A stretch of 64,000 bases of DNA from Fragilaria crotonensis (Eukaryota; Bacillariophyta; Fragilariophyceae; Fragilariales; Fragilariaceae), in contig JAKSYS010000229.1 in assembly GCA_022925895.1 (NCBI GenBank), positions 18,996 through 82,995 of the forward strand. Direction: 5' to 3'. Shown piece by piece: positions 1-64,000 of the stretch. Positions within the stretch are counted from its first letter, which is position 1, and each line of letters opens with the position of its first letter. The notes beneath the pieces are model-generated. The model saw nothing but the letters and a program-made list of their open reading frames with translations. It made no database searches and was not told where the DNA came from. A program made the position numbers and the translations under genes.

Positions 1-510
1 CCGACATCCAACCCACGGATATACGCAGCAATTATGCCGCGCTTCTGTCCATGATTAAGTTGTCCAGCCAACTCATTAATTCCGTCAAACTTATACACCG
101 AAGCTAATGTTGAAACTTTCGTGGGTGTACTTGGAACAGGAACCACAACATCGACGTCACCTTCAATAAGTTTGTGGATAACCTCAGGAGTGGAAGCGTT
201 GTGCGGTACTGCCTCACCAGCAGCCTTGGCCATAACCTCAAGTCCTTGCATGGGATCGGCACTTGCAAGATTCGACAATGCCAATGCAGAAGCTGCCAAA
301 TCTGCATCACCATCAATTCAACAGGAGGCATTTGGCTTGTCTCAGCTCTGGCATTTGCCTCTGAGGACGCGAAACCAAACTATCACTGTTTTCCATCCTA
401 CCAATCATGAGTGTTGTCTCAGCATTGGTGACTGTTTCTGATGCGGCCGTGGACTCAGCTTCACTATCAACTTCACGAAGCATTTCACTCGTCAAATCTT
501 TCCCACTCAT
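1..510 (-). CDS. Partial unknown protein, runs off the left edge
   Basis: The ATG at 510 opens an acidic, S/T/E-rich N-terminus (MSGKDLTSEML...). This frame closes near 313. From about 318 to the window edge a neighbouring frame is open and reads like a real protein, with segments such as DADLAASALALSNLA and ELAGQLNHGQKRGIIAAYI. The switch around 310-345 is either a 1-nt shift or a short intron that I could not place with confidence. I recognise no family. The last visible segment (a hydrophilic helix, then HGQKRGIIAAYIRG) could be a DNA-binding helix-turn-helix, but that is a guess. The protein continues beyond position 1, so its length is unknown. A duplicated block lies directly upstream of its start. 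Confidence 0.45.
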
Positions 511-577
511 GATGGAGAATCAACAATCGTATGATTTCAATCAGACCTCACAAACTTCAATGACGCCCAATGGCTTG

Positions 578-992
578 AACGGTCCTTTGCTAAACAAAGG
601 ACTACTGCACCAACCGAGTAATGTGGGCTTTACCAGTAAGGCACGACGTGTAGGCACACTACTCTTTCGAGCAAGATCCTCGCAGGTGACTGGTGTCCAC
701 ACACAAAACCCGAGCTGGTGCAGCAACAGAGAGAAGCAAGGAATGACAGGAACAATAATTGCGTCCTCGCAACAACTGTGGCCAAACAGCACAATGTCCT
801 CCAAATCAATCAACAACAATGTACCAGACGTCCAATTTCTTGAACGGTCCTTTGCTAAACAAAAGGACTACTGCACCAACCGAGTAATGTGGGCTTTACC
901 AGTAAGGCACGACGTGTAGGCACACTACTCTTTCGAGCAAGATCCTCGCAGGTGACTGATGTCCACACACAAAACTCGAGATGGTGCAGCAA
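578..992. repeat. Duplicated ~148-bp block upstream of the minus-strand gene
   Basis: The stretch 578-726 recurs at 845-991 with only a handful of substitutions and a one-base indel. Both copies share the run from the ACGGTCCTTTGCTAAACAAA-like start to GATGGTGCAGCAAC. The spacers after each copy are also weakly alike (TCAATCAACAACAATG versus TCAATCAATAACGACG), so this is probably an old tandem duplication with a unit of about 267 bp. Short minus-strand ORFs run through both copies but end differently, and I do not call them genes. The block sits just 5' of the gene that starts at 510 on the minus strand, so it may hold duplicated promoter or 5'UTR sequence. Confidence 0.85.
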
Positions 993-1073
993 CTGAACAA
1001 TCTTATCAATCAATAACGACGACAATGCTTGCCAGCTGAAGTTGTTGGTTGTAAAACTGACAAAACAGATCAA

Positions 1074-2702
1074 AATTGGAGTGAGTTATTTCGATTGTGA
1101 TGCAGCAAAGCAGTTTCCTCTTGGTTGCACAACGGTAAGATCTTGATCAGTACCAGGTACAGTGATAAAGAGTACCTACTGTCAAAGGAACAAGCGCGTA
1201 GTAAAATACAACACAGTGCTCCTACCACCATGCAGTAGAGGCCACGTGTTTTTGGCGCGTACTACCAGTAAGTACTCACTGTACAAAAACAACAGTGCTG
1301 GTACGACGATGCCGTAGAAAAGCGTGGAAGTAGAGTTTTTGTACATCCGGGTTACCCTGCGGCAACACACCAAAATTCCCTGATCTCATCCATTCAAAAG
1401 AACAACAACCTTGTCATCTTCAAAGCCAAAACTCTCACAGATTCATCTCATGACATAAGAGGATGGGATGTTACTTACAGAAACGAATTTGGTGAAGAAT
1501 TGAGAAAAGAGTGAATAGAAGTGTGTCAGTTCACTTGAGGATCTGACACTGGATGGAGTTGTGTACCAAAAATGTGTTCGACGCATAACGGTCGTTTAAC
1601 GTCATGTTAACATCGATTTAACGGATAATGTACCGAGAAGGTTTATACTACTTCTTCACACAAACGCAGGTTTTGAGGTGCATTAACTAGCAGGGACCGC
1701 AGTGGTTCGATGCCCGCAGCCCCAAGATCGTCAGTTCCATTTGCGTTCTCGAGGAGCCTTGGCGGTTTGTTTAACAGCAAAAGCAAATTGAATTGCGACA
1801 TATATATAACGGCACGCCTACAAGACGAGTATCACTATCAACACCGAAACCACACCAAGTAACGATGCATCGAAACACAATTGCAACACAACGGTTGATT
1901 CCGTGATATAACCGCAGTAGAAAAAACAATGGCAAATACAAAATGAAGAATTTCAAAGCCATTTGCTACGCGAAAAAGCGATGGAACAATAAGCAATCAC
2001 ACGACAGCTAACCACCATATACGACAACCGCCAACATATGGAACGACCGGTACAGCAGCAATGTGTTTATCCTATTGTGATGCCGCATCTGCAGAGGCCC
2101 ACATAGGTTACACAAAATTGTCTAACAATGAACACGTCTGTATTACGCATTAGCGAGACGGCGAGCAATCAAAGTAAAAGTAAGAACAATACAGTCGTAT
2201 TGCAGACCAGTAGAAGTACCGGCCGAAGTAAAGTACTTACTAAGAACTCAACGATAGTAAAAAGGGCAATGAAAACATTTGATGCAAACTACTAGATTAC
2301 TTTCACGGAAGTAGCGTTGAATCGTGTGAATCCAGTATCTTGTTCTACGTTGAATACAGCGGCAGCACGTTAATTTAATTTACCGTTTTTGTTCTTAGCA
2401 CGGAACCAGTTCACAGTGCCATCAATTTATTACTGAGATTTTAATGCGGAAACAATGTTCAAATTTAAATAATGCGCGGCACGCAATTAAGGTTTGACTT
2501 TCAAATAAATCGTAAGTCGTAACTTTTGTTTGAACCACAACACGTGTTTTGGTTCACATTTATACATGCAACAAACCACATGTTGTCATACAACATATAT
2601 CTACGTTGGATGAAATGATCAATGTTTGAATGAGTTTGCATTAATCGTGGAATTATAAAGACTTACTACAGCACGTTTTACATGAGTTCATAAAACGCAA
2701 GT
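1074..2702. other. Gene-free AT-rich stretch
   Basis: I see no credible coding sequence. The stretch is AT-rich towards its right end. A tRNA-like T-loop string near 1700 was checked and does not fold. It may be the left flank of whatever element carries the ORF cluster at 2.7-4.15 kb. Confidence 0.5.
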
Positions 2703-4153
2703 TTGCTTCAGATGAACGGAATGCATCATCGCGGTCAACTGGACCCATCATCCGTTTTGGATGATGAACTGCCTTCGATACTTACCAAAAACATGTTGTA
2801 TATGTCGAGACGAAATGATTGCGCAGTTGCTGAGGCCGTGCAAAGTGATCAAAAAGTACTATATCATCAACAACAACACCAAGTAACGCCGATCATGACT
2901 GGTTATTCTCCCATGCCATCAATGCGAGACGGCGGAGAAACAGAGCGTGCGTTAATGCCTGGAAATGTTGCAATGGTTCCTCCTCATCCTCTTCCGCTTA
3001 ACATGCAGCTTCAAAACACAATTGCGTCGCAACGCATGATGGTGAAAGAGTGTGTCAAAACAAAGTTGTTCAGTCGTCTCAAATTTTTAAAAAGACTTGC
3101 ATGGTTTATATGATTTAAGACGTGGCACCGTTTGTTCGATGATTGTTGCTAATTGCAATGTAGCGACAGAAGACGTTGATGAATACTGGTGGGCAGACAT
3201 GCGTAAACTTGTTGTTTGTACTCACACAGATCGTCGCAACAACGTCATCAAAAACATGCGCTTAAGATTCAGAGGTCGTACAATTTTATGAATGGCTCGA
3301 GTGCAATCATATGACTAACGTTTGGTTTTGTTGTGTCAACGCAGACGGCATGTGTGGTAAGATACCGCACTTTAAAGTCAACAATGGTCAAAATGCCGAT
3401 ATGGACTACATGTTAGCTATGCGAGACAATTTGGTTCATTATGTTCATTTAATTGATATCTATGCGCCTTGCATTGTGGGACACAGTAATTGGAATGACA
3501 AGGCTAACATGATGAGTTATTGTCGTTCCGATGCTTGTGTTTTCAATGAATATGTGTTCTCGTTAAGCGAAGCCTTTATGCTTCTTGTGTTACTAAATTA
3601 CACAGAGACATGGATGTCTGAATTGGCATTGGAACAATCAAAGGTATGACGATAAAGTGCAATGTTTTGATTTTGTTCGATTGCCGTGCTAACACATTGC
3701 TATAAATATGGCCGATACTTCGTTACAGATTCAAGCACATGTTAACGCTGTTGCGGGTCAGGTCCCGCGATTGTGGTAAGTTCTTGATTGCTGCGTGACA
3801 ATATCGCAAGCATGCTACAAAGCTAACACTTGGTGCAATGGTAGGCACCAAAGTATACATTGTCACGAAAACAACGCAACGATACTAATGGTGTAGCTGG
3901 GATTGGATGGACTGAAGATGGCATGAATAAGTTTAATGAGCTCTACGATTCCGTGAAAGAAGACAGGATTTCGCGTGGAGTGATGTTTAATAATCAATTG
4001 CTGAATGTTTTTTTGGAGCGCCAACGTGTTGTGAAACCAAATCCACGACGTGCAAACAACCGTAAGCGCAAAGCGATGCCACGAGATGATATGGGATGTA
4101 TTGACACCGTGCTGTGCACAAATGAAAATCCAGACTGCATTGTGCCTTTATAA
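2703..4153 (+). pseudogene. Broken unknown gene cluster, AT-rich, possible mobile-element remnant
   Basis: Four same-strand open segments follow one another in different frames: 2703-3113, 3097-3291, 3311-3649 and about 3845-4153. The protein reads naturally across them: EDVDEYWWADMRKLVV, then after a shift EVVQFYEWLECNHMTNVWF, then GHSNWNDKANMMSYC. The third segment ends at a plausible donor (AAAG|GTATGA), and a short segment after an acceptor near 3729 ends at GTAAGT (3776). The last segment has a basic patch (RRANNRKRKAMPRD), perhaps a nuclear signal. I recognise no family. AT-richer codons than the rest of the window, low methodical structure and the gene-poor surroundings suggest a decayed transposon-encoded or horizontally acquired gene. 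An intact multi-exon gene with assembly errors is the alternative. Confidence 0.4.
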
Positions 4154-6337
4154 TGTGATTATTTTAATATTGATTAAGATGCAGATATTTACCACACACC
4201 ACTTCATAAATAGACAGTACGATACAACATAATCAGGCGGTGCTAAGTAAAGGAATATGAAATGCAAAATAAAGGATTAACTAGCGACGAAAGATCAGGA
4301 GTACGCCTGATTAGATTACGTTGTTTCGTGAGAAGAAACTTAGGATTCCGTATTCTAAATTATACCGGAATCCATCAATTAGAACTCGGGTGTATCAAAG
4401 AGTATTTTGTTGGATTCCGAATTCTGGACTTCGGAACATGTGCATACAAAAGTACGGAATACGAAAAAAAAACTAGTACGTGAACAATAATGTGGCATTA
4501 TTTTGTACGGATCTATGCATAATTTAATTCGTATAAATCCAAACAAAAAAATAGGGATATGTGACACGAATTCAGGTCTTGCTTTTTAGATGTAGTAGTA
4601 CATTGGTAACTTCCACCCAACCAATAATGGCCCAGTTCTCTTTTTGTGTCTAGCTCCCATTGTTGTTATGTTTGTGTTGTGGCAAAAAAGGTTATTGCGC
4701 TCCAATCCATCATCAGTTGGCATATTGTCATTGATTCTACTCCACCAGACCCGCAGTGCCATTCCATGTATTGCCCTATGTGTTTCCAAACCTGTTCTTT
4801 GTCAATCTTCCTCGACTACACCATGGATCCAACCATCTCTTGGACTCCAACAACAAGTTGTGAACAAGAATACAATAAGCATGCGGTGATGAAAGTCTTG
4901 TCGACGGTCGATTGTTAACGCAAGCTCTTGAAGTTGTTCTTGAGAAAATTGAAGCATGCCATTAATATCCCGAAGACTCCTTTAATGTCTTTCCATAGTA
5001 CAGACTCTAGCTACCTTTCCACTCCATTTCATAACTGCACTTTCCAGGTTCCTGCCAATGCTAACTTGAAACAATGTGGCACCATTACCAAGAATAGACA
5101 AGAAAACACCAAGTACCTTGCTGAGCTTTCCAGCTGCAACTTTGTCAGGAGGCATCCACTATGGCCACCACCTAGCTAGTCATTGACGTTCTTGCTGATG
5201 AAACAATAAGATCATAAGGACCTTGGAACAAGCTTTGAAACCTCTTTGCATGTCTTCTGTGAGATTCCTTGGGGTAAACTGCTCGGAGTTTTGACTTTTT
5301 TGGGAGAAGATAATCCTCGCGGCCACGGCCGCTGGGATGGGGTACACAGTTGTGGCCGACCGGCCACGACACGGTGACAACCCTATAATTAGTTCATGTT
5401 TTATTTTATTTTATTTGTATTGTTTGTGTTGGGCCGGCCCTTAAGATTAAAGCTTCCGAGGCCCAGATCTTGGAATAAACTTCGTTCCCCGTATTTTACC
5501 GCACACAGACTCTGAGCAATTGTTGGTGGATTCAACACCAGGAAGTCATGACGGGTCGATGTCCCAATGCGATCCAAATCACATCAGCACGGTATTGGGG
5601 TTTAGTTGTATCTGTCTGGTACTCAAAGTTCCAGGTACCACATAAAAATGGCCTTGGCCCAATAAAATGGCTTTGAACCAATCTCTTGTGAAATTCAAGG
5701 AACTCTACACAAAAACAATCCATTTTCCATAATTTCACACCGTGGGCTGACCTATTGTAAAGCTCTCCTCAGATAACCAATAGAGATATGTTCTGCTGAT
5801 AGAAAAGCATTTAATTACTCAATTCTCTGAAAAATGCATACTGCAGATGAGGCGTCAAAACATTGTTGCACGACCATTTTTCACATGTCGAGGATGCCCT
5901 CCCAATTTCTACAAGCTACAGTTCTGAATATTTTCATACGTTTGAGAGAATTCCACTTGGCATTCATTCTACACTATGTGGTACACACAGCTCGTACTAC
6001 AAAACCCTGTACCAATACGAATTTTGATTGACGATTCACTCATCAAACTCTTGTGAAAAATATTAAGAACGGAATATAAAATATTATCTATATATGTATT
6101 TATATTTATACATGACTTTGAACCAGTAAATGAAAAACGAAGACTTGTATATCATCGATAGGCAATTCGGATCTTGCTCCAGTACCAGGTACTTTGATCA
6201 TTCCTCACTGCTGTTGACAAGCAGATGAAGGATCAATGACATAAGAACTGTTCGTTGAACATTCATGTTTCTACGGAGATATAGTAATTTAAAACTCTTG
6301 TGGTTCCAAGCCATTTTTATGTGGTACAAGTACCATG
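4154..6337. other. Gene-free stretch with short repeats
   Basis: I see no convincing gene. An (ATTTT)n microsatellite lies near 5400-5418. A ~24-bp sequence at 5636-5659 is repeated in inverted orientation at 6307-6326 (GGTACCACATAAAAATGG and its complement), giving a long-arm inverted pair about 690 bp apart, without visible target duplications. ATTCCG/GGAATC palindromic strings recur around 4340-4450. Minus-strand ORFs here lack conserved features. Confidence 0.5.
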
Positions 6338-6703
6338 CAGGCTGTGTTATTTTGGGAAAGTTCCCCAAAACACCAAAATATCTTATTTCGGGACATTTTT
6401 GAAACTTATTTTGGGAACTTTAATTGGGAACGTTACAGTACACAGTACAGTGTGAGTCCTACGTGATTCCTACGTGGATCGTCAGTACATCGATGATATC
6501 ATACAGTAATACAGTAATTCAGTACTACTATGACCGAGTCCAGTACGACGCCAATCCCACAAAAATTCGGGCGATGGCCAGTTGATCTCTACTGAATCCT
6601 ACGTATTCTACACGGTTTAAATCGGGAACTTTTAAAATGTTTAATTGGGAACAAATTCCCAAAATAAGAAAAATTTCCCAAAACAACACAGCCTGGTACC
6701 ATG
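6330..6703. mobile_element. hAT-type MITE with perfect 8-bp target-site duplication
   Basis: The element spans 6338-6695 (358 bp). Its ends are 22-bp terminal inverted repeats at 6338-6359 and 6674-6695, starting CAGGCTGTGTT and matching at 21 of 22 positions. They are flanked by identical 8-bp direct repeats, GTACCATG, at 6330-6337 and 6696-6703. An 8-bp duplication with CA-G...C-TG termini is the signature of the hAT superfamily. Inside, TTTTGGGAA strings recur near both ends in opposite orientation, as subterminal transposase-binding repeats often do. There is no transposase ORF, so it is non-autonomous and would have been moved in trans. The perfect duplication suggests a fairly recent insertion. 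Confidence 0.92.
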
Positions 6704-7123
6704 TACCATGTAGTACTGGAGTAGCGTCTATTTCGAGTCGTGATCCGCGTTCAGAAACTGGCTCATAAATTCGCGTTATCAAGCACTCACACCGCGATAG
6801 CTTGGAGTCGCAAGGGACTGAAAACCGCATTAACTTTGAGTCGAGATGCCCGTGCACCGCGTTGTTCCATGATCGCAACTAAGTGAACATAATGTGCTTC
6901 TTCAATAAACAAACAGAGGCAAGGTCATCATTATTCGGTGGTCAGCAACCTACATTAACAATTACCCCAACATTCAGAGTGAAGCCGAGCTGCTGAATAG
7001 TAAGTTTGCCAGAGCAAAAGTAAAATCGCTTGTCCACTTTTTGCTCGTCGTTGACAGAACTAGTGGAAACCCTCTGGTCTCTGGACTGCGCCCTCTGCAC
7101 TCTGCGCCGTGGACAGACTGATC

Positions 7124-9324
7124 ATGATTGAATTTGAGAAGCCGATTGGCCGATTGCAAGGAACTCGAGTACATCTCAGCCTTGCATCATCAGTCTAGCC
7201 CGATGCTCAGACAGGACGCATCGATAACAGGTACGTGGTGGGTAGGTGTTCGTTACTGGTGCTGAGTACAGTGAGCAGTCATATAAATCTCTGATTCCAC
7301 CAGTAGCACTGGCCATTAGCCTTGTCAGAAACCACCAGACGCGAGTAAGACCTACTGGTATTTATCTTGATCTTACTCAGTGAACCCTTGCATTTGCAGC
7401 CGAAGACGTTGTCAATTTTCTGCTTTCTCGACATGGCATCAAGGCAGATTTGACATATGTCGAAAGAAATCTAATGCCCGGTTTGGCCGGCAACATTGAC
7501 GAATCACCTGATGCAGTCTTTGATATCGTGGAGCTTGCCAGCATTTTGCTCATACCACACCTTCGCAAGACTGGAGCCGAGCATGATTGCGAAATGCTTT
7601 TCGACAAAGTTCTCAAGATGATCACCTTGGATGTCACTGGATCCTCTGACCCCGTACGTTTAGACCGAACTATGATGCTGAACATCATGAAGACCTACGG
7701 TGAGGAGGATGTGTCTTCAGCGGTGGTTGACGAGATGCTCAAAGCAGCTGGGGTACAGAAAAATGGTTCCACAATGTTTGATTACAAAAAATTGGTAAAT
7801 GCCACAACTGCCGACATTCAGCAATACGATCCAGAATGGGAAACTAGAGAAACCACTTACTACGATGACGTTCTCGATGCGAACTTGGAAGACAACGATC
7901 CCGATGAAGAACTGGCCAAGTCGAACTTCGACGATGCCCCTGACAAGATTCGTCGGATCTTCACTTTACCAACGATTGATACTGTCGCCGAGAATTACAG
8001 GTCCAAAACTTTCAATGTCTTGCTCTGGGTGTTCGTTGTTGTAGCCCTTTTCCAATATGCATCTGACTTTGACACGTCGGTTGGACAGTAAGTCTATCGT
8101 CGCCGTCATACAGAACTTTGGGTTGTCACCATCGCTCTCTTTCTCTCACACAATACGATGCGTTATTGCGCTTCACAGACAGGATTGTCCGACGACATCG
8201 TTTATGTCCGAGTTTGGATGTCACGTTGGCAACTCGATCGTTGCCTGGTTGATGCTGATGGTACAGCTCATTATTATGGGAACGATCTTCGTCATATTGT
8301 CAACAGCTGGAAACTCCATTCACCTCCAGCACAATCTTCCCAGCTTTGTCGGAGTTATGCTAGGAATTGTAACGATCATGTTCTCCAGCATGTTGTCGTA
8401 CATCTTTGAAGTCAAATTCTTTCTAATTAACACCAACAAGTCTTCGTCTGCTGAAGGGCAATTCGGGTTCGGCTTTGCGCTTGCACTGGGTTGTGTCCTC
8501 CTTCTTTTTCAGATAAAGTCTCTTCTCTACGTCCTCATTCCACGGTCAACTTGGAAGAACCTTCCTTTTGCGAACTTCTGGATGACATGTGAAATGGCGA
8601 AATCTGAGTGTTGCACAAAGCAAGCTGCTGCGTATAAAATCAAGAACATGGTCGACCATGCTTTCGCTCAGCACGATGGGAGTATCCTTCGTAAAGCCGA
8701 GAGTGCCAGGGTAAAGTTGAAAGCTTCTTCATTCTTTCGTAAGAATCCGATTGGAGGCAATGTCCTGATGCTCGCCCTAGGTACGTTTCTCCTCCTTACC
8801 GATACGAGACTCATTTGTGAATGCAACACTTACATTTCGCTTTAGAATGCTGGTCGCTTGGGCTAACGTTGGGAATCATGTTTTTCCGGACGATGAAGCT
8901 TCTCTTGGTAACTTCCTTTTATATTGGGCGACTTGATACACCTCTCTTTGCCCCAGGTGTTGGCATGATTGGACCCTTAATTGTAGACGGCCACCCAGTG
9001 CAGTTCCGAAAGGGTTTGCTCCTTCATGATGCCCATCGTCACCCTTACATGGAACGTCTGGGAGTGATTTATTTGCTCAAGTTAAAGTACGGCGTGCACT
9101 TTGCTAACCGTGCCGGAGGTCAATGGCGCTTGATCTTTGTCATGGCCCTGATGCCATGGCTTCGCCGCTACCGGCTTGACGATAGCATTACGAAATATGC
9201 TGGAACGAACGAAGAATTTCGTGACGAGCAGCCTCATGCCGCTCATACTGACGCTGGTATATGGGTTCCTCTCATGATCACCGACCCCTCAATCGACTCC
9301 GTGGAGATGATTGATTACTTTTGA
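7124..9324 (+). pseudogene. Diatom-type EF-hand-like multi-pass membrane protein, copy 1 (deleted, exon 1 shifted)
   Basis: Exon 1 starts at ATG 7124. Introns inferred from splice signals and the paralogue are 7231-7399, 8088-8178 and 8781-8845. The soluble N-terminal region contains helix pairs resembling degenerate EF-hands (LDRTMMLNIMKTYGEEDV; TMFDYKKLVNA) and ends in a membrane segment (NVLLWVFVVVALF). Further membrane segments follow, then a conserved C-terminal block (GRLDTPLFAPGVGMIGP; LLHDAHRHPYMERLG). Compared with copy 2 at 10.5 kb it has two differences. An 8-bp gap in exon 1 (after 7142) shifts the frame so that the start at 7124 reaches a stop. A 702-bp (234-codon) in-frame deletion at about 8731 removes several membrane segments. 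I recognise no named family; it may be a sensor or channel-like protein. Probably a pseudogene or a short, altered isoform. Confidence 0.6.
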
Positions 9325-10463
9325 TCGAGTGTACTCTCTTAGGTCTTAGTAGTAGGACACAAAGTTATGGATTCTGCGTGAGTACATGGTGAGATGTTCA
9401 AGGTTCAAGGCTCCTAAAAAAATCAACGTCCGACAGCAAAGCGCCTAAGTTAAACATCCCTATATACGTGTATTCCTTATTTATGCATGATGCTTGTATG
9501 AGGTTATCGGATATGCTGATATACATCATCATACTTGTATGCTCCGTATGATATGGTGCGATAACCAGAAGTATGGCTATGTACGGGATTCGGATTCAAA
9601 TGAAAATTATTCATAACTGATTACCTTTACCGCATATATATGCTGAAGTAGATATGGTAAAAGGTACTAGGTGCAGTTATTTCCATCCTGGTAGACTTGT
9701 TGGACAAATTGATGACATTCTGTCGCGGGTTCATGGCGCTAATAATAACAAATAAAAGTAGCTGTAACAACATTGATAATAAGATCAACCAAACTTACAA
9801 AGATAGGATTCAAGAAAAACAATTATATATCATCATGTAACTGCGCTGCGATTATGATCTGCATTCGTTCATTATTAGGCGTGATCGAACGTGCAATCGT
9901 ATCAAGACACTAGTGTCAGTAATGCGAAGACAACGGTACAGTGGAACCGTATCATACCATGATTTATTTGATAATCGATATTCGATATGTCATACGTCGG
10001 TCTTACGGTAAGCGCAGATTGGGTTCTTGGACCCGTTCATGATTCTACTGTACTCCGTATGCAATAGCTCATTAGGGTAAAATCATAGGAATAACGGCGC
10101 CCTTTTACCGCGTTAACTTCGAGTCGTATGCGCTCAACCCCGCCAACTTTCAAGTCGAGATGCCCTTACAACGCTTCAACTTTAAGTTGTTACATTGACG
10201 CAACCGCGTAAAAACATAAAGTGCTTCTTCAACACGCAAAGCATCAGCACCGTAAAGCAACGTGGACCCTAACATTCAGAGTCTTTAAGCCGTCAAGCTG
10301 CTGAATAGTTTGCCAGTGTGTGATCATCGTTCTCAGAGCACAAGGAAATCGGCTGTTTGTTGTTTTTGTCACCTATCTGGTTTGTTGGCAGAACTGGTGG
10401 AAACAAACTACCGGTAGTCTCTGGGCTGCGCTCTACGCACTGGGCTTTGGGGACAGGGGGATC
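9325..10463. other. Spacer between the tandem membrane-protein genes
   Basis: No gene seen. The left part is AT-rich. A GGTTATCG/CGATAACC inverted pair brackets about 65 bp near 9504-9567. From about 10110 onward the sequence resembles the region before copy 1 (from about 6800), including GAGTCGAGATGCCC-like and GTGCTTCTTCAA strings, so the tandem duplication includes 5' flanking DNA. Confidence 0.6.
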
Positions 10464-13339
10464 ATGATTACATTTGAGAAGCCGGTTGGCGCACACGCCG
10501 ATTGCAAGGAACTTGAGTACATTTCAGCTCTGCATCAGTCTGGTCCGACGCTGAGACAGGACGCATCGATAACAGGTACGTGGTGGGTAGGTGTTCAGTT
10601 CGAGTACTATCTCTGATTGCTCCAGTGGCACTGGCGACAATGAGCTTTGTCAGATACTGCAGGATGCCTGATAGATACCTTGATCTAACTGGGTGAAACC
10701 TTATACTTGCAGCCCAAGACGTCGTCAATTTCCTCCTTTCTCGACATGGCATCAAGGTAGACTTGACGTATGTCGAAAATAATATTATGCCCGGTTTGGC
10801 CGGCGACATTGACGAATCTCCTGACGCAGTCTTTGATCTCGTAGAGCTTGCCAGCATTTTGCTCATACCACACCTTCGTAAGACTGGGGCTGGGGATGAT
10901 AGTGAATTTCTCTTCGACAGAGTACTGAAGATGATCACCTTGGATGTCACAGGATCCTCTGAACCCGTACGTTTAGACCGAACTTTGATGCTGAACATCA
11001 TGAAGACTTACGGTGAGGAGGATGTGACTTCAGCGGTGGTTGATGAGATGCTCAAAGCAGCTGGGGTACAGAAAGATGGCTCGCCTATGTTTGATTACAA
11101 AAAATTGGTAAATGCCACAACCGCCGACATTCAGCAATACGATCCAGAATGGGAAACTAGAGAAACCACTTATTACGATGACGTTCTCGACAGAACGTCT
11201 CTGGATGCAAACTTGGAAGACAACGATCCCGATGAAGAACTGGCCAAGGCGAACTTCGACGATGCCCCTGACAAGATTCGTCGGATCTTCACTTTGACAA
11301 CGATTGATACTGTCGCCGAGAATTATAAGTCCAAAACTTTCAATGTCTTGCTCTGGGTATTGGTGGTTGTTGTCCTTACCAGTATGCATCTGGGTTTGTA
11401 ATGTCGGTTGGACTGTAAGTCTACGATCGCCTTCACACAGAACCTTTATTTGGCACGATCTCTCTCTTTTTCTCACACAATACGATGCGTCATTGCGCTT
11501 CACAGACAGGATTGTCCGACGACATCGTTTATGTCAGAGCTCGGTTGTCGCGTCGCCAACTCGATCATTCGCTGGTTGACAATTATGGTACAGCTCATTA
11601 CTTTGGGAACGATCTTCGTCATGATGTCAACCGCTGGTAATTCCGTTCACCTCAAGCACAATCTTCCCAGCTTTGTCGGAGTCATGCTAGGAATTGTAAC
11701 GATCATGTTCACAAGCCTGTTGTCCTATATCTTCGATGTCGAATTCTCTATCATCAACACCAACAAGTCTTCGTCTGCTACAGGGCAATTCGGGTACCGC
11801 TTTGCACTTGCACTGGGCTGCTTCCTCCTTCTGTTTCAGATCAAGGGGCTTCTTTACGTCCTCATTCCGCGGTCAAGGTGGAAGAACCTTCCTTTTGCGA
11901 ACTTCTGGATGACATGTGAAATGGCGAAATCTGAGTGTTGCACAAAGCAAGCTGCTGCATACAAAACCAAGAGGATGGTCGACCATGCTTTCGCTCAGCA
12001 CGATGGCAGTATCCTTCGTAAAGCCGAGAGTGACAGGGTCAAGTTGAAAGCTTCCTCCTTCAAGAGCGCCAGTGCGAAAGCCATGATGATCTTTCAAGCG
12101 ACTGCTGACCACCGCGAACGTGTTGGGGGCATTTTTTATACATTTCGAAGGTTGTGGAACGGTTCCTTGTTCAAGGAGGACGGCGTTTTTATCCACGCCG
12201 GTCTCTACGCAATGAACATGTCCCAATGGTTTGTTGCCATCCTCTACATAATCCTATACACGAGCCTCGACCCCTTGGTCCAATCAGCCTACCACCCTGC
12301 AACGAACGCCCCTTCTGTGGTACCTTCTCCGACAACAATAGCATTTGCTTTTCCTTATCCTTATCTTCCAACCGAGGCTGAAGTTCGATGTGCAGTCGGG
12401 GTTGGTTGTGTCACTGCATTTCTCGCAGCAGCTTCACTCGCAGTTGTTTTGATTCCTTCCAGTGTCAGCACTATCCAGCAGTTTCGCTGCGGTTACATCG
12501 GCAGCCTTCGGTGCCGGAATTTTCCTTTATATCGCGAGGCACCTGATGTTACCACGATCCTGCTTGGATCAACCTTCTGGGGAACGTTGTTCAGTTGTTC
12601 GTCCATCTTGATAATTGTTGCAACTCTTACTTTCTTCTTGGTATGGAGCGCCACTCGATCACTGGTGATTATCTTGCTTGCAAACATCATTGCAATCCTC
12701 CTGACCCTCGCCGTCAAGATACTCCTTCTAACATTCGTGCGCCAGTTTATCTTTGTGGGATTCTTTCGCAAGAGTCCGATTGGAGGCAATGTCTTGATGC
12801 TCGTCCTCGGTACGTGTCTTAATGCCAATGAGACTCATTTGTCGATGCAACCCTCACACTTCGCGTAAGAATGCTGGTCGCTTGGGCTAACTGTGGGGAC
12901 CATGGTTGTACGAATGTTCAAGGTTATCTTGATAAGTGCACTTTACATTGGGCGGCTTGACACACCTCTCTTTGCCCCAGGTGTTGGGATGATTGGGCCC
13001 ATATCTGTAGACGGCCACCCCGAGCAGTTCCGAAAGGGTTTGATCCTTCATGATGCCCATCGTCATCCTTACATGGAACGTCTGGGAGTGATTTATTTGC
13101 TCAAGTTAAAGTACGGCGAACACTTTGCTAACCGTGCCGGCGGTCAATGGCGCTTGATCTTTGTCATGGCCCTTATGCCTTGGCTTCGCAAATACCGTGT
13201 CGACGATAGCATTACGAAGTATGCGACGAACGAAGCATTTCGTGACGAGCAGCCTTCTGTTGTTCGTACTGACGCTGGTATGTGGGTTCCTACTGACGCC
13301 TCAATCGGCGCACTGCGGAATATTGAATATTACTTTTGA
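10464..13339 (+). CDS. EF-hand-like multi-pass membrane protein, copy 2 (longer form)
   Basis: The start is ATG 10464 (MITFEKPVGAHADCKEL). Introns inferred are 10576-10712 (phase 1), 11415-11505 and 12810-12869 (phase 1). The N-terminal soluble part has EF-hand-like helix pairs, then a membrane segment (NVLLWVLVVVV). The large exon 11506-12809 encodes at least seven hydrophobic stretches (for example LGTIFVMMSTAG, MLGIVTIMFTSLLSYIF, FLAAASLAVVLI, ILIIVATLTFFLVW). The last exon carries the family's C-terminal block GRLDTPLFAPGVG...HDAHRHPYMERLG. Near 11380 it lacks one base relative to copy 1, which closes the frame with TAA just before intron 2. This may be a sequence error in a T run, or real damage. 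Function unknown; a calcium-responsive membrane protein is only an inference from the N-terminus. Confidence 0.65.
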
Positions 13340-14584
13340 TCGAGTGTAATGCTCTGGATTCTGCGAGAGTAAAAGGCAGGGGAGGCACGTTATGTTTTGC
13401 TTTTATGGTTTTGCCAAAACCCTCATGGTTCCAGGTTCCAGAACTCAAGGTTTTTGGGTTTTCGCTCACCCCGACAGAAAGCTTGCGCATACGACAAATT
13501 AGTGTGCCTGGGACTGGAACTCGTACTAGTACTCCAGTTGCAGCTACAAGTTCAAGATACTGGCTTATGAAAGTGGCATCAAGTGCAGTATCGAAGAGGT
13601 GCTCCAAATTTTTCCTTGTACAGTTGTAGTTACGCAAAAAACAGCCTGAATGATGCGAAGGTAGAGAACCTGGTTTACATCAATTCAATCTATCATGTCT
13701 TTTCACAATTGCAATTGGATATCTGATGATGGTCTTGTTGCCGATGATGATGATGCTTCTTGGTACTAGGGTCAGTAATATACCCAGTAACAAGTATCAG
13801 TAGCACAAGCTGGCCTTGGCAGCTCGGCAGCATAGCCCAAAATATTTAGCATATCTACAGATGTACGAGTACTCCAGTAAAACGTTAAGGTACAGTAATG
13901 ATTTTCAGTAGTCTCGTGAGAGTAAACGTAACAATTTTCCTGCTTTAAGGTGATTTCCTAGAAGGTAGGTCTAATGTTTTGGATTACCCGGTAACTACAC
14001 TTTACCGCTTACCCTTTGAGGCAGTTCCGCAGAGATGAACCACGACCAGCCATAATTTTGCGTAGAATGCCAGTACTTTCTTACGTTCTACATGATACAC
14101 TCCTAGTATGATCTGATTCTTTTGAGTTTCAGGTTTATCTTTACACTTTACTCAAGAATGCAACTACAAGTGGTGTAGTAGTAAACTTTATTCTCGTTGC
14201 ATCATAACCGATGGATCAAGTTGGCCACTAGATAAATCAACTGATGCATTGGTGACCATGATAGGGATGGAACATGACAAGTAGATGGAGGATGACTTGG
14301 ACAACGGCATTGTTGGTATGCTGAACTTCCAGTTTGATAACGCGTTTGCAGACGATGACTCCGACTGACAAGATATCTCGGAGTGCAGCTAATTTTCAAG
14401 AAGAAGTGTATCATAATTGTCAATTTAGCTATTTTGTAACACCCAACAAACCTTGTTGTTAATTCTACAATCAGCATGAAAATAATTGACAGCTAAAATG
14501 TACTCAATGTGCGTAGTGTCAATGTGCATGAAGGAGTTGTTGTTGTAATCACATAAAATACCCAATAATGACCTATAATTTTTA
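13340..14584. other. Gene-free stretch downstream of the membrane-protein tandem
   Basis: No conserved ORF seen. It contains ATG-repeat DNA near 13726-13752 (GATGATGATGATG) and several GTACT-type short palindromes. ORFs on either strand (13290-13637) lack domain features. Confidence 0.5.
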
Positions 14585-14813
14585 AAAAGTTAAGGGGTAA
14601 AAGGTTAAGGCATAGTAGCATTTCCTTACATGGTAAAGGTAATGATTTTCATTCGGTGGTTGTAATTTTCTGATATGGGGTAAAGGGTAAAGGTAAGGCA
14701 TTTCCTTAAAGCGTAAATGCAATGATATTTCCTTATCGGGTAATTTCTATAAGGGGGTAAAGGCAATGATGATTTCCCAAAGGTTAAAGACGTTTTTCCC
14801 CCTTAACCTTTTA
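14585..14813. repeat. Fold-back repeat of degenerate GGTAAAGG/TTTCCTTA units
   Basis: About 230 bp made of diverged units of the type GGTAAAGG-TAATGATTTTCATT or GGTAAAGGTAAGGCATTTCC, repeated about five times. The ends are inverted to one another: TAAAAGGTTAAGG near 14596 and CCTTAACCTTTTA near 14799-14811. No clear target-site duplication is visible. It could be a MITE-like fold-back element or a decayed minisatellite. Confidence 0.6.
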
Positions 14814-17800
14814 TCGTACACTGTCGAGGCCTTGGCTCATGATACATCTTAAACATAAAACGACTCTGAAGTACTCCAGTACTTGCAATTCAGTATTTAG
14901 TTCTGGCATTGAGCCGCTGTTCACATACCCCTAAGAACCTAGTCTGCATTAGGGTCTACGGGTCATTCCTATTGAACAGAAATCCATGCAAAGTAAACTT
15001 TGTTAATGAGGAGGAGAAGGAGGAACTTGTTGCATCATTGCTCTTGTCTGCTGCTGTGTAATTTAACGCTGACATTCCTGCTATCATTATAGCATGGTCA
15101 ACAAGCAAGATGAATGATACACAATCTTGGTTTGTTCAATGAGCAGGAGCATCTCCAATGAAGCCACTCTGCTATATATTTTGGAACCAAGGCAGATTTC
15201 AAGAAGCATATTTGAATGCCAATTGGCTGCTTTGTTTACAACATGTTGTCTCATGTCTGACAATTGCTTGCTACTGGTTGATGCAGGGATGGCAAGAAGA
15301 AGAGGTGCTGGACAACTTCATGCTGAGCTTCTTTGTCTCTATGCTTTTTTGTTGTTATTGGCTGGTGCCGGCTCTAAGTCAGATACAGTTCTGAACTGGC
15401 TGCTGGTGTAACAATGTTTCAAAACACCATTGTTTTGCTTTTGCTGTCACATCTTCTTCATAGTAGCTTAGAAAAACTTATGCCAACATCCTATATCATT
15501 GTCTCTCTGCTATCATCTCATCATAGTTTGAAAACAATAAACAACAAGGCTGTACACATCTGCATAAATTGCATTGTATTTATTGACAGAAGCCACTTGC
15601 AATTGACAGTCGATGATGGCTAATCATGTCAGGTTTGATGCATGTTCTGAACATGCATCTTTCCGAACATGTGGCTCAAGAAGTTGAGTTCAAGTATGAT
15701 GAAGCTGAGCTCATATTTGGCAATCCTCAATACCACAATCTTGGACAAAAGTCAATCCAGCCAGTCATATAAACAAGAACACAACAGTAACAGCGTACAT
15801 CATCAAACACTACCCCTTAACACTAAACAGCATTTAATGGTGGAATTGTTGTTATTCTTAACTTACAATGAACATCACTTTTGCTGTAATCATCAATTAA
15901 TCCAGATTTTGCCTCGTTCAGTGGCTAGGAGACTCAGCAATTCATCTTTTCAAGAAACTCTTATGTAGTATCAAAAAGAGTCTCTGCTCTCCTCCAGGCC
16001 AATAGTAGTCTTGGCATTGTGTTGACTCCACTTGCATCGTCTCATGACAGTACTCCCGGTGTTCAATTCTTTGCTGGTGATTGGGAATTGAACTGACAAA
16101 GTCAAATTGGATTGGTGAACTTCTTTCATGGCTTGCTGGTCAGTCTTGAATAGGCCATGAGTTTGTTTTGCTGATTGCAATCTCTGCTGACTGCCGTGCA
16201 TGGTCCAAAACCTCAGCATTCTTGAGCAATGTGGCAGATCAACAAGACTACTCTCTTGCCATTTGGAAAGGCCAGAATGCTGCTGCTAGCCTTTTCTTTG
16301 CCCATGCTTCTCTGAATCACTCAATCTCACAACCATACTCACACTAATCTAAATTCTTGCCAAACATTCAGCAATCTACATTCTTGTTGCAAAGCTACGT
16401 CACTCCCTGACATCGCCGCAAACACTGGCTCCTGCTAGAATGCCTTGGTACCTCCCACTCCTCTGCACATGGGGTGCAACAGCAACTTTCCTGCATTCAT
16501 TCCTTGCTTTATGCTAGTATCCCACTTCATTTGGATTCTTCTGATCCGTTGTTACCTACGGTGCTCGAGTGTCATACTGAGCAGCCGATACTGCAAGCAA
16601 CAATTTCCTACCACATCCCACTTCGTGTCCTCCCTTGACTGAGACTCCTCTGCTGCTGCAATGTCTCATGCCGTTGCTTCTTACTTCTTTCTGATGAGCC
16701 TTCCATGCCTGCATTAGTTCCCTCTCTATTGTTACATAGCTCCTGCTGACTGCTTCTTCTTGTTCTTGTGTCCCTAACAAATTCACCCACGTCCTGCTGA
16801 TGCCAGCAACATGAAATGAATCAACCTACCATTGGAATAGAGTGGTTATAAACATGTCTACTAGTGACACTATAGTAGAAGAGTTTAGTTATCAAGTGTA
16901 CTGTAACCTACCGGTAGTTTATGTCAGTCTCTACGTTACCGACAACAGAACAGAGAATAGTGATCCATCCCATGGTTGGTGGTGTGCATGGCGCGACCTG
17001 TCATCGACAGGCAGGGGTGCGTTTTCTTGAAAACAGGTAGTATTGTCATTCGTATGCTCCAAGTGGTGCGCTACTCGTATGCAGGACATGGATGAATTTA
17101 GTGTCAATAAATGATAATTGGTGTATGTATACGTATATTGATGGACATGCAGTCATCAATTTCTTGTTGTCTTCAATACATACAAGATTACGACGTGACC
17201 CCGTATCGATTGACATTTCGGGCTGCGCGCTACTAAATGGGACTCGTAGTATCTAGCGACGGTAGTTGCATAGTAAGGTATCGTTATCGAATCGGGATTG
17301 TTGTAGTTGGAGCACTTGCAGTATAGTGCGTACCATCCTTGTATCTGTGTATGTATATAACCGAATAGGCATTCGAAACAAGGATAGGGACGATTTGGTC
17401 GTTCGTATGTGGGGTCTTGGTTTCTCGTCGTGGTTGGAAGATATCATGTTGTACGGGAAATTTGTATGGATGGGTTTCGTTAAATGTTTCCTGTTTATAC
17501 GATACAGACCTTTCCTGGTAATCAATGTTCGGTGATGCGACAAATCTGTTCAAGAGTCTTTTCAGCCAGTTCGAAAGCCCTAGTTCAAGACTACGAAAGT
17601 GGGCGAGTTATCGAAATGACCGACATTCATATCCGACAGTGACTGTGACCCCATAATCCCAGCAAAGCCGAGTATGACGGGACATTCCGAAAATCCTGAT
17701 CTGCCTTAGGTACTGTCTTCTACGTGAATCAGATTTCCTATAAGGAGTGGTATGTGTTTCCCAGTATTGACGGCCCTTCTGGTTGATCGTAATTGTTACT

Positions 17801-17995
17801 TGCGTCTCTCCTTGTGCTCGTGATTCGTTTATTAATTGGTGGGGTGTTTCCAATCGCCTTGGGTCATAATACACAATTGAACTTTTTCCCGTATCATTAG
17901 ACTACTCTTGCCTTGCCACGATCACTTTTTGTGTTGCTGCTTCGACGAGTTGTGAAGAACGTAAAATTCACCAAAGCAAACCAACAACAACAACA
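14814..17995. other. Long gene-poor stretch, possible decayed mobile DNA
   Basis: Several medium ORFs occur on both strands (15127-15411 plus, 15971-16219 minus, 16556-16786 minus), but none has a recognisable domain, splice-consistent partner or homology I can name. The stretch 14970-16800 is rich in short imperfect repeats of TTGTTG, CTGCTG and CATCTT type and differs in texture from neighbouring DNA, so it may be an old transposon body. From about 17880 the sequence is the 5' flank of the secreted protein at 17996 (CAACAACAACA leader immediately before the ATG). Confidence 0.4.
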
Positions 17996-19782
17996 ATGAA
18001 AGGAATTCGTATCTTATTATCAGCATCTGCATGCGCATCATGTGTTTCACTTGGGCATGCATTGCCATTACAGTTCACATCATCATCATCATCCGTGGAA
18101 TCAGCAGGGACAGATTCCATGGAATCAGAGCTTGCTGATCTTGAACTTGCTGATCACGATATTGATGATGATTTAGAATCATCTTTGGGGGATGAATTTC
18201 AAAATGTGAACCGGGGACTTTCCATCTTCAACAGTGGTATTTTCAATCCATTCAAGACAAGAGGGACACCGTTAGTGTTGGGTGGCAACACTTGCACGTA
18301 CGAACCATCCGATTTTGACTCCGACGTGGTGGGAGAATTCATGGGAACGCCCGAGCTTCTTACAGAAGAGGAAGTTAAGCTTCTCGAAGATGCCTTCCTT
18401 AATAGTTACAATGAAGTTGCGGATGGTCTCTGCGATGAGGAGTTCCATACTCTTTCGAAAATTACCATTTTCGCATCCGAACTTGAAAATACAGGAAGCG
18501 GAAACCGAGAATTGGAACGACTTGGAGCTCTCTACGGCAATGTCGACAGCACTTCACTGAGATCAAGAAGATTTTCTCTCAAGATCTATGCCGTTGGTTA
18601 CTGTCGTGGATGCAAAAAGGAGACTAATCTTTTCGATGATGCCTTCCGTCGCCTTCAGTACTATAAGGATACACTGTCAACAGGCGGGGCCACTTTGTCG
18701 GATCGCAGACCCATTGATAATCCCTCCGATGGAACCAAGTTGGTGTGGAAACGAAGCAAGTACAACTGCGATTGCATTGCCAAGAAGGAACTCCCATCGC
18801 GCCCACCAGGTTTGGACGAGTTCAAAAACTCATATGGGAAGAAGATCCAAGCGCTTTCGGAACAGGGCCTTCTCAAAAGTGTCACAGCAACCCTTGGTGT
18901 TGCACCAGTCGTAGAAGTTGAATGTGACGGTCTTCAAGACACGTTTACTTCGGAAATCGTAGTCGACGCGGAAGGAGACCCTGAGAATATTACACCTGAG
19001 GAATTGACGATTGTCCAAGATTTGTTCGTTCAATCTTACTCATCTTCTATTGAGAATGTGTGCGACTCGCTCTTCCGTATGGTTGTTGGGACAGACATTA
19101 CAGTTGAAGAATCATCTAGGCGATTGGTTACTTCGTCGTCGTTGGACTTGAACACGTCTACCCGTATGCGCCCTTTCCGCTTCAGGTTCAAGGTTACCGG
19201 AAAATGCAAGGGATGCAAGTCCGAGGATAGACTCTTTGACGACGCCTTTCGTCGCAGCCTCGCCGACGATTTTCGGTTACATCCTTTTGTCAACGTTCAT
19301 CACAGACATTTGGGCTACATCTTCAATGGCAAGGAATGCTATTGCCTTAAAAATGCCCCCGATCGCCCTCCGTCGAACGTCGAATTCGGTGATATTTTCA
19401 GCGTCAACGTGGTGGACGCAAGCTTACCCAATGTTGTGAAGATCGGTGAAGTCACTCAGATCGACGACACGCTGCCGTCCGAGTCTCCTTCATTAGCTCC
19501 AACACACAATCGCCATCCATGGCGCCAACAGAATTCCCCACGCTGTCACCGACGGACACCCCGTCCTTCAGTCCTACTGTCACGGCATCGAGTACGCCTT
19601 CGACTCCGTTCCCGTCACAGCGACCTTCACCTTCGCCATCCAATCCTACGGTGCCGACGGAATCCCCATGCCCTCCCCTCAACCTAGTGTATCACCGACT
19701 GTTAGTTAACCATAGGGACACTATTAATAGACGATGCAGGGGATATAGTTTGTGTGCATGTAGCTACCTTTTATACTACTAG
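17996..19782 (+). CDS. Secreted two-domain cysteine-motif protein with S/T/P-rich tail
   Basis: ATG 17996 follows a CAA-repeat leader. An N-terminal signal peptide (cleavage probably after GHALP) is followed by an acidic stretch and two homologous ~150-residue domains. Each has an acidic helix (LLTEEEVKLLEDAFLNSY / ITPEELTIVQDLFVQSY), a beta-rich segment with a C-x-x-C-K signature (YCRGCKKETNLFDDAFRR / KCKGCKSEDRLFDDAFRR) and a closing CDC or CYC motif followed by RPP. The tail is S/T/P-rich, typical of diatom wall or extracellular-matrix proteins. The proper tail frame (SPSMAPTEFPTLSPTDTPSF...) is one frame away from the main ORF. The switch lies at CAACACACAAT (19500-19509), where two bases of a CA repeat too many explain it. 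The main frame otherwise runs Arg/His-rich to 19687. Likely exported or frustule-associated; exact role unknown. Confidence 0.75.
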
Positions 19783-21132
19783 TAATACTTGCATGTGTGA
19801 ATATCACAGAAAGTTCGATGATAGGTTGGCGACAGCCAGTCGTTGATGGAATATACCATGCTACCCGTAATAAATTGGACAGGTCCATCGGAAGGCAATC
19901 GCTGTCTCTCACTCTACTAAGAGAGCCAAGGTTCATGTAATAAAGCTGGTGCTGGTTCACCCAATCTTTTGTTACCAACCAATCGACAGCTGTACTGAAA
20001 GGATACTGACAGAAGAGTATGCCCAATGCTACATCCGCCCTCTAGCAGAGAGGCCAAAGACACCATACAATAATGAGATACCACCATCAAAGCAAGCAGG
20101 TATGGCGATTCAACTATACCACCGGGTTGTGCGGCTCTTGTGGGATGGTATTGCTAGGTTTTTAGTCCTGGTTGGTCCATTTGCTATTCCGTGTATTACA
20201 AGTGACAAGTGACACATGATGCTATGTACATGCTATCTTCACATCTTCACTCCAGCCCATCCAGACGACAAAACTTCATTTGCCCGTCCTTCCTCGTAGT
20301 GTTTTGGTATCGCACTCCGGTACTAGTACTCGTACTGAATAGAGTTTTACCGGTTGAGTACTCGTACGGTAGATTGGCAGACGCCTTCCTTTTTTAATGG
20401 CAGATCCGTCAGGTTGCAGTTCAATCGTTCGGTCCCCTTGTGCTCGTGCCCCGTGTCATCTAATATCGAATTAAGCATATGATAAATTAGAACAGAGTAC
20501 TGGTGTACTTCGTTCTAATAATGTGTGGATCAGGGGGACCGGCTGCCTCGTTAATAAGTAGGCTGGCGTGAGCTTGTGCTCATATAGGGCTCTCCACACA
20601 ATACGAATCCCGTCGTTTCGATCCTACCAACTTGCTTCGCCATATAAGTATATAAGTATGCACGTGACTTTGAGTGGTTTGTGTCACATTTGTGCATCAG
20701 TTGTTGCATCGTCCGTTCCGAAAGTCGCCATATCTATGAGTCGAGGTACTGTGATACTATTGTGCTACATACATGTTCCTGTAATAATCGTCTGAGTCCA
20801 TCGATCGATTGGTATCCTATTCCCTGGAAAACCATCTGCTTGCATGTCTTCACTCACTTTTTTTCAGACCAAGGAGTTGAGACGTTGAGACGTGTATGTT
20901 TCGTACCACTAGCTAGTAGTCGGACTCCAGAGTACAACATAAACAGACCTTGACTTGTACACGACTCTGACACACTGCCGTTCATCGTGGATACATTGGC
21001 GACAAAGTCCCTTGCCTCATCATCAGTTCTCCCTTTCGTAGCACAAATCTTCAATTCGAAGTCCAACAAATCAGTAAGGAGGACATTTTCGAGCAAAGTT
21101 TGAGCCATTGATTGTCACTGTTTCAATTTAGA
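19783..21132. other. Intergenic region without recognised features
   Basis: No gene supported. Small ORFs on both strands are unconserved. Several GTACT/ACCGG short palindromes occur (about 20320-20370). The last ~100 bp form the 5' flank of the ankyrin-BTB gene. Confidence 0.5.
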
Positions 21133-22368
21133 ATGGCAAATGGAAATGAGGCACATGTGAATCTGAATGTGGATCACGGCGCCATTCTGAATGCTAATGC
21201 AACTAAAGCTGCTCGAACGTCACCATGTGATCTTCACGATGCAATTCTCGCCAATTCACAATCGGTCGTGGAATTGTATTTGGAACGAAATGGGGCTGAT
21301 CCAAATCGCAGTCCTCGGTTGCCTCCTGTCGCAGTTGTATCCTCCGCCGAAACGGAACGGGCCAAGGATTTGCATCGAACTCTCGGTCGTGTCTTTCGAC
21401 GGTGCCAGGGTGGTACTATTCATCCCCTGCATGTGGCTGTTTGCAATGCCTATCATCACTGTTCCTTTGGAAGGGACCAAGCTTTGGGAATAGTCAAAGC
21501 ATTGCTCCGAGCGGGTGCGTGCACCAAGGCACTCTCGAGCGGTATGGTGTACTGCAAGATTGGAACGCATGCCTCGGTTACTATTGCAACTCCCAAAACT
21601 GCTGACAAGGTTGCACTCTTTCTCAAACGATTCCCCCTTCCGAATCACGAACGCGAGTGTTGTCATATGATGGATGAAGTTGCGACTCTTATTCTTCAAG
21701 AAGCGGCATCCCATGACCTTCAGTCATTATTACAACATGAGAATGATGGCATTTCGCTGGCGAACCTCTCGATCCAAACAACCTACCATCGATTGCTCTA
21801 TGACACGACGTTTACAGACATTACGTTCCAGTGTCCAGACGGTGACGTGGATGCGCACCGATGTGTTTTGGCAAGTGCCACACCGTACTTTAGGACAGCC
21901 TTTCAAGGACCTTGGAAAGACTCACAAAGTCGCGTTTGGAACACTGCCAATTCAGTATCCACGATGCGATCGATTCTGAAATACATGTACACTGGTCAAG
22001 TGGATGACTACACCTGCATGCATACGATCTTATCCGTGGCGTCCGAGTATCAGTTGGAATCACTGGAAGAGCACTGTGAGGATCGATTGGTAGAATTCTT
22101 ATCGATTGACACGATTCAAGAAGCGCTCGAACTGTCCCACTTGCATCATTTAACCAAGCTTCAAGAGAAATGTTTCGAGTTCATCTACGAGAATGCAACC
22201 ACAGTGTTGGTGAGGCCTGAAATGATGAGTCTATCCATTCAAATTCCAGAATTGTGGAAAGACCTTTTGTCTGGGATGGAAGCCTTTCGAAGCAACAAGC
22301 GCAAGCGAGGGGAAGCACTCGGGCAGGAGGTTGTTGGGTCTGCTGACGAAATCAGCAGTCATAGTTAA
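21133..22368 (+). CDS. Ankyrin-repeat/BTB domain protein, paralogue A
   Basis: The first ATG in frame is 21133 (MANGNEAH). It encodes 411 residues without introns. Residues about 35-170 hold ankyrin-like repeats (CDLHDAILANSQSVVELYL; IHPLHVAVCNAYHH; VKALLRAGACT). Residues about 225-340 form a BTB/POZ domain (YDTTFTDITFQCPDGDVDAHRCVLASATPYFR; ILKYMYTGQVDD; ASEYQLESLEEHCEDRL), followed by a BACK-like helical region. The C-terminus is basic (NKRKRGE), a possible nuclear signal. BTB proteins of this type usually act as substrate adaptors for CUL3 ubiquitin ligases or as transcriptional co-regulators; that role is inferred from the family. A diverged copy lies about 1.7 kb downstream on the opposite strand, beyond CHLM. 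Confidence 0.85.
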   Translation: MANGNEAHVNLNVDHGAILNANATKAARTSPCDLHDAILANSQSVVELYLERNGADPNRSPRLPPVAVVSSAETERAKDLHRTLGRVFRRCQGGTIHPLHVAVCNAYHHCSFGRDQALGIVKALLRAGACTKALSSGMVYCKIGTHASVTIATPKTADKVALFLKRFPLPNHERECCHMMDEVATLILQEAASHDLQSLLQHENDGISLANLSIQTTYHRLLYDTTFTDITFQCPDGDVDAHRCVLASATPYFRTAFQGPWKDSQSRVWNTANSVSTMRSILKYMYTGQVDDYTCMHTILSVASEYQLESLEEHCEDRLVEFLSIDTIQEALELSHLHHLTKLQEKCFEFIYENATTVLVRPEMMSLSIQIPELWKDLLSGMEAFRSNKRKRGEALGQEVVGSADEISSHS

Positions 22369-22697
22369 AAAAAATTCCTCGGCATTGTCTGCACCAGCGG
22401 TGATGCGCAAGACCTACGGAATGTGAATATTTTAGAATTACATGGGGAGTAATGAATAATGAATTTTGAACATTGTAGCAACAACCATTTTGTTCAGCTC
22501 TAACAACTCGTCCAATATGATCTGTCGCTACTTTGGTCAACACCTCGTGGCCTCCGCACCCCACCAGGAAACGCACCCTCTATAAGACGTGTCAGCAGGT
22601 GGTTGCTGATCGGTACAGATGGGACCGTTGGCAATTCAACTACACATATAATTGAACTCCATGCTGAATGACAGGACTGTCTAACATTATTTCTTTT

Positions 22698-23629
22698 TTA
22701 CTGCACACGTTTGGCTTCCAAAAGTCGTGAAAAGTAAAAGTTGGTGGCAGTCATTTCATCCCTCGCAACCTCAAAGCCTGCTTTTCTCAATGCCTCACGA
22801 ACGACAGTTTCTTCGTGAAGGTACGCCCTTGTCGTTTTAGAAGGACCAGGAAAGAGTTCACCAAATTTCTTCAAAATGTCATAATACCACGTTTTGGGAG
22901 CAAACGAAATCATGACACGATTCTCCGCCAAACTGCATAAATGGCCGACCATTTCTGCCATTTTGTCTGACGGGTAGTGGATCGCCACATCGACGCACGT
23001 GACAGTGTCGTACTTTCCAGATACCGATTCCAAGTCGGAAGTGTAGAATTCCGCATTCGTCACACCAGCAGCCTTGGCACGACGAGCAGCTTCGTTGGCC
23101 ATGCTGTCGGAAATGTCTGACGCTGAAATTTTGGCGCCTGTCAAAAATGAACGCGATCACGATGATCATGATCAAAACGATCAAATGTAGGAAAAAAGAT
23201 GAGTTAGCATTGCCGACAAAGTGTCGTGAACTACATCATGTCAACCTCTTGAATACAAAGAAGGCGCAGTATTTTCAACTTACCCATTTGAGCGAGAGGA
23301 ATAGCAAGAGATCCGACACCGCAACCGCAATCACAAACAGTCTTTCCGCTAATATCACCATCTGCCTCGACCCAGTTCAAGATTTTTTGAATTGTTTGAG
23401 AGTGACCATCTCGGATATCCATTTGAACTCCATTGACCTCATCACTATCACTGTAAATCTTGTTCCAACGATTGAAGCCTTCTGTATTGAAATATTCGCG
23501 AACTTCAGTCTTATCGTCGACCACATTGACACGAATGGCAGAGGTCAACTTGTTGGTGTGCGGGGGGACGAATGCAGATGCGCCCCCAACAAGGGACGAC
23601 GTGACAATGAGAAGTGCCGAAAGCTTCAT
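22698..23629 (-). CDS. CHLM: Magnesium-protoporphyrin IX methyltransferase, plastid
   Basis: It transfers a methyl group from S-adenosylmethionine to the 13-propionate of Mg-protoporphyrin IX, the chlorophyll-branch step after Mg-chelatase. Two exons, 23629-23284 and 23137-22698, join in phase 1 across a 146-bp GTAAGT...AG intron and give 261 residues. The N-terminus is a diatom bipartite plastid presequence: hydrophobic signal, then ASA|FVPPHTNK. The methyltransferase motif I is VCDCGCGVGSLAIPLAQMG; later family motifs are DLESVSGKYDTVTCVDVAIHYP and the C-terminal SFAPKTWYYDILK, which match ChlM/BchM. The frame is intact. It lies between two ankyrin-BTB paralogues, convergent with the left one. 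Confidence 0.95.
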
Positions 23630-24055
23630 TGGAGGGTAATCGATGAAACGAGAAGAGAGTGTGTACCTAGTGCAATGTTCCTTCCGTTGTCAAAACAACA
23701 ACAAAGTATTGCGAGCGTGAAAAGAGTCAATGAGGAAGAACGTGGTCCGATATGTTAATTTTCAATGGGACCGCCTATCTGTTGGCACCACTTGGAAGAA
23801 GAAGATCGATAGGGAACTTCAAGTTGCTTGTATGATCCAACAATATCCACGCAAACAGAGAGAATTTGAGATTCCATGACCGATTATACACTACCGGTAG
23901 TAGACCAGTACCAGTACTTATTTGCCCTATGTACCACGCAAACTACGTGAAACCAGGTACCAGTACCGGTATTTGGACTCAATGTCAAAAGCAGAACGAC
24001 GACTGCAGTCTGCAGTTTAGTTCTCTACTAATAAAATACCACGTCGTAATCGACT

Positions 24056-25210
24056 TCAAGAATTATTGGAACTTGTAGTCGATTTTCCAGCAGATGCACC
24101 TGTCACAACTGTCGATGCCGTTTTCGGTTGGTCAATTTGGCTATAATCACCGCCGACAGCCATTAGAATTTCTTGCCACAATTTTGGATTTTCCTTGGCA
24201 AGTGCCAGGATTTTGGGTGCCCCAGAGCAATGGGCAATGGTTGCCGTTGCAAAAATCTAGGCATTCCTTTTTGATCCATCGTGCCTTGTGCCGTTCCCCA
24301 ACATCCAACATGATGCGAACATTATGGATCGTCAAGCGTTCCCGCACTTTCCGGCACAAATTTGCTCTAGAGCTTCCAATTGATACTCGGATGCCACGGC
24401 AAGTAACGTGGCAGTTTCGGATTCCAGTGTAGTCTCTTCAATCTGTCCCGTATATATGAATTGAAGGACTGCTTTCATAACATAAGATTTTCGATTCACA
24501 GTCAGTCGTCTGGATCCATCTTTAGGAAAGGTATCTCTCATAACCGGCGATGCCGCGGCCAACAAATTGCAATGCGCTGGCAACTCCACTCCATCCGAAC
24601 ACACGATTGTCATATCGGAATATTTTTCTGACAGACACAAGTCACGGTAGTTCTTCGCCACCAGCGCTGATATCGTCACTTTGGGTGTCGGACGGCGCTT
24701 CTGCGCCGTTCGTGCCGCAACTAATCGGACTAGAACCTCATCCATCATATCGACCCGTTCGTCCGCGTGAATTGACGATGTCTTGACTTTTTTGAGGCTG
24801 AGTGAGAGGGAAATTGGATCGAGTGGCGCGCCGGGGCTGCTAATGTTGAGGTCTCCAATGTTACAAAAGAGAACATTGTTGCATGAGGTTGATACATCCG
24901 CGCCAGCCTCCAGCAGCAAGTCAATTATCTTGAGAGCTCCAGCTCTTTGTTTCGAGGCAATGCCATCCATGCGACCGTGATGATACGCATTGACGACGGC
25001 AACATGAATTGGGGCGCATACAAAATCGGCATTTTCTCCGAGGATGCGTTCCGTGTCTTCCACTTTGCCGTCCGCATCCTTCAGCACATCTTCAAGCAGG
25101 GACAGCTTCGGTCGACCATTGGGATCCTTGTTTTCTTCCTTCAGGCAATGCTCCACAAGGCACGCTGAGTTGCCCAGAATTGCGTCGCACAGATCAAGAC
25201 TTTCAGTCAT
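24056..25210 (-). CDS. Ankyrin-repeat/BTB domain protein, paralogue B (two frame breaks)
   Basis: The ATG at 25210 (MTESLDLCDAILGN) begins a paralogue of the gene at 21133. It has ankyrin-type segments (IHVAVVNAYHHGRMDG; IIDLLLEAGADV), a BTB domain (SEKYSDMTIVCSDGVELPAHCNLLAAASPVMR; VLQFIYTGQIEE) and a C-terminal helical part. The first frame stops at 24332, but coding continues: one frame carries CRKVRERLTIHNVRIMLDVG, and a third carries PKILALAKENPKLWQEILMA and ends at 24056. The order aligns with paralogue A (EKCFEFIYENATTVL...IPELWKDLL). The two shifts lie near 24350 (ATTTGTGCC) and near 24256. Either assembly indels or a young pseudogene. Role as for paralogue A, a probable CUL3 adaptor. 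Confidence 0.7.
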
Positions 25211-25979
25211 TGTCAATTGTCAATTTCTGAGGTCAAGCAGTCATTCTACGGGACACGGCACGAAATGTGTATTTTTTACAATATATTCGTACGCGTATGT
25301 GAAAAATGATGCCTCAATATGTTACCATGTGGAGCAGAGATTAGTCATTGGCGCGCAATTTCATGGTGGTTCAGCGCGCAGACTCCATCAATTACAGTAC
25401 TGCATCTACAACTGTACTGGACATTATTGCTGGATTTCTGACGCACTGATGTACTCGACTACGACGGTACTGGGTTACAATGCGGAACGTATGACGTACT
25501 GTAGGATATACGGAGTACTGGAGTACGGAATAAAGTCTGGTCCCTGACGTCAGATCGAATGGCACCCGGAATGCAAAGGTACCAAACAGATGACGCAAGT
25601 GACATCTATGAAAAATGAGATTTTTCTTACACATGAAACGCGGAACAGATGTGAGGAGAGTTGAAAGTGAACATTTCTTCGAAGGAGAACCTTCAACATC
25701 ATCTTTTTGCGCGTGCTGTTACTATGTACCTGGTACATGTACCGTTCTTTTAAATGCACACAGTGTGTTAAGAATTGATTTCCTTCACAAGCATCACTGA
25801 TCGCAGCTGTTTGGTGTTTCGAAGTCCTTCCTTCTCTCTGGCATCTCATGCCTACACCACTTACCACCACACAAGAGAAGAGTAACGGATACAACTGCTA
25901 GCAAGATCGTATCATTATAAAATCTTTACATGTATTGACAACGACAGAAGGCAGAGGTCCCTCAACTTGACGAATCACA
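25211..25979. other. Intergenic region
   Basis: No gene seen. GTAC-centred short palindromes cluster at about 25400-25540 and 25725-25745. The final ~60 bp are the 5' leader of the small protein at 25980. Confidence 0.5.
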
Positions 25980-26348
25980 ATGAAAAGGTCATTTTCGTCC
26001 CTAACCTATTATTCGCGTCGAAGACAACAACAACTGCAGCAGCAACAACAGAGGCGTCAACGACGACGACAGCAACATGATCACAATGGCACATTTCTCG
26101 GCGGATCGCGATTCCTATCATCTGACGTTAAAAAAGAATTGACCGACAAGGAACAAAAGGAAAATGCTCGTTGGGCCATGGGATTCTTTGGTATCATCCT
26201 CTTTGCCAATTTCTTCACCGTCTGGCAGGAGTGGGACGCTCTCACAGGGAATACGGCAGAAGTTCCAACCAAGATCTCCAATGGTTCGGAAGAAGTTGAT
26301 GTCGTTACGGACGACAGCAAAGCGCCACTGCCCAAGTATAGTTATTGA
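25980..26348 (+). CDS. Small single-pass protein, probably mitochondrial inner membrane
   Basis: The ORF of 122 residues has a basic N-terminus (MKRSFSSLTYYSRRR) typical of a mitochondrial presequence, then a Gln/Arg repeat tract, a predicted processing context (GGSRFLSSDVKKEL), one hydrophobic membrane segment (WAMGFFGIILFANFFTVW) and an acidic C-terminal tail. I cannot assign a family. Size and layout are like accessory subunits or assembly factors of respiratory complexes, but nothing specific supports that. The ATG context (TCACAATGA) is reasonable. Confidence 0.65.
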   Translation: MKRSFSSLTYYSRRRQQQLQQQQQRRQRRRQQHDHNGTFLGGSRFLSSDVKKELTDKEQKENARWAMGFFGIILFANFFTVWQEWDALTGNTAEVPTKISNGSEEVDVVTDDSKAPLPKYSY

Positions 26349-26781
26349 TTCTTTGTGAAATTAGGGATTGGGAGGTGTGTGACAGCGGATGAAGTTTATG
26401 AACAACGGGCAATACTGAGAAGCTACAGGTCTGTTTGATGTTATTGACGAAGCTATCTCGCGTACAAGATAGACCTTGCAGCGTGGCATAGTCATAGCAA
26501 GATGTGCAAATATTAAGCAGCAGTTAGCAATTTACAACGAGGCCATGGGCGTTATGTGCTGTTCCTCCGGCTTTTTGACCTTCAAGCCATGTGCTTTGAC
26601 CTCGAACACGTACTTTCGAGCCACGTCGGTGCTCGCTTTGGTATACATGCGAATCGCAGTGCATGCGAATCGCAGTGCATGCGAATCGCAGTGCATGCGA
26701 ATCGCAGATTATGCATATTTATTTGAAAGCAAGTCTACCGTCAGCATCTAGTTGATTGAATACTTAAAAACCCTGCTCTAC
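26349..26781. other. Intergenic region holding a 16-bp tandem repeat
   Basis: No gene seen apart from the tandem repeat at 26647-26707, listed separately. The region separates the 3' ends of two convergent genes. Confidence 0.55.
26647..26707. repeat. 16-bp tandem repeat, 3.8 copies
   Basis: The unit ATGCGAATCGCAGTGC is repeated perfectly at 26647, 26663 and 26679, with a partial fourth copy to 26707. Each unit contains the imperfect palindromes GCGAATCGC and GCATGC, so the array could form cruciform structure or bind a dimeric protein. It lies between convergent genes. Confidence 0.95.
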
Positions 26782-27687
26782 TCATGCACGAGTTGAATCC
26801 GAAGGTGACATCTCTTCAGGTCCGTCATGGCTGTTGTGAATAACCTGCAATACCGACTCTTGAATCTGAATACATAGTTCTTGCCAATCCGATTTATCTT
26901 TAGGAGGACGTCTCATGACGTGTCCTCGTTCTTCCATCACTTTGATCAGAAATTTCCTTGCCATTTCCTTTCGATTCCGTCTCATTTCCATCCGTGCCCT
27001 TAATCTGTTGTCCTTGGTATCATGAATCCCTTGGTGTCGTACATATTGTTCAACTTCTTTCGGTGTCGGGGCTGGTCGTTTCGTAATGATGGAATAGTTT
27101 TGATCCGTATCGAGACAATGAATGATGACAGCAATCCTCCAAGGTGATATCCAGTTTTGTTTCTTCTCGTCAATGGTGATCCCGTGCTTGTCCTCCAGCA
27201 TTTGTTTCAATGAATCATGGTAACGTTCCTGCAAGACACTCATTTCCAATTCGGTTATTCCTTCTTCGTCCGTGGTATTTTTCGATTTTCTTTCTTTGTC
27301 GTCATCATCATCGTAGTAATCAGAATCATGATAATTGTCGGATTCCTCATCCTTGCCAACAACCTTTGCTTCTTTGAATTGATTCGGCCCCGTCCCGTGG
27401 CTCTCGGATTCGGAATGTAACCATCTCGACAGCTCCACCGCACGCAAACGTCGCGAAAAGTCTTGTCTATTGATATTGCTGTAGCAGTGAAATGATTGAC
27501 TGTGTCGTTGTTGTGGATCCTGTTGATGCTCCATGGGGACCATTCTTCCAGTGGCAGTGGCAGTGGCAGTGGCAGCAGATGAGAAACGATAGTGATGTGA
27601 CCATGGCATTCGTTTCGCACACGTTCTTGTTCTTGTTACTTGCAGCGCTACGGAGCCACTCTTGCTACCAACCGATTGCATCATCAT
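26782..27687 (-). CDS. Unknown protein with likely mitochondrial presequence
   Basis: The ORF of 301 residues starts at ATG 27687. The N-terminal ~45 residues are Arg/Ser/Ala-rich (TRTRTCAKRMPWSHHYRFSS) and read as a mitochondrial targeting sequence. A low-complexity Ala-Thr run is encoded by a 6-bp repeat near 27556-27580. Then comes an acidic Asp/Glu-rich stretch (HDSDYYDDDDDKERK) and a predicted helical C-terminal half with conserved-looking patches (RYHDSLKQMLEDKHGITI; NWISPWRIAVIIHCLDTD; RRNRKEMARKFLIKVMEERG). I do not recognise the family. The frame is intact. Confidence 0.65.
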   Translation of the reverse strand: MMMQSVGSKSGSVALQVTRTRTCAKRMPWSHHYRFSSAATATATATGRMVPMEHQQDPQQRHSQSFHCYSNINRQDFSRRLRAVELSRWLHSESESHGTGPNQFKEAKVVGKDEESDNYHDSDYYDDDDDKERKSKNTTDEEGITELEMSVLQERYHDSLKQMLEDKHGITIDEKKQNWISPWRIAVIIHCLDTDQNYSIITKRPAPTPKEVEQYVRHQGIHDTKDNRLRARMEMRRNRKEMARKFLIKVMEERGHVMRRPPKDKSDWQELCIQIQESVLQVIHNSHDGPEEMSPSDSTRA

Positions 27688-28181
27688 AGTTGTGTGTTGA
27701 TGTTGTTGTGCGCCAATGCGTCAAGATGCGGTTCTATGGAGTTGTGTGAGTGTTGATGGGTATGGTGGTATAATTGTCAACCTCTGAACTCTGAACTCTG
27801 TATAACACTCTGAACTCTGAACTATGAAACTTAATGAACGATAGATGCTCTACTGGAGTACGAGAACTGTATCATATGGACACCCAAGGATTTACGTGTG
27901 AGATGGCATGCCTGCGAGACAGTAAGCGTCCAGGACTACAAGTATGCCTGCTGGAACGCTGGCACTTGTGGCGGTACGATTACTTGTACTACGACTACAC
28001 ATCAAGTTCTTGTCAGTACAACAGTACCGGTGTTCCAGTGCTGCAGTACATCGACAACTGCGGCCGCAATGCCCAAGAGCCCGCGCGCACGTCCTCACGA
28101 AACAACATCTTGTTGTCATTGCTCCCCCAAAATCAAGGAGATGTCCCTTAGCCATGAAATCATGATCACTAACGATTAACA
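27688..28181. promoter_or_regulatory. Divergent intergenic region (probable bidirectional promoter)
   Basis: The 494-bp gap lies between the divergent starts at 27687 (minus) and 28182 (plus), so it should contain both promoters. A short repeat of GAACTCT (CTCTGAACTCTGAACTC) occurs near 27781-27825. No TATA box or initiator could be assigned with confidence. ORFs within it are unconserved. Confidence 0.4.
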
Positions 28182-30548
28182 ATGAAACAATCTAAATTAC
28201 AACCGAGCGAAACAGAACGAGAACGACTCTTGCTTCGCGAATGTCTATACGCGCTCCAGGGGATGAACGGGGAGAATCTCCATTTTGATTCCGTGGTCGA
28301 GCCTACTCATACTGGTAGTACTACCGGTACTGTTGTATTCAAGTGCGATTTTCGAAATGATGTCTGTCACGATCCAGCCTTGGTTGCCTCCTCAAACTTG
28401 GTCATGGCGCGCATGACGCGATGCAACAGTTGTGCGGAGAAGTGGGTTGGTATTACCGTCGAATACAGACCTACATGGATTCGTCTCATTCCCATGATGC
28501 CATTGCTCGCGCATGGGCCGAGGCATTGGCACTGCAACTCAACCAATCGTATCATACCTTGTTGGCTGATCTTGATTATCAACTTCAACAAGAACAACAA
28601 GAAGGTAGTGGACATGACGCTGTGCCAGATCTGACACTCCGACGTCTCATGATTCGACTCGTGGAACCTGCTGGCCAACTTAGAACCTTGGCCATTCTTG
28701 TCGATGGCATGGCAAATCTTTCTGGAGGTCCACTCTTGACAGCGTTACATCGACATTCAATTCATGGAGATACACGACACTCGACGTTGACACAGAACAT
28801 GTTGCGAGCCGCCTCCCAACCGTGGTTTCGTGCACTTTACTTGTGGACGATTCAAGGCGAATTGGTGCCGACCGATTTCTTTGTCCAGCTAACCACTGCC
28901 GAGCGTTCCAACCATGCCAACAATATTGGTGCCACGACTGCTTCTACCACTGGCGATGTATGGCACTCGTCCTTCAAACTCGTACAAGAACAGGTGCCAG
29001 AAATTCTTCCGCCGAGTTTGGTTCAACCATCATTCAATGTTGGCAAAGGAATCAATTTTATACGGCACTGTCTACTAGAACATGGATGGAAAATGGATTT
29101 AAACGACGATTCTAATGCCGAAGCGTGTGACGATGATCCAGAACGCTTGGGCTACCAATATGCAGATGACAACAAATTGATACAAACGATGAAGCGGGCC
29201 GAACAACAAGTCAATCAACACATTGTCATGTCACTCAAGGAGAAACATCATCTGGTGCAACATTTACGTGGTTTAAAGCAGTTCTTGCTGTTGGGCCAGG
29301 GAGACTTTTCTCGGTCCTAATGGATGGGCTCCATTCCGAGTTTGATGGAAAGGGCATTGCTGGAATATATGACTATTCCTTGATGAGTGTCGTTGATGCT
29401 GCTCTCAAGAGCACAAACGCTATCGACTTGCCTCCATATGTTTTGGGACGTCTTGGTGTCAAACTGAAGTTAGAGGAGAACGAAGATGCTCGCTATCAGT
29501 TTGGACCTCCAAAGGGCACAGAACGCTCAGAGACTCGGACAGGTTGGGACATTTTCGCACTCGAGTATCGAATTCCAGAACCACTTGCCGCGATTGTTCA
29601 TACGCGGGCGATGCACCAGTATCACCGTCTTTTTACCCTTTTGTTTGGTCTCAAACGTGTCGAATACATGCTCAATCACACATGGCGACAAAGTACGGCA
29701 CTGCACCATGCCATTCAAATTTATGCCCAACACAACGCCATTCAAGCGGCCACCAATGCAGAATACGCCCAAACCACGGCGCTTCTTCGTCACATATCCA
29801 TGGTGCGCCAATCCATGATGCATTTCGTCGTCAATTTAAAGAGTTATCTCTTCTTGAAGTCCTTGAAGGTGCATGGAACACACTAGTGACACAACTTGAG
29901 AATGGTGCGTCATCACTTGACGACATTATTCAAGCACACGATGCATACCTGGCGGACATTGTGCAAAAGAGTTTATTGGGAGATGACGATGATCATGATG
30001 GTACATCCACTGCTAATAACAATGAGGACGAGGAGGATGTCGTGGCGGAAGCATTGGGGATTCAATTGCAAACCTTGCTCACGCTGGCGCTCGAGTTTTG
30101 TACCTATCAAAAACAGCTCTTCCACGATGCAATCCAACAAGCTGAACGGGCCACCGAAAAGCTCAAGGAAGCCGACCGACGTCTCAAAGAAGGGCATTGG
30201 GGTTTTGGTTCCGAGAGGGATGTCAAGGAAGCCAAGACATTCTTTGGGTTGACGGACGAGGGGAAATTAAGGAGTGTGATTACCATGGAGAAGGACTTTC
30301 ATCGAAGCACGGGACAGTTCTTGACGTACATCCATCAGATTTCTCACGGTACAACAGCATCAGCATTTGGGGACACAATAACGAGATCGCCGTCAACAAA
30401 TGACAGCGTTTCGACTTTTGTAAGGCGTGATCAATTCAGTCATGACGCATTGAATTCATTGACGTTCCAATTGGACTACAGTAGTTTTTTACAATGTTGG
30501 TCGACAGTAATGTTCGATTTTGCAACACGATGGTGTAAAAATAACTAA
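28182..30548 (+). CDS. TUBGCP3: Gamma-tubulin complex component 3 (GCP3/Spc98), three frame breaks
   Basis: GCP3 is a core subunit of the gamma-tubulin ring or small complex that nucleates microtubules. The product (about 785 residues if joined) follows GCP3 family order. LLRECLYALQGMNG and QLCGEVGWYYRRIQTYMDS are in GRIP motif 1, followed by TLRRLMIRLVEPAGQLRTLA, PWFRALYLWTIQGEL, the diagnostic LRGLKQFLLLGQGDF, then DIFALEYRIPEPLAAIV, LLFGLKRVEYML and EVLEGAWNTL in GRIP motif 2. Three 1-nt shifts interrupt it: at about 28395-28415 (GCGCGC context), 29306-29309 (TTTT, right after GQGDF) and about 29848-29858. Since coding conservation continues through all three, sequence errors are more likely than decay. 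It ends 51 bp from the convergent gene to the right. Confidence 0.88.
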
Positions 30549-30599
30549 TCAGCTCATGGCGCAGAACACTCATTATCTAGACAAACGATGCGATACCAC

Positions 30600-33274
30600 T
30601 CATTGACTAGGTCGTGTACGTTTGGCACTCGGCCTCGTATCATCCACGTCGTCATCGGTCAACGTTCCATCCAAACGACGACGTGACGGCGTACTTGGCA
30701 ATTGCCTATCCAACTCGCGCCGTTTCCGCTGATGCGGCGGACTGTTGTCCATCTCAGCACAGCTGCTGTCGAAGTCAGACTTACAGTCTGCATCGTTGTA
30801 GTGGGCTGAGAGCAAGCTCCCGGCTTGTTCCCCATCGATCCCTTTCAAAAACATGTTAGTCATCAGGATAGGGTCAAACGCGTCAATGGAGGGGAAATGA
30901 GACTCACCCAATTCTATCAGCTCATAATCAAGCCTGTCTTTCAGACTCTTCAAATCAGCTCTCATCTCAGCGACAAGGTTCTCCACACGCGATGCCTTGT
31001 CGGTGGTAGTTGCAAGAGCTCTCTCGTTCATGACACGCAATCTTCGCTGACGTGCCAGCTCGTTGCGACGTTGTAGCACCTGTGCTCGGAGCAGCGAGAG
31101 CTCGTCCCGAATGTCCTCCCATTCTCTAAACTTGGCTGGGACCCCCTTGTTTTCGATTTTGCCCAAGATGGCACCATTGTCATAAAGGCTAGAATTCAGT
31201 CCGAGCTCCAACGAAACGATGGGTATGTCTGCCATTCGCACAGCGCGACCAGCTGATGTCGGCAACATATTAGAACCAAAAGGCAGGAACGCTGACACAG
31301 TTTCCTTGACTCTGGTGGGGCCCTTCTCTCTAACATCCTTGGTCGATTCATTGGAACCTGCGTCGTCGGCATTATCCGCTTTCGACTCCTTACTGGGAAT
31401 AGCACTGATGGCTCCAACACCAAAATTTGCCATTGCGGCAAGATCAATACATCCAGCTACGGAAAGGGCTGTGTCAACCATGCCTTTCCATCGCGATACC
31501 AGCATGGCATCTGAGAAGGACGAGACATCGTCTTCACAAGACAAGGATCCCAGAGAAAAAAAACCAACCCCGTACGGAAGTTTAACGCACGCCCGAGGAC
31601 CTAAAAGACCGTCAACCTTTCCTGGCAGAGCTTGCGCCTTTTCGCTCGCTCTCTTTTTGTCAATGGGGTGGATCTTTTTGTGGTTCTTCTTATCCATCCC
31701 TTTGCCTCCCACACCACCAACCTTTGAGTCACCATTTACCGAGCCACTCACATCGGAAGGACCAAACCCGTGATGGGCTGTTCTAAGAGGCGCGGTCGTC
31801 ATAACAGAGCCGGCCACCGGCGCTTCAGTAGCGTCAAGCTCGCAGGGTGCAAAGACATGAAGCACTTGCCCGCTGCCGTATGGTGATTGCACTGTCTGTC
31901 CAGGTAGGATCCAAGCACTTGCTGGTTTTTCATGTTCGATCTTCAGACCCCTTTCCCAATCCATAAACGACTTGGCAGGAACGCCGCCAATGCCCGCCGC
32001 AGGTTGTTCCTCAGGTAACGGATCGTCCTTGACAGGAAGATTGGCAATCTCGGCCCCCTTTTGCTTCAAGACATGCAAGACATCCCGCATGACGTAGCTT
32101 CCCTTCCCGACCCCACGGCTTCGAGTCCTGGACTGAAGCAAATCCGCTGCCTTGACACATTCGAGCTGGATAGCATTAAACTCAGTGTTCAACAATGCGC
32201 CTTCTTGTTCAAGTCCCTTGACTTGAGCAAGAAAGTGAGCCCGCAAATGTGCCGAAACCGATTCCATTCGCTCTCGTTCCGCCTGGGCATCAATAAGTTC
32301 CTGTCGTGTCCTAGTGACCGTTTTGCGATACGAATTCAAGTCCGTTTCGACATCGGCAGGTTGGCGCTCCCATCGCATCATGCGGTGCTTCTTTTCGGTC
32401 CAGCGGACTCCGGTGGTAGCGGCGGGTTGAATGCCGTCACTGTTTACAATGTGCGGTGAAATTTCCGCATCTTCATCCGGTGGCAAAACAAAGACTCGAC
32501 GGGATTAAACCTGTCTGATCCAGCGCTGTAGGCAAGGCACTTCCAGCAGGGTCTGGCACCGTTCTCATCTTCGGACGGTCCGAATAAGTCCTCCTCCTCC
32601 TCGATCGCTTCAACATCATCCTCGTCTCGACGATTCCTGTTCTGCGATTTCGCATTCAACTTACTTGCAATGCCGGTCGGCGACATGTGCGTCCTTGCAA
32701 GAAGCAAGTCATGCTTGACTTCCGCCTTGAATAAAGCGTGAAAGCCATCGACATCAGGAAGGAATCGCGTTCTTGTTCGTCGCTCCTCTTCGCCAAGAGA
32801 ATCGAGGAAGGAAGCGCCAACTGGACGTGGTTCGACCTCTGCTTCTTCTGGCATTTTGTCACGAAGTACGTCGGCATCAGTTTCACGTGAATGGTGACGA
32901 CCCCGAGTCGAGTACTGTGGCGCTGTGTCAGCACCGGAAGCCGGAGCCGAAACGGCAGATGGAGTATCAGCGGGTGGCTCTTCTTCCATAACTTCATCAT
33001 CTTGCGATGTCCCCTCCTCGTCTCCTTCCTTCTCATCTGAATCCTCCTCTTGTTTGATAGCACTAGTAGCACCTCCATTCTCCGGATCATCCGTAGCGTC
33101 ATACATGCCATCTTCTGCATCGTCACCATCGGCTGTTCCTGCAGCGTCCGTGGTATCAACGTTGGTATCGGATTCCTCGTCATCTGGTTCGGTGCGAACT
33201 TCATCGTCGTAAAGGTCTTCATCATAGTGGTCGCCGTTGTGGCGGTTGCGACCTAGATTGCCGTTGGTCTCCAT
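30600..33274 (-). CDS. Large acidic/coiled-coil protein with paired YGxG motifs, unknown role
   Basis: The start is ATG 33274. The N-terminal ~200 residues are strongly acidic and disordered (Asp/Glu runs), then comes a small Cys motif (RPCWKCLAYSAGS). A frame change at the AAAA run 32485-32488 (TTTTGCC in sense) leads into the second ORF, which begins PPDEDAEISPH and runs to 30600. One missing T would join them. The second part has a long coiled coil (SYRKTVTRTRQELIDAQAERERME...), two beta-type motifs, GQTVQSPYGSGQVLHVF and CVKLPYGVGFFSLGSL, a second coiled coil (DELSLLRAQVLQRRNELARQ) and a basic C-terminus with SPSRRR/KRTR signals suggesting a nuclear location. Total is about 890 residues. 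I do not recognise a named family. Confidence 0.7.
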
Positions 33275-33819
33275 TGCTTGCGTGACGGTTCTGCCGTTTT
33301 CGATTTCGTTGTTGTGGTTGTTGTTGGTGCTGAAGTAGGGATGTTGCGGAGGCGTCCTTCCGAAATGAATTTATTGTTCTTATGAGTGTCGTCGTCAGGG
33401 CTGGCCATGTGAAACGTCAGCGAGACTACAAACCAGGTACCTAGTCACCTACCAGTACTCTTGAGAGTATTTGTCGCAACAAGCAAGTAGTGTGAGTTAG
33501 GCTTCTCAACGAGGATGAGATTGAGGAGTTTTTCAAGTGATGTCATACGCATTACGCATTGCATGGTGTTGAATGAGGGAGGTCGAGCCACAGGAGAAAT
33601 CAGACATTCAGCGACGTGAGGAGTCTGGTTGAAGTACGGCATGGAACGAACAGTGTTCCGTCCGCTCTACCAGTTCGGTACTCCAGTCCTACCGTACTGT
33701 ACTCGTGATACAGTACGCAGTACGCCAACTGTGTCCGACGAAAACACTGGCACTGGTTGTACGTGGATGATGTACTAATTCCTCTGTAGCGTTGAGCTCG
33801 AAGGAAAACAAGAATTGCA
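33275..33819. other. Intergenic region
   Basis: No gene seen. GTAC/ACCAGGTAC-type palindromes occur around 33430-33470 and 33660-33720. It lies upstream of the coiled-coil gene (minus strand), so its left part should contain that promoter. Confidence 0.45.
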
Positions 33820-34156
33820 ATGCAAAGCCAACGCGCAATGGAAGGTATCAAAATTGAGAATCAAGGCCGTCTCCGACGCCAAGAATTCTTGAAGGAGCCT
33901 TGGCTACACTCTGGAGGTGATTTGGAGGAAGGCTGCAAAGGAAGGAAGCCGGATATCCCTCTTCGATGTTTGGTACAACAACGACATGCACATGGGGACT
34001 TACAGTGGTTTTTGTTTTGAAGTGTATGTGGAGAATTGTGTCATCCTTTCATCATCCTCTAATCATTTTACTGGGTTATGGCGTACCGGTACTGTTCTCT
34101 CTACTGTCCTTCCTCGGCCCGTCCATGATGTCACACATCCGACACCGCGCGTATGA
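33820..34156 (+). CDS. Small uncertain ORF pair
   Basis: The ATG at 33820 opens MQSQRAMEGIKIENQ, which closes at 34020. An overlapping frame has a more protein-like segment (EVIWRKAAKEGSRISLFDVWY, then GTYSGFCFEVYVEN) and ends at 34156. A single 1-nt shift near 33900 would join them into an approximately 110-residue product. I recognise no family and it may not be a gene. Its support is only amino-acid texture and isolation between two real genes. Confidence 0.25.
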
Positions 34157-34769
34157 AATACTGTCGTACTGTATACTGGAATACAATTACAATGATGTCA
34201 AGCTGCGAAGCCGCCAAAATATAGTATCTTGTGCGCAGGGTCATATGTATTCATACTTCGAATGGTATCTTGAGCGGCCCCGCTCGATATTCCTATTTAT
34301 TTCGTGTTTGATTGGGAGGAGTGGCTGCAGGCACATGTCCGGTATCCGATTGAAAATTACCAATGCTGTATATCTGTATGAAAATTCGCACCCTCGCTGT
34401 TCAGGGAATTTACGTGATACATCTGCGTTATACACTTGTATATACATGTAGTACCAATACTCCACTATTGCTACATACTTATGCAGCTGAAAAAGGTTTG
34501 CTGTATCCATACTTTCTCTGTTCTCTCTTGGTGTCACGTTGGTCGTTTCTGCAATCTTCAAACATCTTCATTGGTCGGATATAGTGCTAACGTGACTTGA
34601 GAGTTGTTAGCTTGAAGGCGTATTGGATGGTTTGATTGAATTTTGTGGGCTTTTGGTTGTCACCATTATTGCATTCTGAAGTATCGGAGTATCGGTGATT
34701 GGAGTACCCCACTTGCCAACTGCCATCATCTATCCTTGCAACGATCAAAACAAAACAAAGTTATACTCA
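34157..34769. promoter_or_regulatory. Upstream region of the MYB gene
   Basis: No gene seen in these ~610 bp. They precede the MYB ATG at 34770 and should include its promoter and 5'UTR (CAAAACAAAACAAAG leader at about 34746-34760). No specific elements assigned. Confidence 0.35.
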
Positions 34770-36311
34770 ATGGCACCCTCGAACCCTTCCGTGCTCTCAC
34801 CATCACCATCACCGGCAGGGACGATTGTGTCTCCGTTGACAAGTATGTCTACGTCTACAAGTACGACGACAAACGCATCGGCTCAGGGGGAATCCAGTGC
34901 TGGCGATTACACCAAGATCACATCACAATCAAACAACAGTGGTCCTGGTCGGTCGGGACGATGGACACCCGATGAAAAACTGTTATTTCTTCATGGGTTG
35001 AAACTTCATGGGAGAGGACGATGGAAAAAGATTAGATATTACCTTCCAACCAGGTACGTTGCAATGTTTGTGTGATGGTCACTTGCATTCCAAACTCCAC
35101 GTCTGGACGTACAAGATGCCAATGATGGTTGGATATATATTTGAATGTCTGCCTCACCATTGCATTGCAACTCACATTTGTGTGCCACCAACCACTTACT
35201 TTTTTCCTTCAGAACGTTAATTCAGATCAAATCACATGCCCAAAAGGTTCTTAAACGAGAAGAACTGGGTGATAATGTGTTTTGCCATTAAAGGCAAATA
35301 AGGATAAGGTCGATGCCTTACTCCAAGACAAGTCGAAATTGTACACCCAACGGATGAACGATCCAGTCACAACTCTCATGTCATCCGATGGTCGATATCA
35401 TACAATATCCATGCAGCAGCAGCAGGAAGAGACTGGATCCAACCATACGGAGCAGCAGCAACCACAACAGGGTCTACCGGTAGTGCAGACGCCATTGCCT
35501 CCTGGATGTACGTAATTGTCATTCGGTGCCATGTTTGTTGCCGATATGTCATTGGAATAAAATTTCATTGTGTAGTTTTTCTCACCAAACCTACTCGCAT
35601 TACCACAGACCCCAGTCCTTACTACAAGACAACAGTTGGAAATCCAAGCCATCCAATGCCTCCTTATGTGTTCCAGACACCAGGAACAAACCATCCTCCA
35701 GATCCGATGCAACAACAATTATCCTCGGCAGGACCACCGTACAATACTAATCATCATCACCACAATCAACACCATTCGCCAATGATGCACCATCATCATC
35801 ATCCACAACAATCACAGCAGCAACAACACCACTACTACAATCATTCCCATCAACAACATCATCATCCACCACAACATGGCATTGTCCATCACATATCACC
35901 ACCCCATCCATCGCCACACCAACAACCACAACACTTGACGCCACCGCCATTCAAGGTGGGTGTCCAAGATGGCGCCAGGATGGTACCTGATGCCGGAACG
36001 GCTGCAGCACCCACAAACCGCCCTACTGAGCAGCAGCAGCAACAACAACTGTTCCCCCGAGTCTTACATCCACAAACACCGCAATCACGCAAGGCTACGA
36101 CAGATGCATTGGCGGCGGCTGCTCTGTGTGAATTGTTTCGTGGTGAAGGCAAGGATCTTGAACAAGTGAGTGTATAAGTGACAAAAAGTGACGCACACTT
36201 GCTTTCACGCGCACGCAGATCCCCTATTCACGTGTTCTTCACGACATTTTGCCACACATGACATTCAGTCGTCACCCATCACGAATGCTATTTGGTTTCT
36301 TGCCTGGTTAA
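34770..36311 (+). CDS. SHAQKYF-type single-repeat MYB transcription factor, His/Gln-rich
   Basis: ATG 34770. Exons inferred: 34770-35053, 35213-35507, 35609-36165 and 36219-36311, with GTACGT or GTGAGT donors and compatible phases. The MYB/SANT domain spans exon 1-2: SGRWTPDEKLLFLHGLKLHG, RWKKIRYYLPTR | TLIQIKSHAQKVLKREE, a SHAQK[V/Y] variant of the plant and stramenopile CCA1/REVEILLE-like class. A TTTT run at 35280-35283 is one T short, breaking the frame before PLKANKDKV. Exon 3 is Pro/Gln/His-rich, with clusters of four or five His. Exon 4 adds IPYSRVLHDILPHMTFSRH and a natural stop; if the last intron is not spliced the protein ends at 36177. Nuclear DNA-binding regulator, possibly light or clock related by family analogy only. 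Confidence 0.75.
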
Positions 36312-36430
36312 CAAGGGGCAGGGGTACTAGCAGATAAAATGCAGCTAAACTAGAGAATTAATTATGGCAACACAAAAACTGCTGGCCGTAGTTACCAGCT
36401 CTCCACGGGTTTGAAAGTAGGAAAAAACCC

Positions 36431-39008
36431 TCAAGGTACGATCCTACCCACCAAATAGTAGGTTTGACATTCATGGACCAACACTTGTACCAGCTTGCCA
36501 CTCAATTCATCAATATCACCATCACAATAACAAATGTACCCCTGCGTCGTTCGTCCCATCACTTGTGTGGGGACCTTGATGTTGCGCTCTTCCACCAAAA
36601 TCTCCACAGTCCGTCCCAACATGCGTTGTCGCCGTTCGGCGGCGTGCAATTTGTTTAATACGTTGATTCGTCCCAGGCGTTCTTGCTTGACACTATCATC
36701 GATTTGATTCGTCCAAACGGCGGCAGGAGTGTTGGGGCGGGGAGAGTAGGCAGCAGTATTGACAGAATCGAATTTCACAAGAGTCATCAAATCTAAAGTA
36801 TCTTGGAAGTCCTGCTCTGTTTCCCCGGGGAAACCGACAATGACATCAGCTGTAATCGACGCTTCGGGAAGACGCTGATGATGACATGGGGACAACGTTT
36901 GTGTGAGAACTTTGGGGAAGCCAAGTAACCGCATCGTTGCGTTTGCATTCATAATCCTCGCTTACCGTTCGAATCCTATCCACAATCATGAGATACTTTT
37001 CTCTTGTATGACCGCGACCCATGGCAGCCAGAATCGCATTGGAACCGGACTGGAAGGGTACATGAAAGGAATGACAGGCGGAGGGGGTTTCCGCCACGGC
37101 ATCAATGACGCCCAAACTCATGTAGCGAGGATGCGATGTTACGAATCTCAAGCGCTCCAACCCCGGGACTGATCCTGCGGTACGAATCAGATCTGAAAAT
37201 CGACGTTTCGGAACCATATCACGACCGTAGGCGCTATCGACACAAATGAATTACGGAGCGAGAGATGTGAGTGCGAGGAATGCATACAGTCGCAGTGGCA
37301 GTCGTCAGAGTAGCGTCATACGTACTCAATGTTTTGGCCCAACAAGGTAATTTCTTTATAACCTTGACTGACGAGCTGGGTAATCTCCGAAATGATACTT
37401 TCAACAGGTCGACTTTGCTCCACTCCACGGGTAGTTGGTACGATGCAGAACGTGCATCGCTCATTACAGCCATAAATGACATTGACCCACCCAGCCACGG
37501 AGCTTGAACGACGAGGTTTAGTGGAGTCTTCCATGATATGAGCGGCATCCGTCGCTACGACTTGGTTACCATTCGACACATCCTCCAACAAATCTGCCAA
37601 TCGGTTAGCATATTGCGGTCCCATGACAAGATCAACTTCTGGTGCTTTTCTCAACAACGCTTCTCCTTCTTGCTGAGCGACACATCCAGCAACGACAATG
37701 ACAACATCTTCTCCTTCCCGTTTTCTTTTGGCATGAGGACCAATACGACTGTAGACTTTCTGTTCGGCATGATCCCGAATGGAACACGTGTTGAGAACTA
37801 CCAGATCTGGTTTTTTGAATTTCGTTTCTTCGTCTGGACCAAGTTTTCGGATGCCCAACGCCTGCAATTGTCCTTCCATGCGTTCACTATCGGCCTGATT
37901 CATTTGGCACCCCATGGTTTCCATCACATACGTCAAGTCCGGTCTAGTAGAAGTGGCAGTAGTCGCAGCACCACTAGTGCTGCTGTCATCATCATCATTG
38001 GAAGACGACATCGTCTTCGGTAATAGTAGAGCTCCACCTAAGATACCTTGACCTGCAATTCCAATCTTGTTGCGGGGTCTCGTTGCGGCCATTTTGCGAA
38101 CATCCACCATGACATCGGCAACCTGGACCAGGTGGATGCCACGCACCGATTCGACCATGACAATGTCACCCGGCTTGTGTAAAAGACATGATACCAAAGT
38201 ATATGCAATGATGAGGAAATTTGATGAGGGTTTTGAATGGATTTGTTCATGTTAAATCATGAATGTAACGAGTTGTTCAACTCCAATCGTCTGCTCCGCA
38301 CATCCACTCACCTTGGTATTCATGTGCATGATCTTTTTCCTCGCATCTGGAGGAAGGATTGGATCTAAATGATGATCGGCATGATCATCACTTTCATCGT
38401 CATGATCACGGTCAACATCTGTACTGCTGCTTTTGCTGTTTGCATTTGTATTCACATTGACATTCACCCATCCGATACACCCCTTCTCTTCTCTCGTAAT
38501 GGCACAATTCGAAATTTGTAATGCCAATTCATCAAAGGCCAACGCTGCAGTTTTGAGCCCGTACAGTGTTTGAGTGGCCAATTCTTCTGTCGCAAAGAGA
38601 ATGTGATTCAAACGAATTGCCGTCAAATGCTGACGACCCGAAGATACAATTTTACGTGAATCCAATTCTTCACCCCGTTGGACGGGATACTTTGGCATCC
38701 TTTTGTTTCTTGATGATGTTGTTGTAGAAGTGGTTGATGTTGTAGCAGATGTTGTTGTTGCATATGCTTCTGCTGAAGATGATGTCCTTGGTACTTTATA
38801 GTCGGAAGACACCATGGCAAGCGATGATGCTATGGTACGTCCGTGTCGGACAGCGTCAACATCTACATTACCATCAGTCTTCAGAACTGGAATAGCAATA
38901 GGAACATTACAGTGACGTTTCAGGACTGACACAGTCACGAAGCTCTCACTAGGAACCAGTAGCAGAATCGACGCCGATATTAATAACACAAAAAAAGCTC
39001 ATCGTCAT
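36431..39008 (-). CDS. Parvulin (PpiC)-MiaB fusion: tRNA methylthiotransferase
   Basis: Exons: about 39008-38312, 38173-37326, 37233-36966 and 36874-36431, with introns of 138, 92 and 91 bp. The C-terminal ~500 residues are a MiaB/CDK5RAP1 enzyme that methylthiolates i6A37 of tRNA. The UPF0004 domain has three Cys ([33 protein letters not shown]), the radical-SAM motif is CNERCTFC, then LLGQNIDAYGRDM (across intron 2), [14 protein letters not shown] and a TRAM domain. Before it, exon 1-2 encode a parvulin-type prolyl isomerase-like domain: [31 protein letters not shown], then an acidic insert, LPPDARKKI and [21 protein letters not shown]. The N-terminus is a signal-like hydrophobic segment ([17 protein letters not shown]), suggesting an organelle target. 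The initiating ATG (39008 or 39002) is in frame only if the A7 run 38990-38996 is one base shorter. Confidence 0.85.
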
Positions 39009-39538
39009 TCTCGAAACAACCCGCATGTTCTTTGTTTGGGATCAGCAAGTTCGTGCACATACAGTTTTTTCCGTCGTGTCGTCATGTCCATCAAATACGG
39101 GCACAGTACTCGTTCTTACCGAACCGTTGTTCATGGGCTGTAGACGTACTGTATGTATGTATGTATAGATGTATACACATCAGCATGTTTGTATGGGCAG
39201 TAGATGTTGGTATTAGGTACTCGTATCCTCTAATTGTACTTTGTACTGGAGTACCATCTGCCGTACGCATATACTGGAGTACCTGTACTATTGTACATGG
39301 TACTGTGTAATATATGTATGAAATGATAGAGGTCTATGTTTAGTACGTCGTAAAGCCTACTTGTACCTGTACTCCGAGCATACAATTCGAATGGCTGCGG
39401 ATGTTCTCCAGGAAGGTCCGGCCCAAGCACGTTTCGCGATTAACAGATGTACCTTAAGGATGTGCGCGCCAGCCAATGACCGGCCGGCGTGATGAGAGCT
39501 TGTTAGGATCTTTGTCGTATCATTCGAGCTGGCAAGGT
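39009..39538. other. Intergenic region upstream of the parvulin-MiaB gene
   Basis: No gene seen. A dense cluster of GTACTGGAGTAC/GTACCTGTAC-type palindromes lies at about 39236-39305, and GTATGTATGTATAGATGTATAC repeats near 39150-39172. Confidence 0.5.
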
Positions 39539-39803
39539 TCAGCAAATGTCAGCAGATTTCTTTTTCGTCAGCAAATGTCAGCAGATTTGCTTTTCGTCAG
39601 CAAATGTCAGCAAACTTGATTCTCGTCAGCAAACGTCAGAAGATGTCAGCATCACCGTAGCTTTTGTACTGGAAAAAACTCGTTTTCGTCATCATATGTC
39701 AGAAAATGTCAGCAGATTCGAATTTCGTCAGCAGACGTCAGCAAATTCGTTTTTTGTCAGCGGATGTCAGCAGATCTGTCTTTTCGTCAGCAAGTGTCAG
39801 CAA
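39539..39803. repeat. 29-bp minisatellite (GTCAGCAGAT...CGTCAGCAAAT)
   Basis: Degenerate units of 29 bp each contain two GTCAGC(A/G) boxes separated by a T-rich spacer. Three fairly clean units start at 39548. An interruption follows at about 39637-39690, then three more units. Because 29 is not a multiple of three, the reading frame rotates unit by unit. The open plus-strand frame through it (39546-39815) is therefore a repeat artefact, not a conserved gene. Confidence 0.85.
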
Positions 39804-40649
39804 AAACGACGATGACGCTGGCATAACCAGTTTAGCACCAGCCAGACACAGAACGGAAATGATTTTCGCCTCCGGCCAGCGTGAATTCGACCTTGATTCA
39901 CGACTAAGCGTGTATTGCCGGACCTTCCAGAGTTTCGTTGGATGGCACGACGACAGGTCACGAGCCACGAGCCACACACGGACGCCCAGATAAAGTGATA
40001 TTGTACCAGGTACTGGTACTGTACGTTGGTAGTTCTATGGTAGTCAGTTCCTTCGAATGTCCAAACCACTGCAACTGTATACCACAATTGTGAGTTCGGA
40101 GTACTGTACAATGTACACCGGAGACCGGAGTAATCCGGAGCAATTGCAGATTTCAGTCTTACTGTGCTCTAAACGTATCGATGACTCGAGGATGACCCTG
40201 CATAAAGAGACGTGCGATGGAAAATACGATTAAAAAAACCAGGAACAGATCCACACACGCTAATGGAGGGCTGCCCACGATTTGCGATGGATGAGACAGC
40301 GACGATGATAAACGTTCACGCGATGCGTAATAATTCTAACCAGAAAATTCTTGTTTTCCATTGTTCCAACGCATTGCATGCTTTCGTTGTTTTTCACCGA
40401 ATGCAGGGTGTCAACGATTGAGCGATAATCAGCGCAGAAATCTGAAAAAGGTATAATTGCCAGTGCCAAAAACTCTAGTTACTTAAAATCTTACGCCACC
40501 ATGCACTTAAGATGTAGTAGCAGGACTACTAACATGGCGGTCACGAACCAACTAATTATGGTAATCAGGAAGTTCGCTGAATGGGCCTGTCCTGGACATT
40601 CATTCCATTCTACACCCTGCTTCGGTGTCACTGGGGTTTTAGGCATGTC
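39804..40649. other. Intergenic region
   Basis: No gene supported. It includes a TACCAGGTACTGGTACTGTAC-like palindromic run near 40004-40024. Short ORFs on both strands lack recognisable features. Confidence 0.45.
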
Positions 40650-41165
40650 TTAAGAGGGGTTGTTTCCCACTCCACCCATCATGCCCTTCGGAGCAGGAGC
40701 AGGCAGAGGCTGCTTGAGATCCCGTCCACCCATCGTGCCCTTTGATGGCCCAGGAACCTTTGGCGCCTTGAGAGCCCGTCCACCCATCATAGTGACCTTT
40801 GATGGTCCAGGAATTTTGGGCTCCCCCTTGGTGAGGGTCCGTCCTCCCATCATAGTGCCCTTTGGTGGTCCAGGAATTTTGGGCTCCCCCTTGGTCAGGG
40901 CACGTCCTCGCATCATAGTGCCCTTTGATGGTCGAGGAATTTTGGGCTCCCCCTTGGTGAGAGCCCGTCCACCCATCATAGTGCCCTTAGGTGGTCCAGA
41001 AATTTTGGGCTCCCCCTTGGTCAGGGCACGTCCTCGCATCATAGTTCCCTTTGATGGTCCAGGAATTTTGGGCTCCCCCTTGGTGAGGGTCCGGACTTGA
41101 TCATCGGCGGCGACGGCACCTTGAGTGAAAATGCCGAGGATGGCGAAGAAAAGGCTGAGCTTCAT
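40650..41165 (-). CDS. Secreted RXL-repeat protein, silaffin-precursor-like
   Basis: ATG 41165 begins MKLSLFFAILGIFTQG, a clear signal peptide ending AVA|ADDQ. The rest is almost wholly seven ~21-residue repeats of the form R-(A/T/D)-L-TKGEPKIPGPSKGTMM-GG, the last two shortened and diverged. Every unit begins with an R-x-L tripeptide (RTL, RAL, RAL, RAL, RTL, RAL, RDL). RXL is an established proteolytic cleavage motif in precursors of diatom silica-forming peptides. The intervening peptides are rich in Lys, Pro, Gly and Ser, with paired Met and no Cys. By analogy this may release small basic peptides that act in the silica wall, but the Ser content is lower than in classical silaffins, so this is an inference. 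The encoding DNA is a 63-bp repeat. Confidence 0.75.
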   Translation of the reverse strand: MKLSLFFAILGIFTQGAVAADDQVRTLTKGEPKIPGPSKGTMMRGRALTKGEPKISGPPKGTMMGGRALTKGEPKIPRPSKGTMMRGRALTKGEPKIPGPPKGTMMGGRTLTKGEPKIPGPSKVTMMGGRALKAPKVPGPSKGTMGGRDLKQPLPAPAPKGMMGGVGNNPS

Positions 41166-43151
41166 GGTACAGACGACGATAATCACTGATTTCCGGAAAT
41201 TGTGATTTATGAGTCTGGCACACGGCGTTGACAGTGTCTTGTCAGTGTTATGACTTGGTGACCCTTCGTAGAGAAAAAACCCTCGAATAACGAATTTGCA
41301 GCGAGCGTAAAGCGGTTCCGCATGCGGCTTAAATCTTGGAAATCGAAGTACTCAGGTACACTTGATATCTAATAGAATTATGTGCAGTACATGTACACCA
41401 TCCCATTTCGGAGAATTACAGAGCATAAAAAAAAGTGTCCACTGATTCTATCTACGCTTGTGTATAAACAATTCGCAACACCCGACATATTTTCCTAAGA
41501 CTCGGTGGTTAAATGCCTTTCCACTTATAGCAACGCAGCCACAAGGGTTGCATCAAAGGTCAGTGGACATCTGGGAGGGTCGTCACATTTCCGAAGGATT
41601 TCAAAGTTGTCAGAAAGTTCTGTCGAATTAACGTCTTCTGTATGCCTGGCTTGACGAAAGGTATTCACTCGGGTCATCGTTCGCGTGTGAGCCAATATGA
41701 ATTTCAGTAGCGAATCCCGAATGCACGCATACATTGTGGACACAATTTTATAGGAGTCATTTACACCTATCTATGTAATATATACAGTAGGCATTTTTGG
41801 ATGGGTACTGGGTATGTTTTCAGGGCTACCCTGTACTACGAGTACTTGTTTGCAGCCAGCAATTGAGTTCTGATCTGATATCGGATCCACTGGACCGGTA
41901 CAGTAGTAGGATGTAGTAAGTAATGTAATGTTCAGTAGTGGTTGATACAGAACAAAACCTCAGTTCTTGAATGTGTGAACCTAATGATTTGTGACATCTA
42001 ATGGAGATCAATCCAAGGTTTGAAATATGAAGGCTTACATTTTCAAACTAAATCAATATCAGCCAGTACTAGCTAGAGTATAGAGTCCAACGATTGCTTT
42101 AGTAGGTAGAATCTAAACACGAACAAGAACAAACGGACACCGGACTTGTTACTAACAAGTCCAGTGCAGAGAAGCATGCTGGTGGCTGTTCATTACTCAT
42201 GGTGTGGTTGGCTGGCTCAACTTAATGACACATGCTGGATCTGCCATCAATGATTGCCATTGCCATTCTATCTACTGACGGCGCGCCCTCTGCTGTCCAG
42301 CATGGTCACTTTTCATGCCGCCATTGTCATCCTTCTCAGCATCCAAATCAATCCATTGTTCCTGTTGACAAAGTGTCACCAGCATTATAAACTTCTAACA
42401 GGGTGGCAGATCAATACAGGAACTATGTTTGAAGGTGTCTGAAATCAATGATAGCTACCCGCCATACATTTAACTCATAGCAATATGCATTGCTCCACTG
42501 TTTGCTGGATACCTTCAAGGACCAAGAAGTGAACTTCAATGGTTAGTAGCACTACTACTTTATTAGTAGTCAGCATGATCAGAACTGTATAACAATTATT
42601 GCACCAATATTGATGCTGGCTTCTCGGTAGACGTCTATATTTTTTGGATTGCTAACTAATTCAATAATTGCTTTCACATCTTCGATATTGTCTCCATCTC
42701 TGACTCCCACACCGGATATTCATACTTACATCTTACATCGGGTACCAGTATCGGGTGTTATATGTTATATACATAGAGAGGAGTGAATGTCTCTCAAGTC
42801 TGACTTAAAAAATTCCCTTACATACGGGTACACGGTAGACTCCATACAAACGAAAAAAGACTACCCGGTAGGGAGAGAGTAGCTGTCCGGCTCGCATGCT
42901 TTATTTTCGCACGCCCACCGGCCGTCAAATCGTAATCGAAGTCGAACGTCTAACGAGATATTAACTGTTTTATTCACTCTCTAAAACGTCACGTTGTAGC
43001 GATAAGCAAGACCCGAACGGTATCAAGCCGTTCCATCGATTTATCACTTGTCCTGATTTAAGTATGCTCGTGAGGACGTTCCTCGGCACCTCCGATTCGA
43101 ACACTCATCTTTAAGCGTATATGTGTTATCATCATACAACCTAGGAATGCA
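41166..43151. other. Gene-free stretch of about 2 kb
   Basis: No gene seen. The portion just left of 43152 should contain the promoter of the propeller/fasciclin gene. ORFs at 41525-41743, 41826-42011 and 42254-42442 are short and without features. The region 42160-42560 has a texture like that of 15-16.8 kb and might be related repeat DNA, but I could not align it by eye. Confidence 0.45.
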
Positions 43152-45819
43152 ATGCAGTTTGCGGTCGCTATTGTAGCTTTGGCAGCCCAGGCAGCGGCGC
43201 AGACAGCCTTCCTAGCATCCCCCGTCCTACTTTGGACCGGCAACATTTCTCCAGTTAAGGAAGGAAATGAGTGTGCCTTAGCACCTGCGAACCCACTGCT
43301 CCTCTGCACAAGCGCCGAGGGACTCGTCAGTGCGTTGCCGACAACCACCACTAGTGGTGCCGCCGTTGCCACGTGGGTATACCCGACTGATGGCAGTGTA
43401 TCGTCGAGCACCAGTGGAATCACTTTCAGCTCCGATGGCTCGTCGTTTGTTTACAGCACGACCGCTTCCGACACCACTGGTAGTCTTATTTGGTACGTTC
43501 AGGTCGACAATGACACTTGCTGCGTTACACATGTTCGCATTCTTCTAACCTTTCAACGCCCCCCTTCAGTCATGTTCACCACGTTTCAGTACCTGATGGG
43601 ACTTCTAAGTGGTTGTCAGAATCGCTTATTGGAGCCTGCTCTGGAACTCCCCTTCTCTCGGGCAACGACGCATACGTCTTCCTGACTCACAACGGGAATG
43701 CTTCCGGTACTTTCAGTGTGCTCAGCGCTAGTGACGGGACAATCGTCTACCAAGAATCTGATCCAGTCCAGTTCCTGAGTCCTCCAGGAATCTACTTCTC
43801 TCCACTGCAGGGCAACTACGCTGAGGGGATCGGCAACAACAACGACATCGTCGTCTTTGGGAACAGACCCAAACCCACTGACGATGGCGTCCCTGATCTA
43901 AATTCAATCTACGCCTTCCAATTTCCAATTGGATTCGTTGCCGGAAGTAATGTTACGTCGACACTTGGCCTTGTCAACCTTTACAACAAGACGGATTTTC
44001 AAGCCACGACAGCGCCCCTTATTACGAACAGTGGAAAATCCATGTTCTGGGGTGTGTCCCGAAGCTACGTGGTTGGTTGGATCGATGGTACATTCGATCG
44101 CGATCCTGGCGGTGCAAGCATCGGCTTCGGGCGTGGAGATCCTCCATCGCTACCCATTTTGGCAGATTTGGCCATTGGAGCTAACTCGGCTACTCCTACG
44201 ATCTACACCGGAAATGCTGGCCCTGGCTTTGCAGCTATCTCTACTGCAGGTGATCTGGAGCTTTTGTGGAATTACACCACTGTGTCTCCAGTCTATACCC
44301 AGGCAAAGGTTGCCGGTGCCACGGCAGACGAAGTGGTCTTCTTCATCGAAGACGCAGGCGTTGCGTACGCTCTGGACGCCGCTTCAGGAGACTTGCTTTG
44401 GGAAAACGCCACCAGTGGCTCGGTCCGTGGCAACTTCGCGCTGAACGCCGCTAGTGACACCATTTACTTCGCTGATACCAGCGGAATTGTTTCTGCCTGG
44501 CAGGTTGCGGAGCTCGGAGCTCCGACAAGCTTCGCTCCAATCGCGTCGCCTCAATTGTCTGGTCCAACCCTCAGCGCAACTTTGTCACCTGCTGCCTCGC
44601 CCTCCGCCACTGGCTCCTCTGCTCCAGCTGCCGTCCCAACCGTGGCAGGCAACTTTACTTACGATGTAATTCTTGCCAATCCCAATGTCACTATCCTTCC
44701 GACACTGATCAGCATTCTCAATCTTACTTCGGCGTTGTCAACTGCGACATCGACGCTCACGGTTTTTCGCACCATATGATTCGGCCTTCACAACAGCCTT
44801 CAACCAGTCTTACATCGACCTTCTCACGGATGATCCACTGTGGGTCCATCATCTGAGCTGTCTCGTCTCTGCACATGCCATCCCAAAGTTCACTGACACC
44901 ACCGATTTGTGGACTGACGGCGAAAACGTCACTAATCTCAATAAGGAGCCTGTCACGCTTGGTACCAATCCTCCTAGCGTGAATGGAATCACCATTGATT
45001 CTAAGGACAACGTTGCCTCCAACGGAGTTGTCCACTTCATCGCTGAACCAATCCTTCCAAGTTGTGTCAATGACGGCATCATCTCCGTTCTTACTACTAA
45101 TAATAATTTCACCACCATGGCTTTCCTTGTTGAGCTTTCGGGCCTGAGCAATGCTCTCATCAAAGATTTGCCGCTGACGTTGTTGGCTCCTACTAACGAA
45201 GCCTTCGAGAAGGTTCCTGCAGACATTCTTGAATACCTGACGGATCCTGCGAATGTCGCAGACCTTATGAACATTCTTTTCTACCACATTTTCCGTGACA
45301 ACATTTACTTGGATCCCGTCGACGGCACCGGTACCGGAGTGTTCGATGTCGCATACAATGGCAGTGGGGTGGAATTTTCCTATGACAACGGATCTTTTCT
45401 CGTCGCCGATGTCCCTATCTCATTCCCAAGCATTCTTGCAAAGAACGGTATCGTCCATGGTATTGACGAGGTCTTGATTCCACCTGGCTTGGACCTCCCA
45501 ACTCCGCAGCCAACCACCCTGACTGTGTCCACGGATGCACCAACAGCTCTTCCGTCTGCTGCTCCAAGCAGCAGTGTCGCAGAAGTGTTCTCGAGCAATC
45601 CATCAACACCACCGGCACCAACCACTCGTTCCCCGTCGAGTGCCTCACTTGTGCTCACACCCGTGGGAGTCGGCACTTTTGTGGCAACGTCGAGCAAACC
45701 ACCAAGTTCACCGTCAGCAGCCATGCCTGCCCCCCGCAAGTGGCGCCCTTGTGTTCGTGTCCGTGAGAGTCGGCGCTATAGTGACGTCTTCGCTCGTTGC
45801 GTTGCTCATGTTCGTCTAA
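43152..45819 (+). CDS. PQQ-like beta-propeller/fasciclin extracellular protein with C-terminal membrane segment
   Basis: ATG 43152 opens a signal peptide (MQFAVAIVALAAQAAAQ). An inferred intron is 43493-43569. The first ~450 residues have PQQ-type propeller features (VLSASDGTIVY; YALDAASGDLLWENAT; TIYFADTSGIVSAWQV). After a Pro/Ser/Ala linker come two fasciclin (FAS1) domains: one starts near NFTYDVILANPNV with STLTVF|APYDSAF, the second is FLVELSGLSNALIKDLPLTLLAPTNEAF...ILFYHIF...AKNGIVHGIDEVL. An S/T/P-rich stem and a hydrophobic tail (VGAIVTSSLVALLMFV) follow, suggesting membrane anchoring. Two frame breaks sit at T5 (44763-44767) and C6 (45730-45735), each one base too long. FAS1 proteins mediate adhesion; a wall or adhesion role fits. 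Many N-glycosylation sequons are present. Confidence 0.82.
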
Positions 45820-46537
45820 AGCGATGCTACCGGATTGTGCTGGCTGTATGTTATTTTCCAGAATGTGACGTACCACTGGAGTATGATTTTGAGGTTGTGG
45901 GGATGATCCAAATCGGTCCAACCGGAGCAGCGTGCCTACAGGCGCGGCGAAATGTGTTGCTTTTTCACACCAAGGGTGTTTATTCGTTGTCCAATGTATG
46001 AACAAAACCCAATTATCGGGTTGTCACCCCGCCGCCAGCCTTTTTCTCAATGCCATCAGTGGGAATGCCCACATTTTTGAGCCGTCATGCCATCATTCAC
46101 TTGTCCTTTTTTATGTGAGAGACTATGACACATGCGACGTACCTACATGCTGTATGTCATACGTTGTAATCGTTGTATCATACCAGGTACTGTACCTTTT
46201 TTTACGTTTTACATCAGTCCAGTTCCCCAGTTCCAGTCACCAGTCTCGGTGTGACATACAAGAAACCCTGCCAAAAATTTTTAATAAGATATTGGTGAAA
46301 TAATAATATATTTGTATATAGTTAACTTGTGCTAGTAATTTTTCTATTTTAAGAATGTGCTTCGTAGCCACACATCCTCGTAGCCGTAGGCGATTCCCAT
46401 ACGAAAACAATCTGGCTCCATCAATTGCTGGGTTGATGGACACGATTTGACACATAAACGCAACGCACTGCAAAAGGTAACTCACACACAACAACTCATC
46501 AAGACCATTGTTTGCAATTTCCTTTTATATATTGTCC
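45820..46537. promoter_or_regulatory. Intergenic region before the A49 gene
   Basis: No gene seen. It holds the 3' flank of the fasciclin gene and the promoter of the plus-strand Pol I subunit. A TATATA-like string (TTTATATATTG) lies just 20 bp before the ATG, too near to be a normal TATA box. Confidence 0.35.
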
Positions 46538-47934
46538 ATGGCAGTGAAGGAAAGAAATACCAAAATAACTGTTTCAGTCGAAGATGCAGATCCATCGTCC
46601 GATCCAATAGTGGTTTCGTTTCCGGGTGGTGCTCCTGTCGACATCAATCCTCAATTTGTCCAACGTCGTCTTCGTGAAGGTGCCAAGGTCGGTCGCAAAC
46701 TGGTTGGCAGAGATTTAACATGCCTGTACCAGGCAGAGAATCTTGGCAGAGGCAATGATGGACGTCGTACCAAACTTTGTATTGCCTTGTACAATAAGAA
46801 AACGGGAACCTTGACAGTTTCCTTGGCTGCCGAAAAGGGAACAGTCTTTGCACTCGAGCAATCGATACCCAAGTACACACCAGTCGATACCGAACAAACG
46901 ACGGCTGCCCAACGACGCAAGGCACTCTTTCAAGATTTTGGATCCAGTAAGAAACAAAAGACCCTCAAGAGTCAGGAAGCGAATCGTGTGACTGTGGATT
47001 CGGTGATTGGTGCTGGTAGTCTCATGGCAGGAGCATTTAGTGCTCAAACCAAAATGAGTGCTTCGAATCGAAAAGCCCTGGATGACAACAAACGAGGCGA
47101 AAAGGTGGGTACTATTTTGGACATTCAACCACTACTGCTCTACTCATCCCAACACTCAACACTTTCTTCTTTCCTTGTATCATCCAGTCTGACGCCGTCG
47201 AATTGGCCTACGCAGAAGCCCGTCTTCTCTTTCTCCCCGCCTTTGACAGCGACGCCAAGCAGGCTCATTTGGTCTACAGTGCTCGGGATATTGCCGGTGA
47301 TGAAGCCTGGGGTCGTATCTCTCGTGTTGCCGATGCCTGTCTGCACACTCAACCGACAGGAACAACAACACCAACAACTGCTGCTGGTGATAATGCCGCA
47401 TCATCTTTGGCCAAATTGACGGCACGAGGCACATGGCATGCCTGCGTTGTGCAAATTCTCCAATCGATACCATTGGATTCACCTCATGCCAAGAATCAAG
47501 TCAAGACGGCACTCTTGCTCAATTCCATGATTACATTTCATTTGCAACCAGTATTGCGAGGTGATGTTCGATCGATTGCACGACAGCTTGATATCAATGT
47601 CGAAGTTTGTCAACGATTCCTAGATCTCTTCTCGGCAGCCATGGGGAGTGGTCGGGATGCACGGTATGCCACGTCCAAACCCAACAAGGACAAGTGTCGT
47701 GTTCATTTACTTATACTGTATGTCATGGCACTAGGTGGGAGAACTATGAAAGTCGGAACTATTAAACCCATTGTGGATGTTCTCAAGATGGATATGGCCG
47801 AGGCAGCGAACTTGTTACGAGAGGCGGGATTCACTGTCAAGGGTGCCAGTGCAGCCTTGACGGTCCCACTTTACCTTTCCACCACCCAAACGTGGTGGGA
47901 AAGCAAAATAGACTGTCGCAACTATAAGATGTAG
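46538..47934 (+). CDS. RPA49: RNA polymerase I subunit A49
   Basis: ATG 46538 (MAVKERNTKITVSVED). One 83-bp intron, 47105-47187 (GAAAAG|GTGGGT...CCAG|TCTGAC), phase 0; the product is about 437 residues. The N-terminal part fits the A49 dimerisation module that pairs with A34.5 (VSFPGGAPVDINPQF; GRDLTCLYQAENLGRGNDGR; YNKKTGTLTVSLAAEKGTVFALEQSI). The C-terminal half fits the tandem winged-helix DNA-binding domain (KNQVKTALLLNSMITFH; KDKCRVHLLILYVMALGG; DVLKMDMAEAANLLREAGF). A49 supports Pol I initiation and elongation in the nucleolus. The frame is intact. It converges with the RGG gene, 41 bp away. Confidence 0.88.
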
Positions 47935-47975
47935 CAGCTTTGTGCAGCAAGTCGTAAGGTGTCTTTCGTAAAGTA

Positions 47976-50900
47976 TCAGTAGTGGACGAGTTGTCCATCG
48001 CGCAACTGTAGCATCGTCGGAAAGTCGACAATGTTGTCGGTGATGTGAGACACGCCCACATTGTACAAAATGGTGCGAAGATCTTCCTCGACCTGAAAAG
48101 TGAATCGCGATAAGAGCCACAAAAGCATCAGCCATTCAACTTCAAGCCTAAACCATATCAAAGTGAAACAATATTGAATTATAACTTATGCAACCCCATC
48201 CTCGAGCTCAGCATACAAGTCGTCCTCTTCCTCTTGCTCCTCCTTTCGTTTCTGTTCCGATTCCTGCTTTGACTTCTCAAGATCCGCAATAAGCTTTGTC
48301 AGGTCATCCTTGAATGCATCGGCCCCGATAGGAAGCGTTTCAAGCTTCTGAATCTGCGCACGCAGCACCTTTCGCTTGTGAATAAGCAACAAATGCTTCG
48401 CATATACGTAATCGAGTTGTGACTCTGCTTCCACCAATCGCGAGAGAGAGCCACAACAAAGCCAGACGGTGGTGCTGGTTCTGGGGCCGGTGATCGGGGC
48501 GGCGATGGAGGTGGTGATGGGGACTTGGTTTCAGGTACAGGAGAAGGTGGTGGGGTGGGCGGCTCTGGTTCTGGAGGGACCACCACTTCTTGTTGGATTG
48601 GTTCAATAGTCGGCGGCATCTCGAGTTTAATCGGAGCTGGAGGTGGTGGTTGAGACGCCAGGGCAGCGTACGATCCTCCAGACGATTGAAAATCAAGCAT
48701 AGGCGGAGGGAGAGGAAATCCGCGATTGTTGGCTTGCGCGCCCCGTCCCTGAATTCCATTACCTTCAGGACCATAGTGGCCCCGATCGAAGCCAGGTCTA
48801 ACATGAGAGTACCCTCGACCTTCTCCAAACCCACGACCTTCCATGCCTCTGCCGCGCCCTCCTCTATCCTCTTGTGAAAAGTAATGGCCCCTTCCTCTAC
48901 CTCCACCTCTGTCGAATCCACGACCAGGAAAGCGACCGCTACGTCCCCCCTCGATTACTGCTTGGGTGGAAGGATCGAAATTCGCCACTGTTTTCACGAA
49001 ACGGAAGGCTTGTCGACGAAATTTGTTCCAACGGCTCGGGTAGAGGCACATGAGCTCTGGCTTCTCCAGGCGGAGAAGCGACGATATCTGTACCTTCACC
49101 TTGCTGTTGATGATAGTGTGGCAACGGCGGGACAGGAGCAGGCAGCTGCGGCGGCGGCGGTGGTGGAGGTGGTTGTGATGAACGTATCGGTTGTGGAAAT
49201 GGTGCATCCATAGGAGGGGGGAAGGTCTCGATTCTCACGCATTCGCTTTTCTTCTTGTTGATGATGCTCAAACGAGTTATTTCTGGTATACTCCTGAGAG
49301 TCTTGCCGAAATGTCTCTCGACGACCGACATCCTCAAAGTCACGCTTTCGATTAAGCCCTTGAGCATTTCCTTGTTGGTGCGCAATTGGAAGCGCACTAC
49401 CACCTCTGCCTCGACCACGATCGTCAAACGTTCTACCGCCAATATCATAGGATTGACCGCCTCGACCACGGCCACGGCCACGACCCCGACCACGGCCATC
49501 ACCACCTCGCCCATCGTCGCCCCGACCTCGACCACTCCCCACGAGTGACATAGGAAAAGGTGTTTCGGATGCTGGGCCGTAATGCAGACCAGGAGGAGTT
49601 GGAGCAGCACCCCGAAAGTTATCCACGTAGCCGCCATCACGATTATCTGACGATCGATTGTTGTTCCATTCACCCCTTGAGTCGCTGGCATATGTTCCAG
49701 GCGTGCCAACTCTTGCATGTCTCACGTTTCCGCTGCCTTGGTTAGCAGCGTCTTGTTGTTGGTTGCTCCGAAAAGGTCCACTGCCTTGATTGGCATCTTG
49801 CGTGCTCCAACCATCTGAAACGCCATCATATCGCTGGCGCATGAATTCCGGATCCGTATCTTTTGATTCCATCCCCATCATTCACCTCATCACTGTAACT
49901 TGCATCGTTCGAAGTGTCTCGTGGTCGTATCCACTTTTATGTGGCCCGTCGCGACTGTTGGGGCCACGCTGAGGTAGATGTCGTTGCATTTCCTCCTGAG
50001 ATTCGGCGCCCATGGGAGTTGACTGCGGTGCAATGCTGCTGTCCGCCATGGTAGTATAGGTTGAGACCACAGGTTTCGGTTGCCACTCTCGCTGGTGAGA
50101 GTCTCGACTTCCAGGAGGAGGCTGCGCAAAGTTATTGTTGCGACTGCTGTCGCGATTGAAGTTATCACTTGCGAAGTTGATACCGGAATTGCCTTGCGAC
50201 CATCCATCATCGTTTGCATTTTGTCGGCCTCGAATTTCGATGGCCTCGTTCCAGCCGTGATCCTGTTCACGCCACTCGCCGGGTTCTGCATCGTCCGAAC
50301 CAGCAATGCTCGCATACGAAGCCATAACTTCAGTCCGACTCGGTTGCTGCCACTCGTTGGGCGTATCGTGTCGAGATACAAATCCATCCCCTTGCCAGTT
50401 GTCAGGTCGGTAGGGCGCTTCGTTAGACGTATTTCGATCAAAATGGTCACCTCTACCCTCAGAAACACGACCGCGTCCAGATCGTCCTCTTCCTTCGCGA
50501 TCAAAAGAAAAGCCCCGTCCTCGTCCCCGCCCTTCGAAATGTCGCCCTCGTCCACGGCCATCAAAGAAATTGTTCCTACCTCTCCCCTGCCACGACCACG
50601 CCCGCCCCTCCGCGTAAGGTGGTCGACCGGCATGTGTCGTCAAACGGTGCATTCTCTCGCGATGATGGAAAGGAATTCACATTTTGCTCGTAATCAGTCC
50701 TGACAGTGGTATCATCGATGTTGGTGTCTCGTCGCTGATCGTTCGTAAGCAACATATCTCGGTACCCTCAGATGTACCTCGATTTAAATCCCCACTGCCA
50801 TCCATGTACGATCTGTTTTCGCTTGTTCCTGATTGGTCTCGTCTGTCTTGGTTGATGCTTCTGTCAGTGTAATCATTTTGCATCTCGGTCGACGGCATTC

Positions 50901-51804
50901 TGTTAAAATCAACACTTCGATTTTGTCCATCCAAGGACGGTTGTCGATGGGCATGCGCATCACCATTGTATGAGCTGTCTTGCGCGTATCCTGCGTTGTT
51001 ACTGCTGCTGTTGTTGAATTCCTCTGACGAGACCATCGGTCGATTGGTGTTTGTCTGGTAAGAGTTGCTGTTGTTGTTGTTGCTGTTGTTGTTGTTATTG
51101 ATGGTGCTTTGACTGTGGCTGTCCTGCGAGAATCGATTGCTGGTAGTAGTTGGAGTGACATTGCCGTGCTCATGTTCGCCATTCGATTGAATTCCAATTT
51201 GTGGTCGTCCCGCATAATGTGGACCTCGGGCTTGGAATGGCCTTCCTCCTCTACCACCGCGAGCGGGTACTCGTCCATCTCGTCCGCCTCCTCGTGGTGC
51301 ATACGTGAAAGGATATTGTCCAGCTCCACCACCACCACCTGCACCAGCTCCTCCTTCAAGCTGTTGTTGTCCCATATCGCGTCGTCCTCCGTCACCTCGA
51401 CCGCGACCTCTTCCAACAGAACCACCACGTCCTCGATACTCTCGACCAGTATTCGTGAAACGTCCTCCTCCGCCTCGTGGTCCTCCTCGTTGTCCTCCAC
51501 GTGGTACGTACGATTGACCATGTCCGTACGAGTTCTGTTGCTGCTGTGCACCACCACCATTGTTGGCATCGTACGAACTTGGTCCCTCCCGTTGAAATGT
51601 GTTTGGACCAAAACGACCACCATAATGTGCACCACCACCAACACCACCACTACTTCCTCCTCCTCCTCCTTGTCCGTCCCCGCTTGAGACCGATGCTCCT
51701 GTTGTTGGTGTATGCAATGGTGGTCCAGAAGTCGAAGTCGTACCGGTAGCAGGACCACGTTGACGACGAGGCGATTCCAATGGTCGATCCAACGATTGAC
51801 TCAT
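47976..51804 (-). CDS. Very long RGG/RG-rich, Pro-rich RNA-binding-type protein, several frame breaks
   Basis: ATG 51804. The protein (about 1,230 residues if joined) has dense RGG/GRGRG clusters in at least four blocks (near 51300-51500, 50450-50600, 49400-49520 and 48780-48930), Asn/Ser and Gln runs, a poly-Pro stretch (about 49130-49200), a second Pro-rich stem and a final coiled coil (LLLIHKRKVLRAQIQKLE; DLEKSKQESEQKRKEEQEEE). A short last exon, 48092-47976 (VEEDLRTILYNVGVSHITD), follows an intron at about 48194-48093. Breaks: about 50755-50770, about 50633-50642, an in-frame TGA at 49884-49882, G6 at 49216-49221, C6 at 48945-48950, and a GA-repeat at 48441-48450. The C6 and G6 runs are each corrected by one base. 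RGG proteins typically bind RNA and are arginine-methylated; the specific role here is unknown. Confidence 0.72.
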
Positions 51805-52607
51805 GATATTGTTGTTGCTTATTTACTGCTGTGTGTCTTGTTCGTTGTGGTTCATCCAAACTGTTTTACAATAGTTACTGTAGCAGTCACAGTGTAACAA
51901 TAGTAAAGGTCCCAGCAGTATGACTTTGAACTCGAGATTTGGACTTCTGAATATACTCTCTTCTTATATATATGTAATAATAGCCAAGCACAGCACACGT
52001 GATGCACAGAACACAGAATTGATTTCTTGTGATGGACCTGTACACACGCAAAGGACACAATCAGATGGACCCGGTATGATATTATGAATATTGCCAAACA
52101 CCTGTGGAAATCATTGTCGTCTGTTTCCAATTATTATGATGTTTGCTGGACGAAGCAGCAGCACCTCCACCAAACAAACAACATGATTGACCTTCCACTG
52201 AAGTGGCATGTGTAGACGGTATACGACCTGACAGTACTAGCACAGGACTTACGAGCAGTACTGGCTACTGGCTACCGGTAGTTTGCTGGTACTGGTCCTA
52301 ACAGGTACTGGAGTACTGTACATTTAATCGGAGACTCGGATTCCAGAGGAGCTTGGAATATGTGGCTGCAAGTTGCGACGTTGCGACGTACAGCTGTAGC
52401 GACTTGCGACTTGCGACTTGCGACTGTAGGCGGTCTATAGTACCAGATGGATCAGCATAGTATTCCGGAACAGGGTGTACCGGTATCAAAAGACACGAAA
52501 CCAGAACGCTGTTTTTAACTTCAACCGATCAAGTAATTGTAAACGGAGGTAGTACACAACAAGCATACACCCAGGACACAGTCACAAGAATCGACAACCC
52601 TCCCAAA
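51805..52607. promoter_or_regulatory. Divergent intergenic region between the RGG gene and the Cys-rich gene
   Basis: The gap of about 800 bp separates the divergent starts at 51804 (minus) and 52608 (plus) and should hold both promoters. A GACTTGC heptamer repeat (GCGACTTGCGACTTGCGACT) occurs at about 52399-52428, and ACCGGTA/GGTACTGGAGTAC palindromes at 52275-52320. No core promoter element assigned. Confidence 0.4.
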
Positions 52608-52976
52608 ATGAGGACGCCAACTATTGTCGCTTTCGCGGTCCTGTTCGTGGCCTTCTCACCCGCCACAGCCGTGAAAACATGCGCCGATGTCACTTGCAAA
52701 AGTGGAGAAAGGTGCTATGCGAAGATCGTACCGTGCGTCCAAGCTCCTTGCCCTCCTATTCCAACGTGCATCAAGAATCCGTGTTTGAAACACATCTGCA
52801 ATGCGGCAAGCACGTGCGAAATTGACGGCTCTGGCAGGGCCTATTGTTTGCCTTTGCCCGGCAATCCAGGCAATAGGATGACTCGGAAGCCTACCCGGAA
52901 GCCAACACGCAAGCCCACCCGTAAACCTACTCGCAAGCCCACCCGTAAACCTACTCGCAAGCCCACTACTGCCTAG
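52608..52976 (+). CDS. Secreted Cys-rich protein with (RKPT)n basic tail
   Basis: The ORF of 122 residues has no break. It begins with a signal peptide (RTPTIVAFAVLFVAFSPATA), then a ~60-residue domain with 10 Cys (CADVTCKSGERCYAKIVPC; APCPPIPTCIKNPC; HICNAASTCEIDGSGRAYC), of the kind seen in small follistatin/Kazal-like or extracellular repeats. It ends with seven tandem RKPT tetrapeptides encoded by 12-bp repeats (about 52884-52967). The basic, Thr-containing tail could bind silica or acidic polysaccharide and be phosphorylated. Likely cell-wall or extracellular; no named family recognised. Confidence 0.75.
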   Translation: MRTPTIVAFAVLFVAFSPATAVKTCADVTCKSGERCYAKIVPCVQAPCPPIPTCIKNPCLKHICNAASTCEIDGSGRAYCLPLPGNPGNRMTRKPTRKPTRKPTRKPTRKPTRKPTRKPTTA

Positions 52977-54160
52977 AATAGCCCACCAAAAAAATCTTCG
53001 AAGGCTGAGTTGACTTGTCACGCAGAACACGAGGCGTCGGACAATGCTTCTCGGTACGTTTTTTAGCAAGAGTAAGTCACAACAATCTACTAGTAGTGGC
53101 GTAGAGAGTACTCTGAGTTCGAAGCAGGCTTTGTAAAATATGTAACAATTTGTCTTTCAATCATGCGTGTTCCATAAGTACTGTAGACTGCCGCTGCTGC
53201 GACGACTATAGATTCCTTGCAAGCGAGGGTTCACGCCCAATCCTGTCAACTGGATGTTTATACAGATTGTAAAAACAGCCTTGTTTTCCCATCCCATTAG
53301 AAATCTTGGTCCACCAGGAGGAGAGTCTCGATTGTGGTCATTTATTAAGTTCAATGTCAAATACTTCTTGAGACAAGTATTCGGTCCTAACAACAAGGTG
53401 CTTCCAGAGAATATATCTTTTCTTTCGGGGAAATTTGAATAAAAGTTCTATTGGATGTTTTTCTTTTAGCTTCAGATGGTTGAGGAATGGTGGGATGCGG
53501 TATGCAGGATGCTGCGTTGGTAGAAATGGCGGAGATCGACGGGGAAGTTTACTCTGGTGTGCCGCGGGACTAGGAGTGGATTACTTTGGCCAATTTGGGA
53601 TTTGCTTAGTTTCACTTCCAAAATCATCTCGATCGATGACGGTTTGACCTCCTTTCTTTGTAGGAAGGAAGTGTAGAAAATTAGAGTCGAAACCGTGTGG
53701 TGATGGAACCTGTCCCTCTCCTCTTTCTAGCCTCTCTAAGCAACTTTAAGCCAGACAAGATGAATTGTCTGATGGAGTTAAGCGTTGAAAAAGGACCTAC
53801 AATCACATGGCAATCGTTCCTCAAGGTATGCAAGTCTTTGAAGGATGTATTTCTATGCCGGTGCTGTCTGTGTTATGATCATAGTCGGAGTACTCGTACT
53901 TCATACTTAATTCACAGTTCTGATACTCCAGTACTAGGCACTCCAGTAGGAGTACTGGTAAGCATCGTGTACTTTTACTGGGGTACTGTACCTATGATGA
54001 CCTATGCATGTACTGCATACAAGCCGTGTCTCTCCACTCTCCACAGCCAACCATTCTTTCGGTGATTTTTTTTCACCTTTCTCTGCCCACACTATGATTG
54101 CAATGATAGTAGAGGCTGGGTTAATTCCAATCAATACTCCAATTCAACAGAATAACAACC
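52977..54160. other. Intergenic region before DBP3
   Basis: No gene supported; ORFs on both strands (53157-53396, 53697-54065) are unconserved. GTACT palindromes cluster at 53890-53960. The final ~100 bp form the DBP3 leader (ACAACCATG start context). Confidence 0.5.
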
Positions 54161-55926
54161 ATGACAACCGTCGCCTTTCATGACGATGCCATCAAGGTTG
54201 CAACAAAGGCACTGAACAAGGCCGATGATGGAACTCTCAAAATGAAGAAGCTCGTAAAGAAAATTGTTAAAAGTTAGTGTCGGATCATCCCAACGTGGAC
54301 GAATCTTCCATTGGCAAATGGCTATCGTCCGAAAAGACCTTTCAAGTGGATGGGAAACAAGTATCGTTAACGCTTCAGAACAAGAAACGTAATACTGCGG
54401 AGAGTAATAATGATGGTTCTGAGGAACCACTGCCAAAAAAGTCGAAAAAGACGACACCAACGGTACTGGCAGACGCGGACGTGGCACAATGGCGAAAAGA
54501 TAACAAGATTGTCTTGAAAGATACTGTCGACGATGAGGAAGGCGCCAAAAAGTCAGAAGAGATCAACAATATGAAGGAATATCATCCATATTCAACCTTT
54601 GATGCTCCCGGTTGCATCCAACATATCCCAGCATCACTCTTGAAGCAATGTACCGAGATAAACAAATTCAAAGTACCTTCGCCCATTCAAGCACAGTGCT
54701 GGCCTGTTTTACTGGAACCGGTCGGTCCAACCAGTATGACGAGGGATGTGGTGGGAATCGCCGAAACTGGTAGTGGAAAGACTCTGGCGTTTGCCATGCC
54801 GGCTTTGGCCAACTTTTACAAGCAGGATCAGAAGAACAAGAACAATAATAAAAAACGCACTCCTCGCATGTTGGTGGTGGCACCCACGAGAGAATTGGCG
54901 ATGCAATCGCACGATGTATTGCAAGAATTCGGATCCGTGGTTAATCTCAAATCGCTAGTCGTCTATGGAGGTGTACCAAAGCATACGCAGGCGGCAGCAC
55001 TCAAGAAGGGCGATGTGGATATTGTTGTGGCGACACCCGGTCGTTTGACGGATCTCATGAACGATGGTGGTATTGATTTGTCACAAGTATCCTACCTGGT
55101 TTTGGATGAAGCGGATCGCATGCTGGATGAGGGATTTCGAGACGAAATCATTTACATTATTTCCCAGTGTGCCTCGCACGAAAATGGACGTCAAACACTA
55201 ATGTTCTCGGCCACTTGGCCGGCTGCCATTCAGAAAATTGCACTCGAGTTCATGAGAGATCCCATTCGCGTCTATGTCGGGTTCGAAGCCATTGTCGGGA
55301 GCAACGGAGGGGCCATGGACGATTCTCTGTCGGCCAACAAGCGTGTCACACAGACCGTGGAAGTGATTGAAGATCGGGCTCGCGATGCGAGATTGCGAAA
55401 ACTACTTGAAAAGCATCACAAGAAACGCGACAATCGCATTCTCATCTTTGCTCTGTACAAGAAGGAGGCGGAACGATTGGAATTCTCCTTGAAACGCGAT
55501 GGTTGGAAGTGCTGTTCGATTCACGGGAACAAGAGTCAACCGGCACGAACCGAAGCGCTCGCGAGTTTCAAAGATGGGTCGTGTCCCCTCATGATTGCCA
55601 CCGACGTTGCAGCTCGTGGTCTCGACATTCCGAATGTGGAAATGGTCATCAACTTTACATTCCCCCTCACGATTGAAGACTACGTCCACCGCATTGGTCG
55701 AACGGGTCGCGCCGGAAAGACGGGAATCAGTTACACGTTCTTCCAGCCTGGTGACAAGTCCCATGCTGGAGAATTGCAACAAATAATGAAACAGGCAGGT
55801 CAAGAGATACCACAAGAACTATTGAACTTTGGCAGTACTATCAAGAAAAAGGAGCACAAGTTGTATGGAAATTTTGGACCAAGTGCAGGACCGATGAAGA
55901 AAGCCACCAAGATTGTCTTCGATTAG
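54161..55926 (+). CDS. DBP3: DEAD-box RNA helicase DBP3 with N-terminal LYAR-like helical domain
   Basis: ATG 54161. The N-terminal ~65 residues (VATKALNKADDGTLKMKKLVKKIV..., GKWLSSEKTFQVDGKQVSL) resemble the small winged-helix domain seen at the end of LYAR proteins. An A4 run at 54269-54272 lacks one A, breaking the frame before LVSDHPNVDESS. The helicase core is intact: Q motif FKVPSPIQAQCWP, Walker A AETGSGKT, PTRELAM, TPGR, VLDEADRMLDEGF, FSATWP, ATDVAARGLDIPNVE and HRIGRTGRAG. The C-terminus (QEIPQELLNFGSTIKKKEHKLYG) is the hallmark of the Dbp3 subfamily. Dbp3 is a nucleolar helicase in pre-60S rRNA processing. The Lys-rich end near residue 85 (KKSKKTTP) fits nucleolar targeting. Confidence 0.9.
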
Positions 55927-56575
55927 TACTGCGATGTGGATGATAAAAAGGAAATTTGATAGGGGAAATTGAATGTAAAACAAGGAGTTATGTTTGATTC
56001 CTTGATTATACTAATCCACCAACAAATACATGGCACCCACTTTCTTCTACCCTACCCTAGTGACACTAGTCGTGTTCTCTGGAATAAGGGAAGCTGGGAA
56101 GAAAGCGACTGCGGTAGTCTCCGCACTGACCTCCACTCTCCTACCAAACACTCGGATGTACTTCGTATTCATCACGTCTTTCGTCAAGGAAAACGAGTAC
56201 GCATAGCGCATATGCATAGCTCTTGAACTACGACTTTTTTATGCATGCAAACTGTTTCGTACTGTACCATGGAACCGTGGTACTACAGTATGCTTCAAGT
56301 ATCGTTCGCCGTAGTGTCGAGTTAGTATTCTTTTTGTAGTACAGTGTATAGTACCGTGTAAAAATACTGTGCAGTGTGCAGTGGCATAGTAGCAGTCAGA
56401 TTCCAATGCGATATCCATTTTTGTGAAAAATGCCATCCAACATCTGACATGCATCTCGGATCTCGGTTCCAACGTAACTATCATTCTCAATCCATTCCAT
56501 CCTCGTTGGTGAGTTTATAAGAGAGCAGTGCCACAGTCCCTGACGCAGCCAACAGTCAACTTCCACTGTTGGAGT
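55927..56575. other. Intergenic region before the HAD phosphatase
   Basis: No gene seen. GTACTGTACCATGG and GTACAGTGTATAGTACCGTG-type palindromes lie between 56258 and 56360. It should include the HAD promoter. Confidence 0.45.
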
Positions 56576-57616
56576 ATGCAACTGAGCACACGCTTTGTCA
56601 TTTCATTCCGAGTCTTGACTGTCTTGGTGCATTGCATCACAACCTGCACTTCTGGCTTTGTCGTTTCCCACACACACGTCACCGCACGCACACATACGCA
56701 CACGCAACCACCAGTTGTTCTCAGATTGATTCGTCGCAATCCTCGTGGCGGCAGTGTGTGCAGAACGGCAGTAGGTATGATGCAAAACACCTTGGTTTGG
56801 TCGCGAGACAGTGGCCATCCACCATTCGACATGGACCTATCCAGCGCTAAAATGATTGTATTTGACAAGGATGGGACACTGGGAGATGACAAGGCATCTC
56901 TGAAACGATGGGCCTGTCACATGACAGATCGAATCGAGGAAACAATCATGGGACTGCACGTTGCACAACGAAATCGTGATCCACGAATGCTGCATGTGCT
57001 TGTGACAGAGTTTCACAACCAGATTGGCTGGGATCCAGTCCAGCAAAGAGTCCTTCCCTCGGCACCACTAGCGGCAGGGACTTGGGATGAACAAATTACA
57101 ACTCTGCAAACTCTCTTGAACCAATACCAGTTGGACGACACGAACATCGTTGCTGCAGCATGGCACAGTCAGGTCGAACTTCACAGTGGTGACAATCCAG
57201 TAATTCCCAACTTGCGAGGTATGCTGTTGGATTGTCAGAACCGAGGATTACGGATCACTGTCTGCACCTCTGATGAACGTCAGTCCACAGATCAGGCACT
57301 CCAGAATTGGAAGGTTCAAGATATCATATCGGACTCCATCTGTGGCGATGAAGTTGACAATCCAAAACCCAGTGCCGAACCCTTGGAGCGATTGTGCCAG
57401 CGTGGTGGCGTGGCACCTCACGAATGCATCGTCGTGGGTGATACGATTAGTGATGTGGGAATGGCTCGTAATTCCAAGGCACTCTTTTGCATTGGAGTGT
57501 TGACAGGAAGTGGCACGGCGGAACAGTTGACTGAAATGGGTGCCAACATTGTGGTGCCAAGCGTGGAACACATCCCCGAGTTGTTGAGTGCCTGCGGGCT
57601 AGTACCAGGTACTTGA
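56576..57616 (+). CDS. HAD-superfamily phosphatase (phosphoglycolate-phosphatase-like), signal-bearing
   Basis: ATG 56576 (MQLSTRFVISFRVLTVLVH...) starts a hydrophobic secretory signal, with CTSGF|VVSHTH after it that resembles a plastid-import context. The single-exon product has about 346 residues. HAD motifs in order: motif I VFDKDGTLGDD, a helical cap domain (KRWACHMTDRIEE...WDEQITTLQTLL), motif II VCTSDERQSTD, motif III KP (DNPKPSAEPL) and motif IV VVGDTISDVGMARNS. This matches the Gph/phosphoglycolate-phosphatase branch of the superfamily, but substrate cannot be fixed from sequence. If plastid-targeted it could act in photorespiration (2-phosphoglycolate) or on another sugar phosphate. 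It converges with the METTL6-like gene, 280 bp away. Confidence 0.82.
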   Translation: MQLSTRFVISFRVLTVLVHCITTCTSGFVVSHTHVTARTHTHTQPPVVLRLIRRNPRGGSVCRTAVGMMQNTLVWSRDSGHPPFDMDLSSAKMIVFDKDGTLGDDKASLKRWACHMTDRIEETIMGLHVAQRNRDPRMLHVLVTEFHNQIGWDPVQQRVLPSAPLAAGTWDEQITTLQTLLNQYQLDDTNIVAAAWHSQVELHSGDNPVIPNLRGMLLDCQNRGLRITVCTSDERQSTDQALQNWKVQDIISDSICGDEVDNPKPSAEPLERLCQRGGVAPHECIVVGDTISDVGMARNSKALFCIGVLTGSGTAEQLTEMGANIVVPSVEHIPELLSACGLVPGT

Positions 57617-57896
57617 CCGATCCTAGAGAGTGTTTTAAGTCGGTCATGATGTATCATAATACTGCTGGGAGAATCATGAATTCTCCTGTAGAAACGTGTC
57701 TGAAAGGTCCAATGCTTGCGACATTGAAGCCAATTTTTGATGCCAATTGTTGATGCCAAGTAGGAAATCGGAAAAATGGATGTAAATCACATGACGAAGG
57801 CGAACGGCAGGAAGATTGTTCTGCCGCCGACCATGAAAGTCGCAGTTGCATCTGCAGCGACATTCGCACAACCATGATCTACGGGACGTGAAAGTC

Positions 57897-58868
57897 TCAC
57901 TTTGCATCACCAACCGAGAATGGTTTCCGAAACCGACCTTGGACCCAGACCCGCCGTCGGTGTTCGCCATTGGCACGATTCTGATATTTGCGACGAATGT
58001 GGGTCAGCTCCAACACTTCTAAACCAGCATGAGTGACAAACAGTGCTTCCAGATCTTCTAGAGCAAAGTAGAAACACCGTGTCCCGTCGGATTTGACATA
58101 AAAGTTCTCCCCCAACCGTTTGGCCCGTTGGACACCTAATTTGAGTTGTGCCTCATCGAAACGACCATAATCTCTCAACACTAAAACACCTCCCGGCCGT
58201 AGGGTGGTTGCCACATTGCTTGCGGCTGTTTTCATCTTTTCTGGAGATATCGCAGACAGACAAAATAGTAGGGTACAAACGTCGGCAACTGCGGAAATGG
58301 GTGCCGGATCGGACGATGCAATGTCCCAAACTCCGGCTGTGGCACGGTTGGAGTCGAATCTTGCATCCTGTTGCATCAGTGTAACGGCAACCTTGGATAG
58401 ATCGTAACCCCAAACTTTCCATGTGGGATTGTGCTCCAAAAGAGGCAATATATTATTGCCCACCCCACAACCAATTTCGACAAGACATTTTGATGCCGTT
58501 CCAGAAGAACTACTCGCATCACCAAATTCTTCAGGAAATGCCTTGCTCAAGTAGTGCCGATCATTGAAAAACTTGGTTCCATGATGCTGATAGAATGTAT
58601 CCCAACTCTTGGCGGCTTCCTTTTCATAGAACTGGACTCGGTGAGGAGTCACGGCGCATTTGGGCTCGTTCTGCTTCAAGAGAATCTCGGCCTGACACAC
58701 GTCGGCAGCAGTCCACTCGTCATTTTGCCAAAATGAATCACTCGAATAACACTTGGACGAGCTCTTCTTCAACTCTGTCGCGGAGAGTGACTGAAAAAGG
58801 ATGGCGTACGAAACGACTGTACTCAACTCATTGACGGATACTTTGTCATTCTCCTTACATTTGCTCAT
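57897..58868 (-). CDS. METTL6: METTL6-like tRNA (m3C32) methyltransferase
   Basis: ATG at 58868 (MSKCKENDKVSVNEL) is chosen; an open frame continues upstream through GTACT-type repeat sequence, which is unlikely to be coding. The product has 323 residues. Family features: VQFYEKEAAKSWDTFYQHHGTKFF and DRHYLSKAFPEEF (the Trm140/METTL2/6/8 N-terminal signature), SAM motif VEIGCGVGNNILPLLEHNP, GYDLSKVAV, AISPEKM, LRPGGVLVLRDYGRFDEAQL, the conserved DGTRCFYF and the C-terminal RRRVWVQGRFRKP. The family installs 3-methylcytidine at tRNA position 32; METTL6-type enzymes act on serine tRNAs. The frame is intact. Confidence 0.9.
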   Translation of the reverse strand: MSKCKENDKVSVNELSTVVSYAILFQSLSATELKKSSSKCYSSDSFWQNDEWTAADVCQAEILLKQNEPKCAVTPHRVQFYEKEAAKSWDTFYQHHGTKFFNDRHYLSKAFPEEFGDASSSSGTASKCLVEIGCGVGNNILPLLEHNPTWKVWGYDLSKVAVTLMQQDARFDSNRATAGVWDIASSDPAPISAVADVCTLLFCLSAISPEKMKTAASNVATTLRPGGVLVLRDYGRFDEAQLKLGVQRAKRLGENFYVKSDGTRCFYFALEDLEALFVTHAGLEVLELTHIRRKYQNRANGEHRRRVWVQGRFRKPFSVGDAK

Positions 58869-59097
58869 GACGGCAAGTGCAAGGGTGCCATGGCGAGGTT
58901 GTGGCCATCGATGGGTGCGTGCACTGTGCACTGTGCTGTGATGTTCAGTCGTACTGAGTACTATTTTACAGTTTACAGGACCGGTATAATGGGGTACTGT
59001 ACAACTAGTACTCGGAGTAGTAGTATCCCAGTACATTCTGTACTGGAATCTTAGTATGCATACTGCGTGAAAAGAAATTGAACCTCTCTGTTGGGAA

Positions 59098-60556
59098 TTA
59101 GGCGGTGTGTATACAGCAAAAATTTTCTGAACTTGGATCCAAGTTTCGAAGTTCCCAACGGAATCTTAGGAAAGAATTAGTTGTTATAATTTCGTCCTGG
59201 TCCAGTTGCATGTATACAGGATAGTTGAAACTTCGAATCCAAGTAGGAAACTCCCAAGTTTTCTTGTGAAGAAAACGAACGTGAGTAGCTCTCCTGACAT
59301 GCGTTTTGTACGACGATGTGTCAGGTGCTGCGTACCAGTATAGGACTTGACCAGATGCACACAGCACACGGCACAACAAACAATGCAGTCCCTGTTGTCT
59401 CGTCAAACCTGACATGAATGCAGGTATCTGGTTGCTATTGTAAAGGTACTCTAGCTAGAGTAGAGAGTATGCTCATTGTTCAAACAGATTCGTCATTCGT
59501 CATGCGTGTGCGGAAGTAGCGTACCTGGTACACTTGAACCTGGTACGCTACAGACACCAAGGACAACTGTAACGCACAACACGCAACGGGCACAACGCAA
59601 CACGCAGTCGTCATCGACCTCACAGCTGCATATAAGATGCAGAAGACTTGCGCGCAGAATGACAACATGGTGGAAGCGCTCCTTGATTTGAGTTCTTCAC
59701 TTCCAGTTGTGGGGCATCTCTTCAGTCCTGCGCTTTGTGTATGGTAATCCCGGCGGAGGACGAAAGCGACCAGATCGTGGTTTGTGACATGATTCTTCAC
59801 CACGACCCATCTGGGATGATCAGGAACATTCATCTTCAATTACACATCTTGATCGCCGCCGCCGCCACCAGCCGGTTGCTTCTCGAATCCTTCCACTACG
59901 TCACATTGAAACGTGTGCATCATCGTTGACGCATGTTTTTGGTGCGCATTATTTGCATAAATGTTGTTGCCTTCCTTTGTCGAGAACTCATTAAGAATGC
60001 TAAGCATTGTCGCACTTGCTATCAAACCTAGTATAGAAATACACGATTCAGAGCAACGTCTTTCACTATTGTCTTAGACAAAACAGCTAACATTACATGC
60101 TCCAACACCAGATGAGGTTGCCTCGTGTGAATTGTGCACAACACCACATTCTCGCTTGTTTCGGTCGCTACAATGGCTGGTGGTAAAGTCTGAGTTTGAT
60201 GCTACTTGATCACCTGCCTCAGCATGAATGCCCCCATCATCAAGCGGCTGATGAGCATGTGGTGTTCAGGCTCATGGTCAAATGGCTCACGCAGACGATG
60301 AATGCACTCGCTTGGAGTAAGATGAAGAACCGCGCGCAAATCGAGCGCATGCAAAACTTGGATAACCAAACTTGGCTAAAAAAATGTGGTCAACTTGGAT
60401 GTCGAAGTGGATCAAAGTTGAGTCTTACTAACTCGGAAATCCAAGTTAAGTCACGAATTAGGGAATCTATTTTGTTTTTTGGAGGTGAGATTCCGTTGGA
60501 AACTTGGAAACTTGGATCCAAGTTCGGAAATTTTTTGCTGTATACACACCACCTTA
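59098..60556. mobile_element. PIF/Harbinger-like non-autonomous element with 66-bp terminal inverted repeats
   Basis: The element spans 59101-60553 (1,453 bp). Its 66-bp ends at 59101-59166 and 60488-60553 are inverted copies with five mismatches and no gaps, beginning GG(C/T)GGTGTGTATACAGC and containing the palindrome AACTTGGATCCAAGTT. They are flanked by a TTA direct repeat at 59098-59100 and 60554-60556. A 3-bp TTA/TWA duplication and GG-starting ends point to PIF/Harbinger. Inside there are diverged subterminal copies of the CTTGGAT/AACTTGG string near both ends. No ORF looks like a transposase or Myb-like partner, so it is non-autonomous. Confidence 0.9.
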
Positions 60557-62477
60557 AAGCAAGAAAGCAAACCGAAAAATCACTGCGCACGTAGCGCGTA
60601 CTGTACGTTTTTGCCATCGTTCATTTTTCCAGGGAAAAACAAATGTCACACCTGATGTCTCCGGTATTCAGATTCCAAGTTTAAGAATATCTTCTTTTCG
60701 ACGTTTAAAAGTCGACCGACATAAAAATAAGTGAAAACGGTTGAATAAGTTTAGTGATTTTCCAGCGGAATTTCGTACTTGACATAAATACTAAAATTCC
60801 ATGATCGAATATGAATACACCTATCTAAATTCTCCTTAACCATGGAATAGTAGAAATGTACGTCCGACAAATTCGAATCCACAAAAAGGAAAGAGTAGGC
60901 TTGGAACAATGTACAGTTAGCAACTGGTATGACAATCCGATGACAGAATTCGTCACGTTTGATTCTTATGGAACTACCACATAAAAGTGCATGGAGCCGT
61001 TAGTTTCACCCCGTTGTGGACTAAAGATATCTTGCTCAATAATGCTTTGATTTCAATTCTGTTTGCTTACAAATGCTGTGTGATGTTCTTGGCTATCCAG
61101 AACATTGATCAATCTTTTACCAGAGCAAGAATTGATGAAGTTGTTGCTGAGCTTGTGACGCTCATTTTAGAATTTATCAGCTCCAGGCACTTCATTTAAA
61201 TGTATACATACCTCAAGACATTTTTTTGGCATCGGTTGAGATTTTTCACCCCATTTGACTATGATTTTTGTATTTGTTTTCTACTACTACAGAGCTTTTC
61301 CCTCTATTGGTGGTACGCGATCAATGGGGTGAAAACCCGATGGGGGGGGGGAAATTGCGAGCCCTCAACTTCCAATGATGTTGTTTACAACACCAGTTTA
61401 ATAATGGGTTCGTTCACCGCTCCAGTAGACTTTGTTGAATTGCATATCAGGGATCAAAACGGCCATAGCAAGTGCCATTGATTTCTTGAAATTGAGTGAC
61501 TTATTCGTCCGAGGAGTCGAAAAAACCCCGTTTAACGGCTCCAGCGGTCGAAACGGCTCCAGGCACTTTTTAGGTGGTACGCATACTTGAGATACTCCGA
61601 TGCATTCGAATGGAATCCTATAATAAGGAATCGTCAAGATACATGTGTTTTCTTGCCGTTTCTCAAATTTTCTTATAAGTTTTCTCAAACTTTCTTAAGA
61701 AACTTTAAGAAGGTTTGAGTTACTTAAATAATCTTAAATAATCTACGTGAATCTGGTACTAAAATCCGCTTTCTTAAATTATCTTAAATAATCTCAAACT
61801 TTCTCAATCGGACAAGAGAAAAAAGAAGTTTCTCATATTTTCTTAAACTTTCTCATTCTTTCTCAACTCTACTTAACGCAAGATTCCTATCTATAACTCT
61901 TGTTCCAAAACAATTTGTCCGATCTATGGTCTGCCAACTAGGACATAACAAAATCACCATATTGTGGAACAAGCTCGGGTGTACGAAGGTTTAGGTGACT
62001 TTTGGTAGGACACAAATACTAAATGACAAATCACATTATATATTGTCGTTCTCGATTTGTACATAAAGTCTCTGAGGTGTATCACGTTTTGACATTTGAT
62101 CTTATTGTGAATTACTGAATTTCGTAGTTGAGACATTTTCGGTATGCACGCACTGACACAAACGTACACGATTTAGAAGTAATTCCGGAACCTCCTGATT
62201 TCTACGGTATTCAGATTCCAAGTTGAAGCTGAAATAAACGAAAGTCGTGCGCAGGACGAAAAACCGTGGCAAACTATGAACACACTACCTGGTGCCACGT
62301 ACCTGCTTGTACCCGTCTCGACTACCGGTAGACTAGTAGAACCATACCAATCGCGTGCTCTCATTTTTCAACACCAGGCCGAGACGTGTTGCCGTTATTA
62401 CAGCCGTGATTGCTCGTGTTTCAAGTTTCATCCCCGATGACAATAAGAGGAGCGCGGTGCGTCAGTTTATCAACGTC
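60557..62477. other. AT-rich non-coding region with repeats
   Basis: No gene supported. A ~36-bp direct repeat (core GGTATTCAGATTCCAAGTT) occurs at 60649-60684 and 62191-62228. A run of 10 G sits at about 61342-61351. From about 61660 to 61870 the DNA is low-complexity, built of TTTCTTAAA, TTTCTCAAAC and CTTAAATAATCTTAAA strings. TGGAGCCGTTA near 60992 and its complement near 61530 form a weak inverted pair. The right part should include the promoter of the gene at 62478. Confidence 0.55.
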
Positions 62478-63767
62478 ATGACAAACTGTACTCAACCAGC
62501 CGGGGATGCCCTCCCTCCAAGCCGTCGTCTCAGGAGACGTGCAGTGACTTCAATGCCGTTCTTTTCGACTGGACTCCTTGTCGGATTTTCGTTTTATTTT
62601 TCCATCAGTGGAACATCATTATCCGAGTCTGATGTCTCAAAGACATCCAATCTAAACAAGACCCATCATGAACATGTTGTAAGAGAAGCAGATACCCATC
62701 ATAAACCTGTTGTAGGAGAAGCCAAGATCGATGCAACGATTGACTCCATTATCGAAAGATTTGCCTCTACTAGTGATGATGGTTTTGTTAGTGGCCCATC
62801 AAAGCTGTGCAAAGATCTAGTGAATCGAGCAAATGGAGCAGAGGAGGGTCGCGAGCCGTGGAGATCCTCTGGAAGTCTGCTGTGGAAGCATAGCGGATGC
62901 AATAGCGAACCTGTTGATTCGCTCGGGAATCATTTGGGAAGATGGTACGAAGCCAGGGCGATAGCGTCCGCAGCAGGTGTCACGCTTCATATGGACTGTG
63001 AATCCCCCATAACCGATTCCATCCCGCAGTATTGGAAACCATCACAAACTGTTCTTGACAATCCTTCGTCTTTCTCCTGGAAAAAGGCATGCCAAAACAG
63101 CTTCTCTAATCTGGTGTATCCCCACGAGTCTGGAATTGGCTTGGATCATATGGTGGGTGCGATTCGCTCAGACTTGAGAAACATGACGCAGACAATGCTA
63201 TCGAAGACTGCTGGGCTTGAGCAAGACCTTGATGAAGCCGTAATTCACTTGCGAATCGGTGACATTGGTCGGGGTGTGAATCCTCTTTATGGGCTGGTCC
63301 CATATCATGTCTATACGAACCTTATCCCTCCAAATACCCAAACAATTGGTGTCATCACTGCACCCTTTCATCAAAAACGGGATCACTTTCATGCAAATGA
63401 TCCAGAACTTAATGAAGCGGTCGTTGTTGCTGCGAGAGATCACATTCAGAGCAAGTTCCCTGATGCGAGGGTATCTATTCGCAATGGAGATGAAACAATT
63501 ACTGTGACCTATGCCCGAATGGTGGCAGCAAATTGGTCATTCTGCGGTTCGTCGACATTTTGTCTCTTCCCTGCCCTTGCCACAGCTGGCGAATCCTACA
63601 TTCTGCAATCGCCCCTGTATGGTGCTAAACAAGGCTGGCTTAGCAAGGTGGCCGAATCGTTCAAAAATGTGCATTATATAGAAGGAAAGATGATCTCCTC
63701 GGCAGAATACCACGAATGGAATATAACTGACATTGTTCAGGCGCTTCAGCGCGGAGCTGGTGACTAA
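62478..63767 (+). CDS. Putative Golgi type II glycosyltransferase, diatom family
   Basis: The open frame begins at a GTG at 62355, but the first ATG is 62478 (MTNCTQPAGDALPPSRR). From there the protein has 429 residues with a short basic cytosolic tail (RRLRRR), one membrane segment (MPFFSTGLLVGFSFYFSIS), a stem and a lumenal domain. This is the layout of Golgi glycosyltransferases. Conserved-looking motifs are LGNHLGRWYEARAIASAAG, AVIHLRIGDIGRG, IGVITAPFHQKRDH and WSFCGSSTFCLFPALATAGE. An HLRIGD/R-x-GD-type motif with a C-terminal loop of this kind is seen in fucosyltransferase-like (GT-B) enzymes, so a sugar-transfer role is likely but not proven. The frame is intact. A signal-anchor rather than cleavable signal is inferred. 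Confidence 0.65.
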   Translation: MTNCTQPAGDALPPSRRLRRRAVTSMPFFSTGLLVGFSFYFSISGTSLSESDVSKTSNLNKTHHEHVVREADTHHKPVVGEAKIDATIDSIIERFASTSDDGFVSGPSKLCKDLVNRANGAEEGREPWRSSGSLLWKHSGCNSEPVDSLGNHLGRWYEARAIASAAGVTLHMDCESPITDSIPQYWKPSQTVLDNPSSFSWKKACQNSFSNLVYPHESGIGLDHMVGAIRSDLRNMTQTMLSKTAGLEQDLDEAVIHLRIGDIGRGVNPLYGLVPYHVYTNLIPPNTQTIGVITAPFHQKRDHFHANDPELNEAVVVAARDHIQSKFPDARVSIRNGDETITVTYARMVAANWSFCGSSTFCLFPALATAGESYILQSPLYGAKQGWLSKVAESFKNVHYIEGKMISSAEYHEWNITDIVQALQRGAGD

Positions 63768-64000
63768 GTGCGTGGCCATTGGTGGTGCTATTTTATGATA
63801 CACTAAATTGCCGTAAAGTACCTTTAGAAACCTATTTCAGTTGATTCCCTCCAGTCAAGAACGTCGCATCTGCCATTGTGGCGGGACTCCGGAGCGCGGC
63901 AGATAACAAAATGACTTTACTGCGCTATTCCGTGTCGCCCGCTTCCACAGTCGTTGTAGGTCTACCGGCAGTAATGTTCGAATAAGATGTGCGAGTATTC

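Follow-up and report, generated by a model that had tools for sequence, protein, structure and literature searches.

The locus and its copies in the same genome

The window, that is the whole stretch of 64,000 nucleotides of Fragilaria crotonensis DNA analyzed here, carries on its minus strand (36431-39026) a gene of four exons and three introns, every intron bounded by GT and AG, which can be read as a plastid-type presequence (judged by eye), a parvulin-like domain, a linker and a MiaB region. The spliced reading frame starting at 38998 comprises 748 codons, and all residue numbers are counted from this position. A signal-peptide-like N-terminus (38942-39026, also by eye) ends before the Phe of an ASAFAP-like SES-F motif. 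The exon 1 portion of the parvulin-like domain lies at 38312-38647 (residues 118-229), with LNHILF, SNC, GCIGWV and ILPPDA as its landmarks and, according to alignments, an acidic, Asn-rich insert at residues 183-210 or, in a second alignment, 184-211 (38369-38452). Intron 1 (38174-38311; 138 nt, phase 0) falls within the parvulin-like part, the remainder of which is found in exon 2 (38081-38173, residues 230-260); the frame of exon 1 hits a stop inside this intron. The MiaB region occupies 37326-37939 of exon 2 (UPF0004 with Cys 318, 359 and 393, and CNERCTFC), exon 3 (36966-37233, radical SAM core) and exon 4 (36431-36874), which holds the end of the radical SAM core, the TRAM domain and the stop. 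Splicing of intron 2 (37234-37325; 92 nt, phase 2) restores LLGQNIDAYGRD, and intron 3 (36875-36965) has 91 nt and phase 0. The original prediction had the strand and the coordinates right, with the stop at 36431, and the spliced model bears out both the phase 0 joining of intron 1 inside the parvulin part and the acidic insert that had been noticed there.

The source assembly (62.1 Mb, 881 contigs) holds two more fusions beyond the window copy. The one on contig C19 is an allele, with 95% DNA identity over the aligned region and the same introns. In the window, one T within a run of seven puts the upstream ATGs out of register with the main frame; the C19 allele has six T in that run and reads through in frame from its counterpart of the ATG at 39026, and its exon 4 has a 3-nt gap and a 1-nt gap of its own. 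These differences may represent true alleles or assembly errors.

The strongest evidence for the fusion comes from the homologue on contig C65 (L022:2203-4083), in which a single intronless open frame of 627 codons holds the presequence, the parvulin-like domain and MiaB, unbroken across the site of intron 1, so that no splice model is needed to join the two parts. The claim that parvulin and MiaB form one gene is therefore confirmed, and a wrong splice model merging two neighbouring genes, for which the position of intron 1 inside the parvulin part could be adduced, is rejected by this single frame as hardly credible. The C65 and window proteins share 43% identity over 650 aa, parvulin part included, and a DNA search of the genome returned no second close copy of the C65 region. 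A tree of 35 rows groups the two fusions by their MiaB parts as sisters (support 100/100), and they share a long branch. Judging from these sequences, the fusion is probably older than the split between the window and C65 genes, and the joining looks old and kept rather than artefactual.

The notion that C65 is a foreign contig was considered and set aside, its composition lying within the spread of 5-kb chunks of the window, which is not proof. Matches to the Rpb1 family were found on four contigs (C265, C881, C636 and C318, the C636 match containing stops), and, given the number of Rpb1-type genes expected per eukaryote, this count fits one nuclear genome better than two. Whether or not C65 is foreign, the fusion is present in two divergent genes.

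The surroundings of the gene in the window are rich in repeats on one side. Upstream, at 39539-39802, lie two arrays of a similar 29-bp unit (3.7 and 3.6 copies), the unit of the first being TCAGCAAATGTCAGCAGATTTGATTTTCG. A minus-strand frame at 40650-41351 starts, by eye, like a signal peptide and contains 21-aa repeats resembling KGEPKIPGPSKGTMMRGRALT; these are encoded by a tandem repeat of a 63-bp unit at 40769-41093, present in 5.2 copies. On the plus strand at 34680-36177, gene-like frames that begin like a MYB protein and include a long stretch rich in Gln and His (by eye) stand tail-to-tail with the fusion gene.

The MiaB and parvulin-like parts

By family assignment from profile scores, the encoded enzyme is the i6A37 tRNA methylthiotransferase MiaB. 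Against TIGR01574, the MiaB equivalog of NCBIfam (cut-off 355.3), the fusion protein scores 430.4 bits in the window copy and 439.9 bits in the C65 homologue, and the window fusion scores under the NCBIfam cut-offs for MtaB and RimO. The Pfam search that had been suggested together with the original prediction places UPF0004 at residues 311-414 (94.3 bits), Radical_SAM at 459-630 (94.4) and TRAM at 684-747 (39.2) of the window protein, and all three are over cut-off in both fusions. Six cluster-binding Cys (318, 359, 393 and 465, 469, 472) are conserved in C65, and CNERCTFC corresponds to residues 465-472; the complete MiaB set that had been read from the letters, namely three N-terminal Cys, CNERCTFC and TRAM, is thus present. 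The nearest solved chains by sequence, 7mjz and 7mjv, are both named as the MiaB enzyme. The fusion shares with TIGR01574 proteins the UPF0004, radical SAM and TRAM domains and the three N-terminal Cys together with CxxxCxxC, but adds an N-terminal parvulin-like domain and a plastid-type presequence.

The N-terminal part appears to be a parvulin-like domain that has diverged almost beyond detection, its signal being weak but better than chance. When the window domain was excised, Rotamase (PF00639) was the first Pfam match with 21.9 bits (E 3.6e-4; cut-off 21.7), and in the whole window protein the match at residues 137-248 reached 16.1 bits (E 0.023), below the cut-off. For C65 the Rotamase scores were 19.4 bits excised and 15.4 bits in the whole protein against the same cut-off of 21.7, and in the latter search the unrelated SNAPC5 (16.3 bits) outranked Rotamase, both being below cut-off. 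A hand-edited window domain without the acidic insert scored 26.6 bits; this insert of 28 residues, located just after the GxIGW motif in the window copy, is missing from the C65 homologue. The parvulin-like parts of the window and C65 fusions are 32% identical.

When a profile of the two fusion domains was compared with one of seven parvulins, the probability was 93.7% and, for this single pair, E was 2e-7. The seven comprise three chains from the PDB and four of the genome's own five parvulin loci; the fifth is a near-copy and was left out. With the seven-parvulin profile, the exon 1 frame took first place among the 228 frames of the window that run from stop to stop over at least 80 aa, and in a set of 4002 sequences (both domains and 2000 shuffles of each) the window domain came first and the C65 domain second. 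The window domain outscored all 2000 of its own shuffles; the C65 domain scored 12.8 bits against 11.6 for the best shuffle, a thin margin.

A six-frame Rotamase search of the same genome recovered five standalone loci and none of the three fusion loci, the intronless one included. In PDB searches, the best parvulin for the window domain was PrsA (E 0.58), and an unrelated chain ranked higher (E 0.21); the two-sequence profile of the fusion domains matched one chain only, 3rfw (E 0.88), which is also matched by a plastid parvulin of the same genome, and the C65 domain alone matched a single dynein chain (E 1.1).

It can be seen from a joint alignment that the fusions and the parvulins have an HIL strand, S-x-C, G-x-I-G-W and x-x-H-L in common and in the same order. 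The dual His and the Cys/Asp of the parvulin active site are kept as His...Cys...His in both fusions (2/2) and are likewise present in the seven compared parvulins (7/7), whereas the Met-x3-Phe motif of the proline pocket, found after the G-x-L-G motif in 7/7 parvulins, occurs in 0/2 fusions. The module therefore resembles the parvulin/PpiC family in these ordered motifs and in the top Pfam match of the excised window domain, and differs from it in the missing Met-x3-Phe, in a score at or below threshold, in being joined to MiaB and in the acidic insert of one gene.

The portions of PMC8530231 cited here describe C113, H59, H157 and S154 as the catalytic set of Pin1 and F134, M130 and L122 as its pocket, lined by the Met and Phe. 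In the cited portions of PMC7353009, Escherichia coli PpiC M57A, altered at the Met of Met-x3-Phe, retains substantial isomerase activity and F81A loses activity. The loss of Met-x3-Phe is consequently no proof of inactivity, since M57A is still active; taken together with the inactive F81A, these mutants lead us to regard prolyl isomerase activity of the fused module as unlikely. The absence of the motif from both fusion sequences leans toward the non-catalytic option.

Comparison of the window and C19 alleles showed 5 synonymous and 3 non-synonymous changes in the 143 codons of the parvulin-like part, with a pN/pS of 0.17 (Fisher p 0.014) that rests on these 8 changes only. The 437 codons of the MiaB part, three gapped ones set aside, had 24 synonymous and 8 non-synonymous changes (pN/pS 0.10; Fisher p 4e-10), and the first 117 codons had about 9 and 20, respectively (pN/pS 0.82; Fisher p 0.52). 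Long stretches, for example the linker, are identical between the two copies, which may be due to gene conversion or shared assembly; the counts of allelic changes are for this reason small and not independent.

Searches beyond the genome

Of 135 bacterial relatives, which were selected by narrow peptide patterns and include no cyanobacterium, the MiaB ORFs of the best 80 were examined and none had a parvulin match; in comparisons of the C65 protein with 10 genomes or records, no match in any of the 10 began before residue 163. Within this sample, these two results speak against a bacterial origin of the fusion. The 35-row MiaB tree likewise contains no cyanobacteria, its 31 bacterial rows having been kept from 78 usable loci of the 80; that the MiaB part came from cyanobacteria by way of the plastid is a conjecture based on general resemblance. 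Among plasmids, 102 records had a MiaB-type match, with a top identity of 41% among the matches listed (20 of 102). Viral contigs gave six remote loci, matching only within query residues 403-596, and two further comparisons with viral contigs gave one MiaB locus apiece; viral contigs searched with the parvulin part gave no match. Titles and abstract openings, which do not cover all print, contained no report of a parvulin-MiaB fusion, and so far as this literature goes, the joining of these two known families is new.

Plastid location and candidate role of the module

The fusions are probably plastid-targeted, as judged by eye from their N-termini. The C65 protein begins MKLVVAILALFVSSAAS-F, and the N-terminus of the C19 allele has a hydrophobic stretch ending in ...LLLVPSES-F, both resembling a signal peptide with an ASAFAP motif. 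ASAFAP is given as a motif of complex-plastid targeting signals in the cited part of PMC4329603. One MiaA gene was found, on contig C47 (IPPT 156.2 bits), and it begins MRLSAALFALCMIGATKS-F, also plastid-type by eye. Contig C442 encodes a YgfZ/COG0354-like protein, scoring 31.4 bits against a cut-off of 49, that contains KGCYLGQE, which we take to be a typical YgfZ/COG0354 motif; its N-terminus, again plastid-type, has a hydrophobic stretch that leads into TG-F.

A second type of MiaB, encoded on C873/C796 and presumably of the CDK5RAP1 type, scores 374.1 bits against TIGR01574 and belongs to the same enzyme family as the fusions, but its N-terminus looks mitochondrial (by eye), its MiaB match is preceded by only 69 residues, and it stands apart from the fusions in the tree. 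The earlier idea of an organellar function fits the plastid-type N-termini of both fusions and this separate mitochondrial-looking MiaB, as far as N-termini can be read by eye. This bare copy and the 80 bacterial ORFs lacking a parvulin match also imply that MiaB needs no such domain in general.

According to the cited portions of PMC10002905 and PMC5890173, each turnover of MiaB or RimO is believed to use up the sulfur of the auxiliary [4Fe-4S] cluster, and YgfZ is needed for the activity of Escherichia coli MiaB, with RimO also being YgfZ-dependent; how the two enzymes regain the spent cluster is presented as still open in the former. NifM, a PpiC-domain protein, is described as required for the maturation of the Fe-S protein NifH and as losing function when residues of its isomerase domain are changed (PMC12691677, in part). 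Escherichia coli MiaB co-elutes with PpiB, and less with PpiB R43A, and tagged Escherichia coli PpiC brings down YgfZ (portions of PMC7353009). By analogy with these NifM, PpiB-MiaB and PpiC-YgfZ reports, an Fe-S role of the module would be plausible.

Our preferred reading, to which we assign a probability of about 0.42, is a plastid MiaB with an N-terminal pseudo-isomerase module acting in cis as a binding or assembly platform for folding and Fe-S loading, in which we infer the location, the loss of activity and the Fe-S role. The gene would encode a probably plastid-targeted MiaB bearing an N-terminal parvulin-like module in which prolyl isomerase activity of the classical kind is probably gone. 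As MiaB folds and its [4Fe-4S] clusters are loaded or reloaded, one cluster presumably being consumed per turnover, the module could keep hold in cis of the MiaB chain or of a maturation factor, possibly a YgfZ/COG0354 protein. The reading draws on the two divergent fusions and the allele, the low pN/pS of the module, the missing Met-x3-Phe, the Fe-S precedents and the plastid-type MiaA and YgfZ/COG0354-like proteins of the genome. NifM is likened to the module by function, as a PpiC-type domain tied to the maturation of a [4Fe-4S] protein; however, it works in trans on NifH and requires its isomerase-domain residues (PMC12691677, in part), so the precedent concerns an intact domain. The association of Escherichia coli MiaB with the cyclophilin PpiB, and not with the parvulin PpiC, also counts against the preferred reading, as do the borderline parvulin assignment, the activity of PpiC M57A and the MiaB proteins without such a domain.

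Should the module instead be an active prolyl isomerase, it would fold its own MiaB part as an intramolecular foldase, in keeping with the dual His and Cys kept in both fusions, the remaining activity of PpiC M57A and the co-elution of MiaB with the isomerase PpiB, which is reduced for R43A. We consider this unlikely in view of the missing Met-x3-Phe in both fusions, the Rotamase scores at or under threshold and the 28-residue acidic insert just after GxIGW in the window copy. Ranking below it is a relic or spacer from an old fusion with no remaining role: the weak family score, the lost pocket motif and the low-complexity insert in one of the two genes would agree with decay, but the module can still be made out in both genes, whose products share 43% identity over 650 aa, and shows a pN/pS of 0.17 between alleles. 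Less likely still, the module could bind tRNA, the plastid ribosome or MiaA for hand-over of i6A-tRNA, instead of Fe-S factors; the plastid-type N-terminus (by eye) of the only MiaA gene found is in accord with this, but MiaB probably binds tRNA through its TRAM domain already (PMC7680852, cited portion). Lowest among these we place a pseudo-isomerase that would permanently dock a plastid YgfZ/COG0354 repair factor or an Fe-S carrier, MiaB being reloaded in cis. We know of no other sulfur-inserting radical SAM enzyme that would have an adaptor for cluster repair built into it.

If the platform reading preferred here is right, a MiaB carrying its own folding or binding module would offer a defined segment for seeking the cluster-restoring factor. 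The finding would also mean that the plastids of this alga harbour the ms2i6A37 pathway, and MiaB would join the Fe-S enzymes linked with parvulin-type helpers.

Other loci of the genome concern the same families. A standalone parvulin on C339/C363 (L003/L004) has a plastid-type N-terminus by eye and an intact Met-x3-Phe. At C873:7797-18008 and C796:5008-15333, a YgfZ/IBA57-like gene lies within about 9 kb of the CDK5RAP1-like MiaB, a pairing of an Fe-S factor with its likely client that is seen on both contigs. On C65, a RimO-type methylthiotransferase gene (L022:6347-7769), with 373.9 bits against TIGR01125 in its second frame (cut-off 356.95), is located about 2.3 kb downstream of the MiaB fusion.
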